NCBI GenBank assembly: GCA_030431775.1
Contig: JAUIHW010000002.1
Span: 62,001-126,000 of the forward strand
Source: Gammaproteobacteria bacterium
GTDB lineage: Bacteria; Pseudomonadota; Gammaproteobacteria; Pseudomonadales; JAUIET01
Reading direction: 5' to 3'
Length of the DNA stretch: 64,000 nt
The translations under genes were made by a program, and so were the position numbers. This document shows, piece after piece, positions 1-64,000 of this stretch (position 1 is the first letter of the stretch; each line of letters starts with the position of its first letter). Under the pieces are notes generated by a model that was not told where the DNA came from, made no database searches, and saw nothing but the letters and a program-made list of their open reading frames with translations.

Positions 1-1410
1 TTTGTGATCGATTTTCGATTCTTTTAGATACTCCGACAGCTCTTCTGAGCTTTCAATGGATGCTGTACCGACCAGAACCGGGCTGTCCTGATTGATGCAT
101 TCTTTAATGTCTTCCAGGATCGCCTCAAACTTTTCCTCCTTGGTCAGGAACACCACATCATTCAGATCCTTGCGAATGGTGGGTAAGTTGGTTGGAATAA
201 CCAGCACATCCAGGCCGTAAATCTGACGGAATTCAAACGCCTCCGTATCGGCCGTACCGGTCATTCCGCTCAACTTGTCATAGAGGCGAAAGTAGTTCTG
301 AAAAGTAGTCGATGCCAGCGTTTGACTTTCTGCCTGAATCTCCACTTTTTCCTTGGCTTCAATGGCCTGGTGCAAACCTTCCGATAGACGTCGCCCCGGC
401 ATGGTACGTCCGGTGTGCTCATCAATCAGTACAATTCGGCCATCCTGCACAATGTACTCAACGTTACGCTGAAAAAACACATGCGCCCGAAGTGCTGAAT
501 GCACATGGTGCAATAAGTTCAGGTTGGCTGGCGAGTACAGGTTATCGTCGGCTTCCAGCAGCCCATCATCAATGAGCAAGTCTTCAACAAACTGATGCCC
601 ATCTTCAGTCAGCTCTATGTGGCGCTGCTTTTCATCCAGTGTGTAATGGCCGCCTTCCCCCACGTCGGGCTGCAGCTTTTTGATGAACTTGTCGATACGC
701 TTGTATAAAGCAGAGCTGTCTTCGGCGGGGCCAGAGATAATCAGCGGGGTTCGTGCTTCATCGATCAGGATCGAATCCACCTCATCGACGATTGCGAAAT
801 TCCGACCTTTCTGCAAACGGTCTTCCGGCCCAAAGGCCATGTTGTCACGCAGATAATCAAAGCCGAATTCATTGTTGGTGCCATAGGTGATATCGGCCGC
901 ATACGCCGTTCGCTTTTCCTCAGCACTTTGACCCGACAGAATAGCGCCAACCGTCAAACCGAGTATTTCATAGATTGGGCGCATCCAGTTTGCATCGCGT
1001 TGCGCCAGATAATCATTGACCGTCACCAGGTGCACCCCTTTGCCGCCCAGCGAATTCAGATAGGCCGGCAGGGTTGCGACCAGGGTTTTACCCTCCCCCG
1101 TTCGCATTTCAGCGATATTGCCTTCGTGTAAGGCACAGCCTCCCATCATTTGTACATCGAAGTGGCGTAAGCCGAGAGTTCGCTTGCTGGCTTCGCGGAC
1201 CAGCGCGAAGGCTTCAGGCAGTATGGAATCAAGGCTTTCGCCGCCGCTGATTCTTTGCTGGAACTCCGCGGTCTTTTCTTTGAGGCCCGGGTCTTCAAGA
1301 GCCTCAAACTCTTCTTCAAGGGCATTGATACGCTTAACGACTTTACGCAAGCGTTTCAGTTCACGATCGTTTTTCGTGCCAACTACGGCTTTGAACAGTT
1401 TTCCAATCAT
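1..1410 (-). CDS. secA: Preprotein translocase ATPase SecA (N-terminal 470 residues; gene runs off the window start)
   Basis: SecA is the cytoplasmic motor that drives unfolded secretory proteins through SecYEG. The frame is open from the ATG at 1410 to base 1, giving exactly 470 codons and no stop, so the C-terminal half (helical wing, scaffold and any zinc tail) lies outside the window. Visible are the start [11 protein letters not shown], the Walker A region MRTGEGKT, the DEAD-like [15 protein letters not shown] and the motif-rich nucleotide-binding fold. It follows an M23 peptidase gene and lpxC on the same strand, as in Pseudomonas; no secM-like gene is present. The 130-base leader holds an 11-codon open frame and a small hairpin (see findings). 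Identity is certain; completeness cannot be judged. Confidence 0.97.
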
Positions 1411-1540
1411 GGGCTCACTTCAGACGCCCACAGAATGGGCAGTGGGGTGATACATTTAGCAGGGTGCAAAGTAAACCGGATGCGCCGCTGTGACGCAAGT
1501 AGAAAGTTCTCAGTGTCGGCTGTTCGCGGGCTGTAACGGC

Positions 1541-2455
1541 TTACTGGCGATTGATGTAAGTCATCGGATTAACCGACTTGCCGCCTTTCAATACCTCAAA
1601 GTGAACATGCGCGCCGGTTGAACGGCCGCTGCTACCCATTTTGGCAATCACCTGACCTTTCTTAACGACATCGCCAGGGCTGACGGTAATTTCTGAATTA
1701 TGACCGTAACGGGTGCTGAAACCATTCCCATGATTGATCTGTACCAGGTTGCCATAGCCGTAGCGCTTGTCAGCCCAGGTCACCACACCAGCGGCCACCG
1801 CCACAATGTCGCTGCCCATTTTACCGGCAAAATCAACGCCCTTGTGCCAGGCTCGGTGCCCTTTGAACGGATCGGTTCGGTAGCCAAAGCCGGATGACAT
1901 CCAGCCCTTTCGAATCGGCCGGCCTGCAATCATGCCTGCATCTCGCAGCTCTCGATTGCTCAGCAAACTCTCCATATACTCCAATTGCTGTTCGCGACGA
2001 TCAATCTGGTCGGCCAGCATATCGAGCGACTTATAGAAATCCGGCATGCGATCAGCGCCTTCATCCACGTACTCTTCCGGACCACCCATCGCAGGCTGAT
2101 CAGAAAAGTCAAATTCGGACTTGTCAAGCTTGGCCATGGTGGCCATGCGCTCGGCCAAAGCATCCAGGCGTAACAAACGCGATTGCAGCTCGGCCGTTTT
2201 CACAGCCAGCGCCTCAATTTTGGCCTGACTGGCCTGGCGGGTGGCCACCAGCTCCTCGCGTTGCTCGGCGAGAATTCCCTGCCACTCGGCAATCAGTGGA
2301 GATTGCGGGGTGGGTGTTTGCCAAAGGCGTGCAACCGCAATACCTCCCGCAACAATGCCTCCAATCAACAGCGCCCCAAGAGCAAGCAACAAGGGCACGG
2401 GGAGACGAATACTTCTGGATCGGCTGTGCCGCCTGCTGACAAAAATAATTTGCAT
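1541..2455 (-). CDS. Membrane-anchored M23 (LytM-type) peptidase
   Basis: The 304-residue product has a short basic N terminus, one membrane helix at about residues 19-44, a coiled-coil stretch at about 55-100, and a C-terminal M23 domain from about 180. The zinc-site elements are present: WHKGVDF and the HVHFE motif near the C terminus, so the enzyme looks catalytically intact. This differs from divisome activators such as EnvC, whose LytM domain is degenerate. The likely role is periplasmic cleavage of peptidoglycan cross-links. It lies between lpxC and secA, the position of an M23 gene in Pseudomonas. No specific gene name is supported. Confidence 0.85.
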   Translation of the reverse strand: MQIIFVSRRHSRSRSIRLPVPLLLALGALLIGGIVAGGIAVARLWQTPTPQSPLIAEWQGILAEQREELVATRQASQAKIEALAVKTAELQSRLLRLDALAERMATMAKLDKSEFDFSDQPAMGGPEEYVDEGADRMPDFYKSLDMLADQIDRREQQLEYMESLLSNRELRDAGMIAGRPIRKGWMSSGFGYRTDPFKGHRAWHKGVDFAGKMGSDIVAVAAGVVTWADKRYGYGNLVQINHGNGFSTRYGHNSEITVSPGDVVKKGQVIAKMGSSGRSTGAHVHFEVLKGGKSVNPMTYINRQ

Positions 2456-2547
2456 AATGGTCTCAAAAAACTCCCTTCCACTACGTTTGCAGCGGGGCTA
2501 TATTCTATTTTTCTACCCTTCTTCTCTCAAAGTATAGTCCGGATTGG

Positions 2548-3459
2548 TCAAACAGCAACCACCGGGCTGAGATAGGTCACGGGCGCCTTTTCGGCATCGT
2601 CAAAACTTGCCAACTCCCAGGCATCCGGGTTGGCGAGCAGCGCTTTGACGGCCATATTGTTCAAAGAATGGCCAGATTTATAGGCTTGATATTCCCCTAT
2701 CAGCCCATGTCCCAACAAATACAAGTCTCCGATCGCGTCAAGAATCTTGTGTTTAACGAACTCGTCTTCATAGCGCAGCCCATCCTCATTCAAAATTCGG
2801 TACTGATCAACCACAATCGCGTTATCAACACTGCCGCCAAGTGCGAAACCTCTGGAACGAAGGTACTCAATTTCGTGCATGAAGCCAAAGGTTCGAGCCC
2901 GGCTGACTTCGCGCACATAGGATGTGCTTGAAAAATCCACACAGGCCTCAACCGTCCGATTTTCAAAAACCGGATGATCAAATGCAATGGTGAAATCAAC
3001 CTTAAAGCCGTTAAATGGCTTGAGGACCGCTTTTTTGTCCTCGTCTTCCACCGTAACCGGTTTCTTAATCCGTATAAACTGCTTGGCTGCAGCCTGTTCT
3101 TCAATACCCGCCGACTGTATAAGGAAGATAAACGGGCCAGCACTACCGTCCATGATCGGCACTTCTTCAGCGCTGAGATCAACAATCGCATTGTCGATGC
3201 CAAGGCCCGCCATGGCAGATAAAAGATGCTCTACCGTGGACACTTTGACCCCGTCACGCTCCAAAGCTGTAGACAGCATGGTTTCACCAACGTAGTCAGA
3301 ATAAGCTGGAATTTCCTTAACAGGGTCAAGGTCGACGCGACGAAACACAATGCCATGGTTCGGCGGAGCCGGCCGCAGGGTTAAATAGACCTTTTTGCCG
3401 GTATGCAATCCAATACCGGTGGCCTTGATGGAATTACGCAGGGTACGTTGCCGAATCAT
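2548..3459 (-). CDS. lpxC: UDP-3-O-acyl-N-acetylglucosamine deacetylase LpxC
   Basis: LpxC is the zinc amidase of the first committed step of lipid A synthesis. The product has 303 residues, normal for the family. The zinc ligands are visible as H78 (in [10 protein letters not shown]), H237 and D241 (in [10 protein letters not shown]), with the catalytic HS pair around H264 (SGHSLNN). It starts with [11 protein letters not shown], the family start. It lies 183 bases downstream of ftsZ, a gap large enough for its own promoter, though no convincing -35/-10 pair was seen there. Confidence in function is very high. Confidence 0.98.
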
Positions 3460-3642
3460 GGTCTCTATCTTTCTGCTGGTTTTTCTGGACGAAACTCACC
3501 AATGGCGTCAGCGCAACCATTAGCGCCAGGCCACCAGCGGGTATCAGACCGCTTATACCACCTTGTGGCCGATAAAAACGCTGGGCATTGTACCCGACCG
3601 TCCCGCTCGAAACCACTAAGATTTCACACTAGCTTAGTGTAT

Positions 3643-4872
3643 TTAGTCCGCTTGTCTACGAATAAATGCTGGAATATCAAGGAATTGGAGGTCATCCCCA
3701 GCAACTTTTTCGACCAGTTCCGGTATTTGCTCAGCAGACGAAGGCGTATTCTGTACGGAATCCAGCGGACGCACATTGGCACTTCGCGCGGGCCGGGCTT
3801 CTTCTTTCCTTGGCCGTCTGATCGCCGTGGGCATGTCGTAGTCCTTGTAATTCGGTGCTTCACCGGAAGGCATCGGGTCAAGCGTTGCCACCTGAGTCCG
3901 TGCGCCAATCTGTTCTATCTGATTGAGGCCGGTCGCCACAACGGTCACCCGCAGCTCATCGCTCATATCCGGGTCCAGCACTGTGCCCACAACAATGGTT
4001 GCATTATCAGAGGCAAACTCCTTTATCGTATCGCCCACTTCAGAAAACTCGCCCAACAGCAGATCCAGACCAGCCGTGATATTCACCAGAATACCGCGAG
4101 CGCCCTCCAGATTCACATCTTCCAGAAGCGGGCTGCGGATGGCTTTCTCAGCGGCTTCACGAGCGCGGTTCTCCCCGTGTGATGCACCCGTGCCCATCAT
4201 CGCCATTCCCATCTCAGACATCACTGTGCGCACGTCAGCGAAGTCTACGTTCATCATTCCCGGGCGAATAATCAGGTCGGCAATTCCCTGAACAGCCCCC
4301 AAAAGCACATCGTTAGCCGCTTTAAACGCATCCAGCAAGGTGACGTTTTGACCGAGTACCGGCAACAGTTTTTCGTTCGGTATTGTAATCAGGGAGTCAA
4401 CATGCTGTTCCAATTCTTCCATGCCAGCCTGGGCAACGGACATCCGGCTGGCGCCTTCAAAGGAAAAAGGCTTGGTGACAACAGCGACTGTCAGTATGCC
4501 CATGTCGCGCGCAATTTCGGCAACCACCGGGGCACCTCCGGTACCTGTGCCTCCACCCATGCCAGCTGTAATGAAGACCATGTCGGCGCCTTGCAATGAC
4601 TCGGCGATACGATCGCGGTCTTCAAGTGCCGCTTGACGGCCAACTTCAGGATTTGCGCCGGCACCCAGCCCATTGGTCACCGTACCTCCGAGTTGCAGAA
4701 CTGTATGCGAATCCACATCAGACAGAGCCTGGGCATCCGTATTGGCACAGATAAATTGCACGCCGTCGACATGGTTACTGATCATATGTTTGACCGCGTT
4801 TCCGCCGCCACCACCCACTCCGAGCACTTTGATAACTGCGTTCTGTGGAACGTTATCGACTAATTCAAACAT
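3643..4872 (-). CDS. ftsZ: Cell division GTPase FtsZ
   Basis: FtsZ is the tubulin-like GTPase that forms the cytokinetic ring. The 409-residue product has the Gly-rich loop [10 protein letters not shown] near residue 20, the tubulin signature [10 protein letters not shown] at about 107-116, a variable linker rich in R/P/E (about 320-390), and the conserved C-terminal tail [12 protein letters not shown] that binds FtsA and ZipA. It is the last of the tightly packed dcw genes, 30 bases after ftsA. Just downstream is the perfect inverted repeat ACACTA-AGC-TAGTGT (3626-3640). That repeat has no T-run, so it is not called a terminator. Confidence 0.99.
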
Positions 4873-4902
4873 GTCATATCTCCCTCTAGAGTACTCATCG
4901 AT

Positions 4903-6135
4903 TCAAAAATGTTGTTGCAGGTAACGCTGCATTCTTGAGAAAAAGCCGTTGTTGGCATTTTCTCCGGTATTTATGTATTCGGCTTCTTCCTGCTGCTTGA
5001 TGCCATACATCAGCAGCCCCACGCCAGTTGCGTATATGGGATTACGAACAATGTCCTGCAGCCCATGTACATTGATTGGCACACCGAGCCTGACTGGCAT
5101 ATGAAAAATGGATTCAGCCAGTTCTATCACTCCTTCCATTCGCGACGTTCCGCCGGTCAGCACAATACCGGCGGCCACCAGGTCTTCGAATCCGGAACGC
5201 CGTAATTCGGCCTGGACCAGAGTCAACAATTCGTCGTAGCGTGGTTCAACAACCTCAGCCAGCGCCTGACGGGACAAATCTCTGGCCGGACGGTCTGCCA
5301 CACTGGGCACCTTGATGGTTTCGTCGGCACCGGCGAGCTGCGCCAAGGCACAGGCGTATTTGATTTTAATTTCTTCTGCATTCTGAGTCGGCGTGCGCAG
5401 CGCCATTGCGATGTCATTAGTCACCTGATCACCGGCGATGGGAATCACCCCGGTATGCCGGATCGCTCCGTCAGTAAACACCGCGATATCGGTCGTGCCA
5501 CCACCAATATCCACAAGGCAAACGCCGAGGTCCCGCTCATCGTCGGTCAGCACGGAATAACTGGAAGCCAACTGTTCCAGAATGATGTCTTCGACTTCAA
5601 GCCCACAGCGGCGAATGCACTTCTCAATATTCTGTGCAGCATTGACCGCACAGGTTACCAGATGAACCTTGGCTTCAAGCCGAACGCCAGACATACCAAG
5701 TGGCTTCTTGATGCCTTCCTGGTCATCAATCAGAAATTCCTGCGGCAATATGTGCAACACTTTCTGGTCAGCCGGAATGGCCACTGCTTGCGCCGCATCG
5801 ATTACTCGTTCTACATCGAGCTGTCTTACTTCCTTATCACGAATGGCAACGATGCCGTGCGAGTTCAGGCTGCGAATATGGCTCCCCGCAATTCCCGCGT
5901 AAACGGAGTGAATCTGGCAGCCCGCCATTAACTCGGCCTCTTCAACCGCACTCTGAATCGACTGTATCGTCGATTCGATATTGACGACTACGCCTTTCTT
6001 TAAGCCGCGGGACGGCTTTGAGCCGATACCAACGATATTTACCTGGCCGTCAGCTTCCACCTCAGCCACAATGGCAACAATCTTGGAAGTGCCAATATCA
6101 AGGCCAACAATCATTTTTTTATTGTCAGCCGCCAT
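4903..6135 (-). CDS. ftsA: Cell division actin homologue FtsA
   Basis: FtsA is the actin-fold protein that tethers FtsZ to the inner membrane and recruits later divisome proteins. The 410-residue product begins with the phosphate-1 loop region IVGLDIGTSKI, has the second nucleotide motif [13 protein letters not shown] at about residue 205 and the adenosine motif VLTGGTSRM at about 330. It ends in a C-terminal amphipathic helix (GFFSRMQRYLQQHF) that serves as membrane anchor. Its start overlaps the ftsQ stop by one base, which suggests translational coupling. Confidence 0.99.
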   Translation of the reverse strand: MAADNKKMIVGLDIGTSKIVAIVAEVEADGQVNIVGIGSKPSRGLKKGVVVNIESTIQSIQSAVEEAELMAGCQIHSVYAGIAGSHIRSLNSHGIVAIRDKEVRQLDVERVIDAAQAVAIPADQKVLHILPQEFLIDDQEGIKKPLGMSGVRLEAKVHLVTCAVNAAQNIEKCIRRCGLEVEDIILEQLASSYSVLTDDERDLGVCLVDIGGGTTDIAVFTDGAIRHTGVIPIAGDQVTNDIAMALRTPTQNAEEIKIKYACALAQLAGADETIKVPSVADRPARDLSRQALAEVVEPRYDELLTLVQAELRRSGFEDLVAAGIVLTGGTSRMEGVIELAESIFHMPVRLGVPINVHGLQDIVRNPIYATGVGLLMYGIKQQEEAEYINTGENANNGFFSRMQRYLQQHF

Positions 6136-6974
6136 CAGATCATACTTCCTGAAGCCAATTCCTGGTGCTGCGAGGCAATATCAACCTCACCCTCTCGCCA
6201 GCGTAAAGCCGCACCCTGCTGATAACGAAAATCAATATAAACCAGGCGATCCATCTGGGCGCCAAGCAGCTGTGAATGCAGGCTGAGAAATTGTTGCATT
6301 TTATCCAGTAGTCGATCGCTGCCAAAACGCACTTCCGTTCCATTGCTCAGCAACGCGGTAACACCGAGCGCCGCATCTGAACGGAAAGACGAAATACTGA
6401 AACCCAAGGGCCGCAGCATTTCACTGAACTCTCTGTAATGGCCGATCACTTCATCACGCTGGCTGCTGGAACCGCCAAGATGTGGGAGATGAAAGCGGCT
6501 GCCGGCGTCTTGGCTGCTTGCAAACAACTCTCCATTGGCATTAATCAGGTCACGATTGTTCCAGATCGCTATCGGCGACTCTTCGGTAATAACAACGCCA
6601 ATACCCGATGGCCAACGACGCTCTACACGAGCTTCGGCCACCCACTCCAATTGTTCGAGTTGCTGTTTAATGGGTGCTAACTGCAATGCGAAGAAGCCCT
6701 GTTGTAAATGTGGTCTGATCAAATCCTCGACCTGCCGCCGCTGGACTTGCTGAAACGAGCCGTTTAACTCCACCTGGCTAACCGCCAGCTCAATCAGACT
6801 GCGCGCGTTATTGAAGCCCAACATACCGAATCCCAGCACCGCAATCCAGATAAGCAATACCATAAACAGCTGTTTAACACGGGTTTTTTTCGCAATCAGC
6901 TGCGAATGACGGACAGCGCCACGGCGAGGAGCGCGATTGCCGAGCCTAGTTGTCGCCGCCTCAATTCGTGACAT
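6135..6974 (-). CDS. ftsQ: Cell division protein FtsQ
   Basis: FtsQ is a bitopic inner-membrane divisome scaffold that binds FtsB/FtsL. A basic cytoplasmic tail of about 40 residues precedes a membrane helix (VLLIWIAVLGFGMLGF), then a POTRA domain (about residues 65-135) and the periplasmic beta domain. The ATG at 6974 is preferred over one 21 bases upstream because GGAGAG lies 5 bases before it. This gives 279 residues. The gene overlaps the end of ddl by 14 bases. Confidence 0.95.
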   Translation of the reverse strand: MSRIEAATTRLGNRAPRRGAVRHSQLIAKKTRVKQLFMVLLIWIAVLGFGMLGFNNARSLIELAVSQVELNGSFQQVQRRQVEDLIRPHLQQGFFALQLAPIKQQLEQLEWVAEARVERRWPSGIGVVITEESPIAIWNNRDLINANGELFASSQDAGSRFHLPHLGGSSSQRDEVIGHYREFSEMLRPLGFSISSFRSDAALGVTALLSNGTEVRFGSDRLLDKMQQFLSLHSQLLGAQMDRLVYIDFRYQQGAALRWREGEVDIASQHQELASGSMI

Positions 6975-7932
6975 CACGACTCTCCAGGCTATCAAGCAAA
7001 ATATTCAGCACCAGCGCAGGAAAGCTGACGCCAACTTTCGCCGCCGACATCGGCACAATACTGTGCGTTGTCATACCGGGCACGGTATTGACTTCCAATA
7101 CATAAAATTCCTGGTCGTCAGACTGCATCAAATCCACGCGAGCCCAGCCGCTGCACCCCAGGGTCTCATAGGCGCGCAGTGCCAGCTGATCAGCAGCCGC
7201 CTGCTGCTTACTGGCTAGAGAAGCCGGGCACTCGTATTCCGTCTCGTCTGAGAAATACTTGGCCTCGTAATCATAAAATTCGTTCTTGGGCTTCAATTGA
7301 ACAGTCGGCAGGACGTTACCGCAGACAATGGGAATACTGTATTCAGGACCATCGATGTACTGTTCTGCGAGCACCTGGGTGTCAAACTGCTTGGCGTCCT
7401 GGATCGCCTTGCGCAATGCACCGGCATCGCGCGCAATGGACATACCGAGGCTTGACCCTTCGTGGCAGGGCTTAACCATTACCGCACCACCCAATCGATC
7501 GAGGATCGCCGCATGGTCAACCGTGTTGCTGACATCCACAAAATCCGGCGTGCTTACACCCGCTCCCAACCAAAGCTGTTTGCTGCGCAGTTTGTCCATT
7601 GCCAACGCAGAGGCTAAAACGCCACTGCTGGTTGAACTGATACCAAGAAGCTGCAACAGACCTTCCAAAACACCGTCTTCACCGAATGGCCCATGTAACG
7701 CATTAAAGCTGTGGGAGACCTTGCGCGATTGCAAAGTTCGGGCAATATCACGATCCACGTCAATAGCTTCAACTTCCAGACCGAGATGTGCAAAAGCATC
7801 GAGAACAGCTCGGCCACTGAGAAGAGAAATTTCCCGCTCGGCCGACCAGCCACCGTAGAGCACAGCTAGGGCCCCGTGCATTTTTCGGGAGCACAAATCG
7901 ATAAGCTCTTGTTCGTTGGTGAGCAAGTTCAC
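6961..7932 (-). CDS. ddl: D-alanine--D-alanine ligase
   Basis: Ddl is an ATP-grasp enzyme that joins two D-alanines for the peptidoglycan stem peptide. Seen are [17 protein letters not shown] near the N terminus, [13 protein letters not shown] in the ATP-binding domain, and the metal-binding stretch [13 protein letters not shown] near the C terminus. It is 323 residues long, about 15 more than short DdlB forms. The start is GTG, overlapping the murC stop as GTGA. Its place between murC and ftsQ is that of ddlB in Escherichia coli and Pseudomonas. Confidence 0.97.
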
Positions 7933-9359
7933 GTTAGACCTTCTCTATGAATACGCCGGGCGATCGCCCCAACGTTGCCCGCACCCTGAGTCAGAACAAT
8001 ATCGTCTTGACGCGCAACATCGACCAAAACTTCTGGTAATTTGGCGATGTCTTCAACAAACACCGGGTCAATGTGGCCACGAGTTCGAATACTGCGACTC
8101 AAACTGCGCCCGTCGGCCCCTTGAATGGGCGTCTCACCCGCGCTATAGACATCCAGTAGCAACAGCACATCCACCTGTGACAAAGTGGCCACAAAGTCTT
8201 CGTAAAGATCTCTCGTTCGGCTGTAGCGATGAGGTTGAAACACCATCAGCAGCCGGCGTTCTGGCCATGCCTGTCTCGCCGCTTTGATGGTGGCGGCGAT
8301 CTCGGTCGGATGGTGACCATAGTCATCCACCAGCGTGGCAGCCCCTTCTGATAGGGGGATATCTCCATATACCTGAAAGCGCCGTCCCACGCCCTCGAAC
8401 TCGGCAAGCCCGGCAACAATTTGTGCATCATTGACACCTTCGTCGCTGGCCACCGCAACCGCTGCGGTCGCATTCAGAACGTTATGCATGCCTGGCATAC
8501 GCAGGCAAATTTCAAGAGCCGGCAGCTTGTCGGGACGTTCCACGACGAAGCTGGTTTCCAGCCCACTGGTGTTGACGTCGAGGACTCGATAGTCGGCGTC
8601 CTCGGAAAAACCGTAGGTCAATGTAGGTCGGCCGACTTCACCAAGCAGTGATCTGACGACCGGGTCGTCAATACAAAGCACGGCCAATCCGTAGAAAGGA
8701 AGATTGTGCAGAAAACTGATAAAGGTTGCCTTGAGCTTATCAAAATCTCCGTCATAGCTTTCCATATGATCCGCATCGATGTTGGTCACCACGGCGGTCA
8801 TAGGCTGCAGATGGACAAAAGAGGCGTCGCTTTCATCAGCTTCGGCCACCAGATAACGACTTAGCCCGAGGCGCGCATTGGAACCCGCACTGTTCAACAG
8901 GCCGCCAATAATAAAGGTTGGATCGAGATCGCCTGCCGCAAGAACGGAAGCGACCAGGCTGGTGGTAGTGGTTTTGCCGTGGGTCCCGGCAATTGCGATA
9001 CCATGACGAAAGCGCATCAATTCAGCCAGCATTTCGGCACGCCTTACAATCGGAATGCGTAATTCTTTGGCCGCGCACAATTCTACATTTTCAGGTTTAA
9101 TCGCAGCAGATACAACGACCACATTGGCATCCCGAACATTTTCGGCCGCATGCCCAATAAACACCTTCGCACCCAGGCTCTGCAAACGCCGCGTACTGTC
9201 TGATTCGATCATGTCGGAACCGCTGACCAGGTATTTCTGATTCGCGAGCACTTCAGCAATTCCGCTCATGCCGGCACCACCGATACCAACAAAGTGTATT
9301 TTGCGTATTCGTCGCATTTCCGGTATTTCAATGGGTTGCTGTTGGGTTGCCATGCTCAA
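7929..9359 (-). CDS. murC: UDP-N-acetylmuramate--L-alanine ligase MurC
   Basis: MurC adds the first stem-peptide residue, L-Ala, to UDP-MurNAc in the cytoplasm. The 476-residue product shows the Mur ligase fold. The N-terminal Rossmann motif is [15 protein letters not shown], the P-loop is [13 protein letters not shown] at about residue 122, the central domain contains EADESDASF and NIDADHME, and the C-terminal domain contains [10 protein letters not shown] and FQPHRYSRT. It overlaps murG and ddl by 4 bases each, so it sits in one continuous translation series. Confidence 0.99.
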
Positions 9360-10447
9360 GACGCTTCCAATTGTTGCCGGCAGTGGTTGGCCACTTGCTG
9401 GTCTGAATCATGAATCGCCAGCTCGGCAGCTGCCCGAGCCATCGCCGAGCGCTTATTTTCGCCACACAGCAACGTAGCGATTCTTTCCTGCGTTTCTGCC
9501 TCCTCAAGCTGTGTTTGCGGTACCAGCAGGCCGGCACCACCACGTTCAAGCCAGCGCGCATTCTCTGTCTGATGATCATCAATCGCATAAGGAAATGGCA
9601 CCAAAACCGACGCAACACCCGCGCATGCCAGCTCTGCCACCGTCATGGCACCAGCTCTGCAAATCACCAGGTCTGCCCATTGATAGGCCTTCGCCATATC
9701 ACCGATAAATGCCACCACTTCTGCGGTGAGATTATTTGCCTGGTATCGCTCCTGAGTTTCCTGCATTTCGGCGTCACCGGACTGATGAATAATTTCCAGC
9801 TCTATGGAATGCTTGCGGGTAACATGTTGCAGAATCGTCGGCACCAGCTGATTTAAGGCCCTGGCCCCTCGACTACCGCCCACAATAAGTACCCGGCAGC
9901 TGTCGGGTTCCGCGGGCTCGGCAGCCGCGCGGTGCTGCGACAGCTCGGCAATTTCTTTTCGAACCGGATTGCCAACATAAAAAGTATTACGGCGCCGGCT
10001 AAAAGTTTGCGGAAAACCCTCCAGTCGAACACTCGCGATATGCTGCAGTAATTTGTTAGTCGTCCCCAGGACAGAGTTTTGCTCATGCAGCACCAGCGGC
10101 TTACCCATGAGCCTTGCAACCAGGGCACCCGGACCCGAAGCGAACCCGCCCATTCCGATAACCACAGCGGGCTTCACCTGGCGCAGAATTCGCGCGGCAG
10201 CCCAAAGAGAACGGAAAATCATCCACGGGGCCAGCAGTAGAGCGCGCAAGCCTTTACCGCGCACCCCACTGACCGGAATACAGTGCAAGGTAAAACCCTG
10301 CTCGGGTACCAGACGTGACTCTATACCTGCGCGAGTACCCAGCCATTGCACCTCATACCCGGCGTCACGCAAACGGTTGCCCAGCGCGATTCCCGGAAAC
10401 ACGTGTCCTCCGGTACCGCCGGCCATAATTACGAACGTGTGCGACAT
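9356..10447 (-). CDS. murG: Lipid II synthase glycosyltransferase MurG
   Basis: MurG transfers GlcNAc from UDP-GlcNAc to lipid I on the inner face of the membrane. The 363-residue GT-B enzyme shows the first Gly-rich loop [12 protein letters not shown], a second motif [11 protein letters not shown] at about residue 97, and the C-domain loop [11 protein letters not shown] with the sugar-nucleotide region [14 protein letters not shown]. It starts with ATG at 10447, 19 bases inside the end of ftsW. Confidence 0.99.
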
Positions 10448-11595
10448 GGCAGTTCAAGCTCATAGTTAATTCGGACCACGCAGGCCAGCATCAGGCAACT
10501 GACCAACAGGCTGCTACCACCGTAACTGAAGAATGGCAGGGTTAAACCTTTGGTTGGCAACAGGCCAACATTGACACCGATATTGATAAAGCTCTGGATG
10601 GCAAATAGCAGTGCAATTCCATAACCCAGATAGGCCGCAAAAAGATGACCACGACGCTCTGCCCGCTGCGCGATCAGCAGTATCCGCCAAACAAGCAACG
10701 CAAACAGACCGATAACAAATATTGCACCCATAAAACCGAGCTCTTCACCAACAATCGCAAATACAAAATCGGTATGCGCTTCCGGCAAATAGAAAAGCTT
10801 CTGAACGCTACGACCCAAACCCAGGCCAACCCATTCTCCTCGCCCAAAGGCAATCAGAGACTGCACCAACTGATACCCACTGCCGAACGGATCGGACCAC
10901 GGATCCAGAAACGCCGTAATTCGTTGCAGGCGATACGGTGACAACAGTGCCATGCAACCTACCGCCAGCAAACTGCTGCAAACCACCAAAAGAAAGTGCT
11001 GCAAGCGCACGCCGGCAAGAAAGAGCATTCCCAACACAGCTCCAAGCATCACCACGACTGCACCAAAATCGGGCTCCATGAGCAACATCACAATAAGTGT
11101 TGCCAGCACCAGCAATGGTTTGAGAAAACCCATCCAGTTTGTTCGAACATTTTTTTGATGCCGCACCAGATAGGCCGAGACGTAGGCAATCACACAGAAT
11201 TTGGCCAGTTCTGAGGCCTGTAGATTGAAGACTCCTAGTGCGATCCAGCGCTGACTGCCATTCACCTCGCGGCCAATTCCAGGGATCAGTACCACGAGCA
11301 GTAATACGAAGCCAAGACAGAGCAGGTGTCCGGAGTGTGCCCGCCAAGCACTGACGGGCACTTGAACGCCGACTATAAATATAATAAGCCCCAACCCCAT
11401 ATATAACAGTTGTCGCTTCACAAAATGCCAGGGGTCGGCGAACTGCTGGCCGGCAAACTCCATTGATGCAGATCCAAGCATTAGCAAGCCGGTTCCCAGC
11501 AGTAATAGCAGGCAATAGACAAGCAAGCGATCAACTCGACTTGCTGCACTCGGTGCCAGCGGCCCGCCTGCCGTTGCGCTTGCAGAGTCAGCCAA
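10429..11595 (-). CDS. ftsW: Septal peptidoglycan glycosyltransferase FtsW (TTG start)
   Basis: FtsW is the SEDS-family lipid II polymerase of the septum and works with FtsI. About ten membrane helices are visible, with SEDS signatures RWIALG, EPDFGAVVV, EAHTDFVFAIVGEE and the C-terminal FFSYGGSSLL. The longer frame opens at 11715 inside murD, but the probable start is TTG at 11595. The sequence AGGAGG (11602-11607) lies 6 bases before it, and the following residues give a normal short cytoplasmic tail before the first helix. The product is then 388 residues and the gene overlaps the murD stop by 8 bases. Confidence 0.95.
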   Translation of the reverse strand: MADSASATAGGPLAPSAASRVDRLLVYCLLLLLGTGLLMLGSASMEFAGQQFADPWHFVKRQLLYMGLGLIIFIVGVQVPVSAWRAHSGHLLCLGFVLLLVVLIPGIGREVNGSQRWIALGVFNLQASELAKFCVIAYVSAYLVRHQKNVRTNWMGFLKPLLVLATLIVMLLMEPDFGAVVVMLGAVLGMLFLAGVRLQHFLLVVCSSLLAVGCMALLSPYRLQRITAFLDPWSDPFGSGYQLVQSLIAFGRGEWVGLGLGRSVQKLFYLPEAHTDFVFAIVGEELGFMGAIFVIGLFALLVWRILLIAQRAERRGHLFAAYLGYGIALLFAIQSFINIGVNVGLLPTKGLTLPFFSYGGSSLLVSCLMLACVVRINYELELPCRTRS

Positions 11596-12967
11596 AGTCT
11601 GCCTCCTGATCTTGCAACTGCGCCTGTACGAGTTGTTTAAATACCTCGCCACGCTCTGCAAAATTAGCAAACATGTCAAAGCTCGCGCAGGCCGGTGAAA
11701 ACAGCACAAAATCACCAGGCTGGGCTGCGGCTACCGCTTCAATGACCGCTTCTCTAAGACCCGCCACGCGAACAATTTTTCCCGCCGTGCCCAGTGCCGC
11801 AACGATCTGTTCACGATCCTGCCCATAGACAACGACCCGGCGCGCATACTGACTTACCAGTGGGCGCAATTCAGTAAAATCAGCGCCTTTCCCAACACCA
11901 CCCAGAATGAGAATAATGTTTGCACGCTCGGCACTGCCGAAGCTTTTTAAAGCCGTCGCCGTGGCGCCAGTATTCGTGCCCTTGGAATCATTGATAAAGC
12001 GAACGCCCCGGCGCTCTGCAACCAACTCGCAGCGATGAGACAAACCGCTGAACTCTGCCAGAGACTCCAAAATGGCCGACTCAGGAATACCGATGGCTTG
12101 TGCGGCGGCAATTGCGGCAAGCGCATTGCCGGCATTGTGGCGACCCGCCAATGCCAAATCACTGGCAGTAAACAATTCACGATCACCGTGCCATAAGCTC
12201 AGCTTCTTGTCGCTTATTCGAAGGTGATAATCCGCTTGCTCACCAGGCTCCGAGGAGAAGGACACTGAATCGGCGATGTCGGCGGACGATGCTTCGAGCT
12301 GATCATGACCTATAACGCACACTTTCGCGCCCGCGAATATCCGCCGCTTGGCCGCCGCATAGTCGGCAAGACTCTGGTAACGGTCCATATGGTCGGCACT
12401 GACATTGAGCAGCACTGCCACATCAGCGTTTGGCGCCTGACTACGCTCCAGTTGAAAACTGGACAACTCAACGACATAGCAGTCTCGACTGGCGTCCAGT
12501 GCATCCAGCATCGGCAAACCAATATTACCGCAAAGCCCGACATTCCAGCCGGCACGCTCAGCCATATCGGCAACCCAACTGGCCACTGTGCTCTTTCCAT
12601 TGGAGCCGGTAATACACACCAGTGGCTGCGTTACCCGCTCCCGAAATAGATCAAGATCGCTGAATAAGCTGACCCCACATTCAATGGCTTCTCGAATGGG
12701 CGGCAGATCAAGAGAGATACCAGGGCTGACGATCAAATGACTGACACGTCGCAACACATCGATCGGCAGATCACCCAATATCAAGTCGACATCTCCGAAC
12801 TCGGCAAATACACGCTCTATACCCGGCGGAGCACTTCGCGTATCCAGCAGCAGAAATGGCCGGTTGTGCTTTTTCAGAAAGCGGGCGCACGACAGCCCAG
12901 TGGCCCCTACACCCACTATGGCGTAGCACTCGGCTGTCGGTTCAATATTGCTCGCTAATGCAGTCAT
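11588..12967 (-). CDS. murD: UDP-N-acetylmuramoyl-L-alanine--D-glutamate ligase MurD
   Basis: MurD adds D-Glu to UDP-MurNAc-L-Ala. The 459-residue product shows the N-terminal GVGATGLSCARFL, the P-loop ITGSNGKSTVASWV at about residue 115, the central NVSADHMDRY and the C-terminal INDSKGTNTGATATAL. The start is ATG at 12967, 2 bases after the mraY stop. The Shine-Dalgarno sequence for ftsW lies in its last codons, which links the two translations. Confidence 0.98.
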   Translation of the reverse strand: MTALASNIEPTAECYAIVGVGATGLSCARFLKKHNRPFLLLDTRSAPPGIERVFAEFGDVDLILGDLPIDVLRRVSHLIVSPGISLDLPPIREAIECGVSLFSDLDLFRERVTQPLVCITGSNGKSTVASWVADMAERAGWNVGLCGNIGLPMLDALDASRDCYVVELSSFQLERSQAPNADVAVLLNVSADHMDRYQSLADYAAAKRRIFAGAKVCVIGHDQLEASSADIADSVSFSSEPGEQADYHLRISDKKLSLWHGDRELFTASDLALAGRHNAGNALAAIAAAQAIGIPESAILESLAEFSGLSHRCELVAERRGVRFINDSKGTNTGATATALKSFGSAERANIILILGGVGKGADFTELRPLVSQYARRVVVYGQDREQIVAALGTAGKIVRVAGLREAVIEAVAAAQPGDFVLFSPACASFDMFANFAERGEVFKQLVQAQLQDQEADFG

Positions 12968-12969
12968 GT

Positions 12970-14052
12970 TTAACGTATTTTCAAGGTGGCCAGCCCGAAT
13001 AGAACGAGGATTACTGTAATAATCCAGAAGCGCACAATAACCCTGGGCTCTGGCCAGCCCTTAAGTTCAAAGTGATGGTGTATGGGCGCCATACGGAAAA
13101 TTCTTTTCCCGGTCAGTTTGAAAGAAGCGACCTGCAGGATCACTGATAAAGTTTCCATGACGAATACGCCGGCCATAATAAAAAACACAATTTCATGACG
13201 AGTGATCACCGCGATTGCTCCCAGAGCAGCACCGATTGCCAGGGCGCCAACGTCACCCATAAACACCTGAGCTGGATAGGTGTTGAACCACAGAAAGCCG
13301 AGCCCGGCACCGGCAAGAGCACCGCAGAAAACAATTAGCTCACCAGCTCCAGGAACATAACCGATGTGCAGGTACTCGGAAAATTCAACATGACCACTCA
13401 GATAGGCTATGGCTGCCAGAGCAGTTGCAATAAGCACGCTGGGCAATATTGCGAGCCCATCCAAACCATCCGTCAGGTTTACTGCATTACTGCTACCAAC
13501 AATGACCAAAAAGCTCAGCAGGACAAAGACCGGCCCGAGATCAATGATTACGTTCTTGAAAAAGGGGACGAAAAGCTGTGTCTCGACCGGATTTACCGCG
13601 GAGTGATACAAAAAAACGGCCGCTCCGAATCCACCAATGGATTGCCAGAAGAACTTCCAGCGGGCCGGCAGCCCACGGGAATCCTTTTCGATCACCTTGC
13701 GATAATCATCCACCCAACCGACGGCACCAAAAACAAAGGTTACGAACAGAACGGTCCAAACATAGCGATTGCCCAGATCACCCCACAAAAGAGTACTTAC
13801 GAAAACCCCGACCAGAATCAGCGCACCGCCCATTGTCGGTGTACCGCTCTTGCTGAAATGCGACTCCGGGCCATCCAGCCGTATCGTCTGTCCAACCTGA
13901 TGCATGTTCAGCCGTTGAATCATGAATGGCCCAACGATCAGAGTTATTGCCAAGGCTGTTAGTACGCTCAGGATGCCACGCAAGGTCAGATACTGAAAAA
14001 CCTGAAAGGCGTCGTACAGCTCAGCGAGATAGTTTGAGATATAAAGCAACAT
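12970..14052 (-). CDS. mraY: Phospho-N-acetylmuramoyl-pentapeptide transferase MraY
   Basis: MraY makes lipid I from UDP-MurNAc-pentapeptide and undecaprenyl phosphate at the inner membrane. The 360-residue product has about ten membrane helices. It carries the conserved loop motifs KSGTPTMGG, the DD pair in [10 protein letters not shown], the catalytic region [20 protein letters not shown] and the HHH segment in [13 protein letters not shown]. The length matches the 360 residues of the E. coli enzyme. It lies between murF and murD as in the standard dcw order. Confidence 0.99.
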
Positions 14053-14058
14053 GGCGCA

Positions 14059-15432
14059 TCAAGTCTCCATCAGAGCGTGCACAAATTCTTCCATCGCGGC
14101 GGAGCGGGAACCTTTGACCAGCACCACGGCTGGAGTCTTCAGCTGTTGGACCAGTGTCTTGCAATAGTCAATGCCCTCAGGCTTGTTGGAAAAATGACGT
14201 GCGTTGCTACCAAAGGCATCGCAACTGAACTGTGTCAGGCTGCCCACACCCAGCAGATAGTCCACCCCAGCTTGCAGAGCATACTGCCCAATCTCGGTAT
14301 GCAGGAGTTCCGTTTCCGCACCAAGCTCTGCCATTTCACCCAACACCAGAACGCGGGTTCCGCGACTGTCTGCGAGCACATCGATTGCGGCCTTGACCGA
14401 TGCTGGATTAGCGTTGTAACTGTCATCAATAATGCTTGCCCCAGCGAAACCAGCGCTACACTGCAGTCTCTGACTAAAACCCTGGTACGCTTCAAGGCCT
14501 GCAACAACGGAAGTCATTGGCGCGCCCACGGCAAACGCACAGGCCGCTGCGGCTAAGGCATTCACAGTTGAGTGCCGACCCGGCACCTTAAGCTGTACAG
14601 TTGCTTGCTCACCACTAAAACCAATTCTGAATCGATAGCATACGCCTGATTCACTTTCTACTTTTTCAACTGCGCTGCCGGTTACTGTGGCATCGGACTG
14701 CTGACATGAGAATGTCAGACAAGTCTGGCCACGCAATTTATCAGTCATGCTTCGGGTATATGAATTGTCCAGGTTGATGACGGCGGCACCTTCAGCGGGC
14801 AGACTTGTGTATATCTCCGCTTTGGTCTCCGCAATCTGCTCCAAGGAACCAATACTTTCAAGATGCGCAGGTGCTACGGTTGTCACCAAGGCGACGTCTG
14901 GCCGCACAATCCGGTTTAAATAGTCAATATCGCCCTTTCTGCCAGCACCCAGTTCAATCACCGCGTAATCATGGTCCTCATCAAGCCTCAACAGAGTGAG
15001 CGGTACTCCAATTTCATTATTCAGATTGCCGCGGGTGGCCATCACCGAGCCAAGCTGCGATAAAATCGAACTAAGCATTTCCTTACAGCTTGTTTTTCCG
15101 ACACTGCCCGTCAAGGCGATAATCGGCTTCGAAAATTCCTGTCGCTGAAGTGCAGCGATATCCGCCAGTGCCCGCTGTGTATCGGAGACCTGCAGCTGAG
15201 GCAAATCCAGCTCCTGAGCCACCTCCTGAACCACAGCCGCACACGCTCCAGCGTCTTGCGCTTGAATAAGAAACCGCTCGGCATCAAAGTTCTGCCCTTT
15301 AAGCGCGACAAACAAGTCTCCCTTTTTCAGGGTTCTGGTATCTGTCGAGACGCTGCTGCAGTGCACGTCCCGGCCGTGCAAGCTCCCGCCACCAAACTCA
15401 AGCAACTCGCTGAGCGCAAATGAACGCATCAT
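14059..15432 (-). CDS. murF: UDP-MurNAc-tripeptide--D-alanyl-D-alanine ligase MurF
   Basis: MurF adds D-Ala-D-Ala, the product of Ddl, to complete the stem pentapeptide. The 457-residue protein has an N-terminal substrate domain, the P-loop ALTGSVGKTSCKEML at about residue 105, NLNNEIGVP, and the C-terminal motifs DDSYNANP and VLVLGEMAELG. It overlaps murE by 4 bases and ends 6 bases before mraY. Confidence 0.98.
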   Translation of the reverse strand: MMRSFALSELLEFGGGSLHGRDVHCSSVSTDTRTLKKGDLFVALKGQNFDAERFLIQAQDAGACAAVVQEVAQELDLPQLQVSDTQRALADIAALQRQEFSKPIIALTGSVGKTSCKEMLSSILSQLGSVMATRGNLNNEIGVPLTLLRLDEDHDYAVIELGAGRKGDIDYLNRIVRPDVALVTTVAPAHLESIGSLEQIAETKAEIYTSLPAEGAAVINLDNSYTRSMTDKLRGQTCLTFSCQQSDATVTGSAVEKVESESGVCYRFRIGFSGEQATVQLKVPGRHSTVNALAAAACAFAVGAPMTSVVAGLEAYQGFSQRLQCSAGFAGASIIDDSYNANPASVKAAIDVLADSRGTRVLVLGEMAELGAETELLHTEIGQYALQAGVDYLLGVGSLTQFSCDAFGSNARHFSNKPEGIDYCKTLVQQLKTPAVVLVKGSRSAAMEEFVHALMET

Positions 15433-16931
15433 GGCGCACCCGCCACGCGTGATTGGCGTTGCTTGAGAAAGCCCTGGGCAATCCGCCGATCGTCAAAAGC
15501 CTTTTTTTCCGTACCGATCAGTTGATAGGTCTCGTGGCCTTTCCCGGCAATCACCAACCAGTCGCCGTCATTTGCCAGACCGACTGCCTGCTGTATAGCC
15601 CGTTCCCGATCAGCATGAATAAGCACTTTTTCCTGTCGTTGCTGTTCGCTAAAACCATCCATGATGTCAGCAATAATTTGATCAGGGTCTTCTGTTCGCG
15701 GGTTATCACTGGTCACCACACAGTGATCGGCATACCGGGCGGCGGCCTGCGCCATTTGCGGCCTCTTTCCGCGATCACGGTCTCCACCGCAACCAAACAC
15801 GAGCCACAGTTTACCCGCGCAGTGCCCACGCACTGCCTGGAGCACCTGGGCAAGCGCATCCGGCGTATGCGCGTAATCGACAATGATTCGTGGCCAGCTC
15901 TTAGTATTGAGCAGATGCATTCGACCGGGTACGGTCTCAAGTTCACCCAACGCAGCCAGTACTTGGGCAAACTCGAAGCCTTGTAAGCATTGCGCTGCCA
16001 GAACAGCCAAGGCGTTTTGCAGATTGAAGCGCCCTATTAACGGCAATTGCAGGGACCCGTGCCCCCAGGGAGTGTGAACATTGGCTGAAATACCGGTTTC
16101 GCTCAAGCTGATGTCGGTCGCGTAGAGTTCCGAGCTTGGCGAACCCAGTGAATACCCCAGAATATGCCCGCTGAATCGAGCTGCGGAACGCAACTTGGTG
16201 GCATATTCATCGTCATCATTAATCACGACATGTCGCAAACCCGGATGCTGAAACAGCCTGGCCTTGGCCTGGCCGTACTCTTCAAAGCTGTTGTGGTAGT
16301 CCAGATGGTCTCTTGACAGGTTGGTAAAAACCGCGGTGTGCACGGGCAAACCGTCCAGGCGGCCTTGGTCCAGGGCGTGAGAAGAGGCTTCCATGGCAAC
16401 CATCGAACAGCCATCTGAACGCAACTGGGCTACTATCCTGTGCATGCTGAAGACGTCCGGCGTCGTCAAGCCGGTATCCTGATAGTCTGGCGGCACCCCC
16501 CATCCCAAAGTACCGACCACAGCACAACGCTTTTGCAAACGATTACTGACCTGCGCAATATTGACCGCACAACTGGTTTTACCATTGGTACCTGTCACGG
16601 CCAGCACTTTCGGCTCATTAGCCGCCGTTCCATAAAAGCCGGCTGCCAGTTTTCCGAGTTGCTTGCGTAAATTGTGAACCGCCACAGCAGTAAACTGAGA
16701 AGGCAACTCGGGAAGTGGCTCGGCGCCGTCATGAACCAGCGCTACCGCACCATTGGCAAGCGCCTCATCAAGATGCCGTAATCCATGTTCTCTACTACCC
16801 TGCAGGGCAAAAAACGCCGCGCCAGGAGTGACCGCGCGGGAGTCCATTGTGATACCAGACAGCTCGCAATCGCCACTTCCTGTAACCTCACAGCCGTTCA
16901 GTAATTTACTGAGCAATACAGGCTGATTCAT
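15429..16931 (-). CDS. murE: UDP-MurNAc-L-Ala-D-Glu--2,6-diaminopimelate ligase MurE
   Basis: MurE adds the third stem-peptide residue. The 500-residue product has the P-loop VTGTNGKTSCAVN at about residue 116, NLSRDHLDYH in the central domain and DYAHTPDALAQVL at the start of the C-terminal domain. The amino-acid selection motif reads DNPR (SDNPRTEDP). In this family DNPR marks meso-diaminopimelate specificity, as expected for a Gram-negative wall. The start is ATG at 16931, 2 bases after the ftsI stop. Confidence 0.98.
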   Translation of the reverse strand: MNQPVLLSKLLNGCEVTGSGDCELSGITMDSRAVTPGAAFFALQGSREHGLRHLDEALANGAVALVHDGAEPLPELPSQFTAVAVHNLRKQLGKLAAGFYGTAANEPKVLAVTGTNGKTSCAVNIAQVSNRLQKRCAVVGTLGWGVPPDYQDTGLTTPDVFSMHRIVAQLRSDGCSMVAMEASSHALDQGRLDGLPVHTAVFTNLSRDHLDYHNSFEEYGQAKARLFQHPGLRHVVINDDDEYATKLRSAARFSGHILGYSLGSPSSELYATDISLSETGISANVHTPWGHGSLQLPLIGRFNLQNALAVLAAQCLQGFEFAQVLAALGELETVPGRMHLLNTKSWPRIIVDYAHTPDALAQVLQAVRGHCAGKLWLVFGCGGDRDRGKRPQMAQAAARYADHCVVTSDNPRTEDPDQIIADIMDGFSEQQRQEKVLIHADRERAIQQAVGLANDGDWLVIAGKGHETYQLIGTEKKAFDDRRIAQGFLKQRQSRVAGAP

Positions 16932-16933
16932 AC

Positions 16934-18610
16934 TCAGTGCGCCTCGACAAAGCGTACCTGATCAGGCACAACATTCAGCAAACGCAGGCTTTCCCCGACG
17001 ACTCTGGAGAACACCGGTGCCGCAACTTCACCTCCGTAATACGTTCCGGATCGAGGGTTATCAATAACAACTGCCGCTGCAATGCGAGGCTTACCTACCG
17101 GCGCAAAACCGGCAAATACAGCGACATATTTATCGCCTTCATAACCATGCTCGCCCAAGCGATGTAAGGTTCCGGTCTTTCCGGCAACCGAATAACTTTC
17201 CATGTCCGCGAGAGTTGCCGTTCCACCCTGATCACTGGTGTGGGCCAGCATGGCTGTAATTTGACGAGTAATCTCTGACGAGACTACGCGCTGGCTGTAG
17301 ACCTCCCCGGACACCCGAACAAGCGACACATCCTTGCGCATACCATCATTGGCCAGCACGCTGTACACCTGGGCAAGCTGCAATGGGGTCATCGCAACAC
17401 CATAGCCGTAGGCCATAGTCACTGTCTGCAGCGGGTGCCAGCTGGTGTGATCGGGCAGCAGGCCAAAGCTCTCACCTGGAAAACCGGTTGCCAGAGACTG
17501 ACCCACTCCAAAACGCTGCATAACATTTCGTATGCGGTCTCCGCCCACATCAAGCGCAATGCGCGTAGTGCCAACCTGACTGCTTTTCTTCAGGATTCCA
17601 GCCATGCTTAACTCGCCATAATCCTGCATATCAGTAAGCAGCTTACCTTCCACATTGATATAGCCAGGCGAGGTATTTATCACCGAATGCTGGTCATACA
17701 GGCCGCTCTCCAATGCGGCAACCATGGTCAGTGGCTTCATTGTGGAACCGGGCTCAACAACGTCGGTGATTGCCCGGTTACGAACTTGCTCTGGGCGCAG
17801 GCTCTGTCGTTGGTTTGGGTTATACGATGGCTCGTTGACCAAGGCAAGGACCTCATTGGTCTGCACATCCAGCAGCACCATAGAACCCGAGACGGCATTA
17901 AATTTTGCTACAGCCGCTTTAAGCTCCTTATAGGCGTAATACTGCAGACGCAAATCGATACTTAGTTGCAGGTCCTGACCGTGTTTTACTTCCTCAACGC
18001 TGTCGATATGCTGAATGATTTTGCCGCCACGACTTTTTAGCACCCGCTGGGAACCGGAACGACCGCGTAATAAGGAGTCGTAGGTCCACTCCAGGCCGTC
18101 CACGCCGCGCTGTTCGGTATCGGTAAAGCCAATCAGATGAGCGGCCACATCCGCGGCCGGGTAGAAGCGCTTGTATTCAGTTTGTGAATACAAGCCTGGA
18201 ATTCCCTGATCGAGTAGTGAGTTTGCCTGGGACGGGGCCAAATGGCGCTTTACATACATGAAGTCACGATTGGCCATTCGGCTTAGCCGTTTGGCAAGAT
18301 GTGATTCATCCAGTTGCAATGCGGTCGCCAGCGTTGGCAGGTAGCGCTGGTCGAATTGGCCAGGATCCAGCCATAACGATTTTACTGGTGTGCTGATAGC
18401 AAGCGGTCGGCCCTGCCGGTCACTGATCATACCGCGATAGGCAATATTGGCAATGGTACGCACAGAGCGCGCATCACCAGCGGCCTGCAGGGTCTCCACC
18501 TCGCGTATCTGGAGGCCAAGCAGGCGAAGTATTAGAAGCGCCACAAGCAACAACATGACGGCGCGGACTGCCGTCGTACGCCAAGTGTATTGCGGCGTCA
18601 CTTCGTTCAC
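16934..18610 (-). CDS. ftsI: Septal peptidoglycan transpeptidase FtsI (PBP3) with SSQ in place of SxN
   Basis: FtsI cross-links septal peptidoglycan as the partner of FtsW. The 558-residue class B penicillin-binding protein has one N-terminal membrane helix (about residues 14-33), a pedestal domain and a C-terminal transpeptidase domain. The catalytic serine motif is S289-T-M-K292 and the third motif is K478-T-G480. The second motif, normally SxN (SSN in E. coli PBP3), reads S343-S344-Q345. The codon is CAG, and the flanking residues KKSS and VGT are otherwise conserved. Everything else looks functional. It overlaps ftsL by 4 bases. Confidence 0.97.
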   Translation of the reverse strand: MNEVTPQYTWRTTAVRAVMLLLVALLILRLLGLQIREVETLQAAGDARSVRTIANIAYRGMISDRQGRPLAISTPVKSLWLDPGQFDQRYLPTLATALQLDESHLAKRLSRMANRDFMYVKRHLAPSQANSLLDQGIPGLYSQTEYKRFYPAADVAAHLIGFTDTEQRGVDGLEWTYDSLLRGRSGSQRVLKSRGGKIIQHIDSVEEVKHGQDLQLSIDLRLQYYAYKELKAAVAKFNAVSGSMVLLDVQTNEVLALVNEPSYNPNQRQSLRPEQVRNRAITDVVEPGSTMKPLTMVAALESGLYDQHSVINTSPGYINVEGKLLTDMQDYGELSMAGILKKSSQVGTTRIALDVGGDRIRNVMQRFGVGQSLATGFPGESFGLLPDHTSWHPLQTVTMAYGYGVAMTPLQLAQVYSVLANDGMRKDVSLVRVSGEVYSQRVVSSEITRQITAMLAHTSDQGGTATLADMESYSVAGKTGTLHRLGEHGYEGDKYVAVFAGFAPVGKPRIAAAVVIDNPRSGTYYGGEVAAPVFSRVVGESLRLLNVVPDQVRFVEAH

Positions 18611-18936
18611 TTCAAATGCACCGCCACCGTCTCTTCAACACCAGGAATTTGCATGCTCAACTGTTGGGCAGCCGTGTGCTCGACCCGCACATGGGCTGAA
18701 AAAGCGCCCTCCTCCACCAGAAGCTGACGCCATTGCGACTGCAGGCTGCCTACCTCCTGTTGCAGGGTTTGCAGCTCATGAAACAGCTGGCGCGATTTGT
18801 AACTGTTGAAGATCACAGCGAATGCACTGAGCAGCACCATGGCCCCCAGGAGAAGATGTGCTGGCTTGGTCAGCTCCAGTATCACTTCTCTCAATCGCTT
18901 TACAGTTAGCTGTGGTTTGCGGATTAATACAATCAT
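18607..18936 (-). CDS. ftsL: Cell division protein FtsL
   Basis: FtsL is a small bitopic protein that forms the FtsQLB complex and controls FtsWI activity. A cytoplasmic tail of about 27 residues precedes one membrane helix (LLLGAMVLLSAFAVIF) and a periplasmic leucine-zipper coiled coil. The chosen ATG at 18936 gives 109 residues and has GAGAG a few bases upstream. A TTG at 18966 would add ten residues and overlap rsmH. Identity rests on architecture and position between rsmH and ftsI, as FtsL sequences diverge strongly. Confidence 0.92.
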   Translation of the reverse strand: MIVLIRKPQLTVKRLREVILELTKPAHLLLGAMVLLSAFAVIFNSYKSRQLFHELQTLQQEVGSLQSQWRQLLVEEGAFSAHVRVEHTAAQQLSMQIPGVEETVAVHLK

Positions 18937-18946
18937 CTGTTCTCTC

Positions 18947-19879
18947 TCAAGCCGCTTTTTCAGCAACTCTCATTACAGCGCTGCGCGCTCTTCTGTTACG
19001 TAATACTTCCTCCGCCGTGCAGCGGGTCGCCTTACCGACAAGACGCAGCTTCGGAATCGACAATGGCTCATCGCGCAGCGGAATATTTTTTGGCAGCGTA
19101 CTTTTCGGCGGGCGCGACGCATCCCGCATGAATCGCTTCGCGATTCGATCTTCCAGTGAATGAAAACTGATAACCACCAGACGGCCACGAGAACCCAATA
19201 AGTCAGGCACGGCGCTTAACGCTTCTTCCAGTTCACTCAACTCATGATTAATGAAGATACGAATTGCCTGAAATGAGCGGGTTGCCGGGTGTTTGTCTTT
19301 CTCCCAACGCGGATGAGCCTGCTTGATAATCTCAGCCAACTGCACCGTTGTGCTCAGTGTCTCCCTGCTTCGAGCGTCGACAATGGCCGCTGCAATGCGC
19401 CGTGCAAAGCGCTCTTCGCCATAATCCTTAAGCACCCTCGCCAATTCCTGTTCATCGACTTCGGCCAGCCAATCAGCAGCACTGATGCCCTGCTCCGGAT
19501 TCATGCGCATGTCCAACGGGCCATCCTGAAGAAAACTGAAGCCACGTTCAGCCGCATCCAGCTGCGGCGATGACATTCCCAGGTCAAGCAGTATTCCGGC
19601 CAGCTTTCCTGCAATGTGCTGCTGATCAGCGAGGGATTTCATACCAGTGAACGAACCTCGGTGAATTGCAAACCGCCGGTCCGCCCGGGCCAGCTCAGCG
19701 CCCACAGTGACCGCTTGTGGGTCTTTATCAAAGGCGTGCAATCGGCCGTGGCTGTTCAGTCGCTGCAATATTCCCTGCGCATGACCACCGCGACCAAAAG
19801 TGCCATCGATATACACACCAGACTCATCCCATACCAAAGCATCGCAGGCTTCCTTTCGCAGTACAGTAGCGTGCTCCAT
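18947..19879 (-). CDS. rsmH: 16S rRNA (cytosine-1402-N4)-methyltransferase RsmH
   Basis: RsmH (MraW) methylates N4 of C1402 in the decoding centre, with S-adenosylmethionine as donor. The 310-residue product contains DGTFGRGGHAQGIL near residue 28 (SAM site), LLDLGMSSPQLD, the segment RGFSFLQDGPLDMRM, and the C-terminal VISFHSLEDRIAKRFM. The start codon overlaps the mraZ stop by one base. RsmI (21015-21890), which makes the 2'-O-methyl at the same nucleotide, lies just beyond rnpB. Confidence 0.98.
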   Translation of the reverse strand: MEHATVLRKEACDALVWDESGVYIDGTFGRGGHAQGILQRLNSHGRLHAFDKDPQAVTVGAELARADRRFAIHRGSFTGMKSLADQQHIAGKLAGILLDLGMSSPQLDAAERGFSFLQDGPLDMRMNPEQGISAADWLAEVDEQELARVLKDYGEERFARRIAAAIVDARSRETLSTTVQLAEIIKQAHPRWEKDKHPATRSFQAIRIFINHELSELEEALSAVPDLLGSRGRLVVISFHSLEDRIAKRFMRDASRPPKSTLPKNIPLRDEPLSIPKLRLVGKATRCTAEEVLRNRRARSAVMRVAEKAA

Positions 19880-20328
19880 CAGTACGATATTCCTTCCAGC
19901 GATACGCGCGATGCCGGGTTTCTGAGCAGTGCCTGACGAGACTGCTCGGCCTGCTCATGTGCCTGCTGGCTCCAAACTTCAATCTTGTTGCCCATGCCAC
20001 GAATAATCAGTTTCTTTTGCATCTGCCCGGTTTTGCGCAAATAAGGCGGAACCACCATGCGCCCACTGCCGTCAACGTCCACCTGCTGAGCATTTCCCAT
20101 CAGGATCTGCCCAAAGGCCTTCACGACTTCGTCGGTATTCGGTCTGGCCAAATAGTTGTCGATCACGTCACTCCATTGCGTGCCCGTATATATCAACAAA
20201 CAGTCTTGCATCGGATCTGATGTCATCATCAAAGACGCGTTGTCACCAGCCAGCTGTTCGCGCAGGGTTCCTGGCAGCGTGAATCGCCCTTTCGCATCCA
20301 TGCTGACTTCAAATGAACCTAGAAACAT
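19879..20328 (-). CDS. mraZ: Transcriptional regulator MraZ
   Basis: MraZ is a ring-forming DNA-binding protein that represses its own dcw promoter. The 149-residue product has two SpoVT/AbrB-like halves; the first starts with FLGSFEVSMDAKGRFTLP and the second contains VDGSGRMVVPPYLR. The matched DRGRxxLP-type motifs appear as DAKGRFTLP and DGSGRMVVP. Its probable binding site, repeats spaced by 10 bp, lies upstream at 20466-20500. It is the first gene of the division operon. Confidence 0.98.
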   Translation of the reverse strand: MFLGSFEVSMDAKGRFTLPGTLREQLAGDNASLMMTSDPMQDCLLIYTGTQWSDVIDNYLARPNTDEVVKAFGQILMGNAQQVDVDGSGRMVVPPYLRKTGQMQKKLIIRGMGNKIEVWSQQAHEQAEQSRQALLRNPASRVSLEGISY

Positions 20329-20465
20329 GCGCTTATCGTTGGTATTGCCGTCATTGATTATTTTGTGTTCAGGCGAAGCCCGGGAAAACGCTGACGACCC
20401 GTGCCCAGCTCACACTGAGAGCACGTCTCTATTCGCCACCTTAAGACCGAAACCTGCCATTGTGG

Positions 20466-20500
20466 ACCACAAAAAACCGCAAATGCCCACAAATCCCCAC
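20466..20500 (-). promoter_or_regulatory. MraZ operator: four direct repeats at 10-bp spacing
   Basis: Read on the minus strand, GTGGG (20500-20496), GTGGG (20490-20486), GCGGT (20480-20476) and GTGGT (20470-20466) recur every 10 bp with 5-base spacers. MraZ boxes in other bacteria are GTGGG/TGGGN repeats with 5-base spacers ahead of mraZ. The first box abuts the -10 element, so MraZ binding would cover the start site and block RNA polymerase, which fits autorepression. The last two repeats are degenerate. Confidence 0.8.
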
Positions 20501-20506
20501 ACGAGG

Positions 20507-20536
20507 ACTATATGAATTCCGCGCTTTGCTTGTCAA
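20507..20536 (-). promoter_or_regulatory. Probable sigma70 promoter of the dcw operon (Pmra)
   Basis: On the minus strand a perfect -35 TTGACA (20536-20531) is followed after 18 bases by TATAGT (20512-20507). The predicted start site is near 20500, leaving a leader of about 170 bases before mraZ. The MraZ repeats start directly downstream. This is the only strong promoter-like sequence noticed for the mraZ-to-ftsZ series, whose gaps never exceed 30 bases. Confidence 0.72.
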
Positions 20537-20616
20537 GCGATTTCCAGACTATTCGCTGTTCAGCGATTAACCATGCCAGGTCGGCGCAAACTGCCTGCGG
20601 GAACCGGGAGAGAAAA

Positions 20617-20977
20617 GGAGTAGAGCTGGCCTGTAAGCCGGGTTCTGTCGAAAGCAGTCATTCATCTGGGACGAGCGTCACCGCTAGCCTCAAGCAACCT
20701 ACCCGAACCCCGCACGGGTCGCGCGAACGGGTCCCTATTTGGTCTTGCTCCAGGTGGGGTTTACCTTGCCACGAAGTGTTACCACTCGCGCGGTGCGCTC
20801 TTACCGCACCTTTTCACCCTTACCCTGCCCAACAGGACAGGGCGGTATACTTTCTGCTGCACTGGCCGTAGGCTTGCGCCCCCCAGGTGTTACCTGGCAC
20901 CTTACCCTGTGGAGCCCGGACTTTCCTCCCTGCGCAGGCCTTGAGCACTGGCAGAGCGACTGCCCAGCCAACTCTGC
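20617..20977 (-). ncRNA. rnpB: RNase P RNA (class A, M1 type)
   Basis: RNase P RNA is the catalytic subunit that matures tRNA 5' ends. Read on the minus strand, the signature blocks are present in order: GAGGAAAGTCCGGGCTCC near the 5' end, GGTAAGGGTGAAAAGGTGCGGTAAGAGCGCACC in the middle (given here in part: AGGGTGAAAAGGTGCGGTAA), TGGCAAGGTAAACCCCACC, CCAAATAGGG, then CAGAACCCGGCTTACAGGCC near the 3' end. The ends were set by helix P1, where GAGTTGGCT at the 5' end pairs with GGCCAGCTC at the 3' end; each may be off by several bases. It sits between rsmI and mraZ, as in Pseudomonas. No clear terminator was seen beyond the 3' end. Open frames in this stretch are not genes. Confidence 0.96.
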
Positions 20978-20982
20978 GCGCA

Positions 20983-21011
20983 ACAGTACCCTGTAAGCTC
21001 TGACAATACAA
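20983..21011 (-). promoter_or_regulatory. Possible rnpB promoter
   Basis: On the minus strand TTGTAT (21011-21006) and TACTGT (20988-20983) are 17 bases apart. They predict a start near 20976, close to the 5' end deduced from the P1 helix. Both hexamers match consensus at only about half the positions, so support comes mainly from position just past the rsmI stop. Confidence 0.4.
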
Positions 21012-21014
21012 GTA

Positions 21015-21890
21015 TCAGCCTGCTTTTATGGCCAGGGCTGCGGAATAGACCGCATTCTTTTTCTCACCAGTAATTCGAGCAGCTAACGCTACAGCTTGCT
21101 TCAACGGCAATTCATCGAGCAAGGGCAACAACACCCTGTTCAGCTCAGCTTCGCTCACAGACTCGGCCACTTTCCCACTGACCAAAACCACACATTCCCC
21201 GCGCTGCTGATTGTGGTCAACACGCACTTTTTCCACAAGAGCTCCAAGCTGGTCTCGGACAACTGTTTCGTATTGCTTAGTGAGCTCGCGTGCAATGACC
21301 GCCACGCGCTGAACACCAAAAACCGTGGCCATATCTTCCAGACAGGCCAACAGTCGGTGCGGCGCTTCATAGAAAACCAGAGTGTGAGGCGCGTTTTGAT
21401 ATCGCTCAAGGCGCTCGGTGCGAGCCGCCGATTTACTTGGCAGAAACCCCAGAAAAAGAAATGCGTCGGTAGGCAAGCCGCTCACTGACAAAGCTGCCGC
21501 CAGCGCGGATGGCCCGGGAACAGGCGAAACGGGAATTTGCTGTGCCTGCACGGCCTGCACCAGCCGATACCCGGGATCGGAGATCAAAGGCGTGCCGGCA
21601 TCGCTGATCAGCGCAACATCCTTGCCGTTTTGCAGGACTTTTATCACTGTTTGCGCGGTTTTTTCTTCACTATGCTCATGATACGGTATACAGCGACTTT
21701 GAATGTTGTAACGATTCAGAAGTCGCTGACTGTGCCGGGTATCTTCTGCTGCAATCAGGCTGGCGTGGCGCAAAAGGTCGATCGCTCTAGCACTGATATC
21801 CGCCAGGTTTCCAATAGGTGTTGCAATGACATACAAGGTGCCTGAAGTCGACTTGTGGTGGCTGTCATTGGTATAAAAGTACGGAATCAT
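21015..21890 (-). CDS. rsmI: 16S rRNA (cytidine-1402-2'-O)-methyltransferase RsmI
   Basis: RsmI adds the 2'-O-methyl to C1402 of 16S rRNA with SAM as donor. The 291-residue product has the tetrapyrrole-methylase fold: LYVIATPIGNLADIS near residue 20, the motif AAEDTRHSQRLL, SDAGTPLISDPGYRLV and PVPGPSALAAALSVSGLPTD (given in part). The start at 21890 is only 4 bases from that of the divergent lpoA, so the promoters of each gene must lie inside the other's coding region. Confidence 0.97.
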   Translation of the reverse strand: MIPYFYTNDSHHKSTSGTLYVIATPIGNLADISARAIDLLRHASLIAAEDTRHSQRLLNRYNIQSRCIPYHEHSEEKTAQTVIKVLQNGKDVALISDAGTPLISDPGYRLVQAVQAQQIPVSPVPGPSALAAALSVSGLPTDAFLFLGFLPSKSAARTERLERYQNAPHTLVFYEAPHRLLACLEDMATVFGVQRVAVIARELTKQYETVVRDQLGALVEKVRVDHNQQRGECVVLVSGKVAESVSEAELNRVLLPLLDELPLKQAVALAARITGEKKNAVYSAALAIKAG

Positions 21891-21894
21891 TTGA

Positions 21895-23784
21895 ATGCTT
21901 GTTCAATCTAGAAGCGACCGGCGCTATTTGGCGATCTTGCTTGGCCTATTGCTGACGCTGACGGCCTGCGAGAGCCTTCAGCAGCAACCAGTGTACAACA
22001 CCGGACAGGAAGCCACACTCACGCTGCCGCAACAAATTGATTACTGGCTTGAGCAGGCTCGCAAAAGCCCGGAGCCACAAGCCAGCAGCGCCCGACTGAA
22101 AGCCAGCGACCTGCTGTTTCAAAACGAGCAATTCGTTAGAAGCCGTACTGTTCTGGAGCGCATAGACCAACAGACTCTGAACCGGAGCGAAAAGCTTGAC
22201 TACACACTGTTAAGCGCTGAATTTGCTCGCCTTGATGAGCAAGCCGCTGTCGTAATCAAGCTGCTGGAAACGAACCAACTGGCCGGCTCACTGGATTACG
22301 CTGAACCCGGCCACCTGGTAAGAGCAGCAAACCTGCGCGCATGGGCACTTGCTCAACAAGGCGACTTTCTTAGTGCTGCCAGAGAACAGGCTGTTACGCT
22401 GCCACTGGCCGACGATCAAGTGCGACGCCAGGCGATGGCTGATTCTATCTGGGCAAAACTTGCGCCAATCGACACCGAGCAGCTGCTAAACGCCGCCAAC
22501 AAGGAACCGGACAGCGCAGTACGTGGCTGGCTAACACTGGCGCTATTGCAGAAAACCCATGCGGGCGATATGTTCAGATTACGTGACCAGGTTCTGGTTT
22601 GGCAACAGGAGTGGCCAGACCACTCGGCGGCGGAGCAACTCCCAACGGCCCTGCAGGGTGTTCTGGCAATAGATGACAACATTCCCAAAAGGGTAACATT
22701 GCTGCTGCCAACAAGTGGCAAGCTTGAGCAAGCCGGCGCTGCCATAAGAACCGGTTTTCTGGCAGCGTACTATGATACAAATCAGGCTGGCGGAATGACC
22801 TTGAGCTTTGTCGACACAGCGGCCTATGAGCGATTTAGCGAGGCATACGAAGCGGCTCTGCAAACCGCACCAGACATGATTGTCGGGCCGTTGAGAAAAT
22901 CTGAAATAGCCGCGCTTGAACATCTGGTAACGCCTGAAGGCCCCACAGTCCTTGCACTTAATTACTCCGACAGCGACGAAGCAAAATCGTTCTACCAATT
23001 TGGCTTGTCTGCGGCCGATGAGGTGCGACAGATTGCGCATCTTTTTGACCTGCAGAGCAATATGCGCGCTATGATTATTCGCCCCGCCAGTGCCTGGGGG
23101 CAAAAAGTTGCACACGCTTTCAAAGAGGAATGGTCGGCACTCGGATTTAACATACTCGATGAAGTCAGTTACAGCAAAGCCGACAATCTGTCTGCACTAA
23201 TGAAAGAAGCGCTACTGGTTGACCGTAGCGAGTGGCGCAAGAATCGCGTCCAAAACCTTATTCAAGAGCCCCTGGAGCTGGTTCCAAGGCGGCGCAAGGA
23301 TATTGACCTTTTTTTACTGATCGCACGGCCACAGGAGGCGCGTTCGATCAAGCCCATGCTGGCCTTTCATTACGCCGGAGATGTTCCAGTTTACTCCACG
23401 TCTCAGGTGTTTGCTGGGGAGATTCAAAGGCACCGAGATCGTGATTTGAACAATATCGTATTCACCGAAACCCCCTGGATGCTGGATTCACAAACCCCAC
23501 TACGCGAACAGATCAGCAATCTTAGCCCAAGCAATCCTGCCTATGCCCGGATGCATGCCTTTGGCGTTGATGCCTTTCAGCTGACACTCAGGCTGGGATA
23601 CCTTGCTGCGCTCAACACCGCGAGTTATGACGGCGCCAGCGGCAGGCTAATGCTGGCCGGCAACCGTAAAATCCGCCGCGAGCTCGACCTGGCCCGTTTC
23701 GTTGCCGGTAAACCTCGCCGATTCGAGCCGCCTAGCCCTGCGCAAGAGGAAGCCGGCAGCGGCACCCCACTTCATGAACCATGA
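21895..23784 (+). CDS. lpoA: Penicillin-binding protein activator LpoA
   Basis: LpoA is an outer-membrane lipoprotein that reaches through the wall to stimulate PBP1a. The 629-residue product has a lipoprotein signal ending LTLTAC (lipobox Cys near residue 25), a helical TPR-like N-terminal domain (to about residue 255), and a C-terminal periplasmic-binding-protein-like domain that starts RVTLLLPTSGKLEQAG. It is followed by yraN, a diaA-like gene and dolP with 4-11 base overlaps, the standard order in gammaproteobacteria. Confidence 0.95.
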   Translation: MLVQSRSDRRYLAILLGLLLTLTACESLQQQPVYNTGQEATLTLPQQIDYWLEQARKSPEPQASSARLKASDLLFQNEQFVRSRTVLERIDQQTLNRSEKLDYTLLSAEFARLDEQAAVVIKLLETNQLAGSLDYAEPGHLVRAANLRAWALAQQGDFLSAAREQAVTLPLADDQVRRQAMADSIWAKLAPIDTEQLLNAANKEPDSAVRGWLTLALLQKTHAGDMFRLRDQVLVWQQEWPDHSAAEQLPTALQGVLAIDDNIPKRVTLLLPTSGKLEQAGAAIRTGFLAAYYDTNQAGGMTLSFVDTAAYERFSEAYEAALQTAPDMIVGPLRKSEIAALEHLVTPEGPTVLALNYSDSDEAKSFYQFGLSAADEVRQIAHLFDLQSNMRAMIIRPASAWGQKVAHAFKEEWSALGFNILDEVSYSKADNLSALMKEALLVDRSEWRKNRVQNLIQEPLELVPRRRKDIDLFLLIARPQEARSIKPMLAFHYAGDVPVYSTSQVFAGEIQRHRDRDLNNIVFTETPWMLDSQTPLREQISNLSPSNPAYARMHAFGVDAFQLTLRLGYLAALNTASYDGASGRLMLAGNRKIRRELDLARFVAGKPRRFEPPSPAQEEAGSGTPLHEP

Positions 23785-24137
23785 GCAGCAGCAGTGGCCA
23801 GGCAGCCGAGCAATACGCCGTGGACTACCTCCTGGCTCGCGGTCTGAAATTGGTGGAACGCAACTATCGCTGCAAAGCTGGGGAGGTTGACCTCATCATG
23901 CGCGAGCAAGACACCCTGGTTTTTGTTGAAGTCCGGTTTCGCAAGAGCAATCAGTATGGCAGCCCTTTGGCGACCATTACTGCAGCCAAGCAGAACCGGA
24001 TACGGCGCACGGCCCAACTCTACATCAAGTCTCGAGCACTCGGCTCGCCGGCGATGCGCTTCGACGCCATTGGGCTGTCACCTTCCGCTCGCGCTGCAAG
24101 CGACTACGCGGTAAATTGGTGTAAGAATGCCTTCTAG
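23781..24137 (+). CDS. yraN: YraN family protein (UPF0102), nuclease-like fold
   Basis: The 118-residue product belongs to UPF0102. It carries a PD-(D/E)XK-like core visible as GEVDLIMREQDTLVFVEVRFR (central E..D..E-V-R). The usual last residue of that motif is K, and here the segment reads VEVRFRKS. Its function is unproven; a role in DNA or RNA processing is suggested only by the fold. It is translationally coupled to lpoA (4-base overlap) and to the diaA-like gene (11-base overlap). Confidence 0.9.
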   Translation: MSSSSGQAAEQYAVDYLLARGLKLVERNYRCKAGEVDLIMREQDTLVFVEVRFRKSNQYGSPLATITAAKQNRIRRTAQLYIKSRALGSPAMRFDAIGLSPSARAASDYAVNWCKNAF

Positions 24138-24735
24138 TCAATCGTCGCTGCCCTGGCTTCGCAGTCGCATCGCCGCTAACGCCGAATTGACGATGGGGGT
24201 TATCGATTTGCTGCTCGCTGACATTGAGCTGGCCGCGCAGCAGATCACTAACTGCTTTTTAAGTGACGGTAAACTGCTCAGCTGCGGTTCGGCCGCAAGC
24301 GCGGCAATCAGCGAGTATTGTGCCAGCGTTTTTGCCAACCGTCTGGAACGGGAACGGCCAGGACTTCCAGCTATCGCCTTGTCCGCAAGCCCAACTCTTA
24401 ACCAGTCAATCAACCACAGCTATTCACAGCATGATTTACATGCCAGGCAGGTCCGAACGCTGGGCAGCAGTAGTGACTGCTTGATTGTATTTGCGCCCGG
24501 CAACGACAGTGCGGCCTGTGTGCAGGCCGTCGGCGCCGCTCATGATCGCGAAATGGCGATTATCGCCATCACGGGCGCTGAAGACCTCAACCTGTCGGCC
24601 GTACTGACGCCTGAGGATACTGAGCTGAAAGTACAAACCGAGAGTCAGGCCCGATTGGTAGAGGCACAACTTTTAATCACGCATTGCCTGTGCGAAGTCG
24701 TTGAATACCAGCTATTCGCCCTGGAGTCAGAATGA
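24127..24735 (+). CDS. SIS-domain protein of the DiaA/GmhA family
   Basis: The 202-residue product is one SIS domain, with LLSCGSAASAAISEYCASVF at about residues 49-68. In E. coli the gene at this place encodes DiaA, a DnaA-binding regulator of replication initiation; GmhA, a sedoheptulose-7-phosphate isomerase, is the close paralogue. Position between yraN and a BON lipoprotein favours the DiaA role. The sequence does not show GmhA zinc-site residues clearly, but assignment by eye is uncertain. The symbol is left blank for that reason. Confidence 0.82.
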   Translation: MPSSQSSLPWLRSRIAANAELTMGVIDLLLADIELAAQQITNCFLSDGKLLSCGSAASAAISEYCASVFANRLERERPGLPAIALSASPTLNQSINHSYSQHDLHARQVRTLGSSSDCLIVFAPGNDSAACVQAVGAAHDREMAIIAITGAEDLNLSAVLTPEDTELKVQTESQARLVEAQLLITHCLCEVVEYQLFALESE

Positions 24736-25310
24736 ACGCCCGTCTGTCCGCCCTTGTGCGCCTGCTGCTTGTCGTGAGCCTGGTCAGCTCCTGCGCCAGT
24801 ATTATTTCCGCAACCCGGTCAGAACCCATCAAGGAAGACTATGGCAAACGCAGCTTTGGTCGGTTCATCGATGACGCTATAGTGGAAACCAAAGCGCGAG
24901 TTAACCTGAAGAAAGCCGATCCGGAGCTGGCCAAAGCACACCTTGGTGTCACCAGCTTTAACGGGGTTGTGCTGCTCGCCGGGCAAGTGCCAACCCAAGA
25001 GCTAAAGGAGCTCGCGGGGCGCGTGACGTCCGAAGTGCGCAATGTACGCCGCTTACACAATGAATTAAGCATCGCCGGGCCAATCTCGATGCCAGCACGC
25101 GCCAACGATGCCTGGCTCACGTCAAAAGTGAAAACCAAACTGCTCGCTGCAAAACAGATCAGAGGCCGGCGCATCAAAGTTGTTACCGAGAATGGAGTGG
25201 TCCATCTGATGGGCCTGGTCAGCCGCGCTGAAGCAGACCGCGTGGTTGAGGTCGTAAAGGGGACGTTTGGTATTCAGAAAATAGTCAGAATTTTCGAATA
25301 CATCGATTAG
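24732..25310 (+). CDS. dolP: Two-BON-domain outer-membrane lipoprotein (DolP/YraP type)
   Basis: DolP is an outer-membrane lipoprotein needed for envelope integrity. The 192-residue product has a lipoprotein signal with lipobox VSSC near residue 21. It is followed by two BON domains, at about 50-115 (ending NVRRLHNEL) and about 125-192 (VVTENGVVHLMGLV, ending QKIVRIFEYID). The gene overlaps the diaA-like gene by 4 bases and ends the lpoA operon. Start and length agree with the family. Confidence 0.9.
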   Translation: MNARLSALVRLLLVVSLVSSCASIISATRSEPIKEDYGKRSFGRFIDDAIVETKARVNLKKADPELAKAHLGVTSFNGVVLLAGQVPTQELKELAGRVTSEVRNVRRLHNELSIAGPISMPARANDAWLTSKVKTKLLAAKQIRGRRIKVVTENGVVHLMGLVSRAEADRVVEVVKGTFGIQKIVRIFEYID

Positions 25311-25328
25311 CCCCCGCAGGGTTTCGAT

Positions 25329-25730
25329 CTATTTAACCAGCCGCAAATGCGAACGCCGGGGAACGTTTTTCTCTTCCTGTTGCTCTTTGCTGCGCGGTGG
25401 CGGCTCGCCGCTGGGCTGCTCATGGTCAAATAGCATGCCTTGACCATTCTCTCGCGCGTAGATACCAAGAGCCGCAGATATCGGCACCAGTACATCAGTG
25501 GCCACGCCGGAGAACCGTGCATTAAACCGCATGAGCTCATTATTGATGTCCAGGTCTACCACCGCTGTTGGGGCAATGTTGAGCACAATCTGGCCATCCT
25601 TAACATACTGTTGTGGCACATCGACCCCCTGATAGTTGGCATCAACCAGCACATAGGGCGTGCATTTATTTTCGAGGATCCACTCATACAATGCGCGGAT
25701 CAGGTAAGGACGGCTGGACGTCATCGCCAT
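25329..25730 (-). CDS. sspB: ClpXP specificity-enhancing factor SspB
   Basis: SspB tethers ssrA-tagged proteins to ClpXP. The 133-residue product has the substrate-binding domain (SSRPYLIRALYEWILEN to about residue 105) and a charged flexible tail. The tail ends in RSHLRLVK, the ClpX-binding module of the family (LRVVK type). The ATG at 25730 has GGGAG 6 bases upstream. It lies 47 bases after sspA, the usual pairing. Confidence 0.97.
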   Translation of the reverse strand: MAMTSSRPYLIRALYEWILENKCTPYVLVDANYQGVDVPQQYVKDGQIVLNIAPTAVVDLDINNELMRFNARFSGVATDVLVPISAALGIYARENGQGMLFDHEQPSGEPPPRSKEQQEEKNVPRRSHLRLVK

Positions 25731-25777
25731 AAACGGCTCCCGCTTATTTTCGTTACCACATCAACGCGCATAGTTTA

Positions 25778-26416
25778 TCAGCTTGTTTCGTGCATTTCTC
25801 GCTCAGCCTCGGTCAGGCTGGCCTGAAATGACTCACGATTAAACAAGCGCTTCATGTATTCCGTCAGTGGCTTGGTCTGCTTGGTTTCCGGTATCGTTAC
25901 TTTAAGCCTAGAAAGCCGCCATAAAATGGGCGCCATGCAACAATCGATTAATGTGAACTCGTCGCTCATAAAGAACGGCTTCTCACCAAAAATCGGACCA
26001 ATGGCAATTAAACCTTCCCGCAACTCTTTTCTAGCGGCATCAGCATCGGCTGAATCACGCAGAATTTTATCCACCAGAGCGCTCCAATCTCGCTCGATAC
26101 GATAGATCAGCTGCCGACTTTCACCACGGGCAACCGGGTAAACGGGCAACAGAGGGGGGTGCGGAAACCGCTCATCCAGATATTCCATCATGACGTTCGG
26201 CTCGTACAAAAGCAGATCTCGATCAACGAGCACAGGCAGTGAATCGTAGGGGTTTAACGCGCGCACATCTTCTGGCAGGGTCATATTGGTGGAATCAATG
26301 ACATCCACCGTCACGCCCTTTTCTGCAAGCACGATTCGAACCCGATGGCTGTAATGGCTTACAGCGTCAGAGAAAAATGTCATCGAAGTACGCTTCGCGA
26401 GAATTCCCATACTCAT
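25778..26416 (-). CDS. sspA: Stringent starvation protein A SspA
   Basis: SspA is a glutathione-transferase-fold protein that binds RNA polymerase and alters transcription in stationary phase. From ATG 26416 it has 212 residues. The thioredoxin-like half starts [19 protein letters not shown] and contains [18 protein letters not shown]. The helical half contains [21 protein letters not shown] (given in part: [15 protein letters not shown]). The track of in-frame codons allows a start at 26443, but GAGGATGAG ahead of 26416 and family alignment favour the shorter form. It is upstream of sspB and next to the pet operon, as in Pseudomonas. Confidence 0.96.
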
Positions 26417-26441
26417 CTCATCCTCGCCCTTTTCTCTTATC

Positions 26442-26447
26442 ATTATA
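26442..26447 (-). promoter_or_regulatory. Consensus -10 element (TATAAT) ahead of sspA
   Basis: On the minus strand a perfect TATAAT lies 26 bases upstream of the chosen sspA start. No good -35 hexamer stands 16-18 bases further up, so the promoter would rely on an activator or be weak. The transcript would have a leader of about 20 bases. Confidence 0.35.
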
Positions 26448-26518
26448 TCCCCTTCTCCAAACCGGGCAGGGCACCGTTCAGCGTTTTATCAGACCATCTG
26501 GCAACCCGTACCAACAAA

Positions 26519-26543
26519 GAGCAGGTAACAACGAACCCTGCTC
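26519..26543 (-). terminator. Possible terminator after the pet operon
   Basis: On the minus strand GAGCAGG and CCTGCTC form a perfect 7-bp stem with an 11-base loop, followed by TTTGTTGG. It starts 24 bases after the petB-petC stop and precedes the sspA promoter region. The T-run is short, so termination may be partial. Confidence 0.45.
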
Positions 26544-26566
26544 TATTGGCAACCGCCGGAACCGAA

Positions 26567-28810
26567 CTAGTGGATACCGCGCCAGTATTCGCGGTTTAAC
26601 AACCAGGCAAACACCCAGAATACTGCTAGAAAAAGCAGCACATACACGCCCATGCGCTGGCGATCCTGAGTCATCGGTTCAGCAACATACTCCATAAAGG
26701 AGACCAGGTTTTTCATCGCCTCGTCAAACTCGTCAGGGCTCATGCTACCGGCCTCAGTAACATTCAACTGCCCACATTCTCCTGACAACAGGTTCTCACC
26801 TGTCAGAATATCCCGCTTGATTCCGCCATTTGGAGCGCGCACCGGACCAGGGCCACATTCGGTAGTGCCCTGCAGCTCAAGTAAAGCATGCGGCATACCG
26901 ACATTGGGGAATACTCGGTTGTTTACCCCGTACGGACGACTCTCATCCACGTGAAAGTTCCGCAAATAAGTGTACACCCACTCGGGAGACCGTGCCCTGG
27001 TAACCAGGGTCAGGTCAGGCGGATTAACGCCAAACCAGCGCTTCGACGCTTCATCTGGCATCGTATTTTCCATCAATTGTCCGATTTTACTGCCATCGAA
27101 GATCAGGTTATCGAGCATAATCTGATGTGGAATGCCCAGGTCATCAGCGACCCGCTCGTAGCGACTGTATTGCAGGGAATGGCAGCCAAAACAGTAATTC
27201 ATATACAGCTGAGCTCCGCTTTGCAACGCAGCCTTATCATTCAGATCGATATCCACGGCATCACAAGGGATGCTACCGCACTCGTAAGCGGACTCTGCGC
27301 CCACTGCCTTGAGGGGTAGGAATGCCATCAGACCAACCACGGCGAAAGCGGCCAATGATTTCCAGAAACCGATTCCGCCATCCATTGTGATACGTTCAGG
27401 TTCCGGCAGCACGTAATCGTTCGCCACCAGGCGGGGCATCATCAGGAAGAACACAGCCAATGCAACTGTGTAGACAGCTGCCAGCAGCATGTGGCCCGGA
27501 TCTGCCATGATCTCCGCGGTATTCAGATATACCAGTGCCAACAGAAAGACCCCAAAAGCGCCACAAGCCAAATTCCTCAACAGCGGATGGCGCGGATTTG
27601 GGTTACTCCAGATCGGCATCAACAGGAAAAAGGCGAAATATACAATTGTATTAACCTGCGCGAGCAAGGTCCTCGGCACGCTGGGCGCCTTAACTCCCAA
27701 TACCCCAAGAATGATAAAGGCGGCGGCGAACAGCAAGATCATAAAACGCGGGATGCGGCCCCGATAACGCACCGACTTCACCGGCGACTTGTCAAGCCAT
27801 GGCAGAACAAACATGATCGCTATGGCGCCAGCCATGACAATCGCGCCGAGGAATTTAGCTGTCAGAGCACCAAACTCAAAGGTTACGGCACGCAACATTG
27901 AGTAGAAAGGTGTGTAGTACCACACGGGCGCGATGTGTTCGGGCGTATTGAGCGGGTCAGCTTCCACAAAGTTGGCATGCTCAATGAAGTAGCCACCCAT
28001 TTCCGGGAAGAAGAAAATGATAGAGCAGAACACGAACAGAAACAGTATGACAGCCTGAAGGTCATGCACGGGCAGGTAATGCGGGAAAAACGGCACGCTG
28101 TCCAGGGGAACACCGTTTTCATCCTTGTGCTTTTTGATTTCCACACCATCCGGGTTATTAGAACCCACTTCATGGAGCGCAAGAATATGCACGAATACCA
28201 GCACAATCAGCACCAACGGCACGGCCACCACATGCAGCGCAAAAAACCGGTTCAGTGTGATCCCTGTGATCAGGTAGTCACCTCGGATCCACTCCACCAG
28301 GCCTTCACCGATGACCGGGATGGCGCCAAACAGCGAAATAATCACCTGCGCCCCCCAGTAGGACATATTACCCCATGGCAGCACATAGCCAAGGAACCCT
28401 TCGGCCATCAAGGCAAGATAGATCAGCATGCCTACAATCCACAGCAATTCTCTTGGCTTACGATACGAACCGTAAAGTAATCCGCGGAACATGTGCAGGT
28501 AGACCACCGCGAAAAAGGCCGACGCCCCCGTTGAATGCATGTAGCGGAGTAACCAGCCGTATTCAACATCTCGCATGATGTATTCAACAGATGCAAAAGC
28601 ACCACCCGAGCTGGGCTCATAACTCATCGTCAGCCAGATACCAGTAATCAACTGGTTTACGAGCACCAACAGCGACAGCACTCCGAAGAAGTACCAGAAA
28701 TTAAAATTCTTGGGCGCGTAGTACTTACCCATGTGGGTATCCCAGGCGCGAACGACCGGCAGCCTTGCGTCTACCCAGTCAACCAGATCAACAAGGTATT
28801 TCATCATCAC
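26567..28810 (-). CDS. Fused cytochrome b / cytochrome c1 of the bc1 complex
   Basis: This one 747-residue frame carries both haem subunits of ubiquinol:cytochrome c reductase. Residues 1 to about 405 are cytochrome b, with haem-ligand histidines H92/H106 and H193/H208 and the Qo-site motif PVWY (295-298; PEWY in many other groups). Two extra hydrophobic helices follow (about 412-431 and 441-459), then a signal-peptide-like helix at about 483-503 ending AVGA. Cytochrome c1 follows with haem site C540-F-G-C543-H544, the likely Met ligand M639 (VGMPHAL) and a C-terminal membrane anchor (about 720-738). In Pseudomonas these are separate genes, petB (about 400 residues) and petC (about 260). Bradyrhizobium FbcH is a known fusion that is cut after translation. 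The start overlaps the petA stop by 4 bases. Confidence 0.95.
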   Translation of the reverse strand: MMMKYLVDLVDWVDARLPVVRAWDTHMGKYYAPKNFNFWYFFGVLSLLVLVNQLITGIWLTMSYEPSSGGAFASVEYIMRDVEYGWLLRYMHSTGASAFFAVVYLHMFRGLLYGSYRKPRELLWIVGMLIYLALMAEGFLGYVLPWGNMSYWGAQVIISLFGAIPVIGEGLVEWIRGDYLITGITLNRFFALHVVAVPLVLIVLVFVHILALHEVGSNNPDGVEIKKHKDENGVPLDSVPFFPHYLPVHDLQAVILFLFVFCSIIFFFPEMGGYFIEHANFVEADPLNTPEHIAPVWYYTPFYSMLRAVTFEFGALTAKFLGAIVMAGAIAIMFVLPWLDKSPVKSVRYRGRIPRFMILLFAAAFIILGVLGVKAPSVPRTLLAQVNTIVYFAFFLLMPIWSNPNPRHPLLRNLACGAFGVFLLALVYLNTAEIMADPGHMLLAAVYTVALAVFFLMMPRLVANDYVLPEPERITMDGGIGFWKSLAAFAVVGLMAFLPLKAVGAESAYECGSIPCDAVDIDLNDKAALQSGAQLYMNYCFGCHSLQYSRYERVADDLGIPHQIMLDNLIFDGSKIGQLMENTMPDEASKRWFGVNPPDLTLVTRARSPEWVYTYLRNFHVDESRPYGVNNRVFPNVGMPHALLELQGTTECGPGPVRAPNGGIKRDILTGENLLSGECGQLNVTEAGSMSPDEFDEAMKNLVSFMEYVAEPMTQDRQRMGVYVLLFLAVFWVFAWLLNREYWRGIH

Positions 28811-29403
28811 GCGTTCTCCTGGTCTTCGCCAATGACTATGACGCTATCGCTTTCGTAACGGTAGGGTGGCACCTCAAGATTGAAAGTCGCCGGCGCCCCA
28901 GCGTATACGCGGCCGGCCAGATCAAACTTGGAGCCGTGGCAGGGGCAGAAAAAGCCTCCCAACCATTCTTTACCGCCCAAATCAGCCGCTCCAACATCGG
29001 TTCGCAGCTTCGGTGTACAACCCAGATGGGTACAGAGACCGACCAACACCAGGTACTCGTCTTTAATGGAGCGCTTGGTCGGATCAACATAATCCGGCTG
29101 CGCGGATTTCTCTGACTCAGGGTCCTTGAGCTTTTCAACCAGTTTTGGCAGTGAGCCAAGCGCGTCGGCCGTGCGCCGCAAAACAAACACCGGCTTACCG
29201 CGCCATTCATAAATCACCATGGCGCCAGGCTCGATTTTGCCGATATCCGCCTTGACTGGTGCCCCCGCCGCCTTAGCGCGCGCACTGGGGTTCCAGGAAC
29301 CAAGAAAAGGCACGGCAACTCCGACCACACCAACTCCACCGACGGCCGCCGTCATCGCGCCAAGTACGCGCCGACGCCCCTCATTAACGCCATCATTTTC
29401 CAC
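28807..29403 (-). CDS. petA: Rieske iron-sulfur subunit of the bc1 complex
   Basis: PetA carries the mobile [2Fe-2S] cluster that takes an electron from ubiquinol. The GTG at 29403 is chosen because GGAG lies 8 bases upstream (29415-29412); this gives 198 residues. A twin-arginine-type N terminus (GRRRVLGAMTAAVGG) leads into one membrane helix. The cluster boxes are C124-T-H126-L-G-C129 and C153-P-C155-H156, so all four ligands and the disulfide pair are present. It is first in an operon with the fused cytochrome b/c1 gene. Confidence 0.97.
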   Translation of the reverse strand: MENDGVNEGRRRVLGAMTAAVGGVGVVGVAVPFLGSWNPSARAKAAGAPVKADIGKIEPGAMVIYEWRGKPVFVLRRTADALGSLPKLVEKLKDPESEKSAQPDYVDPTKRSIKDEYLVLVGLCTHLGCTPKLRTDVGAADLGGKEWLGGFFCPCHGSKFDLAGRVYAGAPATFNLEVPPYRYESDSVIVIGEDQENA

Positions 29404-29479
29404 AGACTGATCTCCGCTGTTGTCGTTTGCTAATGAGCATTTGCTCGAGAGGATTGGGAGCACACAAAATGCCTGGCGT

Positions 29480-29506
29480 AAAAAAACGCCCGGCTGGACG
29501 TTTTTT
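29480..29506 (-). terminator. Rho-independent terminator after rplM-rpsI
   Basis: On the minus strand AAAAAACGTCC, loop AGCC, then GGGCGTTTTTTT form an 11-bp stem (one T-G pair) ending in a T-run. It lies 76 bases downstream of the rpsI stop and 77 bases upstream of the petA start, separating two transcription units. The A-run on the other side makes it symmetrical, so it could also act on the plus strand. Confidence 0.78.
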
Positions 29507-29581
29507 GCTCATAACGGCTCCCATGAAGCGCGGCACCGTCAACCCTCGGTCTATTAAACACCAAAGAGTCGACAAAGCCAA

Positions 29582-29974
29582 TCAACGCTTCGAGAATTGC
29601 GGCCGCTTCCGTGCTTTCCTTAGCCCTACTTTCTTGCGTTCCACAGCACGTGCGTCACGGGTTACAAAGCCCGCCTGGCGCAACGGTTGACGCAAGCTCT
29701 CATCATATTCTAGCAGAGCACGGGTAATACCGTGGCGAATCGCACCGGCCTGACCAAAACTACCGCCACCAGCCACGCTGACATGGATGTCGAACTTGTC
29801 GGCCATATCCGCAACCTCTAGCGGTTGCTTGACAATCATCCGAGCGACCTGGCGACCGAAATAGGTGTCAAGTGTTCGATTATTGACGGTTATCTGACCA
29901 GTACCAGTACGCAGATAAACTCGTGCGGTGGAGGTTTTGCGTCGGCCAGTGCCGTAGTATTGAGTGTCTGTCAT
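29582..29974 (-). CDS. rpsI: 30S ribosomal protein S9
   Basis: S9 binds the 3' domain of 16S rRNA, and its C-terminal tail contacts P-site tRNA. The ATG at 29974 gives 130 residues, as in E. coli; the frame opens further upstream but without homology. Seen are [16 protein letters not shown] near the start, [19 protein letters not shown] in the middle and the tail [14 protein letters not shown]. It follows rplM with a 38-base gap, and a terminator follows at 29480-29506. Confidence 0.99.
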
Positions 29975-30012
29975 CGACTTTTCCGTGTGGTCTCGGTGGA
30001 AAGGTTGCTGGT

Positions 30013-30885
30013 TCAATCGGCTTCTCGGCCGCCGTCCAATGCATCCTGATAAGTTTGTAGTTCATCCCATTGCTGGTCAACGCAGTATTGAGCCTGCTTT
30101 GGCCAGGTAGACGGGTCATGCACCGCGTAGCGGCTGCCAGCGTCCGCCAGTATAGCCTTTAACTGCTCGACGTCGGCACTTGCAAGAGCGGCCCATGTGG
30201 TAATTCCGGCATCATTCATCAAACCGGCGATCTTAGGGCCGACACCTTCGATGATTTTGAGGTCATCCTGAGCGTATTTCTTGCCGCCAAAGCTGATCTT
30301 ATCAGCGGCTTTTTTGCCCTGCAGGCCTGGCGCATCCGGCGCCTGCGAGTTGCTGGCGGCAGGTTTGGCCTTCCGACTGGGCTTTTTAACCTCGGCGGGC
30401 TTGGCGTTAGCGACAAATTTGCTGGGGCTGACGTGCGCGATTGAGGCACGCTTCTGATTAAGGTCCAATACTTCGGGCTGCTGCGCCGTGTGCGGGTGCT
30501 CGGCCCCGGCATACACTTTGAGCTTTCGAAACATCTGTCGGCCCAGCGGATTCTTTGGCAACATCCCCTTGACGGCATTTTGCAGCGCTCTTTCGGGCGC
30601 TCGCTGCAGCAACTTTTCGAGCGAAATACTCTTCAAGCCACCCGGGTAACCGGTGTGATGATGATATTGCTTATCGGTGAGCTTGCGCCCCGTGACGCGA
30701 ATTTTTTCCGCGTTGACTACAACGATATAATCGCCGGTGTCCACATGTGGAGTGTATTCAGGCTTGTGCTTACCGCGCAGGCGGCTAGCGATGTCACTGG
30801 CCAAGCGACCTAAAGTCTGGTTGGAAGCGTCAACCACGTACCAGCCACGCTGCACATCCGTGCTTTTTGCGGAATATGTTTTCAT
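30013..30885 (-). CDS. rplM: 50S ribosomal protein L13 with a C-terminal helix-hairpin-helix extension
   Basis: Residues 1-142 ([10 protein letters not shown] to EVLDLN) are a normal complete L13, with [23 protein letters not shown] and [10 protein letters not shown]; the E. coli protein ends at this point with 142 residues. Here the frame continues to 290 residues. A linker rich in Lys, Ala and Pro (about 143-203) leads to a helix-hairpin-helix-like domain at about 207-250 ([17 protein letters not shown]). A tail with DPSTWPKQ and [11 protein letters not shown] follows. The HhH type resembles small H3TH nucleic-acid-binding domains (COG3743-like). The ATG at 30885 follows L13 homology. No stop separates the parts, and rpsI follows normally after 38 bases. 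Confidence 0.93.
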
Positions 30886-30913
30886 GTTCGGAGCGCCAAA
30901 TTCGGGAGCGCGC

Positions 30914-30942
30914 ATACTACAGAAATCAGGCCAGCAATTCAA
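30914..30942 (-). promoter_or_regulatory. Probable sigma70 promoter of rplM-rpsI
   Basis: On the minus strand TTGAAT (30942-30937) is separated by 17 bases from TAGTAT (30919-30914). The predicted start site near 30907 gives a leader of only about 20 bases before the L13 ATG. No clear Shine-Dalgarno sequence is seen in that leader. Confidence 0.6.
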
Positions 30943-30990
30943 GCAGGCAAACTGGACAGAAATGACCCAGCTTGAAATCCGGAAACGGCC

Positions 30991-32115
30991 TTAGGCCCTG
31001 TGAGGCTTGGCCAGATAGTCGTGCGACTGCATCTCCAGCAAACGGCTGCGGGTCCGCTGAAATTCGAACTCCAAACTGCCGCCCGTGTACAACTGGTCAA
31101 TGGGACAGTCCGCGGACACTATCAGCTTGACGCATCGATCGTAGAACTCATCCACCAGATTGATAAACCGGCGGGCACGGTCCGAATCAGCCGGGCCCAA
31201 TTGCGGAACGGATGACAAAAGCACGGCATGAAACTCACGAGCCAGTTCAATGTAGTCATTTTGGCTTCGCGGGCCATCACACAGCTCGCTAAAATTGAAC
31301 CAGACCACGTCGTCTGCAAGCCAGCGGGCTGACATCAGCCGTCCCTCAATTTCGAGCTCGCAGTTTTCCTGACCCGGCTCCGGGGCAAGCCTGCGAAAGT
31401 TCTGCTCCATGATCAGCTCGGCTTCCGCATCCGCCGGATAGTGGTACAACTCGGCAGACTCCAAAGTTCGCAGTCGATAATCGACGCCACCATCCACATT
31501 CATGACATCAGTGTGCACTTTCAGCAATTCAATCGCGGGCAGGAACCTGGCCCTTTGCAAGCCATCCTTGTAGAGCTCGTCGGGTGGGATATTCGAGGTG
31601 GCAACCAGGGTGATGGCATGCTTCTCGAACAACAGCTCAAACAGGCCGCCAAGCAGCATCGCGTCGGTAATGTCTGATACAAAAAACTCATCAAAACAGA
31701 TGACGTCGGCTTGCGCGGCAATACCAGCAGCCACCGCAACCAGAGGGTTTTTCTCCCCTTGGTGATGCCTCAGCTCCTTATGCACCCGCCGCATGAAACG
31801 GTGAAAGTGCACGCGCAACTTTCGGTCTGTCGACAGGGACTCGTAAAACGAATCCATCAAATAGGTTTTACCACGCCCCACACCTCCCCAGAGGTACAAT
31901 CCTTTGACGGCTGATTGTTTGGACGTCAACTGTCCAAACAATCGCAACAGAAACCCGGCCGGACTTTTTCGCTCGGTTTTTTCCGTGCTCTGCAGTTGTT
32001 CAAAGACTGCCTGCAAGGCGTCCACGGCGCGCCGCTGGGCGGCGTCTGCCTGGAAGTCATCAAGTTGCAGATCCTGTTCATAACGGGCTTTTGGCCCGTC
32101 GGCACCTATTGCCAT
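30991..32115 (-). CDS. zapE: AFG1-family cell division ATPase ZapE
   Basis: ZapE (YhcM) is an AAA+-type ATPase that associates with the Z ring under stress. The 374-residue product has Walker A GGVGRGKTYLMDSFYE, Walker B DVICFDEFFVSDI and the sensor region LVATSNIPPDELYKDGLQR (given in part: TSNIPPDELY). The length suits the family. It lies directly upstream of rplM on the same strand and divergent from zapG, as in E. coli. Confidence 0.95.
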   Translation of the reverse strand: MAIGADGPKARYEQDLQLDDFQADAAQRRAVDALQAVFEQLQSTEKTERKSPAGFLLRLFGQLTSKQSAVKGLYLWGGVGRGKTYLMDSFYESLSTDRKLRVHFHRFMRRVHKELRHHQGEKNPLVAVAAGIAAQADVICFDEFFVSDITDAMLLGGLFELLFEKHAITLVATSNIPPDELYKDGLQRARFLPAIELLKVHTDVMNVDGGVDYRLRTLESAELYHYPADAEAELIMEQNFRRLAPEPGQENCELEIEGRLMSARWLADDVVWFNFSELCDGPRSQNDYIELAREFHAVLLSSVPQLGPADSDRARRFINLVDEFYDRCVKLIVSADCPIDQLYTGGSLEFEFQRTRSRLLEMQSHDYLAKPHRA

Positions 32116-32245
32116 CTACCCGCCATTGCAATGCGCTTGTCGTCAATGGCGCGGGACTCTACCGCGCGTTATAAAGAATAGCAATAAGCACCCTATCGCG
32201 ATCCGCCAGGACGGGTATATACTTTGTAAATTGCGGGAGGAAAAT

Positions 32246-32719
32246 GTGGACCAGAATCTGTTGTTAGTCATGGTTGGCCTGGGGGGCGTTATTCTTGGGC
32301 TGGTACTTGGAGTGATACTCGGCAAACGCTCCGCTGCAGGCTCTCAAAGAAGCCGCCAACTGGAAGAAGAGCTGTCGGCAATGCGTCTGGATATGGACGC
32401 CTACAAGCAGGGCGTTAAGCAGCATTTCAGCGAGACAGCCGATGCCTTCAAGGAGCTTAACGCTTCGTACGGCAAACTGCATGCGAAACTGGCTACCGGC
32501 GCGCACAGCCTGTGCGATGATGCCGCTGGCCTACTGCCTGCAACCAGCGCGATCGATCTGGACACCAACCCCGAAGAACAGGATGAGCGACAGACCGAGT
32601 TGCCGCTGGAGCCACCCAGGGACTACGCTCCAAAAAAGTCGCCCGATGAAAAAGGCATGCTGACCGAAGACTTCGGCTTGGAGAAAAGCGCCGCCAGACC
32701 GGCCAACGACGCCGCCTGA
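32246..32719 (+). CDS. zapG: Envelope/division protein ZapG (YhcB, DUF1043)
   Basis: ZapG is a bitopic inner-membrane protein that links division and envelope synthesis. From the GTG at 32246 it has 157 residues. An N-terminal membrane helix (LLVMVGLGGVILGLVLGVIL) is followed by a coiled-coil segment with FSETADAFKELNASYGKLHAKLA (given in part: ETADAFKELN) and a charged variable tail. GGAGG at 32236-32240 is 5 bases before GTG. An ATG two bases earlier is out of frame and closes after seven codons. The longer open frame upstream has no homology. Confidence 0.9.
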   Translation: MDQNLLLVMVGLGGVILGLVLGVILGKRSAAGSQRSRQLEEELSAMRLDMDAYKQGVKQHFSETADAFKELNASYGKLHAKLATGAHSLCDDAAGLLPATSAIDLDTNPEEQDERQTELPLEPPRDYAPKKSPDEKGMLTEDFGLEKSAARPANDAA

Positions 32720-32732
32720 GCTCTGCCTGGCG

Positions 32733-33485
32733 TCAGGCTGGATTTTCGATATCGATAAACTCGTGTTCCATATCCAGCTGCGCTGCCAAATGCGCGCCCA
32801 GCGCCTGCACCCCGTAGCGCTCTGTTGCGTGGTGGCCGGCGGCAAAAAAATGGATTCCCAACTCCCTCGCGTAATGCGTTGTGGCCTCTGAGACCTCACC
32901 CGTCAGAAAGGCATCAACCCCCAATGCGGCTGCATCGTTGATAAATTGCTGCCCGGCACCAGTACACCATGCAATGCTGCGCAGCGGCCGCTCGTTCGGT
33001 ACGTGCAATGGCGTGCGACCGAGTCGCTGTCGCACGCGCTCTGCAAATTCCGAACCCGTCATCGCCTGATCAAGGTGTCCACGGTACAGCAGCCCGGGTT
33101 GCTCCCCCGCAGTGCAGTCATCAACAGTCAGGCCCAACTCAAGCGCCAGCCGGGCGTTGTTTCCAAACTGTGGGTGCACATCCAATGGCAGGTGATAGGC
33201 GATTAGGTTCAGGTCATTGCGTATTAGAGTCGCGATACGCTGATGTTTAATGCCGGTCAGACAGGCTGACTCGCCACGCCAGAAGTAACCGTGATGCACC
33301 AGGACTGCATCGGCTCGACTGTTAACGGCAGCCTCCAGCAAGGCCTGGCTGGCCGTTACGCCGGATACCAGACGGCGGATTTTTGTACGACCCTGCACCT
33401 GTAAGCCATTCGGACAATAGTCGTTGAACTCGGCCGCTCTGAGAGTAGACTCCGCCAGCTCAAGCAATTGTTCGATAGTCACCAT
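32733..33485 (-). CDS. Nif3-like dinuclear metal centre protein (YbgI family)
   Basis: The 250-residue product belongs to the Nif3/YbgI family of toroidal hexamers with two metals per subunit. Metal-site motifs are visible: VHHGYFWRGE near residue 65, and HxxxE-type residues near the C terminus in FAAGHHATERYGVQAL. The N-terminal DYCPNGLQVQG is typical. The biochemical role is unsettled (GTP cyclohydrolase-like and DNA-hydrolase roles have been proposed). The ATG at 33485 is preferred over one 21 bases upstream by homology (MVTIEQLLELAE). Confidence 0.92.
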   Translation of the reverse strand: MVTIEQLLELAESTLRAAEFNDYCPNGLQVQGRTKIRRLVSGVTASQALLEAAVNSRADAVLVHHGYFWRGESACLTGIKHQRIATLIRNDLNLIAYHLPLDVHPQFGNNARLALELGLTVDDCTAGEQPGLLYRGHLDQAMTGSEFAERVRQRLGRTPLHVPNERPLRSIAWCTGAGQQFINDAAALGVDAFLTGEVSEATTHYARELGIHFFAAGHHATERYGVQALGAHLAAQLDMEHEFIDIENPA

Positions 33486-33518
33486 ACCTGCCCCACTACT
33501 CTGCATCCCGGTCGGTCC

Positions 33519-33526
33519 ATTATAAT
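33519..33526. promoter_or_regulatory. Palindromic -10 (ATTATAAT) between the Nif3-family gene and degS
   Basis: ATTATAAT reads the same on both strands, so it offers a TATAAT -10 to degS (33521-33526) and to the Nif3-family gene (33524-33519). It lies in the middle of a 68-base divergent gap. No good -35 stands at 17 bases on either side, so this is a weak shared-promoter proposal. Confidence 0.35.
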
Positions 33527-33553
33527 CGTGGCCCGCCCTGTCGATATCCGCTT

Positions 33554-34582
33554 ATGCATGCCACACTGAAATTCCTGGGATGGCCTCTTCTGACCGGCCT
33601 TCTCGCCGGCCTGTTGATTCTCGAATTGCTGGAAAATGACGCCAGCCCACCCCCATCAGGCTACTCCGGCGCAGTAAGCCTCGCAGCGCCAGCCGTTGTC
33701 AACATCTATACCCTGACCCGTGCCCGGCCGGCACCCGATCTGAACAACTTTCTGCTGCGCCGCCTGCTTCCAGAGCGCCGTGAGCGAGCTCAGCGCAGCC
33801 TGGGTAGCGGCGTGATCATGCGTGCCAACGGGCATATCGTCACCAACGCGCACGTCGTCAGCGGAGCTGACGAAATAGTTGTGTTGTTAGCCGACGGACG
33901 AACCGCACGCGCAGAGCTCATCGGGCAGGACCTGGAAACCGACCTGGCTGTTTTAAAAATCGACCTGGACAATCTGCCCGAAATTGTCAGCGCTGAGGTC
34001 GACGCGGCGCAAGTGGGCGACATTGTGCTGGCGATTGGCAACCCCTACGGCTTTGGCCACAGTGTTAGCCAGGGAATCATCAGTGCCAAAGGTCGCCATG
34101 GGCTGAACCTGAGCACTTACGAGGACTTTATTCAAACCGATGCCTCGATAAACCCCGGCAATTCCGGCGGCGCTCTGGTCGACGTATATGGCCACCTCGT
34201 GGGCATCAGCTCGGCTATTTTCACCAGGGACAAGGGCTCATCCGGCATTGCTTTGGTGATACCTTCGGACACGGTAAACATGGTAGTCGACGACTTGATA
34301 GCGCACGGTTACGTGATGCGTGGCTGGCTCGGAATCGGCTCCAATCAGACCTCAGACGGCCTGCTTGTTGCGGCCGTGGAACGAAACAGCCCGGCGGCAC
34401 TCGCCGGGTTTCAAACAGGCGATGTCATTCTCCGCCTGAACGGCCAGCCAATCATCGGCGGGCGCCAGTTCATGAATGACATTGCTGGCTTTGCGCCTGG
34501 CAAATCGATAATCGTGCAGGTTGAACGCGCCGGTGTAGCGCTTGATTTGACGGCGACGGTGGGGCTAAGGCCGTCGCGCTAG
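33554..34582 (+). CDS. degS: Site-1 envelope-stress protease DegS (AlgW type)
   Basis: DegS/AlgW cuts the anti-sigma factor RseA/MucA to release the envelope-stress sigma factor. The 342-residue product has one N-terminal membrane anchor (about residues 8-26), a trypsin-like domain with triad H100 (TNAHVV), D130 (ETDLAVLK) and S204 (NPGNSGGAL), and one C-terminal PDZ domain (about 255-335). The single PDZ and membrane anchor separate it from DegP/DegQ. Its last 18 bases overlap the convergent hisD gene. Confidence 0.93.
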
Positions 34583-35860
34583 GGCCGACAGAGCATGGGC
34601 CTGCAGGCCTTCTCCATCGGCAATACTGGCTGCAATATCACCCAGCTCAGCCGCAGCAATCGCTGAACAATGAATCAGCGACGTTCTTTTCTGGAAGTCA
34701 TACACTCCAAGCGGTGATGCAAAACGAGCGGTCGCCGACGTCGGTAAAACGTGGTTGGGCCCCGCGCAATAATCGCCGAAAGCCTCGGGAGAATGGGCAC
34801 CGAGGAAAATGGCACCGGCGTGTGCCACCTGTTCGACCAAACTTTCCGGGTTTTTGACGGCTAACTCAAGGTGTTCGGGCGCAATGCGATTAGCCAGCTC
34901 CATCGCCTGATCCAGATTATCCACTTTGATCAAAGCGCCTCGCGCAGCCAGAGACTGCCGGATGATATCGGCCCGCTCCATTCCCGGCAGCAGCGTTTCA
35001 ATTTCCGCATGCACGGCATTCAAGTGCGCTTCATCCGGAGAGATCAGCAGAGACTGTGCCATCTCATCGTGCTCTGCTTGAGCAAACAGATCAAGCGCCA
35101 GCCAATTAACCGGCGCCGACCCATCGCTGACCACCATAACTTCTGACGGGCCGGCTATCATATCCAGGCCAACCCGGCCAAACACCTGCCGTTTAGCGGT
35201 CGCTACGTAGGCATTGCCCGGACCGACAATCTTGTCCACTTTGGCAATACTCTCGGTGCCAAACGCCAGCGCCGCAATAGCTTGCGCGCCACCGATGCGC
35301 CATATCTCATGAATCCCTGCAATCTGAGCCGCCGCCAGCACCAGTGGGTTTAAATCACCATCCGGGCTGGGCACCACCATGCAGATACGCGCCACGCCAG
35401 CCACCTGCGCCGGCAGCGCGTTCATCAATACGGAAGAGGGATAGCTTGCCTTGCCACCAGGCACATAAATTCCGGCGCTGGCCAGCGCCGTTACCCGTTG
35501 CCCTAACACCGTACCATCCGCCTCCTGGTAGGACCAGGACTGTTGTTTTTGGTGCTCGTGGTAACGACGGATGCGCTCAGCCGCCCTGCGCAAGGCATCC
35601 ATTTGCGCACTCGGCACGCGTCGACAGGCGGCCTCGATTTCATCATCACTGACCCGTAGGTCGCAGACTTCTCGGGGCTGCCAACGGTCAAATTTTGCGG
35701 TCAGATCGAGTAAAGCCGCGTCACCAGACACCACCACTGCCCGGAGAAGTTCGGCCACCTGCGCTTCAATTTCTGAGCCGCCATCGGCTTCCCACTGCAA
35801 CAGGCTTTCAAGCTCTCTGTCAAAGCCCGGAGCGCTGAAATCCAAACGCTTAACAGTCAC
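34565..35860 (-). CDS. hisD: Histidinol dehydrogenase HisD
   Basis: HisD oxidises L-histidinol to L-histidine in two NAD-dependent steps. The 431-residue product contains [20 protein letters not shown] (given in part), the core [34 protein letters not shown] with the zinc-ligand region, and the C-terminal GPNHVLPTS motif. It overlaps hisG by one base and is transcribed after murA and hisG. No hisC follows; the next gene, degS, is convergent. Confidence 0.98.
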
Positions 35861-36495
35861 TAGCCCTGTACCGCTTCTCGCAAGCGGTCCTCTAGCGACT
35901 TGATCTGTGCATACTTCATTTTCAATGCCGCCTTGTTGGCAATCAGGCGGGAGCTGACATGGGCAATCAACTCTCGGGTTTCCAAGCCATTGGCACGCAG
36001 GGTATTCCCAGTGTCAACAATGTCCACGATCTCATCGCTCAAACCGACATTGGGCGCCAATTCAAGCGCTCCATAGAGCGCAATGATGTCAGCATTCATG
36101 CCCATGTCGGCATAATGGCGCCGCGCAATATTGGTGAACTTGCTGGCCACGCTGACCCGCTCGCCAGCCTTTTTCGGAGGCTGTCCCTTGGGGGCTGCTG
36201 TCATAAGGCGGCAGCGTGAAATCTCCAGGTCCAAAAGCTCATAAAGGCCATCGCTGCCATGCTCCAGCAGCATGTCCTTGCCGGCTATACCAAGGTCCGC
36301 CACACCGTGTCGAACATAGGTGGTTACATCTGCGCCGCGCAGCACCAGCAACCGAACGTCGTTCACATTGGTCGCAAACTCCAGCTTCCGCGACGCCTGA
36401 ATATCTTCCGCCGGAGTCAGCCCGGCCCGTGCCAATAAGGGCAGGGTTTCCTGCAATATCCGCCCTTTGGTTAACGCAATTGTCAGTCCGCTCAT
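35860..36495 (-). CDS. hisG: ATP phosphoribosyltransferase catalytic subunit, short form HisG
   Basis: HisG starts histidine synthesis by joining ATP and PRPP. From ATG 36495 it has 211 residues, the short form that lacks the C-terminal regulatory ACT-like domain. Short HisG enzymes need the paralogous regulatory subunit HisZ, which is not in this window. Seen are [14 protein letters not shown] at the start, [10 protein letters not shown] and the PRPP-binding loop [15 protein letters not shown]. It lies 4 bases after murA. Confidence 0.96.
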
Positions 36496-36499
36496 AATA

Positions 36500-37777
<1,278 letters not shown>

Positions 37778-38014
37778 TCAGTTTTGAGCCGCGTACTCTT
37801 CCGGGGTGTGCGCTCTGATGTTTACCGCGTGCAGGCGGCCATCCGATATCATCTCGGACAGCGGCGCATAGACGGCCTGTTGACGCTTAACCGGTGACAA
37901 ACCCTGCATCATCGGGTCAACCACCAGAATCGTGTAATGCCCTCCCTGCTCCGTCACTTCTATCCGGGCATCGGCAAAGGCTTCCCGGACACAGGCCTGA
38001 ATTTCTGCAATCAC
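37778..38014 (-). CDS. ibaG: BolA-family protein IbaG (YrbA)
   Basis: IbaG is a small BolA-like protein linked to monothiol glutaredoxin and iron-sulfur handling. The 78-residue product shows the BolA fold segments, with GGHYTILVVDPMMQGLSPVKRQQAVYAPL (given in part: LSPVKRQQAVYAPL) and SGGRLHAVNI-like DGRLHAVNIRAHTPEE. The His in HAVNI is the conserved ligand candidate. It lies 12 bases before murA. Confidence 0.95.
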   Translation of the reverse strand: MIAEIQACVREAFADARIEVTEQGGHYTILVVDPMMQGLSPVKRQQAVYAPLSEMISDGRLHAVNIRAHTPEEYAAQN

Positions 38015-38032
38015 AATCTGTCCTCGAAAAAG

Positions 38033-38752
38033 TTACTGCGGCTCAACGTCCTGCGATTCAACAACCCAGTTATCAATAACAGCGTCCACATTACCATCGT
38101 GCTGCTCAACAGCCGCCGCGAACTGGTTGCGGTACACCTTTCCAAGGTTGACACTTTCAAGCTGTACGTTGCGCACTTTCCACTCACCTGCATCATTGCG
38201 GCGCATTTTATAGCGAATCTGTACCGGCTGATCTTTGGATGAGTACACCTTCTGGCTGACAATCACGCTTGTATTCTCCTTCGCCTGGTCACTTAACGCC
38301 TGCACTTCGACTCGTTCAGCGTTATAACTCAGCAAGCCCTTGGCATAGGTTGCCACCAATCCGGCCTGAAATTTCTCAGTAAAGCGTTCAACCTGCGACT
38401 GAAATTCCTGGCGCGCCGTATCGTCTGCCAGCGAGGCTTCATAGCGCCGGCTGCCCCATTGCCCCATCACCCCTCGGGCGAAGCTTGTAAAGTCAACGAT
38501 CGGAAACAGAACCCGTTCAATTTCCGCATGAAAGCGCTCAGGCTCCTGATCGTAATACTGCTTGGCTTCTTCAATCGCTGCCAAAATGTTGCGCGTGGCG
38601 TAGCGAATCACCTCATCGGGTGCCTGCAGGGCGGCCGGGTCGTCCGCTGGCTTAACCGATGCCAGCACCAGCTCGCCAGACAACAGGCTTGTCGCGGCAA
38701 CCAAAGTTGCGAACAACATACCTCGAAATGAAATGTTCTGCACAGTTTCCAT
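38033..38752 (-). CDS. mlaC: Phospholipid-binding protein MlaC, without its usual operon partners
   Basis: MlaC is the periplasmic shuttle that carries phospholipids between the outer-membrane MlaA complex and inner-membrane MlaFEDB. From ATG 38752 it has 239 residues, with a signal peptide (MLFATLVAATSLLSGELVLA) and the MlaC domain, including RYEASLADDTARQEFQSQVERF (given in part) and the C-terminal VRNVQLESVNLGKVYRNQF (given in part). In E. coli and Pseudomonas mlaF, mlaE and mlaD precede it and mlaB follows it. Here all four are absent: the next gene downstream is ibaG, and upstream is the divergent yrbG. The partners may be encoded elsewhere. Confidence 0.93.
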   Translation of the reverse strand: METVQNISFRGMLFATLVAATSLLSGELVLASVKPADDPAALQAPDEVIRYATRNILAAIEEAKQYYDQEPERFHAEIERVLFPIVDFTSFARGVMGQWGSRRYEASLADDTARQEFQSQVERFTEKFQAGLVATYAKGLLSYNAERVEVQALSDQAKENTSVIVSQKVYSSKDQPVQIRYKMRRNDAGEWKVRNVQLESVNLGKVYRNQFAAAVEQHDGNVDAVIDNWVVESQDVEPQ

Positions 38753-38847
38753 AAGCAATGCCTCCGCTTTTACCAGGCTCGGTGCCGACAGCGATTCACC
38801 CAATTAGCACAGGTCCCCGCCGAACAGCGCGCAAGTCTACACCAGTT

Positions 38848-38862
38848 GCGCAGTTTCTGCGC
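38848..38862. promoter_or_regulatory. Perfect inverted repeat in the mlaC-yrbG divergent gap
   Basis: GCGCAG-TTT-CTGCGC is a perfect 6-bp inverted repeat with a 3-base spacer, in the 205-base gap between divergent mlaC and yrbG. It lies about 20 bases upstream of the proposed yrbG -35. It could be an operator or an mRNA hairpin in an mlaC leader; no T-run follows. Confidence 0.3.
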
Positions 38863-38879
38863 GTTGGCCCACACTATCA

Positions 38880-38909
38880 AAGACAGCGAAACGGTAGCAA
38901 TGTTATACT
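38880..38909 (+). promoter_or_regulatory. Probable extended -10 promoter of the yrbG-kds-lpt operon
   Basis: AAGACA (38880-38885) and TATACT (38904-38909) are 18 bases apart, and TG stands one base before the -10 (38901-38902), the extended -10 pattern. The start site would be near 38916, about 42 bases before the yrbG ATG. Confidence 0.5.
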
Positions 38910-38957
38910 TTTTTCCGATTATTTTGACACTTTTTACAGTTCAGGAAAGGCTCCTCG

Positions 38958-39965
38958 ATGACACTGGCCTTATTGGCGGTACTAATAGGCTTTGTGGTCC
39001 TAGTCTGGAGCGCAGACCAGTTCGTGACCGGTGCCGCGGCAACCGCCGGCTATCTGGGCATGTCGCGGCTGATGATTGGCCTTACCGTAGTGGCTTTTGG
39101 CACATCTGCCCCGGAAATTTTCGTGTCTCTGAATGCCGCGCTGGCTGACGCGGGCGATATGGCCATTGGCAATGCCCTGGGCTCCAACCTGGCCAACGTG
39201 GGGATGGTGCTGGCCATTACCGCTCTGATTACCCGGATCCCCATTCCGCTTGGCTTGCTGTCCAGCGAACTGCCGGTGCTGGCCGTGATTACCGCATTGG
39301 CAGGCTATACTTTGTGGGACCATCACGTGGGCTTGCTGGACGGAGGCTTGCTGTTTCTGAGCCTTCTAGTCGGCGGCGGGTATATTATCTGGGCCCAGAA
39401 AGCGGAAGCGGCAAGAGGCCATGCACTGCCGGACCCGGTCGAAGATATCCCCGCCGTAAGCCAGGGCCGAGCCTGGCTGTTGCTACTGATGGGCCTGGTA
39501 TTGCTCATTGCAAGTTCCAACTTGCTGGTTTGGGGCGCCAAGGAAGCCGCGCAATTACTAGGCGTTAGTCAGCTGGTGATCGGCCTAACGCTGGTTGCCG
39601 TTGGCACCAGCCTTCCGGAGCTGGCCGCTTCGGTTGCCTGCGCACTGAAGGGGCATGTCGACATAGCATTGGGCAATGTCGTTGGTAGCAACATCTTCAA
39701 CATCGCCGCCGTAATGGCCATTCCCGGTCTGTTGGGTGGCGTGGCGCTTGAAGCGGAAATTTTCACCCGTGATTATCTCTTCATGGCCGGAATTACTCTT
39801 ATACTTATAGTGACGATAGTTATCGATTCCCGGCGTCTGGTCAGGGCAGGAAACCGCCCGGGCAGCCAGGAAGGACTGTCGCAAGCCGAGATTGGTCGTA
39901 TCGCAGCCTGTTTGTTTTTACTGGTATACGCAGCTTATTACGCCACTCTGTTTAACGAAATATAA
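38958..39965 (+). CDS. yrbG: Calcium/sodium antiporter family protein YrbG
   Basis: The 335-residue product is a K+-dependent Na+/Ca2+ exchanger-family (CaCA) inner-membrane protein. It has two homologous halves of about five helices, each with the ion-binding alpha-repeat motif: VVAFGTSAPEIFVS in the first and VAVGTSLPELAAS in the second, with GNALGSNLANVG and GNVVGSNIFNIA following. The acidic loop between halves contains DPVEDIPAV. The substrate is not proven by sequence. It opens the kdsD-kdsC-lptCAB operon as in E. coli. Confidence 0.93.
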   Translation: MTLALLAVLIGFVVLVWSADQFVTGAAATAGYLGMSRLMIGLTVVAFGTSAPEIFVSLNAALADAGDMAIGNALGSNLANVGMVLAITALITRIPIPLGLLSSELPVLAVITALAGYTLWDHHVGLLDGGLLFLSLLVGGGYIIWAQKAEAARGHALPDPVEDIPAVSQGRAWLLLLMGLVLLIASSNLLVWGAKEAAQLLGVSQLVIGLTLVAVGTSLPELAASVACALKGHVDIALGNVVGSNIFNIAAVMAIPGLLGGVALEAEIFTRDYLFMAGITLILIVTIVIDSRRLVRAGNRPGSQEGLSQAEIGRIAACLFLLVYAAYYATLFNEI

Positions 39966-39974
39966 CAAGAGGCC

Positions 39975-40955
39975 ATGGACATGGGTGAAGATGTTTACCT
40001 CTCGGCTGGCCGCCGGGTTATTGAAATAGAACGCGACGCAGTGTCTGCTCTGCTCGATCGGGTTGACCAGAATTTTGTGAAGGCATGCCAGCTGATGCTG
40101 GAGTGCAGCGGTCGGGTGATTGTTTCCGGAATGGGTAAGTCCGGACATATCGGTTCCAAGATAGCGGCCACTCTGGCGAGCACTGGTACGCCAGCATTCT
40201 TCGTACACCCCGCTGAGGCCAGTCATGGCGATATGGGCATGATAACCCGCAACGATGTCGTCATCGGCGTGTCCAATTCAGGCAACACGGCTGAACTAAC
40301 CACGATGCTGCCATTGCTGAAGCGCCTGGGTGTTCCGCTGATAAGCATGTGCGGCAATCCAAACTCAGCGCTGGCCAATTATGCCGATGTGAATTTGGAC
40401 ATCGGCATTGCTGAAGAAGCCTGCCCGCACAACCTGGCACCCACCTCAAGTACCACAGTGAGCCTGGTCATGGGTGATGCATTGGCCATCGCTCTCCTGG
40501 AAAAGCGCGGCTTCACTGCCGAGGACTTTGCCTATTCGCACCCCGGCGGCAGTCTTGGGCGGCGTTTATTGTTGAGGGTATCTGACGTCATGCGAGCTGG
40601 CGAAGGTCAATTGCCGCGTGTCAGACCGGATGCGAGCCTGCGAGAAGCAGTGCTTGAGGTTACCGCAAAGGGTCTGGGAATGACGACAGTGGTCGATGCG
40701 GTCGGCCAGCTGAAAGGAATTTTTACTGATGGTGACCTGCGCCGGGCGCTGGATCACAATGTTGACTTCAACGCCACACCAGTTGCCGAGACCATGACTT
40801 CTGGCGGAAAAACGATTACCGCCGACGCATTGGCAGCCGCCGCACTGTCTATTATGGAAGACAGCAAAATCAGCGTGCTGGTAGTCACGGATGCCGACAA
40901 CCGGCCCGTTGGCACTGTCCAGATGTACGATTTATTGCAAGCGGGGTTGGCCTGA
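39975..40955 (+). CDS. kdsD: D-arabinose-5-phosphate isomerase KdsD
   Basis: KdsD interconverts ribulose 5-phosphate and arabinose 5-phosphate, the first step of Kdo synthesis. The 326-residue product has an N-terminal SIS domain (GMGKSGHIGSKIAATLAST, given in part: GMGKSGHIGSK) with AEASHGDMGMI and SNSGNTAEL, and two C-terminal CBS domains from about residue 205. It lies 9 bases after yrbG and 4 bases before kdsC. Confidence 0.97.
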   Translation: MDMGEDVYLSAGRRVIEIERDAVSALLDRVDQNFVKACQLMLECSGRVIVSGMGKSGHIGSKIAATLASTGTPAFFVHPAEASHGDMGMITRNDVVIGVSNSGNTAELTTMLPLLKRLGVPLISMCGNPNSALANYADVNLDIGIAEEACPHNLAPTSSTTVSLVMGDALAIALLEKRGFTAEDFAYSHPGGSLGRRLLLRVSDVMRAGEGQLPRVRPDASLREAVLEVTAKGLGMTTVVDAVGQLKGIFTDGDLRRALDHNVDFNATPVAETMTSGGKTITADALAAAALSIMEDSKISVLVVTDADNRPVGTVQMYDLLQAGLA

Positions 40956-40959
40956 GCCA

Positions 40960-41502
40960 ATGATTAGCGACGCACAGCTCAATAAAGTGGCACTTTTGGC
41001 GCTGGATGTGGACGGGGTGTTGACCGATGGCAAACTGTATTTCTCCGCCGACGGGGACCACCTGAAGGCATTCAACAGTCAGGACGGCCATGGCATAAAG
41101 ATGCTGTCCAGATGCGGCGTGCAAATTGCCATCATAACCGGTAGAACCTCCGACATTGTCGCGCGACGCGCTGCCGAACTCGGTGTCAACCACCTCATTC
41201 AGGGGCGTGAGGACAAGTTGGTGGCCCTGCAGGACATTGTGCGGGAAAACACCATGGACCTTTCCCAGGTTGCCTATATCGGCGACGACCTGCCCGATTT
41301 GGCGGCAATTATGGCGGCCGGGGTAGGTGTCACTGTGGCGAACGCGGTCCCACCATTGGCAGAACATGCAGATTACGTTACCCGTGCTAACGGTGGCAAC
41401 GGTGCCGTGCGCGAGGTCTGTGACATGATTCTAAAGGCCAAGGGCTACTGGAACGACCTGGTCGACGACTATCGCTTTACCAAAGGCCTAACCGATGACT
41501 GA
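40960..41502 (+). CDS. kdsC: 3-deoxy-D-manno-octulosonate 8-phosphate phosphatase KdsC
   Basis: KdsC removes phosphate from Kdo-8-phosphate. From ATG 40960 it has 180 residues and the HAD-superfamily C0 form. The nucleophile motif is LDVDGVLTDG (D16, D18), motif II is IITGRTSDI and motif IV is IGDDLPDLAAI. The C-terminal Gly-rich tail NGGNGAVREVCDMIL helps close the tetramer active site. The longer upstream frame lies inside kdsD and is ignored. Confidence 0.97.
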   Translation: MISDAQLNKVALLALDVDGVLTDGKLYFSADGDHLKAFNSQDGHGIKMLSRCGVQIAIITGRTSDIVARRAAELGVNHLIQGREDKLVALQDIVRENTMDLSQVAYIGDDLPDLAAIMAAGVGVTVANAVPPLAEHADYVTRANGGNGAVREVCDMILKAKGYWNDLVDDYRFTKGLTDD

Positions 41503-42067
41503 ACAGCCCTCCCCAAAGCGCCGCCCCTATGGGGCCCTGGTTGTTCTGGCTGTGCTCATATTGGCCGTATTTGTGCGCCAACGACATTCCGATATCGTAC
41601 CCGTTGATGTGATTGAAGAGCAGGAAAACTACGTTGACACCTACACCATCGATGTCCAGTCCACACAATTCGGCAAAGACGGTAAGATCAAGCGAACTTT
41701 GTCAGCGGATTACGCGGCACATTACGCGCTAAGCGATGAGAGTATTCTGCAGGCACCAGCGATTGAGCGGACCAGCGAAACTGGTAAGATCTGGCGTACC
41801 AGCGCCCGAAATGGCAAAGTCAGAGCTGGTGGCGATGTGTTCGACCTGTGGAATACCGTTCTCATCACACGACTTGATGGTGATCTGCTTGCTCGCAGTG
41901 ACACCCTGACCTTTTACAGCGACCGCGGGCAAGTGGAGACTAATGATGAAGTCATTATCGATTCGCGCATCGGCCAAACCATTGGGGTAGGAATGAGCGC
42001 TAACCTGAACAGTGAAGTTCTCCGTCTTAACAGCAAGGTAAGAAGTGTTTTTGATCCACCCCAGTAA
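41495..42067 (+). CDS. lptC: LPS export protein LptC
   Basis: LptC is the bitopic inner-membrane protein that passes LPS from LptB2FG to LptA. The 190-residue product has a short cytoplasmic tail, a membrane helix (YGALVVLAVLILAVFV) and a periplasmic beta-jellyroll. The conserved-type segment LTFYSDRGQVETNDEVII is near the C terminus. It overlaps kdsC by 8 bases and lptA by 23 bases. Sequence conservation is low in this family; context makes the call secure. Confidence 0.95.
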   Translation: MTEQPSPKRRPYGALVVLAVLILAVFVRQRHSDIVPVDVIEEQENYVDTYTIDVQSTQFGKDGKIKRTLSADYAAHYALSDESILQAPAIERTSETGKIWRTSARNGKVRAGGDVFDLWNTVLITRLDGDLLARSDTLTFYSDRGQVETNDEVIIDSRIGQTIGVGMSANLNSEVLRLNSKVRSVFDPPQ

Positions 42068-42635
42068 CCCGACTACTCGCTACACCGGCGTCTTAGGGTG
42101 GCCCGCTGTTCTCAGCCTGCTTCTATTCGTCTGGCTGACGCCCGCGCACGGCCTGGAGTCAGACCGCTCACAGCCAATTCATGTCAAGGCTGACTCAGCT
42201 GAACGCGATGACAAGAACGGGATTACCACCTACCGCGGTGACGTGGTCATTGATCAGGGTAGCTTGAGCATCGCCGCCCAAGAGGTTGTCATGTATGGCT
42301 CCGAAGCCATTACCCGAATTGTTGCCAGCGGTCGGCCGGCCGTGTTGCGCCAGCAACCCGACCCCGCCAAAGGGTTTATCACCGCAAAGGGTAATGAGAT
42401 CGACTACTCAGTGGCGTCGGAAACCGTTCGCCTGGAACGCAATGCCTATGTGGAGCAGGATGGTACCGAAGTTCGGGGCGACGAAATCACCTACGATATG
42501 TCACGCCAGATTGTTAAGGCAAACGGGGCAGCGAACACGGATGGCCGCGTCAGTATTACCATTCCACCCAATCGAACAGCGCCGGCTGAGAGCCAACCCG
42601 CAGCAAACAACGAGTCTTCCCCGGAAGAGCCCTGA
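42045..42635 (+). CDS. lptA: LPS transport periplasmic bridge protein LptA
   Basis: LptA forms the beta-jellyroll bridge that carries LPS across the periplasm. The 196-residue product starts with GTG inside the end of lptC and has a signal sequence ending near PAHG. The OstA-type domain begins with [25 protein letters not shown] (given in part: [13 protein letters not shown]) and includes [20 protein letters not shown] (given in part). The C-terminal 35 residues are low-complexity. Confidence 0.94.
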
Positions 42636-42639
42636 CCGC

Positions 42640-43365
42640 ATGCCCGTACTCCAAGCACTTCATCTGGCGAAAACCTATAAGGGGCGCAAAGTGGTCAAGG
42701 ATGTCTCCCTGACGGTCAACAGCGGTGATATTGTCGGCCTGCTGGGACCGAACGGCGCTGGCAAAACGACCTGCTTCTACATGGTGATCGGTATCATCAA
42801 GCCCGAAAAAGGGCAGATAAAAATTGACAATGAAGACGTCACCCAGAAGCCCATGCACATGCGTTCCCGCAAGGGCCTGGGTTACTTGCCGCAGGAAGCA
42901 TCGGTGTTCCGCAAACTCAGTGTGGAAGACAATATCCTGGCCATACTACAAACCCGACCGGAGTTAAATCGTGCCCAGCGTCAGGAAAAACTGCAAACTC
43001 TGCTGCAGGAATTTCACATAACCCATATTCGCAAAAGCCTTGGTATGGCGTTGTCCGGCGGAGAACGCAGACGTGTGGAAATTGCCAGGGCACTGGCGAC
43101 TGAGCCTTCGTTCATTTTACTGGATGAACCGTTTGCCGGCGTGGACCCCATTTCCGTGAACGACATCAAACAGATCATCATTCATCTCAAAAATCGTGGT
43201 ATCGGCGTGTTGATTACGGACCACAACGTGCGCGAAACACTGGATATTTGTGAGAAAGCCTACATCGTCAGCGAAGGGCAAATCATTGCAGAAGGCAGCG
43301 CTGAGGCAATCCTGAATAATAGCAAAGTTAAAGAAGTTTATCTTGGCCAGGAATTTACACTGTAA
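42640..43365 (+). CDS. lptB: LPS export ABC transporter ATPase LptB
   Basis: LptB powers extraction of LPS from the inner membrane together with LptF and LptG, which are not in this window. From ATG 42640 it has 241 residues with Walker [10 protein letters not shown], the Q-loop region [11 protein letters not shown], signature [15 protein letters not shown], Walker [13 protein letters not shown] and the H-loop [11 protein letters not shown]. It starts 4 bases after the lptA stop. The longer frame upstream lies inside lptA and is spurious. Confidence 0.98.
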
Positions 43366-43464
43366 GCGGCCGTTAAGACGTGCGCCTCCAGAACGATTTG
43401 TCAAGCAGCATACAGGCCTAAAAGGCCGTTGCCTGCAACCTGTCGCGGGGCTACACTTTCAGCA

Positions 43465-44985
43465 ATGAAACAATCTTTGCAACTGAAACTTGGCCAGCAG
43501 CTGACGATGACGCCACAGCTGCAGCAGGCAATCCGGTTGCTTCAGCTGTCCACGCTGGATTTGCAAAGCGAAATCCAGGAGGCCCTGGAATCCAACCCCC
43601 TGCTGGAAGTCGAGGAGGACGGATCCATTGGCGAGGAAGCCCAGGACTCAGCCGACTTTGATACCGGTCTTAACGGCGCCGACAGCAGCACCTCTGACGC
43701 ACCGCAAGCCCAAAATTCGGAACAGACCGGTGAATCCCAGCCCTTGGACAGTGCTGAGGACAACTGGACTGACAACAACGCCGCCGATGTTGCCGTTGAC
43801 CCGAACTGGGATGATGTCTACCCCACCGAAACATCCGCCAGCGGCAGTGGCAGCGCCGTCAGTGACGACTTTGATTTTGATGGCCGCAACAGCGCCGAAT
43901 TATCGCTGCAAGACCACCTGATGTGGCAACTTAACATGACATCAATGTCGGACACCGACACCCTGATTGCATTGTCGATCATCGATGCGGTGGAGCCCAG
44001 CGGGTTGCTTAGCCTGACGCCGGAAGAGATACTCGAGGGCTTTGATCCAAAACTGGAAATAGAACTCGACGAAGTGGAAGCTGTTCGTCATCGCATCCAG
44101 CAATTTGACCCGCCCGGCGTTGCGACCGTTAATCTTCAGGAGTGCATAACAGTTCAACTGCGCCAATTGGCACCACAAACCCCTTGGTTGGATGAGGCGC
44201 TGAGGCTGGTCAATCGCCACATGAATCTTCTCGGGAATCGCGATTACAGTCAGCTGATGCGCCGGATGCGTCTTAAGGAAAACGATCTGAAAGAGGTCAT
44301 CGCGCTGATTCAGAGCATGAACCCCTACCCTGGCGACTCGGTCGTACAAAGTAAGACCGAGTATGTGGTGCCGGACGTATTTGTTAGTAAACGGGATGAT
44401 CGCTGGACCGTTGAGCTCAATCCCGACATTGCCCCCAAGTTACGAATCAATGCCGATTACGCCGGTCTCATACGCCGTGCAGACAACAGCCAGGACAACA
44501 CCTTCCTCAGAGACAATCTGCAAGAGGCCCGCTGGTTTCTCAAAAGCCTGCAAAGCCGCAACGAAACCCTGATGAAAGTTGCCACTTGCATTGTCGAGCG
44601 ACAGGTGAATTTTCTGGAGTATGGTGAGGAAGCCATGAAGCCGATGGTCTTGCACGACATCGCAGAGGCAGTTGACATGCACGAGTCAACAATTTCGCGA
44701 GTGACCACACAAAAGTACATGCACACGCCGCGCGGCATTTTTGAGTTAAAGTACTTTTTCTCCAGCCATGTCAGCACCAGCTCGGGAGGCGAATGCTCTT
44801 CAACAGCGATTCGTGCCATCATCAAGAAGCTGGTAATTGCCGAAAACCCGCGCAAACCACTGAGCGACAGCAAGATAGCCAAGTTGCTCGCCGAACAGGG
44901 AATAGAGGTGGCGCGACGTACTATTGCGAAATACCGGGAAAGCATGAATATTCCACCATCAAATGAGCGCAAGCGTTTGGTGTGA
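43465..44985 (+). CDS. rpoN: RNA polymerase sigma-54 factor RpoN
   Basis: RpoN directs transcription from -24/-12 promoters with enhancer-binding ATPases. From ATG 43465 it has 506 residues. The Gln/Leu-rich region I begins [23 protein letters not shown] (given in part), an acidic region II runs at about 45-125, then come the core-binding domain and the HTH. The RpoN box [17 protein letters not shown] is near the C terminus. It follows lptB, and hpf, ptsN, rapZ and npr follow, the classic rpoN cluster. Confidence 0.98.
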
Positions 44986-45062
44986 ATACGCGCCCAACAG
45001 ACTGTTTCTGTGGGCGTTACCAGCAGGCATTGACCTGCCCCATCGATGAAAGAGGGCTACTT

Positions 45063-45380
45063 ATGCAAATTCAAATCAGCGGACACCACGTCGACCTAAC
45101 CGACTCCCTGCGAGACTACGTTAATAGCAAGTTAACCCGCATAGAGCGGCATTTCGACAATATAACAATGGCGCAAGTCACTCTGAGCGTCGAGAAGATT
45201 CGCCAGAAAGCAGAAGCCACCGTGCATGTTTCTGGTGCGGATCTGTTTGCGGCTTCAGAATCCAATGATATGTACGCGGCCATCGATGCCTTAGCTGATA
45301 AACTGGACCGCCAGGTCATAAAACACAAAGAAAAAGTTCGCAGCCACAAGAACACTTCGGTCGGCGAAAGTTTTAATTAG
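45063..45380 (+). CDS. hpf: Short ribosome hibernation promoting factor HPF
   Basis: HPF binds the 30S decoding region and stabilises 100S ribosomes in stationary phase. From ATG 45063 it has 105 residues: MQIQISGHHVDLTDSLRDYV, then the S30AE fold (ITMAQVTLSVEK, ATVHVSGADLFA, DMYAAIDALADKLDRQ). It lacks the C-terminal dimerisation domain of long HPF, so it is the short gammaproteobacterial type. GAGGG lies upstream of the start, 78 bases after rpoN. Confidence 0.95.
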   Translation: MQIQISGHHVDLTDSLRDYVNSKLTRIERHFDNITMAQVTLSVEKIRQKAEATVHVSGADLFAASESNDMYAAIDALADKLDRQVIKHKEKVRSHKNTSVGESFN

Positions 45381-45402
45381 ATTTGACCAAGGTCTTCACT
45401 CT

Positions 45403-45852
45403 ATGGATCTTGCCACCATCCTGACCCCGGAGCGCACCCTGTGCGGTGCGCCCGGGCAATCCAAAAAACGAATCTTCGAGATGGTTGCCAACCGTCTGGT
45501 CAGCGACCAAAACCCCGCCAGAATCCAGGCGATTATTGATGCCTTCATGACTCGTGAGCGGCTTGGCAGCACTGGTCTTGGCAAAGGTATAGCAATACCA
45601 CACTGCCGATTAAACGGCTGTGATCAATGCATCGGCGCTTTAGTTACCCTGGAGACAGCTATCAGCTTTGACGCACCCGATCAGCAACCGGTGGATGTGT
45701 TGTTCATTCTGATGGTGCCAGACGAGGCTACCAGTGAACATCTTGACATTCTGGCGGAGCTGGCAAAACGATTCAGCGATGCAAACTATTGCAATCAACT
45801 TCGTACTGCTGTTAACTCCGAGGCCTTATATAATGCTGCTGTAGCTCGGTGA
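45403..45852 (+). CDS. ptsN: Nitrogen PTS enzyme IIA PtsN
   Basis: PtsN (EIIA-Ntr) is the output protein of the nitrogen phosphotransferase system and affects K+ transport and sigma-54-linked control. The 149-residue product has the PTS EIIA type 2 fold with the phosphorylated His as H67 in GKGIAIPHCRL. Its phosphodonor NPr is encoded downstream at 46827-47096. Enzyme I-Ntr (PtsP) is not in the window. Confidence 0.96.
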   Translation: MDLATILTPERTLCGAPGQSKKRIFEMVANRLVSDQNPARIQAIIDAFMTRERLGSTGLGKGIAIPHCRLNGCDQCIGALVTLETAISFDAPDQQPVDVLFILMVPDEATSEHLDILAELAKRFSDANYCNQLRTAVNSEALYNAAVAR

Positions 45853-45942
45853 GGCACGGCCTTCACCATCTGACCGTGATCAAATGTTCAGGGTTGGTGC
45901 CCGTCGACTGAGCAAGCTAATCAGAGATAGGCCCTGATACCG

Positions 45943-46830
45943 ATGTCCCAGAAGGCTAAGCAGCACCTTGCCATCATTTCCGGTCGCTCCGGCTCAGGCA
46001 AAACCACCGCTCTGCACGTGCTGGAGGACGCTGGCTACTACGCGATTGACAATTTGCCCGCCGCCTTGCTGCCCGCTTTAGTGGAGCAAACCCAAGACCA
46101 GGCTCTGACCGAATATGATCGCATCGCGGTTTGTATTGACGCCCGCAACGCAGCCGCCGACCTGGAACGCTTCGAAGAACTGCTCGACTCCTTCCCGGAT
46201 GACATCAACATTGATGTGATTTATCTGGACGCCAACAGTGAAGAGCTGCTGAAGCGCTTTAGTGAAACGCGTCGCAAGCACCCTCTCAGTAACCGATTTA
46301 CGGCACTGCAGGAAGCACTTGAAGCCGAGAAGGAGCTATTGGCACCAATAGCCAATGGCGCGACGCTCACCATCGAAACCAGTCAGATGAATATTTATGA
46401 GCTACGCGACATCGTGCGCCAACGAGTGGTTGGGGATGAAACGGGCAGCATGGCTATTCTCTTTGAGTCCTTTGGCTTTAAGCGCGGCATTCCAACCGAT
46501 GCGGATATCGTTTACGACGTGCGCTGCTTACCCAACCCACACTGGCATAAGGACTTACGCACCCAGACCGGTCTGGATCGCGACGTCATCCTGTTTCTGG
46601 AAAGCCAGCATTCGGTCAATGACATGTTTCATGATATCTGCAGCTATCTGCAGCGCTGGCTTCCGGAATTTCAGGTGAATAACCGAAGCTATGTGACCAT
46701 TGGCATTGGTTGCACAGGCGGCCAGCACCGCAGCGTCTACATGAGCGAACGCTTAATGCGTCATTTTACGCCACGCTTTGACAATGTTCAGGTACGCCAT
46801 CGGGAACTGAAGCGGGCCGCAACGCAATGA
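45943..46830 (+). CDS. rapZ: RNase adapter protein RapZ
   Basis: RapZ binds nucleotides and, in enterics, delivers the small RNA GlmZ to RNase E to tune glucosamine-6-phosphate synthase. The 295-residue product has Walker A GRSGSGKT at 14-21, a Walker B-like IDARN region, and the conserved C-terminal RNA-binding domain with IGIGCTGGQHRSVYM. A 90-base gap separates it from ptsN, and it overlaps npr by 4 bases. Whether GlmY/GlmZ exist here is not visible. Confidence 0.96.
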   Translation: MSQKAKQHLAIISGRSGSGKTTALHVLEDAGYYAIDNLPAALLPALVEQTQDQALTEYDRIAVCIDARNAAADLERFEELLDSFPDDINIDVIYLDANSEELLKRFSETRRKHPLSNRFTALQEALEAEKELLAPIANGATLTIETSQMNIYELRDIVRQRVVGDETGSMAILFESFGFKRGIPTDADIVYDVRCLPNPHWHKDLRTQTGLDRDVILFLESQHSVNDMFHDICSYLQRWLPEFQVNNRSYVTIGIGCTGGQHRSVYMSERLMRHFTPRFDNVQVRHRELKRAATQ

Positions 46831-47096
46831 TCAGCAAGGAGATTGAAGTCATTAACAAGCTTGGCCTGCACGCTCGCGCCGCGGCCAAGCTGGTAAACTG
46901 TGCAACGGCATTCGCAGCCAATATCACCGTACACAAGGACCAGCAAAGCGCAGACTGCAAAAGCATCATGGCGGTGATGATGCTCGCGGCGGCCAAAGGC
47001 ACTGTACTGACCTTCGAGCTGGACGGGCGCGATGAACAGGCCGCCTGGGAAGCCATAGCCACTCTTATCCAGAATCGATTTGACGAGGAACAGTAG
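46827..47096 (+). CDS. npr: Nitrogen PTS phosphocarrier protein NPr
   Basis: NPr (PtsO) is the HPr-like carrier that passes phosphate from PtsP to PtsN. The 89-residue product has the active-site His as H15 in NKLGLHARAAAKLV and the second HPr-type motif DCKSIMAVMMLAA around Ser46. It ends the rpoN cluster by overlap with rapZ, and mgtE begins 2 bases later. Confidence 0.96.
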   Translation: MISKEIEVINKLGLHARAAAKLVNCATAFAANITVHKDQQSADCKSIMAVMMLAAAKGTVLTFELDGRDEQAAWEAIATLIQNRFDEEQ

Positions 47097-47098
47097 TC

Positions 47099-48463
47099 GT
47101 GGCGGCACAAGGCGTTGAAGCCCCGGTAAAGCGGCCGCAAATCGATATACTCAATGACGCTCTGAATTCAGGAACCTTTGTTCAGGTCCGGCGCATGCTG
47201 AACAGTCTGCCCGCCGCGGAGGTGGCTGACCTGCTGGAATCCTCCCCACCACATAAGCGTCAAATCCTGTGGCAACTGATAGACCTGGAACATGAAGGCG
47301 AGGTCTTACAGGAAATAAATACCGATATCGGCGGCGAGTTCCTCCGGGAAATGGACGCCGAAGAGCTGATTGCGGTCACCGAAGGCCTGGAGACCGATGA
47401 CCTGGTCGACATCCTCCAGCAGTTGCCAGAAGAAGTACTAAACGAAGTGTTGCAGTCCATGGATTCCCAGGACCGACAACGCCTTGAACTGATTCTGCCG
47501 TACGACGAAGACACCGCCGGCGGCTTGATGAATACCGACACGATCACCGTGCGTCCCAGCCACACGATGGAGCTGGTACTGCGCTACTTGCGCCGACACG
47601 AGGAAATTCCGCCGTTTACAGATACCCTGATCGTGGTCAACCGGAAAGACGAATTTTTAGGGCTGCTACCCATACGCCACGTACTGGTGAGCGACCCGTC
47701 GATGACGGTTCGCGAGATCATGCAAACCGATTGTCAGGCCATTCCGGCCAGTATGGCAGATAGTGAGGTGGCCTCACTGTTTGAACGCGACGACCTGATC
47801 TCCGCTCCGGTCGTTGATGATCAAACCAATAAACTCTTAGGGCGCATCACGATTGATGACGTGGTCGATGTCATCATCGAGGATGCGGACCATTCGCTGA
47901 TGAGCATGGCGGGTCTGGGTGAGGATGAAGACACGTTCAGCCGGGTATACCGGGCCGCACCGCGACGCGCGATCTGGCTTGGAATCAACCTGTTGACAGC
48001 CTTTATCGCGGCGGCGGCGATTAATGTATTCGAAGAAACCATTGAACAGATTGTTGCCCTTGCCATTCTGATGCCGGTAGTCGCCAGCATGGGCGGCGTT
48101 GCTGGCAGCCAAACGCTTACTATCATGGTGCGTGCGATGGCCCTGGGCCAGATCAGCCGAAGTAATATTCACTGGCTGCTCAACCGAGAGCTTGCCGTTG
48201 CAGCTTTGAACGCTATTCTCTGGGCGGCCGTTGTCGCGGTCGTTGCTGTCGCCTGGTTTGATGACACCCGTATCGGCACGGTGATCGCAATGGCAATGGT
48301 CATTAATTTACTGACAGCCGCCATGGCAGGAGTGTTGTTACCGCTGCTTCTTAAATCGATGAAAATAGACCCGGCCCTGGCTGGCAGCGTCGTCCTGACC
48401 ACCATTACCGATGTGGTAGGCTTTGTGTCATTTCTGGGCCTGGCCACCTATTTTTACCTCTGA
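47099..48463 (+). CDS. mgtE: Magnesium transporter MgtE
   Basis: MgtE is a Mg2+-gated, Mg2+-selective channel of the inner membrane. The 454-residue product has the cytoplasmic N domain (helical superfamily, about 25-130), two CBS domains (about 135-260, with RDDLISAPVVDDQ) and five membrane helices from about residue 290. The pore signature appears as MPVVASMGGVAGSQTL in the second helix. The start is GTG at 47099, 2 bases after npr. Confidence 0.96.
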   Translation: MAAQGVEAPVKRPQIDILNDALNSGTFVQVRRMLNSLPAAEVADLLESSPPHKRQILWQLIDLEHEGEVLQEINTDIGGEFLREMDAEELIAVTEGLETDDLVDILQQLPEEVLNEVLQSMDSQDRQRLELILPYDEDTAGGLMNTDTITVRPSHTMELVLRYLRRHEEIPPFTDTLIVVNRKDEFLGLLPIRHVLVSDPSMTVREIMQTDCQAIPASMADSEVASLFERDDLISAPVVDDQTNKLLGRITIDDVVDVIIEDADHSLMSMAGLGEDEDTFSRVYRAAPRRAIWLGINLLTAFIAAAAINVFEETIEQIVALAILMPVVASMGGVAGSQTLTIMVRAMALGQISRSNIHWLLNRELAVAALNAILWAAVVAVVAVAWFDDTRIGTVIAMAMVINLLTAAMAGVLLPLLLKSMKIDPALAGSVVLTTITDVVGFVSFLGLATYFYL

Positions 48464-48492
48464 ACCCAGCCAAACAGGACGGTTAATACCAG

Positions 48493-49032
48493 GTGCAAGA
48501 CCCTCATCACCCACCACCGGCCACTTCCTCAGCTGAGGATTCGACTGATATGGAGCCGTTGGAAGCCAGCAAATCACAGCGCAAGCGCGACCTGCGCGCG
48601 CTGTTTACGCTGGGAGAACAAATTGCTGATCTGCCGGCTAAAGAGCTGGCAACTATTCCTCTGAATGAAGAACAACTGGAAACGGTGCAGAGAATACGCA
48701 ATATGCCCCGCAAATCGGCCAGGCAACGCGAGCTTCGCTACCTGACCAAACAACTCGACCGGGGCGAAACCCAGGCTATTGAAAGCGCTATTGCCGAGCT
48801 GCAACAGGGCCGGCGAAAAGCGGCCCGCGATTTTCGAGCACTGGAACAACTGCGAGACCTCTTACTGGACGACCCGACTGCCGGCATTGCGCAAACGATG
48901 GAGACTTATCCCGCCGCCGATCGACAGAAGCTGATCCAATTTGCCCGCCAGCACAAACAAGAACTGCAGAGGCAAAAACCACCAACTGCAGCACGGAAAC
49001 TGTTTCGTTACCTGCGCGAACTGGCTGGCTAA
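48493..49032 (+). CDS. yjgA: Ribosome-associated protein YjgA (DarP, DUF615)
   Basis: YjgA/DarP associates with 50S assembly intermediates. The 179-residue product is highly charged and helical. Its family signatures are KSQRKRDLRALFTLGEQIADL (given in part: SQRKRDLRAL) and RKSARQRELRYLTKQLR-like ARQRELRYLTKQLD. The start is GTG at 48493. It ends 3 bases from the stop of convergent yhdP, so no terminator fits between them. In Pseudomonas tldD and a nitrilase gene usually stand near this junction; neither is here. Confidence 0.93.
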   Translation: MQDPHHPPPATSSAEDSTDMEPLEASKSQRKRDLRALFTLGEQIADLPAKELATIPLNEEQLETVQRIRNMPRKSARQRELRYLTKQLDRGETQAIESAIAELQQGRRKAARDFRALEQLRDLLLDDPTAGIAQTMETYPAADRQKLIQFARQHKQELQRQKPPTAARKLFRYLRELAG

Positions 49033-49035
49033 GTC

Positions 49036-52000
49036 TTACTGCACTGGGGAGCCTGTCGACCCGGGGTCGGGAATCGATGGCTGGCCGGGCAGCGGGCTGG
49101 ATTGGCCGGCTTTCTCAGCCTTATCATCAAATACCTGCTGCAGCTTAATGGACGGTTCATCCCAGCTTCCGGTAACGGCATAGGAGGCACTCGACAGCTT
49201 TTCCATAGGCTTTTGGAAAATCTTGCCCGCAACATATACCGCACCGGCCATTGGCAGCCCGCCAACCAGCGCCGCGACCCATGGCAGATTGCTGCTGATC
49301 GGCAGGGTCGCGATCATTCGGGTATCGACCGTTTCATTAACCAGATCCAACGAACCGGTCATCTGCAAACGCGAGGAGGAGCCCTGCACGTCAAACGGTT
49401 CAACAATATTCAGACGACCATTGGCCAGGCTAAACTGCCCGGTGATCTGATCGTAGCTGAGGCCCCGGTTGAAGACATCATCAAAACGGAACTGCAGGCG
49501 CCGCAACAAGGTATCGAAATTGAACAGGCTAAACAGGCGCAAGGCATTTGCTGTGGAGTTGGTTTCCAGAAACTGCCCATTGTTTAGCAAAATTGCCACC
49601 TGACCTTCCATTCGCTTCAACTCAAGATCCAGTGGTGAGCCATACCAGGACAAATCAGTGTCGAAGCGGCAGTTTTTACTACGAATAGCTGGCGCATACC
49701 CCCAAGCTTCAAGTACACCGCCCAGATCAGCACAACTCAACACGCCGCTGAAAAGGGTTTCCTGTTGATCGCCAACCCGACGCCATTCCAGTGCCGCTGC
49801 CCGGTCAGGCGTACCCGCAATCTGCAATCCTCGCGTATTGACATCCAGGTCATGGAAAGTCATACCATGCGGCGCCCGTGCTGTATTAAATGACCAGCGT
49901 CCAAACTCATTACCATCGATACGCAGGTCATTCAATTTGAATTGCATTTCAGGCAGATCAGCAGGATAGACATTATCCAATGGCTTGGGTTCTGCAGCGC
50001 CCGAGGAGTCAGAGCCAGACAGAGTCGCGCTATCTGATGCCCCCGGCACGGTACCGACGGCCAGATACAAGCGATCCAGCGATAGATCCAGCGGCTGCAA
50101 TTGCGACGAATCGTAAGTCGCACGGCCGGCAACGCTCTGCCCGTCAAAAGCAAATGTCCAGGCTGTGCCGTGACTGGCAATCGCGGCATTGACATTGTTG
50201 AACTCGTTTCCTAACGCATGTACTTTTTCCAGCATTAACGATTGTGCGTAAACATTCATCGCCGAAGATGGGTTGCCAGCAGCCAGCGGCTCCGTTGGAC
50301 GAGATCTGGATACAGTATCAATCACGTCCAAAAAGGCGTGCAAGTCAAACTCTTCGATATTACCCTGCAACCGCAGACTGTCAGTCGCATATTCAGCCGC
50401 AACCGACTCTCCGAAAACCAGTGTTCCCGTCAGTGGTGCATCGGCGGCGATGTTCAATGCAGCTCGTAAGCGATCTGCCAGGCTCAGCCGTAACCTGACC
50501 GGCCGCTCATTGAGGAACAGGTTGATATTCAGCGGTAGTGGCTGCTGGCCAGCCTTTTGGAACGGGATAGGGAGCTCGGACTGCAGGCCTTGCAAGTCGC
50601 TGAGCACGAGCAGTTCGGTCTCGCGCCCGCGTACCTGCAAGTTCGCCTCGTAGCGAAACTCACCCTGCAGGTACTCATGTAACGGTACCTGCAGCCAGTC
50701 AAGCCAGCCATCGCTGCGGCTTGCGCCGCTCACCTTCAAGTCGGTTGCCCAGCCTGTTTCCCTGCCATCCTCCGCTGCGGGCAACCTTGTGGAGCTGATC
50801 GTGGCGGACAGCGAGTCTGACCAGAGCGTACCCACCAAGCCGTCCGAAAAAAGTCCTCTGGAATCGGTATAGCGAATTGGGCCATTAATATCGGCAAACT
50901 CCAGACGCAATCCGTCATTGGCCAACAAGCCGTCGTGCAGCCGCGCGCGAAAGTCAATCTTCTCCTTCCGGTCCAGACCAATAGGAATACTGGCCTTTAG
51001 TTGCCCTCTTAATGTCCCCTCAGCCCGCCAATCAGCCAGAGTTTTACCAAGACCTCGGGCAATTGGTGAGTCAAGCAGAAAGTCCAGACCGTCAGCAATC
51101 TCGCCACGCAAGGCGCTGTTCAGTGTAATGACGCCGCCTTTGGAATTTGGCCGGGGCGAATAGCTCAGGGTCGCTTCATCCAACTGCAGATCACTGACCC
51201 GGCCTTTTCCAATTTCCACTGCCACATTGGCATCGTCAACATAAATCTGAGCAGCCAGACCTTGAGCGACTGGCCAGTCCGCCTGATAATCCAGCTCAGC
51301 TTCTTCCACATCCAGATACAACTGAATACTGCGCTCCTTGTCTGCCTGCTTTTTAAGGGAGCCACGATAAATAAAGGCGGCTTCATTAATATCCGCACTG
51401 AGAATACTGCTCTTCAACCAATTTTGAAGCCCCTGGTTTAACTTGTTCGGGATGAATGCGTGCCTGTGCCTGGCGTGGGAGTCAAGTAAACCCACCTGCA
51501 ATTCCATCAATGGCGTCAACTCATATTCTTTTTTGATCGGCAAACTGAGATGCAGGTAAGCCTTAGCTCTACCCACGGCATCGGTTACGGAGAGCTCACC
51601 GCTTTCCACCTCCACAATACGCTCATGAATTTGCCAACGCACCGGTCCAGCCAGAGAAGCAAATTGCATGGGCTCATTGAACAGCGAGGGGAACCCCAAC
51701 GATACGTTATTGCTGCGCAGCTCAACGGTGCCGCTGCGCAGCCCCGCATTCAGCCGACCCGTGCCATTTCGTACGGCCGGCGCTCCTTTCCAGGCACTGA
51801 TTGCAAAGCCCTGCAAATCTGCAGCAACCGTCATGTCTCGCAACGTGTTTTCTCTGGGTAGATGCAGGCTAATATTCTGAAACTCTCCGGCAGGATCCAG
51901 CTCGGTAAGAATTCGCTGGGCATTTTCCGGCATTATTTCAAAGCGCCGCAGCAGCCGCAGAACCGGGTTGATATGAATTGAATCAAAGCTGGCAACCAGG

Positions 52001-53007
52001 CCATCGTCGGTGGGCACAAGGTTCGCGTGCTGGAAACTGATATCCTCTTCTTGCAGGCGAACGTGCAGGTTTCTGAGCCAAACAGAAGGGGTCAGGTCTT
52101 CTGTCAGGGAAAACTTAAACTGCGATTTCAACTCTGGCACATCGATAGTGCGTTGCTCTTCACCATGCACAAAGGCAATCTGGTGTAAATCCACCTTGCC
52201 CTGCAGCTGAGTAGTCCCTTTGGCGTGATGGTCAAACCACAACTCTCCATCGAAACGCGGCAATTGCACCTGCCACCCCTGATAATTCAGATTGCTGACA
52301 TAGGGACTGACATCAAAAGCGTCCAATTTGCTGTACCCGCGAGCCGCAAAATTAGCGTGCATGGGTAAGCCAACACCTTCGGCTATAACGTTGATGGGGA
52401 GCGGAGACCGATCCGGCAAAGCGCTGCTGCGAATTTGCCAGCGCTGGCCGCGCTTACGGTAATCGATATTCAGGTGGTCGACCACAATGGTGTTGCCGGC
52501 ATTGCGCAGCAGAGTGATTTTGGCCGCGTTGATCAGCAACTGATCGAGCCCTTCGTACAGCGACTCCAGTGAAATCAACCCGGCGTTCGGTGATTGCCTG
52601 GGTAGCCAACTGGCCACCAGTTGCCAGTCGCCATTTTGACCTTCCTGCAGTTCCAGATCTAACCCGGAAAACTGTAACTGATCAAATACAAGCTTGCGGT
52701 GCCAAGCACTTTTCAGTAGGTTTAATTTAAGAAACGCACGGTCAATATGCAGGGCATCGGGGCCATCACCCAGTCGCAGCTCACGCACATCAATACTGGG
52801 CGACAGGCGTTGCCAGTCGCCATTCATTGAAGTGGCTGCGATTTCAAAAGGAGTCCGCTCATTGACCCAGCTGAGCACTGAGGATTGATAATCTCCCAGG
52901 TACGGTATCCAGTAACGACCGATACTGGCAAGCACTGCGACGAGCACCAGCAACAGGACGAATAGCCCCAGCAGGTAACGGAATGCTGTTGCTAAGACAC
53001 CGCTCAT
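49036..53007 (-). CDS. yhdP: AsmA/TamB-like envelope protein YhdP
   Basis: YhdP is a very long inner-membrane-anchored periplasmic protein thought to bridge the envelope and move phospholipids to the outer membrane together with TamB and YdbH. The 1323-residue product has one N-terminal membrane helix (about residues 9-29), a long beta-rich body with DUF3971-type segments, and an AsmA-like C-terminal region (LFNFDTLLRRLQFRFDDVF, given in part: FDTLLRRLQFRFDD). It follows rng by 12 bases, the usual order. With mlaFEDB missing from this locus, it is of extra interest for lipid traffic. Confidence 0.94.
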   Translation of the reverse strand: MSGVLATAFRYLLGLFVLLLVLVAVLASIGRYWIPYLGDYQSSVLSWVNERTPFEIAATSMNGDWQRLSPSIDVRELRLGDGPDALHIDRAFLKLNLLKSAWHRKLVFDQLQFSGLDLELQEGQNGDWQLVASWLPRQSPNAGLISLESLYEGLDQLLINAAKITLLRNAGNTIVVDHLNIDYRKRGQRWQIRSSALPDRSPLPINVIAEGVGLPMHANFAARGYSKLDAFDVSPYVSNLNYQGWQVQLPRFDGELWFDHHAKGTTQLQGKVDLHQIAFVHGEEQRTIDVPELKSQFKFSLTEDLTPSVWLRNLHVRLQEEDISFQHANLVPTDDGLVASFDSIHINPVLRLLRRFEIMPENAQRILTELDPAGEFQNISLHLPRENTLRDMTVAADLQGFAISAWKGAPAVRNGTGRLNAGLRSGTVELRSNNVSLGFPSLFNEPMQFASLAGPVRWQIHERIVEVESGELSVTDAVGRAKAYLHLSLPIKKEYELTPLMELQVGLLDSHARHRHAFIPNKLNQGLQNWLKSSILSADINEAAFIYRGSLKKQADKERSIQLYLDVEEAELDYQADWPVAQGLAAQIYVDDANVAVEIGKGRVSDLQLDEATLSYSPRPNSKGGVITLNSALRGEIADGLDFLLDSPIARGLGKTLADWRAEGTLRGQLKASIPIGLDRKEKIDFRARLHDGLLANDGLRLEFADINGPIRYTDSRGLFSDGLVGTLWSDSLSATISSTRLPAAEDGRETGWATDLKVSGASRSDGWLDWLQVPLHEYLQGEFRYEANLQVRGRETELLVLSDLQGLQSELPIPFQKAGQQPLPLNINLFLNERPVRLRLSLADRLRAALNIAADAPLTGTLVFGESVAAEYATDSLRLQGNIEEFDLHAFLDVIDTVSRSRPTEPLAAGNPSSAMNVYAQSLMLEKVHALGNEFNNVNAAIASHGTAWTFAFDGQSVAGRATYDSSQLQPLDLSLDRLYLAVGTVPGASDSATLSGSDSSGAAEPKPLDNVYPADLPEMQFKLNDLRIDGNEFGRWSFNTARAPHGMTFHDLDVNTRGLQIAGTPDRAAALEWRRVGDQQETLFSGVLSCADLGGVLEAWGYAPAIRSKNCRFDTDLSWYGSPLDLELKRMEGQVAILLNNGQFLETNSTANALRLFSLFNFDTLLRRLQFRFDDVFNRGLSYDQITGQFSLANGRLNIVEPFDVQGSSSRLQMTGSLDLVNETVDTRMIATLPISSNLPWVAALVGGLPMAGAVYVAGKIFQKPMEKLSSASYAVTGSWDEPSIKLQQVFDDKAEKAGQSSPLPGQPSIPDPGSTGSPVQ

Positions 53008-53019
53008 GCCTATTGAACT

Positions 53020-54498
53020 CTATAACAGGATGACATCGAATTGTTCCTGCGTGTACATTAACTCAACCTGAAAACGGATGTTTTTACCGGTAAATTCTTC
53101 CAGGTCAGCAACGCTGTTTGACTCTTCATCCAGCAAGCGGTCAACAACGGCCTGAGCAGCCAGCACCATCAGGCTATCGTTTTCGTAGGTTCGTGCTTCC
53201 CGCAAAATTTCGCGGAAAATCTCATAGCAAACTGTTTCCGCCGACTTTAGCGACCCACGCCCCTGGCAAGAGGGACAAGGTTCACACAGGCTTTGTTCAA
53301 GGCTTTCTCGCGTACGCTTGCGCGTCATCTGCACCAGCCCCAGCTCCGACAAGCCGGTAATCGCCGTTTTGGCGTGGTCTCGAGCGAGAGCTTTTTCCAG
53401 CGTACGCAATACGTGCCGCTGGTGCTCGGGATCCTGCATATCGATAAAATCGATGATGATCATGCCACCCAGGTTTCGAACCCGAAGCTGGCGGGCCAAA
53501 GCCTGGGCGGCTTCAAGGTTGGTTTTATAGATGGTTTCTTCAAGATTTCGGTGGCCAACAAATGCGCCAGTATTGACATCAATAGTGGTCATAGCCTCGG
53601 TTTGATCAAGGATCAGATAGCCACCGGACTTCAGTGCAACCTTTCGGCTTAGCGCTTTTTGAACTTCATCCTCAATGCCATACAGATCGAAGATCGGTCT
53701 TTCACCACGGTAATACTCGATCCGGCTCTCGGCTTCAGGCATGAATTCGGACGCAAATTCACGAAGTTCGCGACAGCTTTGCTCTGAATCCACCCGAATC
53801 TTTTCCAGATCCGGCCTGACCATATCACGCATCGTTCGTTGATAAAGCGGCAGATCTTCGTACACCACCGACGGCGTCTCGGCTGTCGCCATTTTTTTTC
53901 TGACCGCTTGCCAGAGACGCTTGAGAAACCGCATGTCCTCGCGAATCTCTTCTTCGCTCGCCCCTTCTCCCGCTGTGCGCACAATAAAACCGCCCAGCCC
54001 CTGCATGCCTTCATGCTCCTTGGACTGCAGCACAGCTTGCCGCAAGCGCTCTCGCTCTTCTTCCTCTTCAATGCGCTGCGAAATACCCACATGATCAGTA
54101 TTCGGCATGTACACCAGAAAGCGCGACGAAATCGACATGTGAGTCGACAAGCGCGCCCCTTTTGTCCCAATGGGTTCCTTAATCACCTGGGCAACTATCG
54201 AGTCACCTTCATGCAGAGCATGCTGGACCAGCGGCGGGTCGATACCACGCATTTCCATACCGGACTCATCCAGCGTAACGATGTCGTTCGCATGGATGAA
54301 ACTGGCACGCTCCAGTCCATTGTCAACAAATGCAGCCTGCATGCCAGGCAATACGCGCACTACTTTGGCTTTATAGATGTTACCGACAATGCCGCGACGC
54401 AAAGAACGCTCAATGTACACTTCCTGCAACATGCCGTTTTCCACCAGCGCTACGCGGGTTTCCACCGGGGTTACATTGATCAGAATTTCTTCGCTCAT
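53020..54498 (-). CDS. rng: Ribonuclease G
   Basis: RNase G matures the 5' end of 16S rRNA and degrades some mRNAs. The 492-residue product has an S1 domain at about residues 35-130, the DNase I-like catalytic core with the metal-binding Asp in TTIDVNTGAFVG, and IIDFIDMQ. The Zn-link cysteines appear as CEPCPSCQGRG. It lacks the long scaffold tail of RNase E. It lies 30 bases after mreD; the maf gene that commonly separates them is missing. Confidence 0.97.
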   Translation of the reverse strand: MSEEILINVTPVETRVALVENGMLQEVYIERSLRRGIVGNIYKAKVVRVLPGMQAAFVDNGLERASFIHANDIVTLDESGMEMRGIDPPLVQHALHEGDSIVAQVIKEPIGTKGARLSTHMSISSRFLVYMPNTDHVGISQRIEEEEERERLRQAVLQSKEHEGMQGLGGFIVRTAGEGASEEEIREDMRFLKRLWQAVRKKMATAETPSVVYEDLPLYQRTMRDMVRPDLEKIRVDSEQSCRELREFASEFMPEAESRIEYYRGERPIFDLYGIEDEVQKALSRKVALKSGGYLILDQTEAMTTIDVNTGAFVGHRNLEETIYKTNLEAAQALARQLRVRNLGGMIIIDFIDMQDPEHQRHVLRTLEKALARDHAKTAITGLSELGLVQMTRKRTRESLEQSLCEPCPSCQGRGSLKSAETVCYEIFREILREARTYENDSLMVLAAQAVVDRLLDEESNSVADLEEFTGKNIRFQVELMYTQEQFDVILL

Positions 54499-54528
54499 TC
54501 AGTGTCAGACCAAAACCAATACCCGCTT

Positions 54529-55017
54529 TCAGCTTACAGCATACATGCGCTGAAAGGCGCTCAGCGTTAATATCACCAACGGCCAGAACACCCCACTCAT
54601 CAGTGCGGGTAACAGAAACAATAAGTTCTGTTCGGGGTTCCCGGACACGTTTTCCACCCAGTGACAGGCCAACTGCTGGATACCAACCAGCACAAATACA
54701 ATAAACGCCTGCTGCCAGACCGCAAACATGCGCAGCCGCTGATACAACAGGAAGGTGGCGTAGGCAACGATCACCATTCCAAACGCGTGTTCACCCAGTA
54801 TGGTGCCCTCCAGTACATCCAGAATCAGCCCGCTCACTGCGGCGGCAATAATTCCAACGCGGTGCGGCACGGTCATTACCCAATAGATGAGCACCATAGT
54901 GACCCACTCAGGACGACTCCAACGCAACCAGTCGGGCACCTGGAACAGCATCAGCATCATTGCGAGCGCCAGCGTCGCAGCGATTACCCAAAGACCGTGT
55001 GCCTGGCGTTCATCCAT
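54529..55017 (-). CDS. mreD: Rod shape-determining protein MreD
   Basis: MreD is the polytopic membrane component of the elongasome. From ATG 55017 (MDERQAHGLWVI) it has 162 residues with about five membrane helices and no long loops, typical of the family. The longer upstream frame overlaps mreC and shows no homology. It overlaps the mreC stop by 8 bases. Confidence 0.95.
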   Translation of the reverse strand: MDERQAHGLWVIAATLALAMMLMLFQVPDWLRWSRPEWVTMVLIYWVMTVPHRVGIIAAAVSGLILDVLEGTILGEHAFGMVIVAYATFLLYQRLRMFAVWQQAFIVFVLVGIQQLACHWVENVSGNPEQNLLFLLPALMSGVFWPLVILTLSAFQRMYAVS

Positions 55018-55879
55018 CGCCCGAGTCCAACTCGGTGACGTTTGCGGCGGGTGTGGCACGCTCCTGAGGAAACACCAGCAGCACATGGCGCGAACGGTTC
55101 AACTGAGCGCGAGGCATGGCCTTCACACTGGCAAACGGTTGTCCGGGATCAATGGCTACCTCGGTGACATCAGCAACCGGATAGCCCACCGGAAAGCGTT
55201 CTCCAAGACCGGAGCTTACCAGCAGGTCACCCACCTTGATGTCAGTCGTGGTTGCCACATGGCGCAGCTCCAGCTCATGCAGCAAACCGGTACCCACCGC
55301 CACGGAGCGCACACCATTGCGATTCACCTGTACCGGTACGGCATGGCTACTATCAGAAATCAGCAGCGCCCGGCTGATGTTAGGACCAACGTCAATAATC
55401 TGCCCCATAAGCCCTTCCGAATCCAGCACTGCCTGGCCAATGTAAACACCGTCACGGCTACCCTTGTTCAGTACAATTTTGTGGCTGCGCGGGTCGGAAG
55501 AAATACTGATTAACTCGGCTACCAGGACACTGCTGTCCAGTACCGTGGACGAATTCAGCAGCTCCCTTAGGCGCACATTCTCGGCGGCCATACCAGCCAG
55601 TTTTTGTAATTTGGCTTTCAGAATCAGCAATTCAATGCGCTGTGCTGCATTCTGCTCGAGCAGCGTACGCCGGCTGACCAGTGATTCCTCGCTCCAGATA
55701 GTCGCCCGCTTGGGAATATCAGCCAGCCAGTAAAACGGTGTTGTCACCGTATGCAGCGCCGTGCGCAAGGGGTTGATCGACTCCGAGCGCTGCTCGTAGA
55801 TAACCAGCCCCAGCGCCAGCAGGGCTACCAGTATGGCCTGGACGCCTTTGGACGGTGTTCGCTGGAATAAGGGTTTAAT
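55010..55879 (-). CDS. mreC: Rod shape-determining protein MreC (probable ATT start)
   Basis: MreC is a bitopic protein that forms the periplasmic scaffold of the elongasome and links MreB to PBP2/RodA. The coiled coil (LLEQNAAQRIELLILKAKLQ) and the beta domains (VYIGQAVLDSEGLMGQ, LLVSSGLGERFPVGYPV) are clear. From the first canonical start (TTG, 55768) the protein would lack its membrane helix. Reading further up in frame gives IKPLFQRTPSKG and a hydrophobic helix VQAILVALLALGLVIY, like normal MreC N termini. No ATG, GTG or TTG exists in this frame between 55768 and the in-frame stop at 55955-55957. The best start is ATT at 55879, 8 bases after GAGG (55891-55888), giving 289 residues. An assembly indel is the alternative. 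Confidence 0.85.
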   Translation of the reverse strand: MKPLFQRTPSKGVQAILVALLALGLVIYEQRSESINPLRTALHTVTTPFYWLADIPKRATIWSEESLVSRRTLLEQNAAQRIELLILKAKLQKLAGMAAENVRLRELLNSSTVLDSSVLVAELISISSDPRSHKIVLNKGSRDGVYIGQAVLDSEGLMGQIIDVGPNISRALLISDSSHAVPVQVNRNGVRSVAVGTGLLHELELRHVATTTDIKVGDLLVSSGLGERFPVGYPVADVTEVAIDPGQPFASVKAMPRAQLNRSRHVLLVFPQERATPAANVTELDSGDG

Positions 55880-55916
55880 AGCTGCGGCCTCAGGGTTTGC
55901 GCCATGGGCGGCGGCA

Positions 55917-56954
55917 CTATTCGGTTGAGAACAAATCCATGCGCTGCATATCCATCAACTCCATGGCCCGTCCGCCACCACGGGCAACACAGGTCAGTGG
56001 GTCTTCAGCAACGATTACCGGTAGCCCGGATTCTTCTGCCAACAGTCGATCTATGTCGCGCAACAGCGCGCCACCGCCGGTCAACACCAGACCTTTTTCA
56101 GCAATATCAGAAGCCAGTTCGGGCGGCGATTGTTCCAGAGCACTCTTGACCGACTGTACGATTGATTGCAAGGGCTCCTGCAAGGCCTCGAGAATTTCGT
56201 CGCTGTTCAATACGAAGCTGCGCGGCACACCTTCAGCCAGGTTACGACCGCGAACATCCAACTCACGCACTTCACTGCCTTTATAAGCGCAGCCAATTTC
56301 CTGCTTGATGCGTTCCGCCGTGGCGTCACCAATCAGGCTCCCATAGCGCCGACGAACATGGGCCACAATCGCTTCATCAAAACGGTCGCCGCCAATTCTT
56401 ACCGAGTCGCTGTACACAACCCCATTTAGGGAAATAATGGCAATTTCGGTTGTTCCACCGCCGATGTCGACCACCATGGAACCACTGGCATCTTCAACCG
56501 CCAGCCCGGCTCCTATTGCGGCCGCCATGGGCTCTTCAATCAACCTGACCAGGCGTGCACCCGCGCTCAACGCCGATTCGCGGATTGCGCGTCTCTCCAC
56601 TTGGGTAGACTGACAAGGCACACAGATCAACACACGAGGGCTCGGCCGAATAAAGCTGTGCTGGTGCACTTTAGCTATAAAGTGCTGCAACATGCGCTCA
56701 GTGATCTGGAAATCGGCGATAACGCCGTCTTTCAATGGACGAATTGCGGTAATATTGCCCGGAGTTCTGCCCAACATCCGTTTGGCATCGGCACCCACTG
56801 CTTCAATCTGCTTCTGGCCATTGTGAATACGAATGGCCACGACAGAGGGCTCATCCAGGACAATTCCCTGATCGCGCACATAAATAAGAGTGTTCGCCGT
56901 GCCCAAATCAATAGACAGGTCATTGGAGAACATTCCACGGATACGTTTGAACAT
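55917..56954 (-). CDS. mreB: Rod shape-determining actin homologue MreB
   Basis: MreB forms membrane-bound filaments that guide lateral wall synthesis. From ATG 56954 ([12 protein letters not shown], with an amphipathic membrane-binding N terminus) it has 345 residues. Actin-fold motifs are [14 protein letters not shown], the [14 protein letters not shown] phosphate-2 loop and the adenosine site [14 protein letters not shown]. The open frame extends 45 bases further upstream without homology. It heads the mreB-mreC-mreD-rng-yhdP series. Confidence 0.98.
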
Positions 56955-57186
56955 AGTAAGGCCTGTGTCAGGTACTGCATATAAAGTAGCACCCGACACG
57001 CGCTACTGCTGGCAGTATTTCAGTAATAATTCCTTTAAAAATAGTCAATTATGCTCGCTTTGTCATAGCCGGCGAAAAATCGGCCACTTTAGCAACGGCC
57101 TTTGTTCAGAGCAAGCCGCAAATATGATAACTTTACGCGTCTTTTCTGCGGCGCAGCTGGACATGATTTACCCACTGGAGAAATGA
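56955..57186. other. Divergent intergenic region between mreB and gatC
   Basis: This 232-base gap must hold the promoters of both operons. It contains the perfect inverted repeat TACTGC-TG-GCAGTA (57004-57017), 50-63 bases upstream of the mreB ATG. On the plus strand TTGTTC and TGATAA are 17 bases apart at about 57104-57132 ahead of gatC. Neither element is strong enough for a firm promoter call. No open reading frame with homology was seen. Confidence 0.5.
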
Positions 57187-57474
57187 ATGAGCGTAGACCG
57201 GTCAGATATTGAGCAAGTCGCTGAACTCGCGCGCTTACGCATCGAAGACAACTCGGTCGACGAGCTTGTCTCAAAGATCACCAGCATCCTTGGCATGATC
57301 GACCAGATGCAGGCAACCAACACCGATGATATCGAACCGCTGGCCAATCCGCTGGAAGCCAGTCAGCGTCTGCGCGCCGATGTCGTCAGCGAAGCAGACC
57401 AGCGAGAGGCTTTGCAGGCGAACGCGCCGGCCACGGAAGCCGGTCTGTTTCTAGTCCCAAAAGTTATTGATTAG
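57187..57474 (+). CDS. gatC: Glutamyl/aspartyl-tRNA amidotransferase subunit C
   Basis: GatC is the small stabilising subunit of the tRNA-dependent amidotransferase that converts Asp-tRNA-Asn and/or Glu-tRNA-Gln to the amide forms. The 95-residue product has the family pattern [34 protein letters not shown] and a C terminus VPKVID. It is the first gene of gatC-gatA-gatB, with a 12-base gap to gatA. Confidence 0.96.
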
Positions 57475-57486
57475 TAAACAAGCAGT

Positions 57487-58950
57487 ATGCATAACCTCAG
57501 TGTAAGTGCCATCAGCCGGGCCCTGGCAGCCGGCGACTTCTCCAGCGTGGAAATCACCCAATACCTGCTGGATCGCATCCGCGAGGAAGACACGGCCTAT
57601 AACAGCTTTATCAGCCTTGCGGGAGATTCGGCTCTTGAACAGGCTGCAGAAGCCGATTTGCGGCGCAGCAAGCAGAGCGATGTTCCAGCGCTCTGCGGTG
57701 TGCCTTTCGCACATAAGGATATTTTCTGCACAGAAAATCTGCGCACCACTTGCGGTTCGCGCATGTTGGAAAATTTCGTTCCGCCCTACAGCGCTACGAT
57801 GGTGGAACAAATGCGCGCAGCCGGCATGGTCCTATTGGGCAAAACCAATATGGATGAGTTTGCAATGGGCGCCTCCAACGAAACCAGCTATTTTGGTGCG
57901 GTACGCAACCCATGGGATACCGCCTGTGTACCTGGCGGTTCTTCCGGTGGCTCGGCGGCAGCCGTTGCGGCCCGCCTGGTCCCCGGCGCGTCCGGTACCG
58001 ACACCGGCGGGTCTATTCGCCAGCCCGCCTCACTGTGCGGGGTCAGTGGACTCAAGCCAACCTATGGGCGAGTTTCGCGCTATGGCATGATTGCCTTCGC
58101 GTCCAGCCTCGACCAGGCCGGCCCAATGGCACGAAGCGCCGAAGACCTCGCGCGACTGCTCGAGCTCATGGCGGGCTTTGACCCAAAAGACTCCACCAGT
58201 ATCGACGCGCCGGTGCCTGACTATGCGGCCTCCCTCAACGATTCCATTGCAGGCATTCGCCTGGGCGTTCCAAAAGAGTATTTTGCCGATGGCCTGCATG
58301 CGGGCACAGCGGCCTGCGTAGAAGAGGCGATCAAAACGTTCGAATCACTGGGCGCAAAGGTCAGCGAAGTTTCCCTGCAGCACAGTCGGCTTGCGGTGCC
58401 GGTTTATTACGTTGTAGCACCGGCAGAGGCATCCACCAACCTGTCACGATACGATGGAGTTCGCTACGGGTATCGTTGCGCCGACCCCAAGGATCTTCAC
58501 GACATGTATACCCGCTCAAGAAGCGAGGGTTTTGGCGAGGAAGTCAAGCGCCGCATTCTGGTGGGCACTTACGCTCTGTCAGCCGGATATTACGATGCCT
58601 ACTATCGCAAAGCACAAAAAGTCAGGCGCCTGATCAAACAAGACTTCGTGGAAAACTTTGCCAACGTCGATGCCATTATTGGGCCGACCAATCCCAGTCC
58701 CACTTTCCCCCTGGGTGAAAAAACCGATGATCCGGTGGCCATGTATATGGAGGACATCTACACGATTCCCGCCAACCTGGCCGGACTGCCGGCATTGTCT
58801 GTACCAGCCGGCCTGGTTGATGGAAAGCCGGTTGGCGTGCAGCTGATCGGCAACTACCTGGAAGAGGCGCGCCTGCTAAACCTGGCGCACCAGTTTCAGC
58901 TGGCGACTGACTGGCATCAACTGAACCCGTTAACAGGTGGTGAGCAATGA
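57487..58950 (+). CDS. gatA: Glutamyl/aspartyl-tRNA amidotransferase subunit A
   Basis: GatA is the amidase subunit that releases ammonia from glutamine. The 487-residue product has the amidase-signature triad region. The catalytic Lys is in [10 protein letters not shown] (about residue 79), the Gly/Ser-rich core is [16 protein letters not shown] and the cis-Ser/Ser motif is [13 protein letters not shown]. The C-terminal half is complete. It overlaps gatB by 4 bases. Whether this organism uses it for Asn-tRNA, Gln-tRNA or both cannot be told from the window. Confidence 0.98.
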
Positions 58951-60398
58951 GTTGGGAGACTGTTATAGGCCTTGAGGTGCACGTGCAGCTGGCCACCCAA
59001 TCCAAGATTTTTTCCGGCGCCTCCACCCAGTTTGGGGCCGAACCAAATACCCAGGCCTGCGCGATTGACCTGGCAATGCCCGGCACCCTGCCGGTTTTCA
59101 ATGAGGCCGCGTTGCGCATGGCCGTAATGTTCGGGCTGGCCGTCGATGCCGAGATTGGCATGGAATCAGTCTTTGATCGTAAAAACTACTTCTACCCGGA
59201 TTTGCCAAAAGGCTATCAAATCAGCCAGATGGATTACCCCATTGTTGGCCGCGGCAGCGTCGAAATAGCTCTTGCAGACAGAACCACGAAAACAATTGGC
59301 ATTACCCGCGCGCACCTCGAAGAAGACGCAGGAAAGTCTCTGCACGAAGACTTCCATGGTTTCTCGGGTATTGATTTGAACCGGGCCGGGACACCACTTC
59401 TGGAAATCGTGTCAGAACCGGAAATCCGCAGCGCCGAAGAAGCAGTAGCCTACCTGAAATACTTGCACGCCCTGGTACGCTACCTCGACATTTCTGATGG
59501 TGATATGTCACAGGGCTCAATGCGCTGCGACGTGAATATTTCGCTGCGCCAAACCGGAGCCAGCGAATTCGGTACCCGTACTGAAATCAAGAACGTCAAT
59601 TCTTTTCGCTTTGTTGAAAAAGCCATCGAGGTCGAAGTGGAACGACAACGCGACATTCTGGAAGATGGCGGGATTATTGTGCAGGAAACTCGCCTGTATG
59701 ATGCCGACAAGAATGAAACCCGCCCAATGCGCAGCAAGGAAGTGGCAAACGACTACCGCTATTTTCCGGAGCCGGATCTTCTGCCTATTCGTATCGACGA
59801 AGCGTACCTGACAGCGATTCGCGACCAGTTGCCGGAGCTACCCAAAGAAAAGCTGCAACGTTTTATTGAGCAGTATGCGCTGGGCGACTACGATGCCCGG
59901 CTGCTTGCGGCAGAGCGTGAAACAGCGGCTTATTTCGAACAGGTGGTCGCTGACTGCGGAGACGCCAAAGCCTCCGCAAACTGGGTTATCGGTGAGCTAT
60001 CAGCTCGACTGAACCGCGAAGATCTGGAGATTGCCAACAGTCGGGTAAGCGCCGCGCAACTGGCACGACTGCTGCAGCGACTGGCCGACCAGACGCTGTC
60101 GAGCAAAACCGCGAAAACTCTTTTTGACGTACTGTGGGAAAATGGCGGCCAGGATGTCGAACTGGTGGATCAGTTGATCGACGAGCACGGCTTTAAACAG
60201 GTATCTGATAGCGGTGCTATTGAGGCTATGGTGGACACGGTCATTGCCGACAACCCCCAGCAGGTAGAAAACTACCGCAGCGCACCGCCTGAAAAGCGCA
60301 AGAAAATGCTTGGCTTCTTCGTAGGCCAGGTAATGAAAGCCTCGCAGGGTAAAGCAAATCCCGGCCAGGTCAACCAACTGTTAAACGAGAAACTGTAG
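58947..60398 (+). CDS. gatB: Glutamyl/aspartyl-tRNA amidotransferase subunit B
   Basis: GatB binds the misacylated tRNA, activates the side chain with ATP and transamidates it. The 483-residue product begins [22 protein letters not shown] (given in part) and includes the metal/ATP site region [19 protein letters not shown] (given in part: [13 protein letters not shown]), the cradle domain and a C-terminal YqeY-like helical tail ending [16 protein letters not shown]. It ends 9 bases before a small conserved gene. Confidence 0.98.
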
Positions 60399-60407
60399 CG
60401 GTAAAGC

Positions 60408-60701
60408 ATGCGTAAAGACAAACAAAAAGTACTCGATGAGGTATGGACAGAAGACCGGGTCAAGAGCTTTCTGAGCTATGAGCCGCTTGCCGGCACGGAC
60501 CCCGACTTCCATGCTCTGCTGAAGGCCTACCAAAGCATGCGAGCCAGCGACTTTGATCTATTTGTAACATTTTTCAAAGCGCAGTCCCGCAATATTAACG
60601 CAACTAACCCAGACGGTCAGAGCGTTCTGGATATTGTTAACACCCACCGCCATGGCGCTGAATTTGCCGAGGTTTTACGCCGGGCAGGTGCTGAACAGTG
60701 A
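60408..60701 (+). CDS. Small conserved protein, PA4642-like family
   Basis: The 97-residue soluble protein is rich in charged residues (MRKDKQKVLDEVWTEDRVKSF) with no signal or membrane segment. The middle (DFHALLKAYQSMRASDFDLFV) and the C terminus (GQSVLDIVNTHRHGAEFAEVL) suggest a small helical fold, the latter with an ankyrin-like feel. It resembles a small family known from Pseudomonas as PA4642-like, whose function is unknown. It sits between gatB and cysZ and ends 13 bases before cysZ. Confidence 0.75.
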   Translation: MRKDKQKVLDEVWTEDRVKSFLSYEPLAGTDPDFHALLKAYQSMRASDFDLFVTFFKAQSRNINATNPDGQSVLDIVNTHRHGAEFAEVLRRAGAEQ

Positions 60702-60714
60702 CCGGGGCAAGCTA

Positions 60715-61437
60715 ATGAGCAACGGCCCTCAGTACCTGTTGCGCGGCTTTCAACTGCTGCGCCAACCGGGGCTGCGACGCTACGTTATCGGCCCCATAGT
60801 GATCAATATCCTATTATTTGCGAGCCTGATCGGCTACGCCACCGCCCAGTTTGATTACTGGACTGACTACCTGATGGCGCAAATCCCCGCCTGGCTGAGT
60901 TTTCTCGAATTTATCCTGTGGCCTTTGTTTGCGCTATTAATGCTGGCCATCGTTATTGTCGGCTTCACTGTAGTGGTGAACATCATCGGGGCGCCGTTTA
61001 ACGCGCTTCTCGCTGAACGGGTAGCACAGCGCTGCACAGGTACGTTGCCGCTCAGTGCGCAGGAAGACTGGCTCGGCTTCGCCGCATCCATTCCCCGCAG
61101 CCTTGGCCGCGAGGTGGCGCGCCTGGTTTATACCCTGCCGTTGGCCCTGCTCATCTGGATTATCACTCTGATACCCGGTATCAATGTACTGGCACCGGCG
61201 CTGTGGTTTGCCTGGGGTGCCTGGATGATGTCAATTCAATACGTAGACTATGCAGCCGACAACGACCGCATCAGCTTTTCCAGTATGCGCCGCCAGCTGG
61301 CGGCCCAGCGAGTACTGTCAATGGGATTTGGCGCCGCAGTTGCCGGCCTTACCCTGGTGCCGCTGGTGAATCTGGTCATCATGCCCGCAGCGGTCTGTGG
61401 CGCGACCATGCTCTGGTGCGAACGTTTCCAGAAGTGA
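60715..61437 (+). CDS. cysZ: Sulfate transporter CysZ
   Basis: CysZ is an inner-membrane sulfate permease that feeds cysteine synthesis. From ATG 60715 it has 240 residues with about four to six hydrophobic segments. The family sequences are GFQLLRQPGLRRYVIGPIVIN (given in part: LLRQPGLRRYVIGP), the NIIGAPFNALLAERV stretch and the WFAWGAWMMSIQYVDYAADN region (given in part). The upstream in-frame extension overlaps the previous gene and is rejected. It ends 5 bases from the convergent helicase gene. Confidence 0.93.
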   Translation: MSNGPQYLLRGFQLLRQPGLRRYVIGPIVINILLFASLIGYATAQFDYWTDYLMAQIPAWLSFLEFILWPLFALLMLAIVIVGFTVVVNIIGAPFNALLAERVAQRCTGTLPLSAQEDWLGFAASIPRSLGREVARLVYTLPLALLIWIITLIPGINVLAPALWFAWGAWMMSIQYVDYAADNDRISFSSMRRQLAAQRVLSMGFGAAVAGLTLVPLVNLVIMPAAVCGATMLWCERFQK

Positions 61438-61442
61438 TCGAG

Positions 61443-62666
61443 TTAAAGCAACTCAGCCGGTGGTTGCTCGTAGCTGAGGCTGAAACCTAACAACTCCTCT
61501 ATTTCCGGCAACATAAAAGAATCCGACTCACAGGCCAGGCTGATCGAGGTGCCGGTCGCGCCAGCCCGCCCAGTGCGGCCAATGCGGTGCACATAGTCTT
61601 CCGGATCTTCCGGCAAGTTATAGTTGATTACGTGACTGATGCCGTCAACGTGGATGCCCCGACCAGCGACATCGGTTGCGACAATAATGCTGATTTTTCG
61701 GTCCTTGAAGTTTTGCAAGGTTCGGGTTCGCTTTTGCTGGGCAACCTCCCCGGACAGTATGCCGCAGTCGATTCCAGCTTTTGACAAAGCCTCGTGCAGG
61801 CGCCGAACCTGATCCCGTCGGTTAGCAAATACGATGGCACTTTCCACTTCTTCTCTGCGCAGAATATTAATCAATACCGGTGTTTTCTGTTCTTCCGGCA
61901 CGAGATAAATGTGCTGTTCAACAGAGTCCGTCGCGACTCTTTCCGGCTCGATCTCAATGCGTACCGGGCTGTCAGTCCAGCGCTCAATCAATTCCAGGAT
62001 AGCTGGTGTAAAAGTCGCACTGAACAGCAGCGTTTGCCGGTGCTTGCGTGGCGGAGTCTTGCGCACAATACGTCGCACCTGCGGAATAAAGCCCATATCC
62101 AGCATGCGATCTGCTTCATCGATGACCACTGTCTCTACCAATTGCAGATTCACTTCCCTGCGGTCCATAAAGTCCATCAGGCGACCGGGTGTGGCGACAA
62201 GAATATCAACCACGTCACGCTGCAGCGTCCTCAGTTGCCTGTCATAGTCCATTCCACCAATCAGTAATGCCGTATTCAAATCAGCGTACTTAGTCAGCAA
62301 GTCGGCATCCGCGGCGATCTGCATGGCTAATTCGCGGGTTGGCGCAAGAATGACGGCTCGCGGTTCACCCAGATAGCGCTCGCCTTCCAGAGGGTTTTCC
62401 AGCATATGGGTGATAACAGTCATCAGAAACGCTGCCGTCTTACCAGTACCAGTCTGAGCTTTACCTATTGCGTCCACACCTTCCAGGCTGTGCGGCAGTA
62501 TCTGTGCCTGAATTGGCGAGCAGTACTCGAAACCGAGGTCGGCAATTGCATGCATCAACGGCAGCGGGAGATCGAAATCATGAAATCGGGTCTTGCCCTC
62601 ACTGGGAGCAACCTGGAACGAGTCCAGGCTCCAGGAAGCGTGCTTGCTGCGGTTGGCTGAAGACAA
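61443..62666 (-). CDS. rhlB: DEAD-box RNA helicase, RhlB-like
   Basis: The 407-residue ATP-dependent RNA helicase has the full set of DEAD-box motifs: the Q motif ([10 protein letters not shown]), I AQTGTGKT, Ia [11 protein letters not shown] and TPGR, II DEAD (VIDEADRM), III SAT, then [20 protein letters not shown] and [10 protein letters not shown]. Its close spacing of motifs and short C terminus suit RhlB, which works with RNase E in the degradosome. RhlE or SrmB assignments are less likely but cannot be excluded by eye. It is convergent with cysZ. Confidence 0.82.
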
Positions 62667-62761
62667 TGGCTGTAACCCTCTGTTACTTAAGACTGGACGA
62701 AGCTGCGGCGCATTATGACCAGCCTGCGCTACAAAAACAAACGGAGGGTACCGCCCGAGCG

Positions 62762-63400
62762 CTAATACCGGGTAAGCGGTGGCGTTCCGGTACGGCGACC
62801 AAGCCAGTAGTCGACACTGACAAAACGCCCGGCACCCGTGAACAACAGCGCGATCAGCATCACGAAATACGTGGCGGCAAATTCAATACCATTGTTGAGC
62901 ACAACGAAGGAACCCCGCTCGGTGAGCCAGCTGTAGTTACCGTGCTCGCGTAGAATTTCCTTGGCCTTATCCAGCCGGACGGCTGATTCTTCCACCCGCT
63001 CATTGGCGAACGGGGCGCTCGGGTCCGCGATGGCCTGCCAACCATTGTCCCAGTGCGCTGAAGTGGCTGCAACCACCATCGTGAAGGCAAGTGGAATGCT
63101 GATCCAGCGCACCGCAAAACCAAGCGCCAGAAATATCGCCCCCAAAATCTCGGTCCACCCGGCAAGAAAAGCCATTAAGGTTGGCGCGGGCAAACCCAGC
63201 CCCCAGTCAGGGTTGCCGAACCAGCTTACGGTACTGTCGTGCGGCATCAGCGTCGAAAAATTGATTTTCATCGTGCCCGCCATCCAGAAAACGGGCACCA
63301 GATACCAGCGCAGCAACAACGGGCCCATAAAATCCAGCTGCTGTAAACGCCCCAGAGTTTGCTCGCGAAATAAACGGTAGGTATCGGTAAGGGTTGCCAT
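62762..63400 (-). CDS. DoxX family membrane protein
   Basis: The 212-residue product has four predicted membrane helices in the DoxX arrangement ([40 protein letters not shown], given in part; [37 protein letters not shown]). A periplasmic or cytoplasmic charged insert (about 125-165) lies between helices 3 and 4. DoxX proteins are linked to thiol/redox and respiratory functions, but no specific role can be given. TTGGAGAG lies just upstream of the ATG. Confidence 0.8.
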
Positions 63401-63650
63401 GATTGCTCTCCAATTGTTGTATTGCTATTAGTTGGCTAGCCATTCGGACCCGGCTACCGCCAGAAAGTTGCATGCGCTACGACCACCACGGGCACAGCAT
63501 GGACCGTTAGTCTGATTGTATCGCCGTGTGTTCTTGTTTTTCGCTGTGAATTCAACTACCTAGCAGGCCTTGCCACCATTCGGCAGGATTTAGCAGAATC
63601 GGATGTGGTCAAAAGCCGAGCAATGCCAGTACCATTACACTCTGAGACAG
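63401..63650. other. Divergent intergenic region with no clear gene
   Basis: These 250 bases separate the DoxX gene (minus) from the receiver-like gene (plus). No RNA gene, hairpin terminator or consensus promoter stood out on either strand. AT-rich patches near 63420-63440 and 63525-63550 could hold promoters. Nothing more can be supported. Confidence 0.5.
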
Positions 63651-64000
63651 ATGACCCATACCCAGCAAATGCCTGAGCCGGTTGCCAAACAGTCCGTACT
63701 GATCCTGGACGACAACCCTAATGATGCCCTGCTAACCCGGCAACTTCTGCTCGCGCTGCCTACCTGTGAACTGACGATAGCCGTTCACTACTCGATTAAC
63801 GGCATATTCCCGGCCGACAAGCAAGCGGTCGACTGGATTCTGCTCAGCCAGGGGTACGCCAACAGCGCGCTGAACCAGCTGCTCGACATCTTACTGGTGC
63901 GGTACCCAAACGCCGAAATACTGTATTTATGCGACACTGAACCATCTCCCCAGCTGCTGGTGGATGCGGCGCACGCGGGCTTATCCAGGGTTCTCGACAA
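63651..64000 (+). CDS. Receiver-like domain protein lacking the phospho-Asp (N-terminal part; gene runs off the window)
   Basis: The frame is open from ATG 63651 to the window end, giving 116 residues. After a short polar tail, SVLILDDNPNDALLTRQLLLAL matches the first strand and acidic pair (D20, D21) of a response-regulator receiver. The third strand reads DWILLSQGYAN, where the phosphorylated Asp of standard receivers is replaced by Ser66. The last residues (HAGLSRVLD) fit the helix before the conserved Lys. This looks like a pseudo-receiver, perhaps with an output domain beyond the window such as an EAL, GGDEF or HTH domain. Start and class are moderately certain; function is unknown. Confidence 0.6.
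   Translation, partial: MTHTQQMPEPVAKQSVLILDDNPNDALLTRQLLLALPTCELTIAVHYSINGIFPADKQAVDWILLSQGYANSALNQLLDILLVRYPNAEILYLCDTEPSPQLLVDAAHAGLSRVLD

Follow-up and report, generated by a model that had tools for sequence, protein, structure and literature searches.

Ribosomal protein L13 fused to a C-terminal helix-hairpin-helix domain in one gammaproteobacterial genus

In a Gammaproteobacteria bacterium we identified a ribosomal protein L13 (uL13) that continues into a helix-hairpin-helix (HhH) domain, a genuine, conserved and rare fusion that gives a known, unexplained mobile module a new host. The gene, rplM-HhH, lies at 30013..30885 on the minus strand of the window, the 64,000-nucleotide stretch of DNA analyzed here, and its 290 codons plus stop agree in coordinates, strand and length with an earlier sequence-only reading. 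L13 occupies residues 1-142 (30460..30885, minus strand) and matches TIGR01066 (rplM) over residues 4-141 (E 1.2e-63; 213.2 bits against a curated cut-off of 93.05). That L13 is complete at residue 142, as the earlier reading held, is borne out both by this match and by its relatives, since among the best 80 of 511 L13 loci all 80 are 142-144 amino acids long. A linker rich in Lys, Ala and Pro (residues 143-206; 30268..30459, minus strand) leads to the HhH domain at residues 207-290 (30016..30267, minus strand), where PF14520 (HHH_5) matches residues 209-245 above its gathering cut-off (31.6 bits against 27; profile positions 4-40 of 57). Both parts had been proposed from the letters alone, as had the position of the gene at the head of the usual rplM-rpsI operon; what we take, by sequence recognition rather than a family search, to be rpsI (S9; 29582..29974, minus strand) begins with its ATG at 29974, 38 bases downstream of the fusion gene. 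A single L13 match was found in the window's genome (G000; 98.3% complete, 121 contigs), where L19, S2 and L21 are of ordinary length (open frames of 123, 251 and 115, respectively).

We utilized AlphaFold2 to predict the structure of the tail. Residues 196-290 were modeled with a pLDDT of 92 and a pTM of 0.83, and in the full-length model the L13 and HhH parts were largely confident, with residues 171-193 falling below 50, which points to a disordered linker. The domain has EGVGPK as its one canonical hairpin; its second half is degenerate, a further helix is added at the C-terminal end, and a WPKQA... segment is located there. Only the first hairpin bears the GxG motif, and the lysine of GVGPK is nearly invariant across 41 copies of the domain. 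By sequence profile, the closest solved relatives were protein-O (8yy9, E 2.9e-10) and a complex I subunit (9wqv, E 3.4e-7), and the AR2 domain of NusA was remote (E 0.17-0.2). A Foldseek search with the HhH model returned no match at E≤0.001. In fold comparison, polymerase theta (Z 8.6) and the N-terminal domain of RadA (Z 7.4) scored highest, followed by NusA AR2 (1wcn, Z 6.6, rmsd 2.4, 64 residues aligned of 70; 6ib8, Z 6.5); all these scores are middling, and a Z below 8 may reflect merely a common arrangement. The domain profile also weakly matched archaeal eL32 (9l94_Q, E 0.11; 1jj2_X, E 0.42), a further ribosomal protein that may carry an ancient HhH extension.

The tail combines an acidic HhH part (charge -9, pI 4.2) with a basic linker (+11). 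Over the 81-column core of the domain, the charge is -8/-9 for the L13 copies, -9 to -12 for seven bL19 copies, -3 to -8 for uS2 and -7 for NarH. Acidity is not general to the subtype, because single-domain membrane-anchored copies average -1.2 and range from -5 to +5. We compared these values with HhH control segments from the same genome, 28-59 residues long and presumably belonging to the proteins named, which were assigned by recognition: RuvA +4, UvrC +3, PolA +1, RecG-like +1, NusA -11 and -10, and DNA ligase -7 and -7. DNA-binding (HhH)2 domains have two canonical hairpins and a positive face; in the L13 tail hairpin 1 is canonical, hairpin 2 is degenerate and the net charge is -9, and the ligase controls are likewise acidic. 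We therefore dropped acidity as proof against nucleic-acid binding, given these acidic ligase segments and the basic charge of some membrane-anchored copies.

The same L13-HhH fusion, 300 amino acids long, is present in a second species of the genus (G001). Between the two species, 122 of 142 residues are identical in L13, 30 of 57 in residues 143-199 and 63 of 91 in residues 200-290. Within residues 200-290, codon positions 1 and 2 changed at 36 of 182 sites against 51 of 91 at position 3 (Fisher p 2.4e-9), and within residues 143-199 at 46 of 114 against 37 of 57 (Fisher p 0.002). The NG86 dN was 0.088 for L13, 0.56 for residues 143-199 and 0.22 for residues 200-290, the linker being faster-evolving than the HhH part; dS was not computable, which we read as saturation. 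Because third-position changes far exceed those at the first two positions in residues 200-290, the tail is translated and under selection, and an excess of this kind at saturated synonymous divergence indicates purifying selection. The HhH copy of the second species scored 20.8 bits against HHH_5, below the cut-off of 27, and therefore the Pfam model fits this subtype only loosely; one uS2 copy also fell short (23.2 bits), and a membrane-anchored copy in the window's genome (C82) gave no HHH_5 match at 0.001. Codon usage was uninformative as a sign of high expression, with indices of 0.715 for the HhH part, 0.807 for the linker and 0.761 for L13 against a mean of 0.750 for 36 other window genes and a median of 0.772 for 27 ribosomal-operon chunks, all computed from a reference set of 19 ORFs with no leave-one-out.

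We analyzed how far the fusion extends beyond these two species. L13 was matched in 55 of 56 genomes searched, and 28 of the 30 loci read in the order stop 11-13 residues past the Pfam L13 match (own genome included in both counts), whereas the two loci of the window's genus extend 159 and 169 residues past it. In a sample of the class, L13 was matched in 340 of 369 genomes, and among the matches listed (about 150) none but the window's own reaches residue 207. When the tail itself served as the query, the order gave matches in 22 of 390 genomes, with 20 of the 28 places read, two of them as second domains of frames already read. A strict HhH profile at E≤1e-12 was found in 3 of 385 genomes of the order (G000, G001 and G085), and at 1e-10 in 14 of 398 genomes of a phylum sample, the window's own included; in some genomes the searches scored only part of their candidates. 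Among 107 distinct carrier frames compared by BLAST with an L13 reference, only 2 were L13, both from the window's genus. The L13-HhH fusion is thus rare within the genomes sampled and confined there to one genus, whose nearest named organisms in an L13+S9 tree are Halieaceae. Long L13 frames in four genomes (G050, G054, G015 and G477) were set aside, as they are extended only upstream and end normally, and so was an additional L13 hit in G040 (E 4e-5), which on reading is unlike L13. A literature search, with most subscription journals outside it, found no paper that names both ribosomal protein L13 and the helix-hairpin-helix, and no title or abstract opening among those listed dealt with a bacterial ribosomal protein bearing an HhH tail.

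The sequence-only reading had mentioned similar HhH tails on other ribosomal proteins, and we observed them on uS2, bL19 and bL21. In other Gammaproteobacteria, much the same subtype ends uS2 (L174, L203, L205 and L206), bL19 (L175, L177, L180, L182, L186, L204, L207 and L208), the nitrate reductase beta subunit NarH (L201 and L202), a class I PHA synthase (L191, without the final LDGG part), jacalin-like lectin proteins (L210, L211 and L215) and membrane-anchored proteins. In all 43 strong distinct carriers, the last HhH copy stops 1-16 residues before the C-terminus. A BLAST comparison with seven references assigns 8 of them to bL19, 4 to uS2, 2 to uL13, 3 to jacalin-like proteins, 2 to NarH and 1 to PHA synthase and leaves 23 unassigned (contig-edge fragments included); ribosomal proteins make up 14 of the 43. 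A membrane-helix-like stretch, judged by eye as for all carriers, stands near the start of 19 of the 23 without a reference. Another subtype, of the FKGR type, stands at the end of bL21 (9 of the 64 weaker carriers), including by-eye bL21-like proteins in three genomes of the window's own order (L146, L147 and L148; G012, G053 and G114), and also at the end of proteins that look phasin-like by eye. Several proteins may be tagged in one genome: uS2, bL19 and bL21 in G726, and two uS2 copies, bL19, NarH and a jacalin-like protein in G599. The two uS2 frames of G599 (L205 and L206) are distinct and each is HhH-tailed, L206 being cut by the contig end. A scan of two bL19 proteins brought up no long-form NCBIfam bL19 model. 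For S2, NCBIfam holds a curated 'sunset domain variant' (NF051451), a hint that uS2 elsewhere bears a different added domain. In both species of the window's genus, the genome yielded one other strict-subtype carrier, a coiled-coil protein with an N-terminal membrane anchor (C82 in G000). In both, this gene is followed by one for a TM-OmpA-like protein, the Pfam OmpA search having been run on the G000 copy, so that the two genes form a conserved pair (L256:3813-5238 and L257:3980-5392).

We generated a tree of 41 domains to examine the origin of the L13 tail. In it, the L13 copies of the two species pair with each other (99/88, starred), and the group around them (94/94, not starred), which lies away from the bL19 and uS2 copies, is otherwise composed of membrane-anchored proteins. 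In AU tests run after the tree had been inspected, a single clade of all ribosomal carriers was rejected (p 0.007), so that ribosomal proteins are likely to have acquired the domain at least twice; a clade of L13 with L19 was not rejected (p 0.15). The membrane protein C82 was discarded as an own-genome donor, since a grouping of L13 with the membrane-anchored copies of its own genus was rejected (AU p 0.012) and the tree places C82 elsewhere. L13 is a new carrier of a mobile HhH module, which it probably acquired by an independent gain.

What such a module might do on the ribosome can be outlined as follows. L13 has acquired a mobile HhH module at its C-terminus, borne by a flexible arm some 60 residues long; with a single rplM found, the module should be present on every 50S subunit unless it is cut off. 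The module is probably exposed at the outer 50S surface near L20. On the surface of the ribosome, the C-terminal domain of L20 is in contact with both L21 and L13 (PMC2672003), so that two carrier proteins of HhH tails share a neighbor. With the L13 C-terminus pointing outward, as we infer, the arm would give the domain a large space to move through. We tentatively propose, at somewhat below even confidence, that the domain is a docking module by which the 50S subunit captures a protein partner, as the acidic HhH domain AR2 does for NusA, so that a factor would be recruited to ribosomes or ribosomes held at a site. AR2 is C-terminal in NusA and binds SuhB (Kd 94 nM) and the C-terminal domain of the RNA polymerase alpha subunit (PMC6614801). 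The fold and the pattern of acidity together lean toward such an AR2-like protein-binding role, and they fall short of proof because the DNA ligase controls are acidic as well. Two further observations sit uneasily with docking: DNA-linked folds outscore AR2 in the fold comparison, and one partner would not easily suit a range of carriers that spans NarH, PHA synthase and lectin-like proteins. A wider version, in which the domain serves bacteria as an address tag, seems quite improbable to us; here a C-terminal docking code, gained repeatedly by ribosomal proteins (uL13, bL19, uS2 and bL21), by respiratory enzymes and by proteins of storage granules, would direct all of them to a common scaffold or factor in the cytoplasm and thereby position ribosomes in the cell.

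The HhH is classically a nucleic-acid module, and the domain together with its basic linker could bind DNA or RNA without sequence preference, keeping ribosomes near the nucleoid or on mRNA or rRNA. The near-invariant lysine of the hairpin, the linker charge of +11, the top fold scores of polymerase theta and RadA and the likewise acidic ligase segments of the same genome all speak for this. So do the PHA synthase and by-eye phasin-like proteins among the carriers, since a COG3743 match on Halomonas PhaC2 has been interpreted as a sign of DNA binding (PMC8686332), and ComEA-type H3TH domains raise affinity for DNA (PMC4777378). The second hairpin, however, is degenerate in sequence, and the acidity of the L13 and bL19 copies contrasts with the positive RuvA and UvrC segments. 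We regard a nucleic-acid tether, which the sequence-only reading had put forward together with a possible role in L13 autoregulation, as rather unlikely and favor the protein-docking tether over it, on evidence that does not settle the choice.

HhH domains might also pair with one another, so that tagged ribosomes would meet membrane-anchored HhH proteins such as C82, and thereby the inner membrane, or each other. Consistent with this, the sole other strict-subtype carrier found in both species is membrane-anchored, and membrane-helix-like starts, seen by eye, dominate the strong carriers that lack a BLAST assignment. Yet in G731 the search at E≤0.001 yielded bL19 and nothing else, and none of the five matches in G599 looks membrane-anchored; within the sensitivity of the search, pairing with a membrane carrier of this profile is therefore not general, and we consider this explanation doubtful. 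We think it slightly less probable still that the domain is a near-neutral passenger, a mobile unit landing on C-termini and tolerated because it hangs free of the ribosome. The great diversity of carriers and the rare, patchy occurrence in the order would suit a passenger, but the third-position excess in the HhH part, the 63 of 91 residues kept between species and the repeated targeting of ribosomal proteins argue against it. An artefact, in which a lost stop codon or a sequencing error fused rplM to downstream coding sequence, deserves almost no credence: the fusion stands in two species, the domain is confidently folded, rpsI follows independently, and we found no support for such a reading of this fusion.

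To our knowledge, ribosomal proteins seldom gain whole domains. The presence of one small domain family on at least four ribosomal proteins, as well as on NarH and PHA synthase, suggests a shared cellular role, and this recurrence on ribosomal proteins is of more interest than L13 alone. L13 nevertheless offers a clean single-copy test case, for which purified ribosomes alone would be enough, no L13 other than the tagged one having been found.

The closest parallels in design are the HhH-tailed forms of uS2 and bL21 (PRK12311 and PRK12278), which, like the fusion described here, consist of a ribosomal protein, a linker and a C-terminal HhH. The host here is instead uL13, for which no long-form model appeared among the matches, and the bL21 tails read in this work are of the FKGR type, unlike the L13 tail. 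Against NCBIfam, the tail gave partial matches only, to models of tail-bearing proteins, and remained below the cut-offs of the long bL21 and uS2 models (39 against 193, 29.4 against 281 and 22.3 against 526 bits). The bL19-HhH and NarH-HhH proteins (L182, L202 and others) carry the same subtype as L13, with the pattern WPxQA...WxxLxxxQDxLxGG, on different hosts; the domain tree places L13 among membrane-anchored proteins, although a joint clade with bL19 is not rejected (AU p 0.15). A homologous C-terminal domain occurs in two membrane complexes, on protein-O of the Dinoroseobacter RC-LH1 complex (8yy9) and on the 41 kDa subunit of complex I (9wqv); for protein-O only the N-terminal portion is traced, the C-terminal domain is absent from the map trace and its function is called obscure (PMC12079452). 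NusA AR2 is remote in sequence, and the WPxQA/QDxLDGG extension of the L13 tail lies outside the stretch matched by sequence; like the tail, AR2 is an HhH domain with an acidic charge, and its fold, which the comparison covered almost from end to end at a middling Z, is similar.
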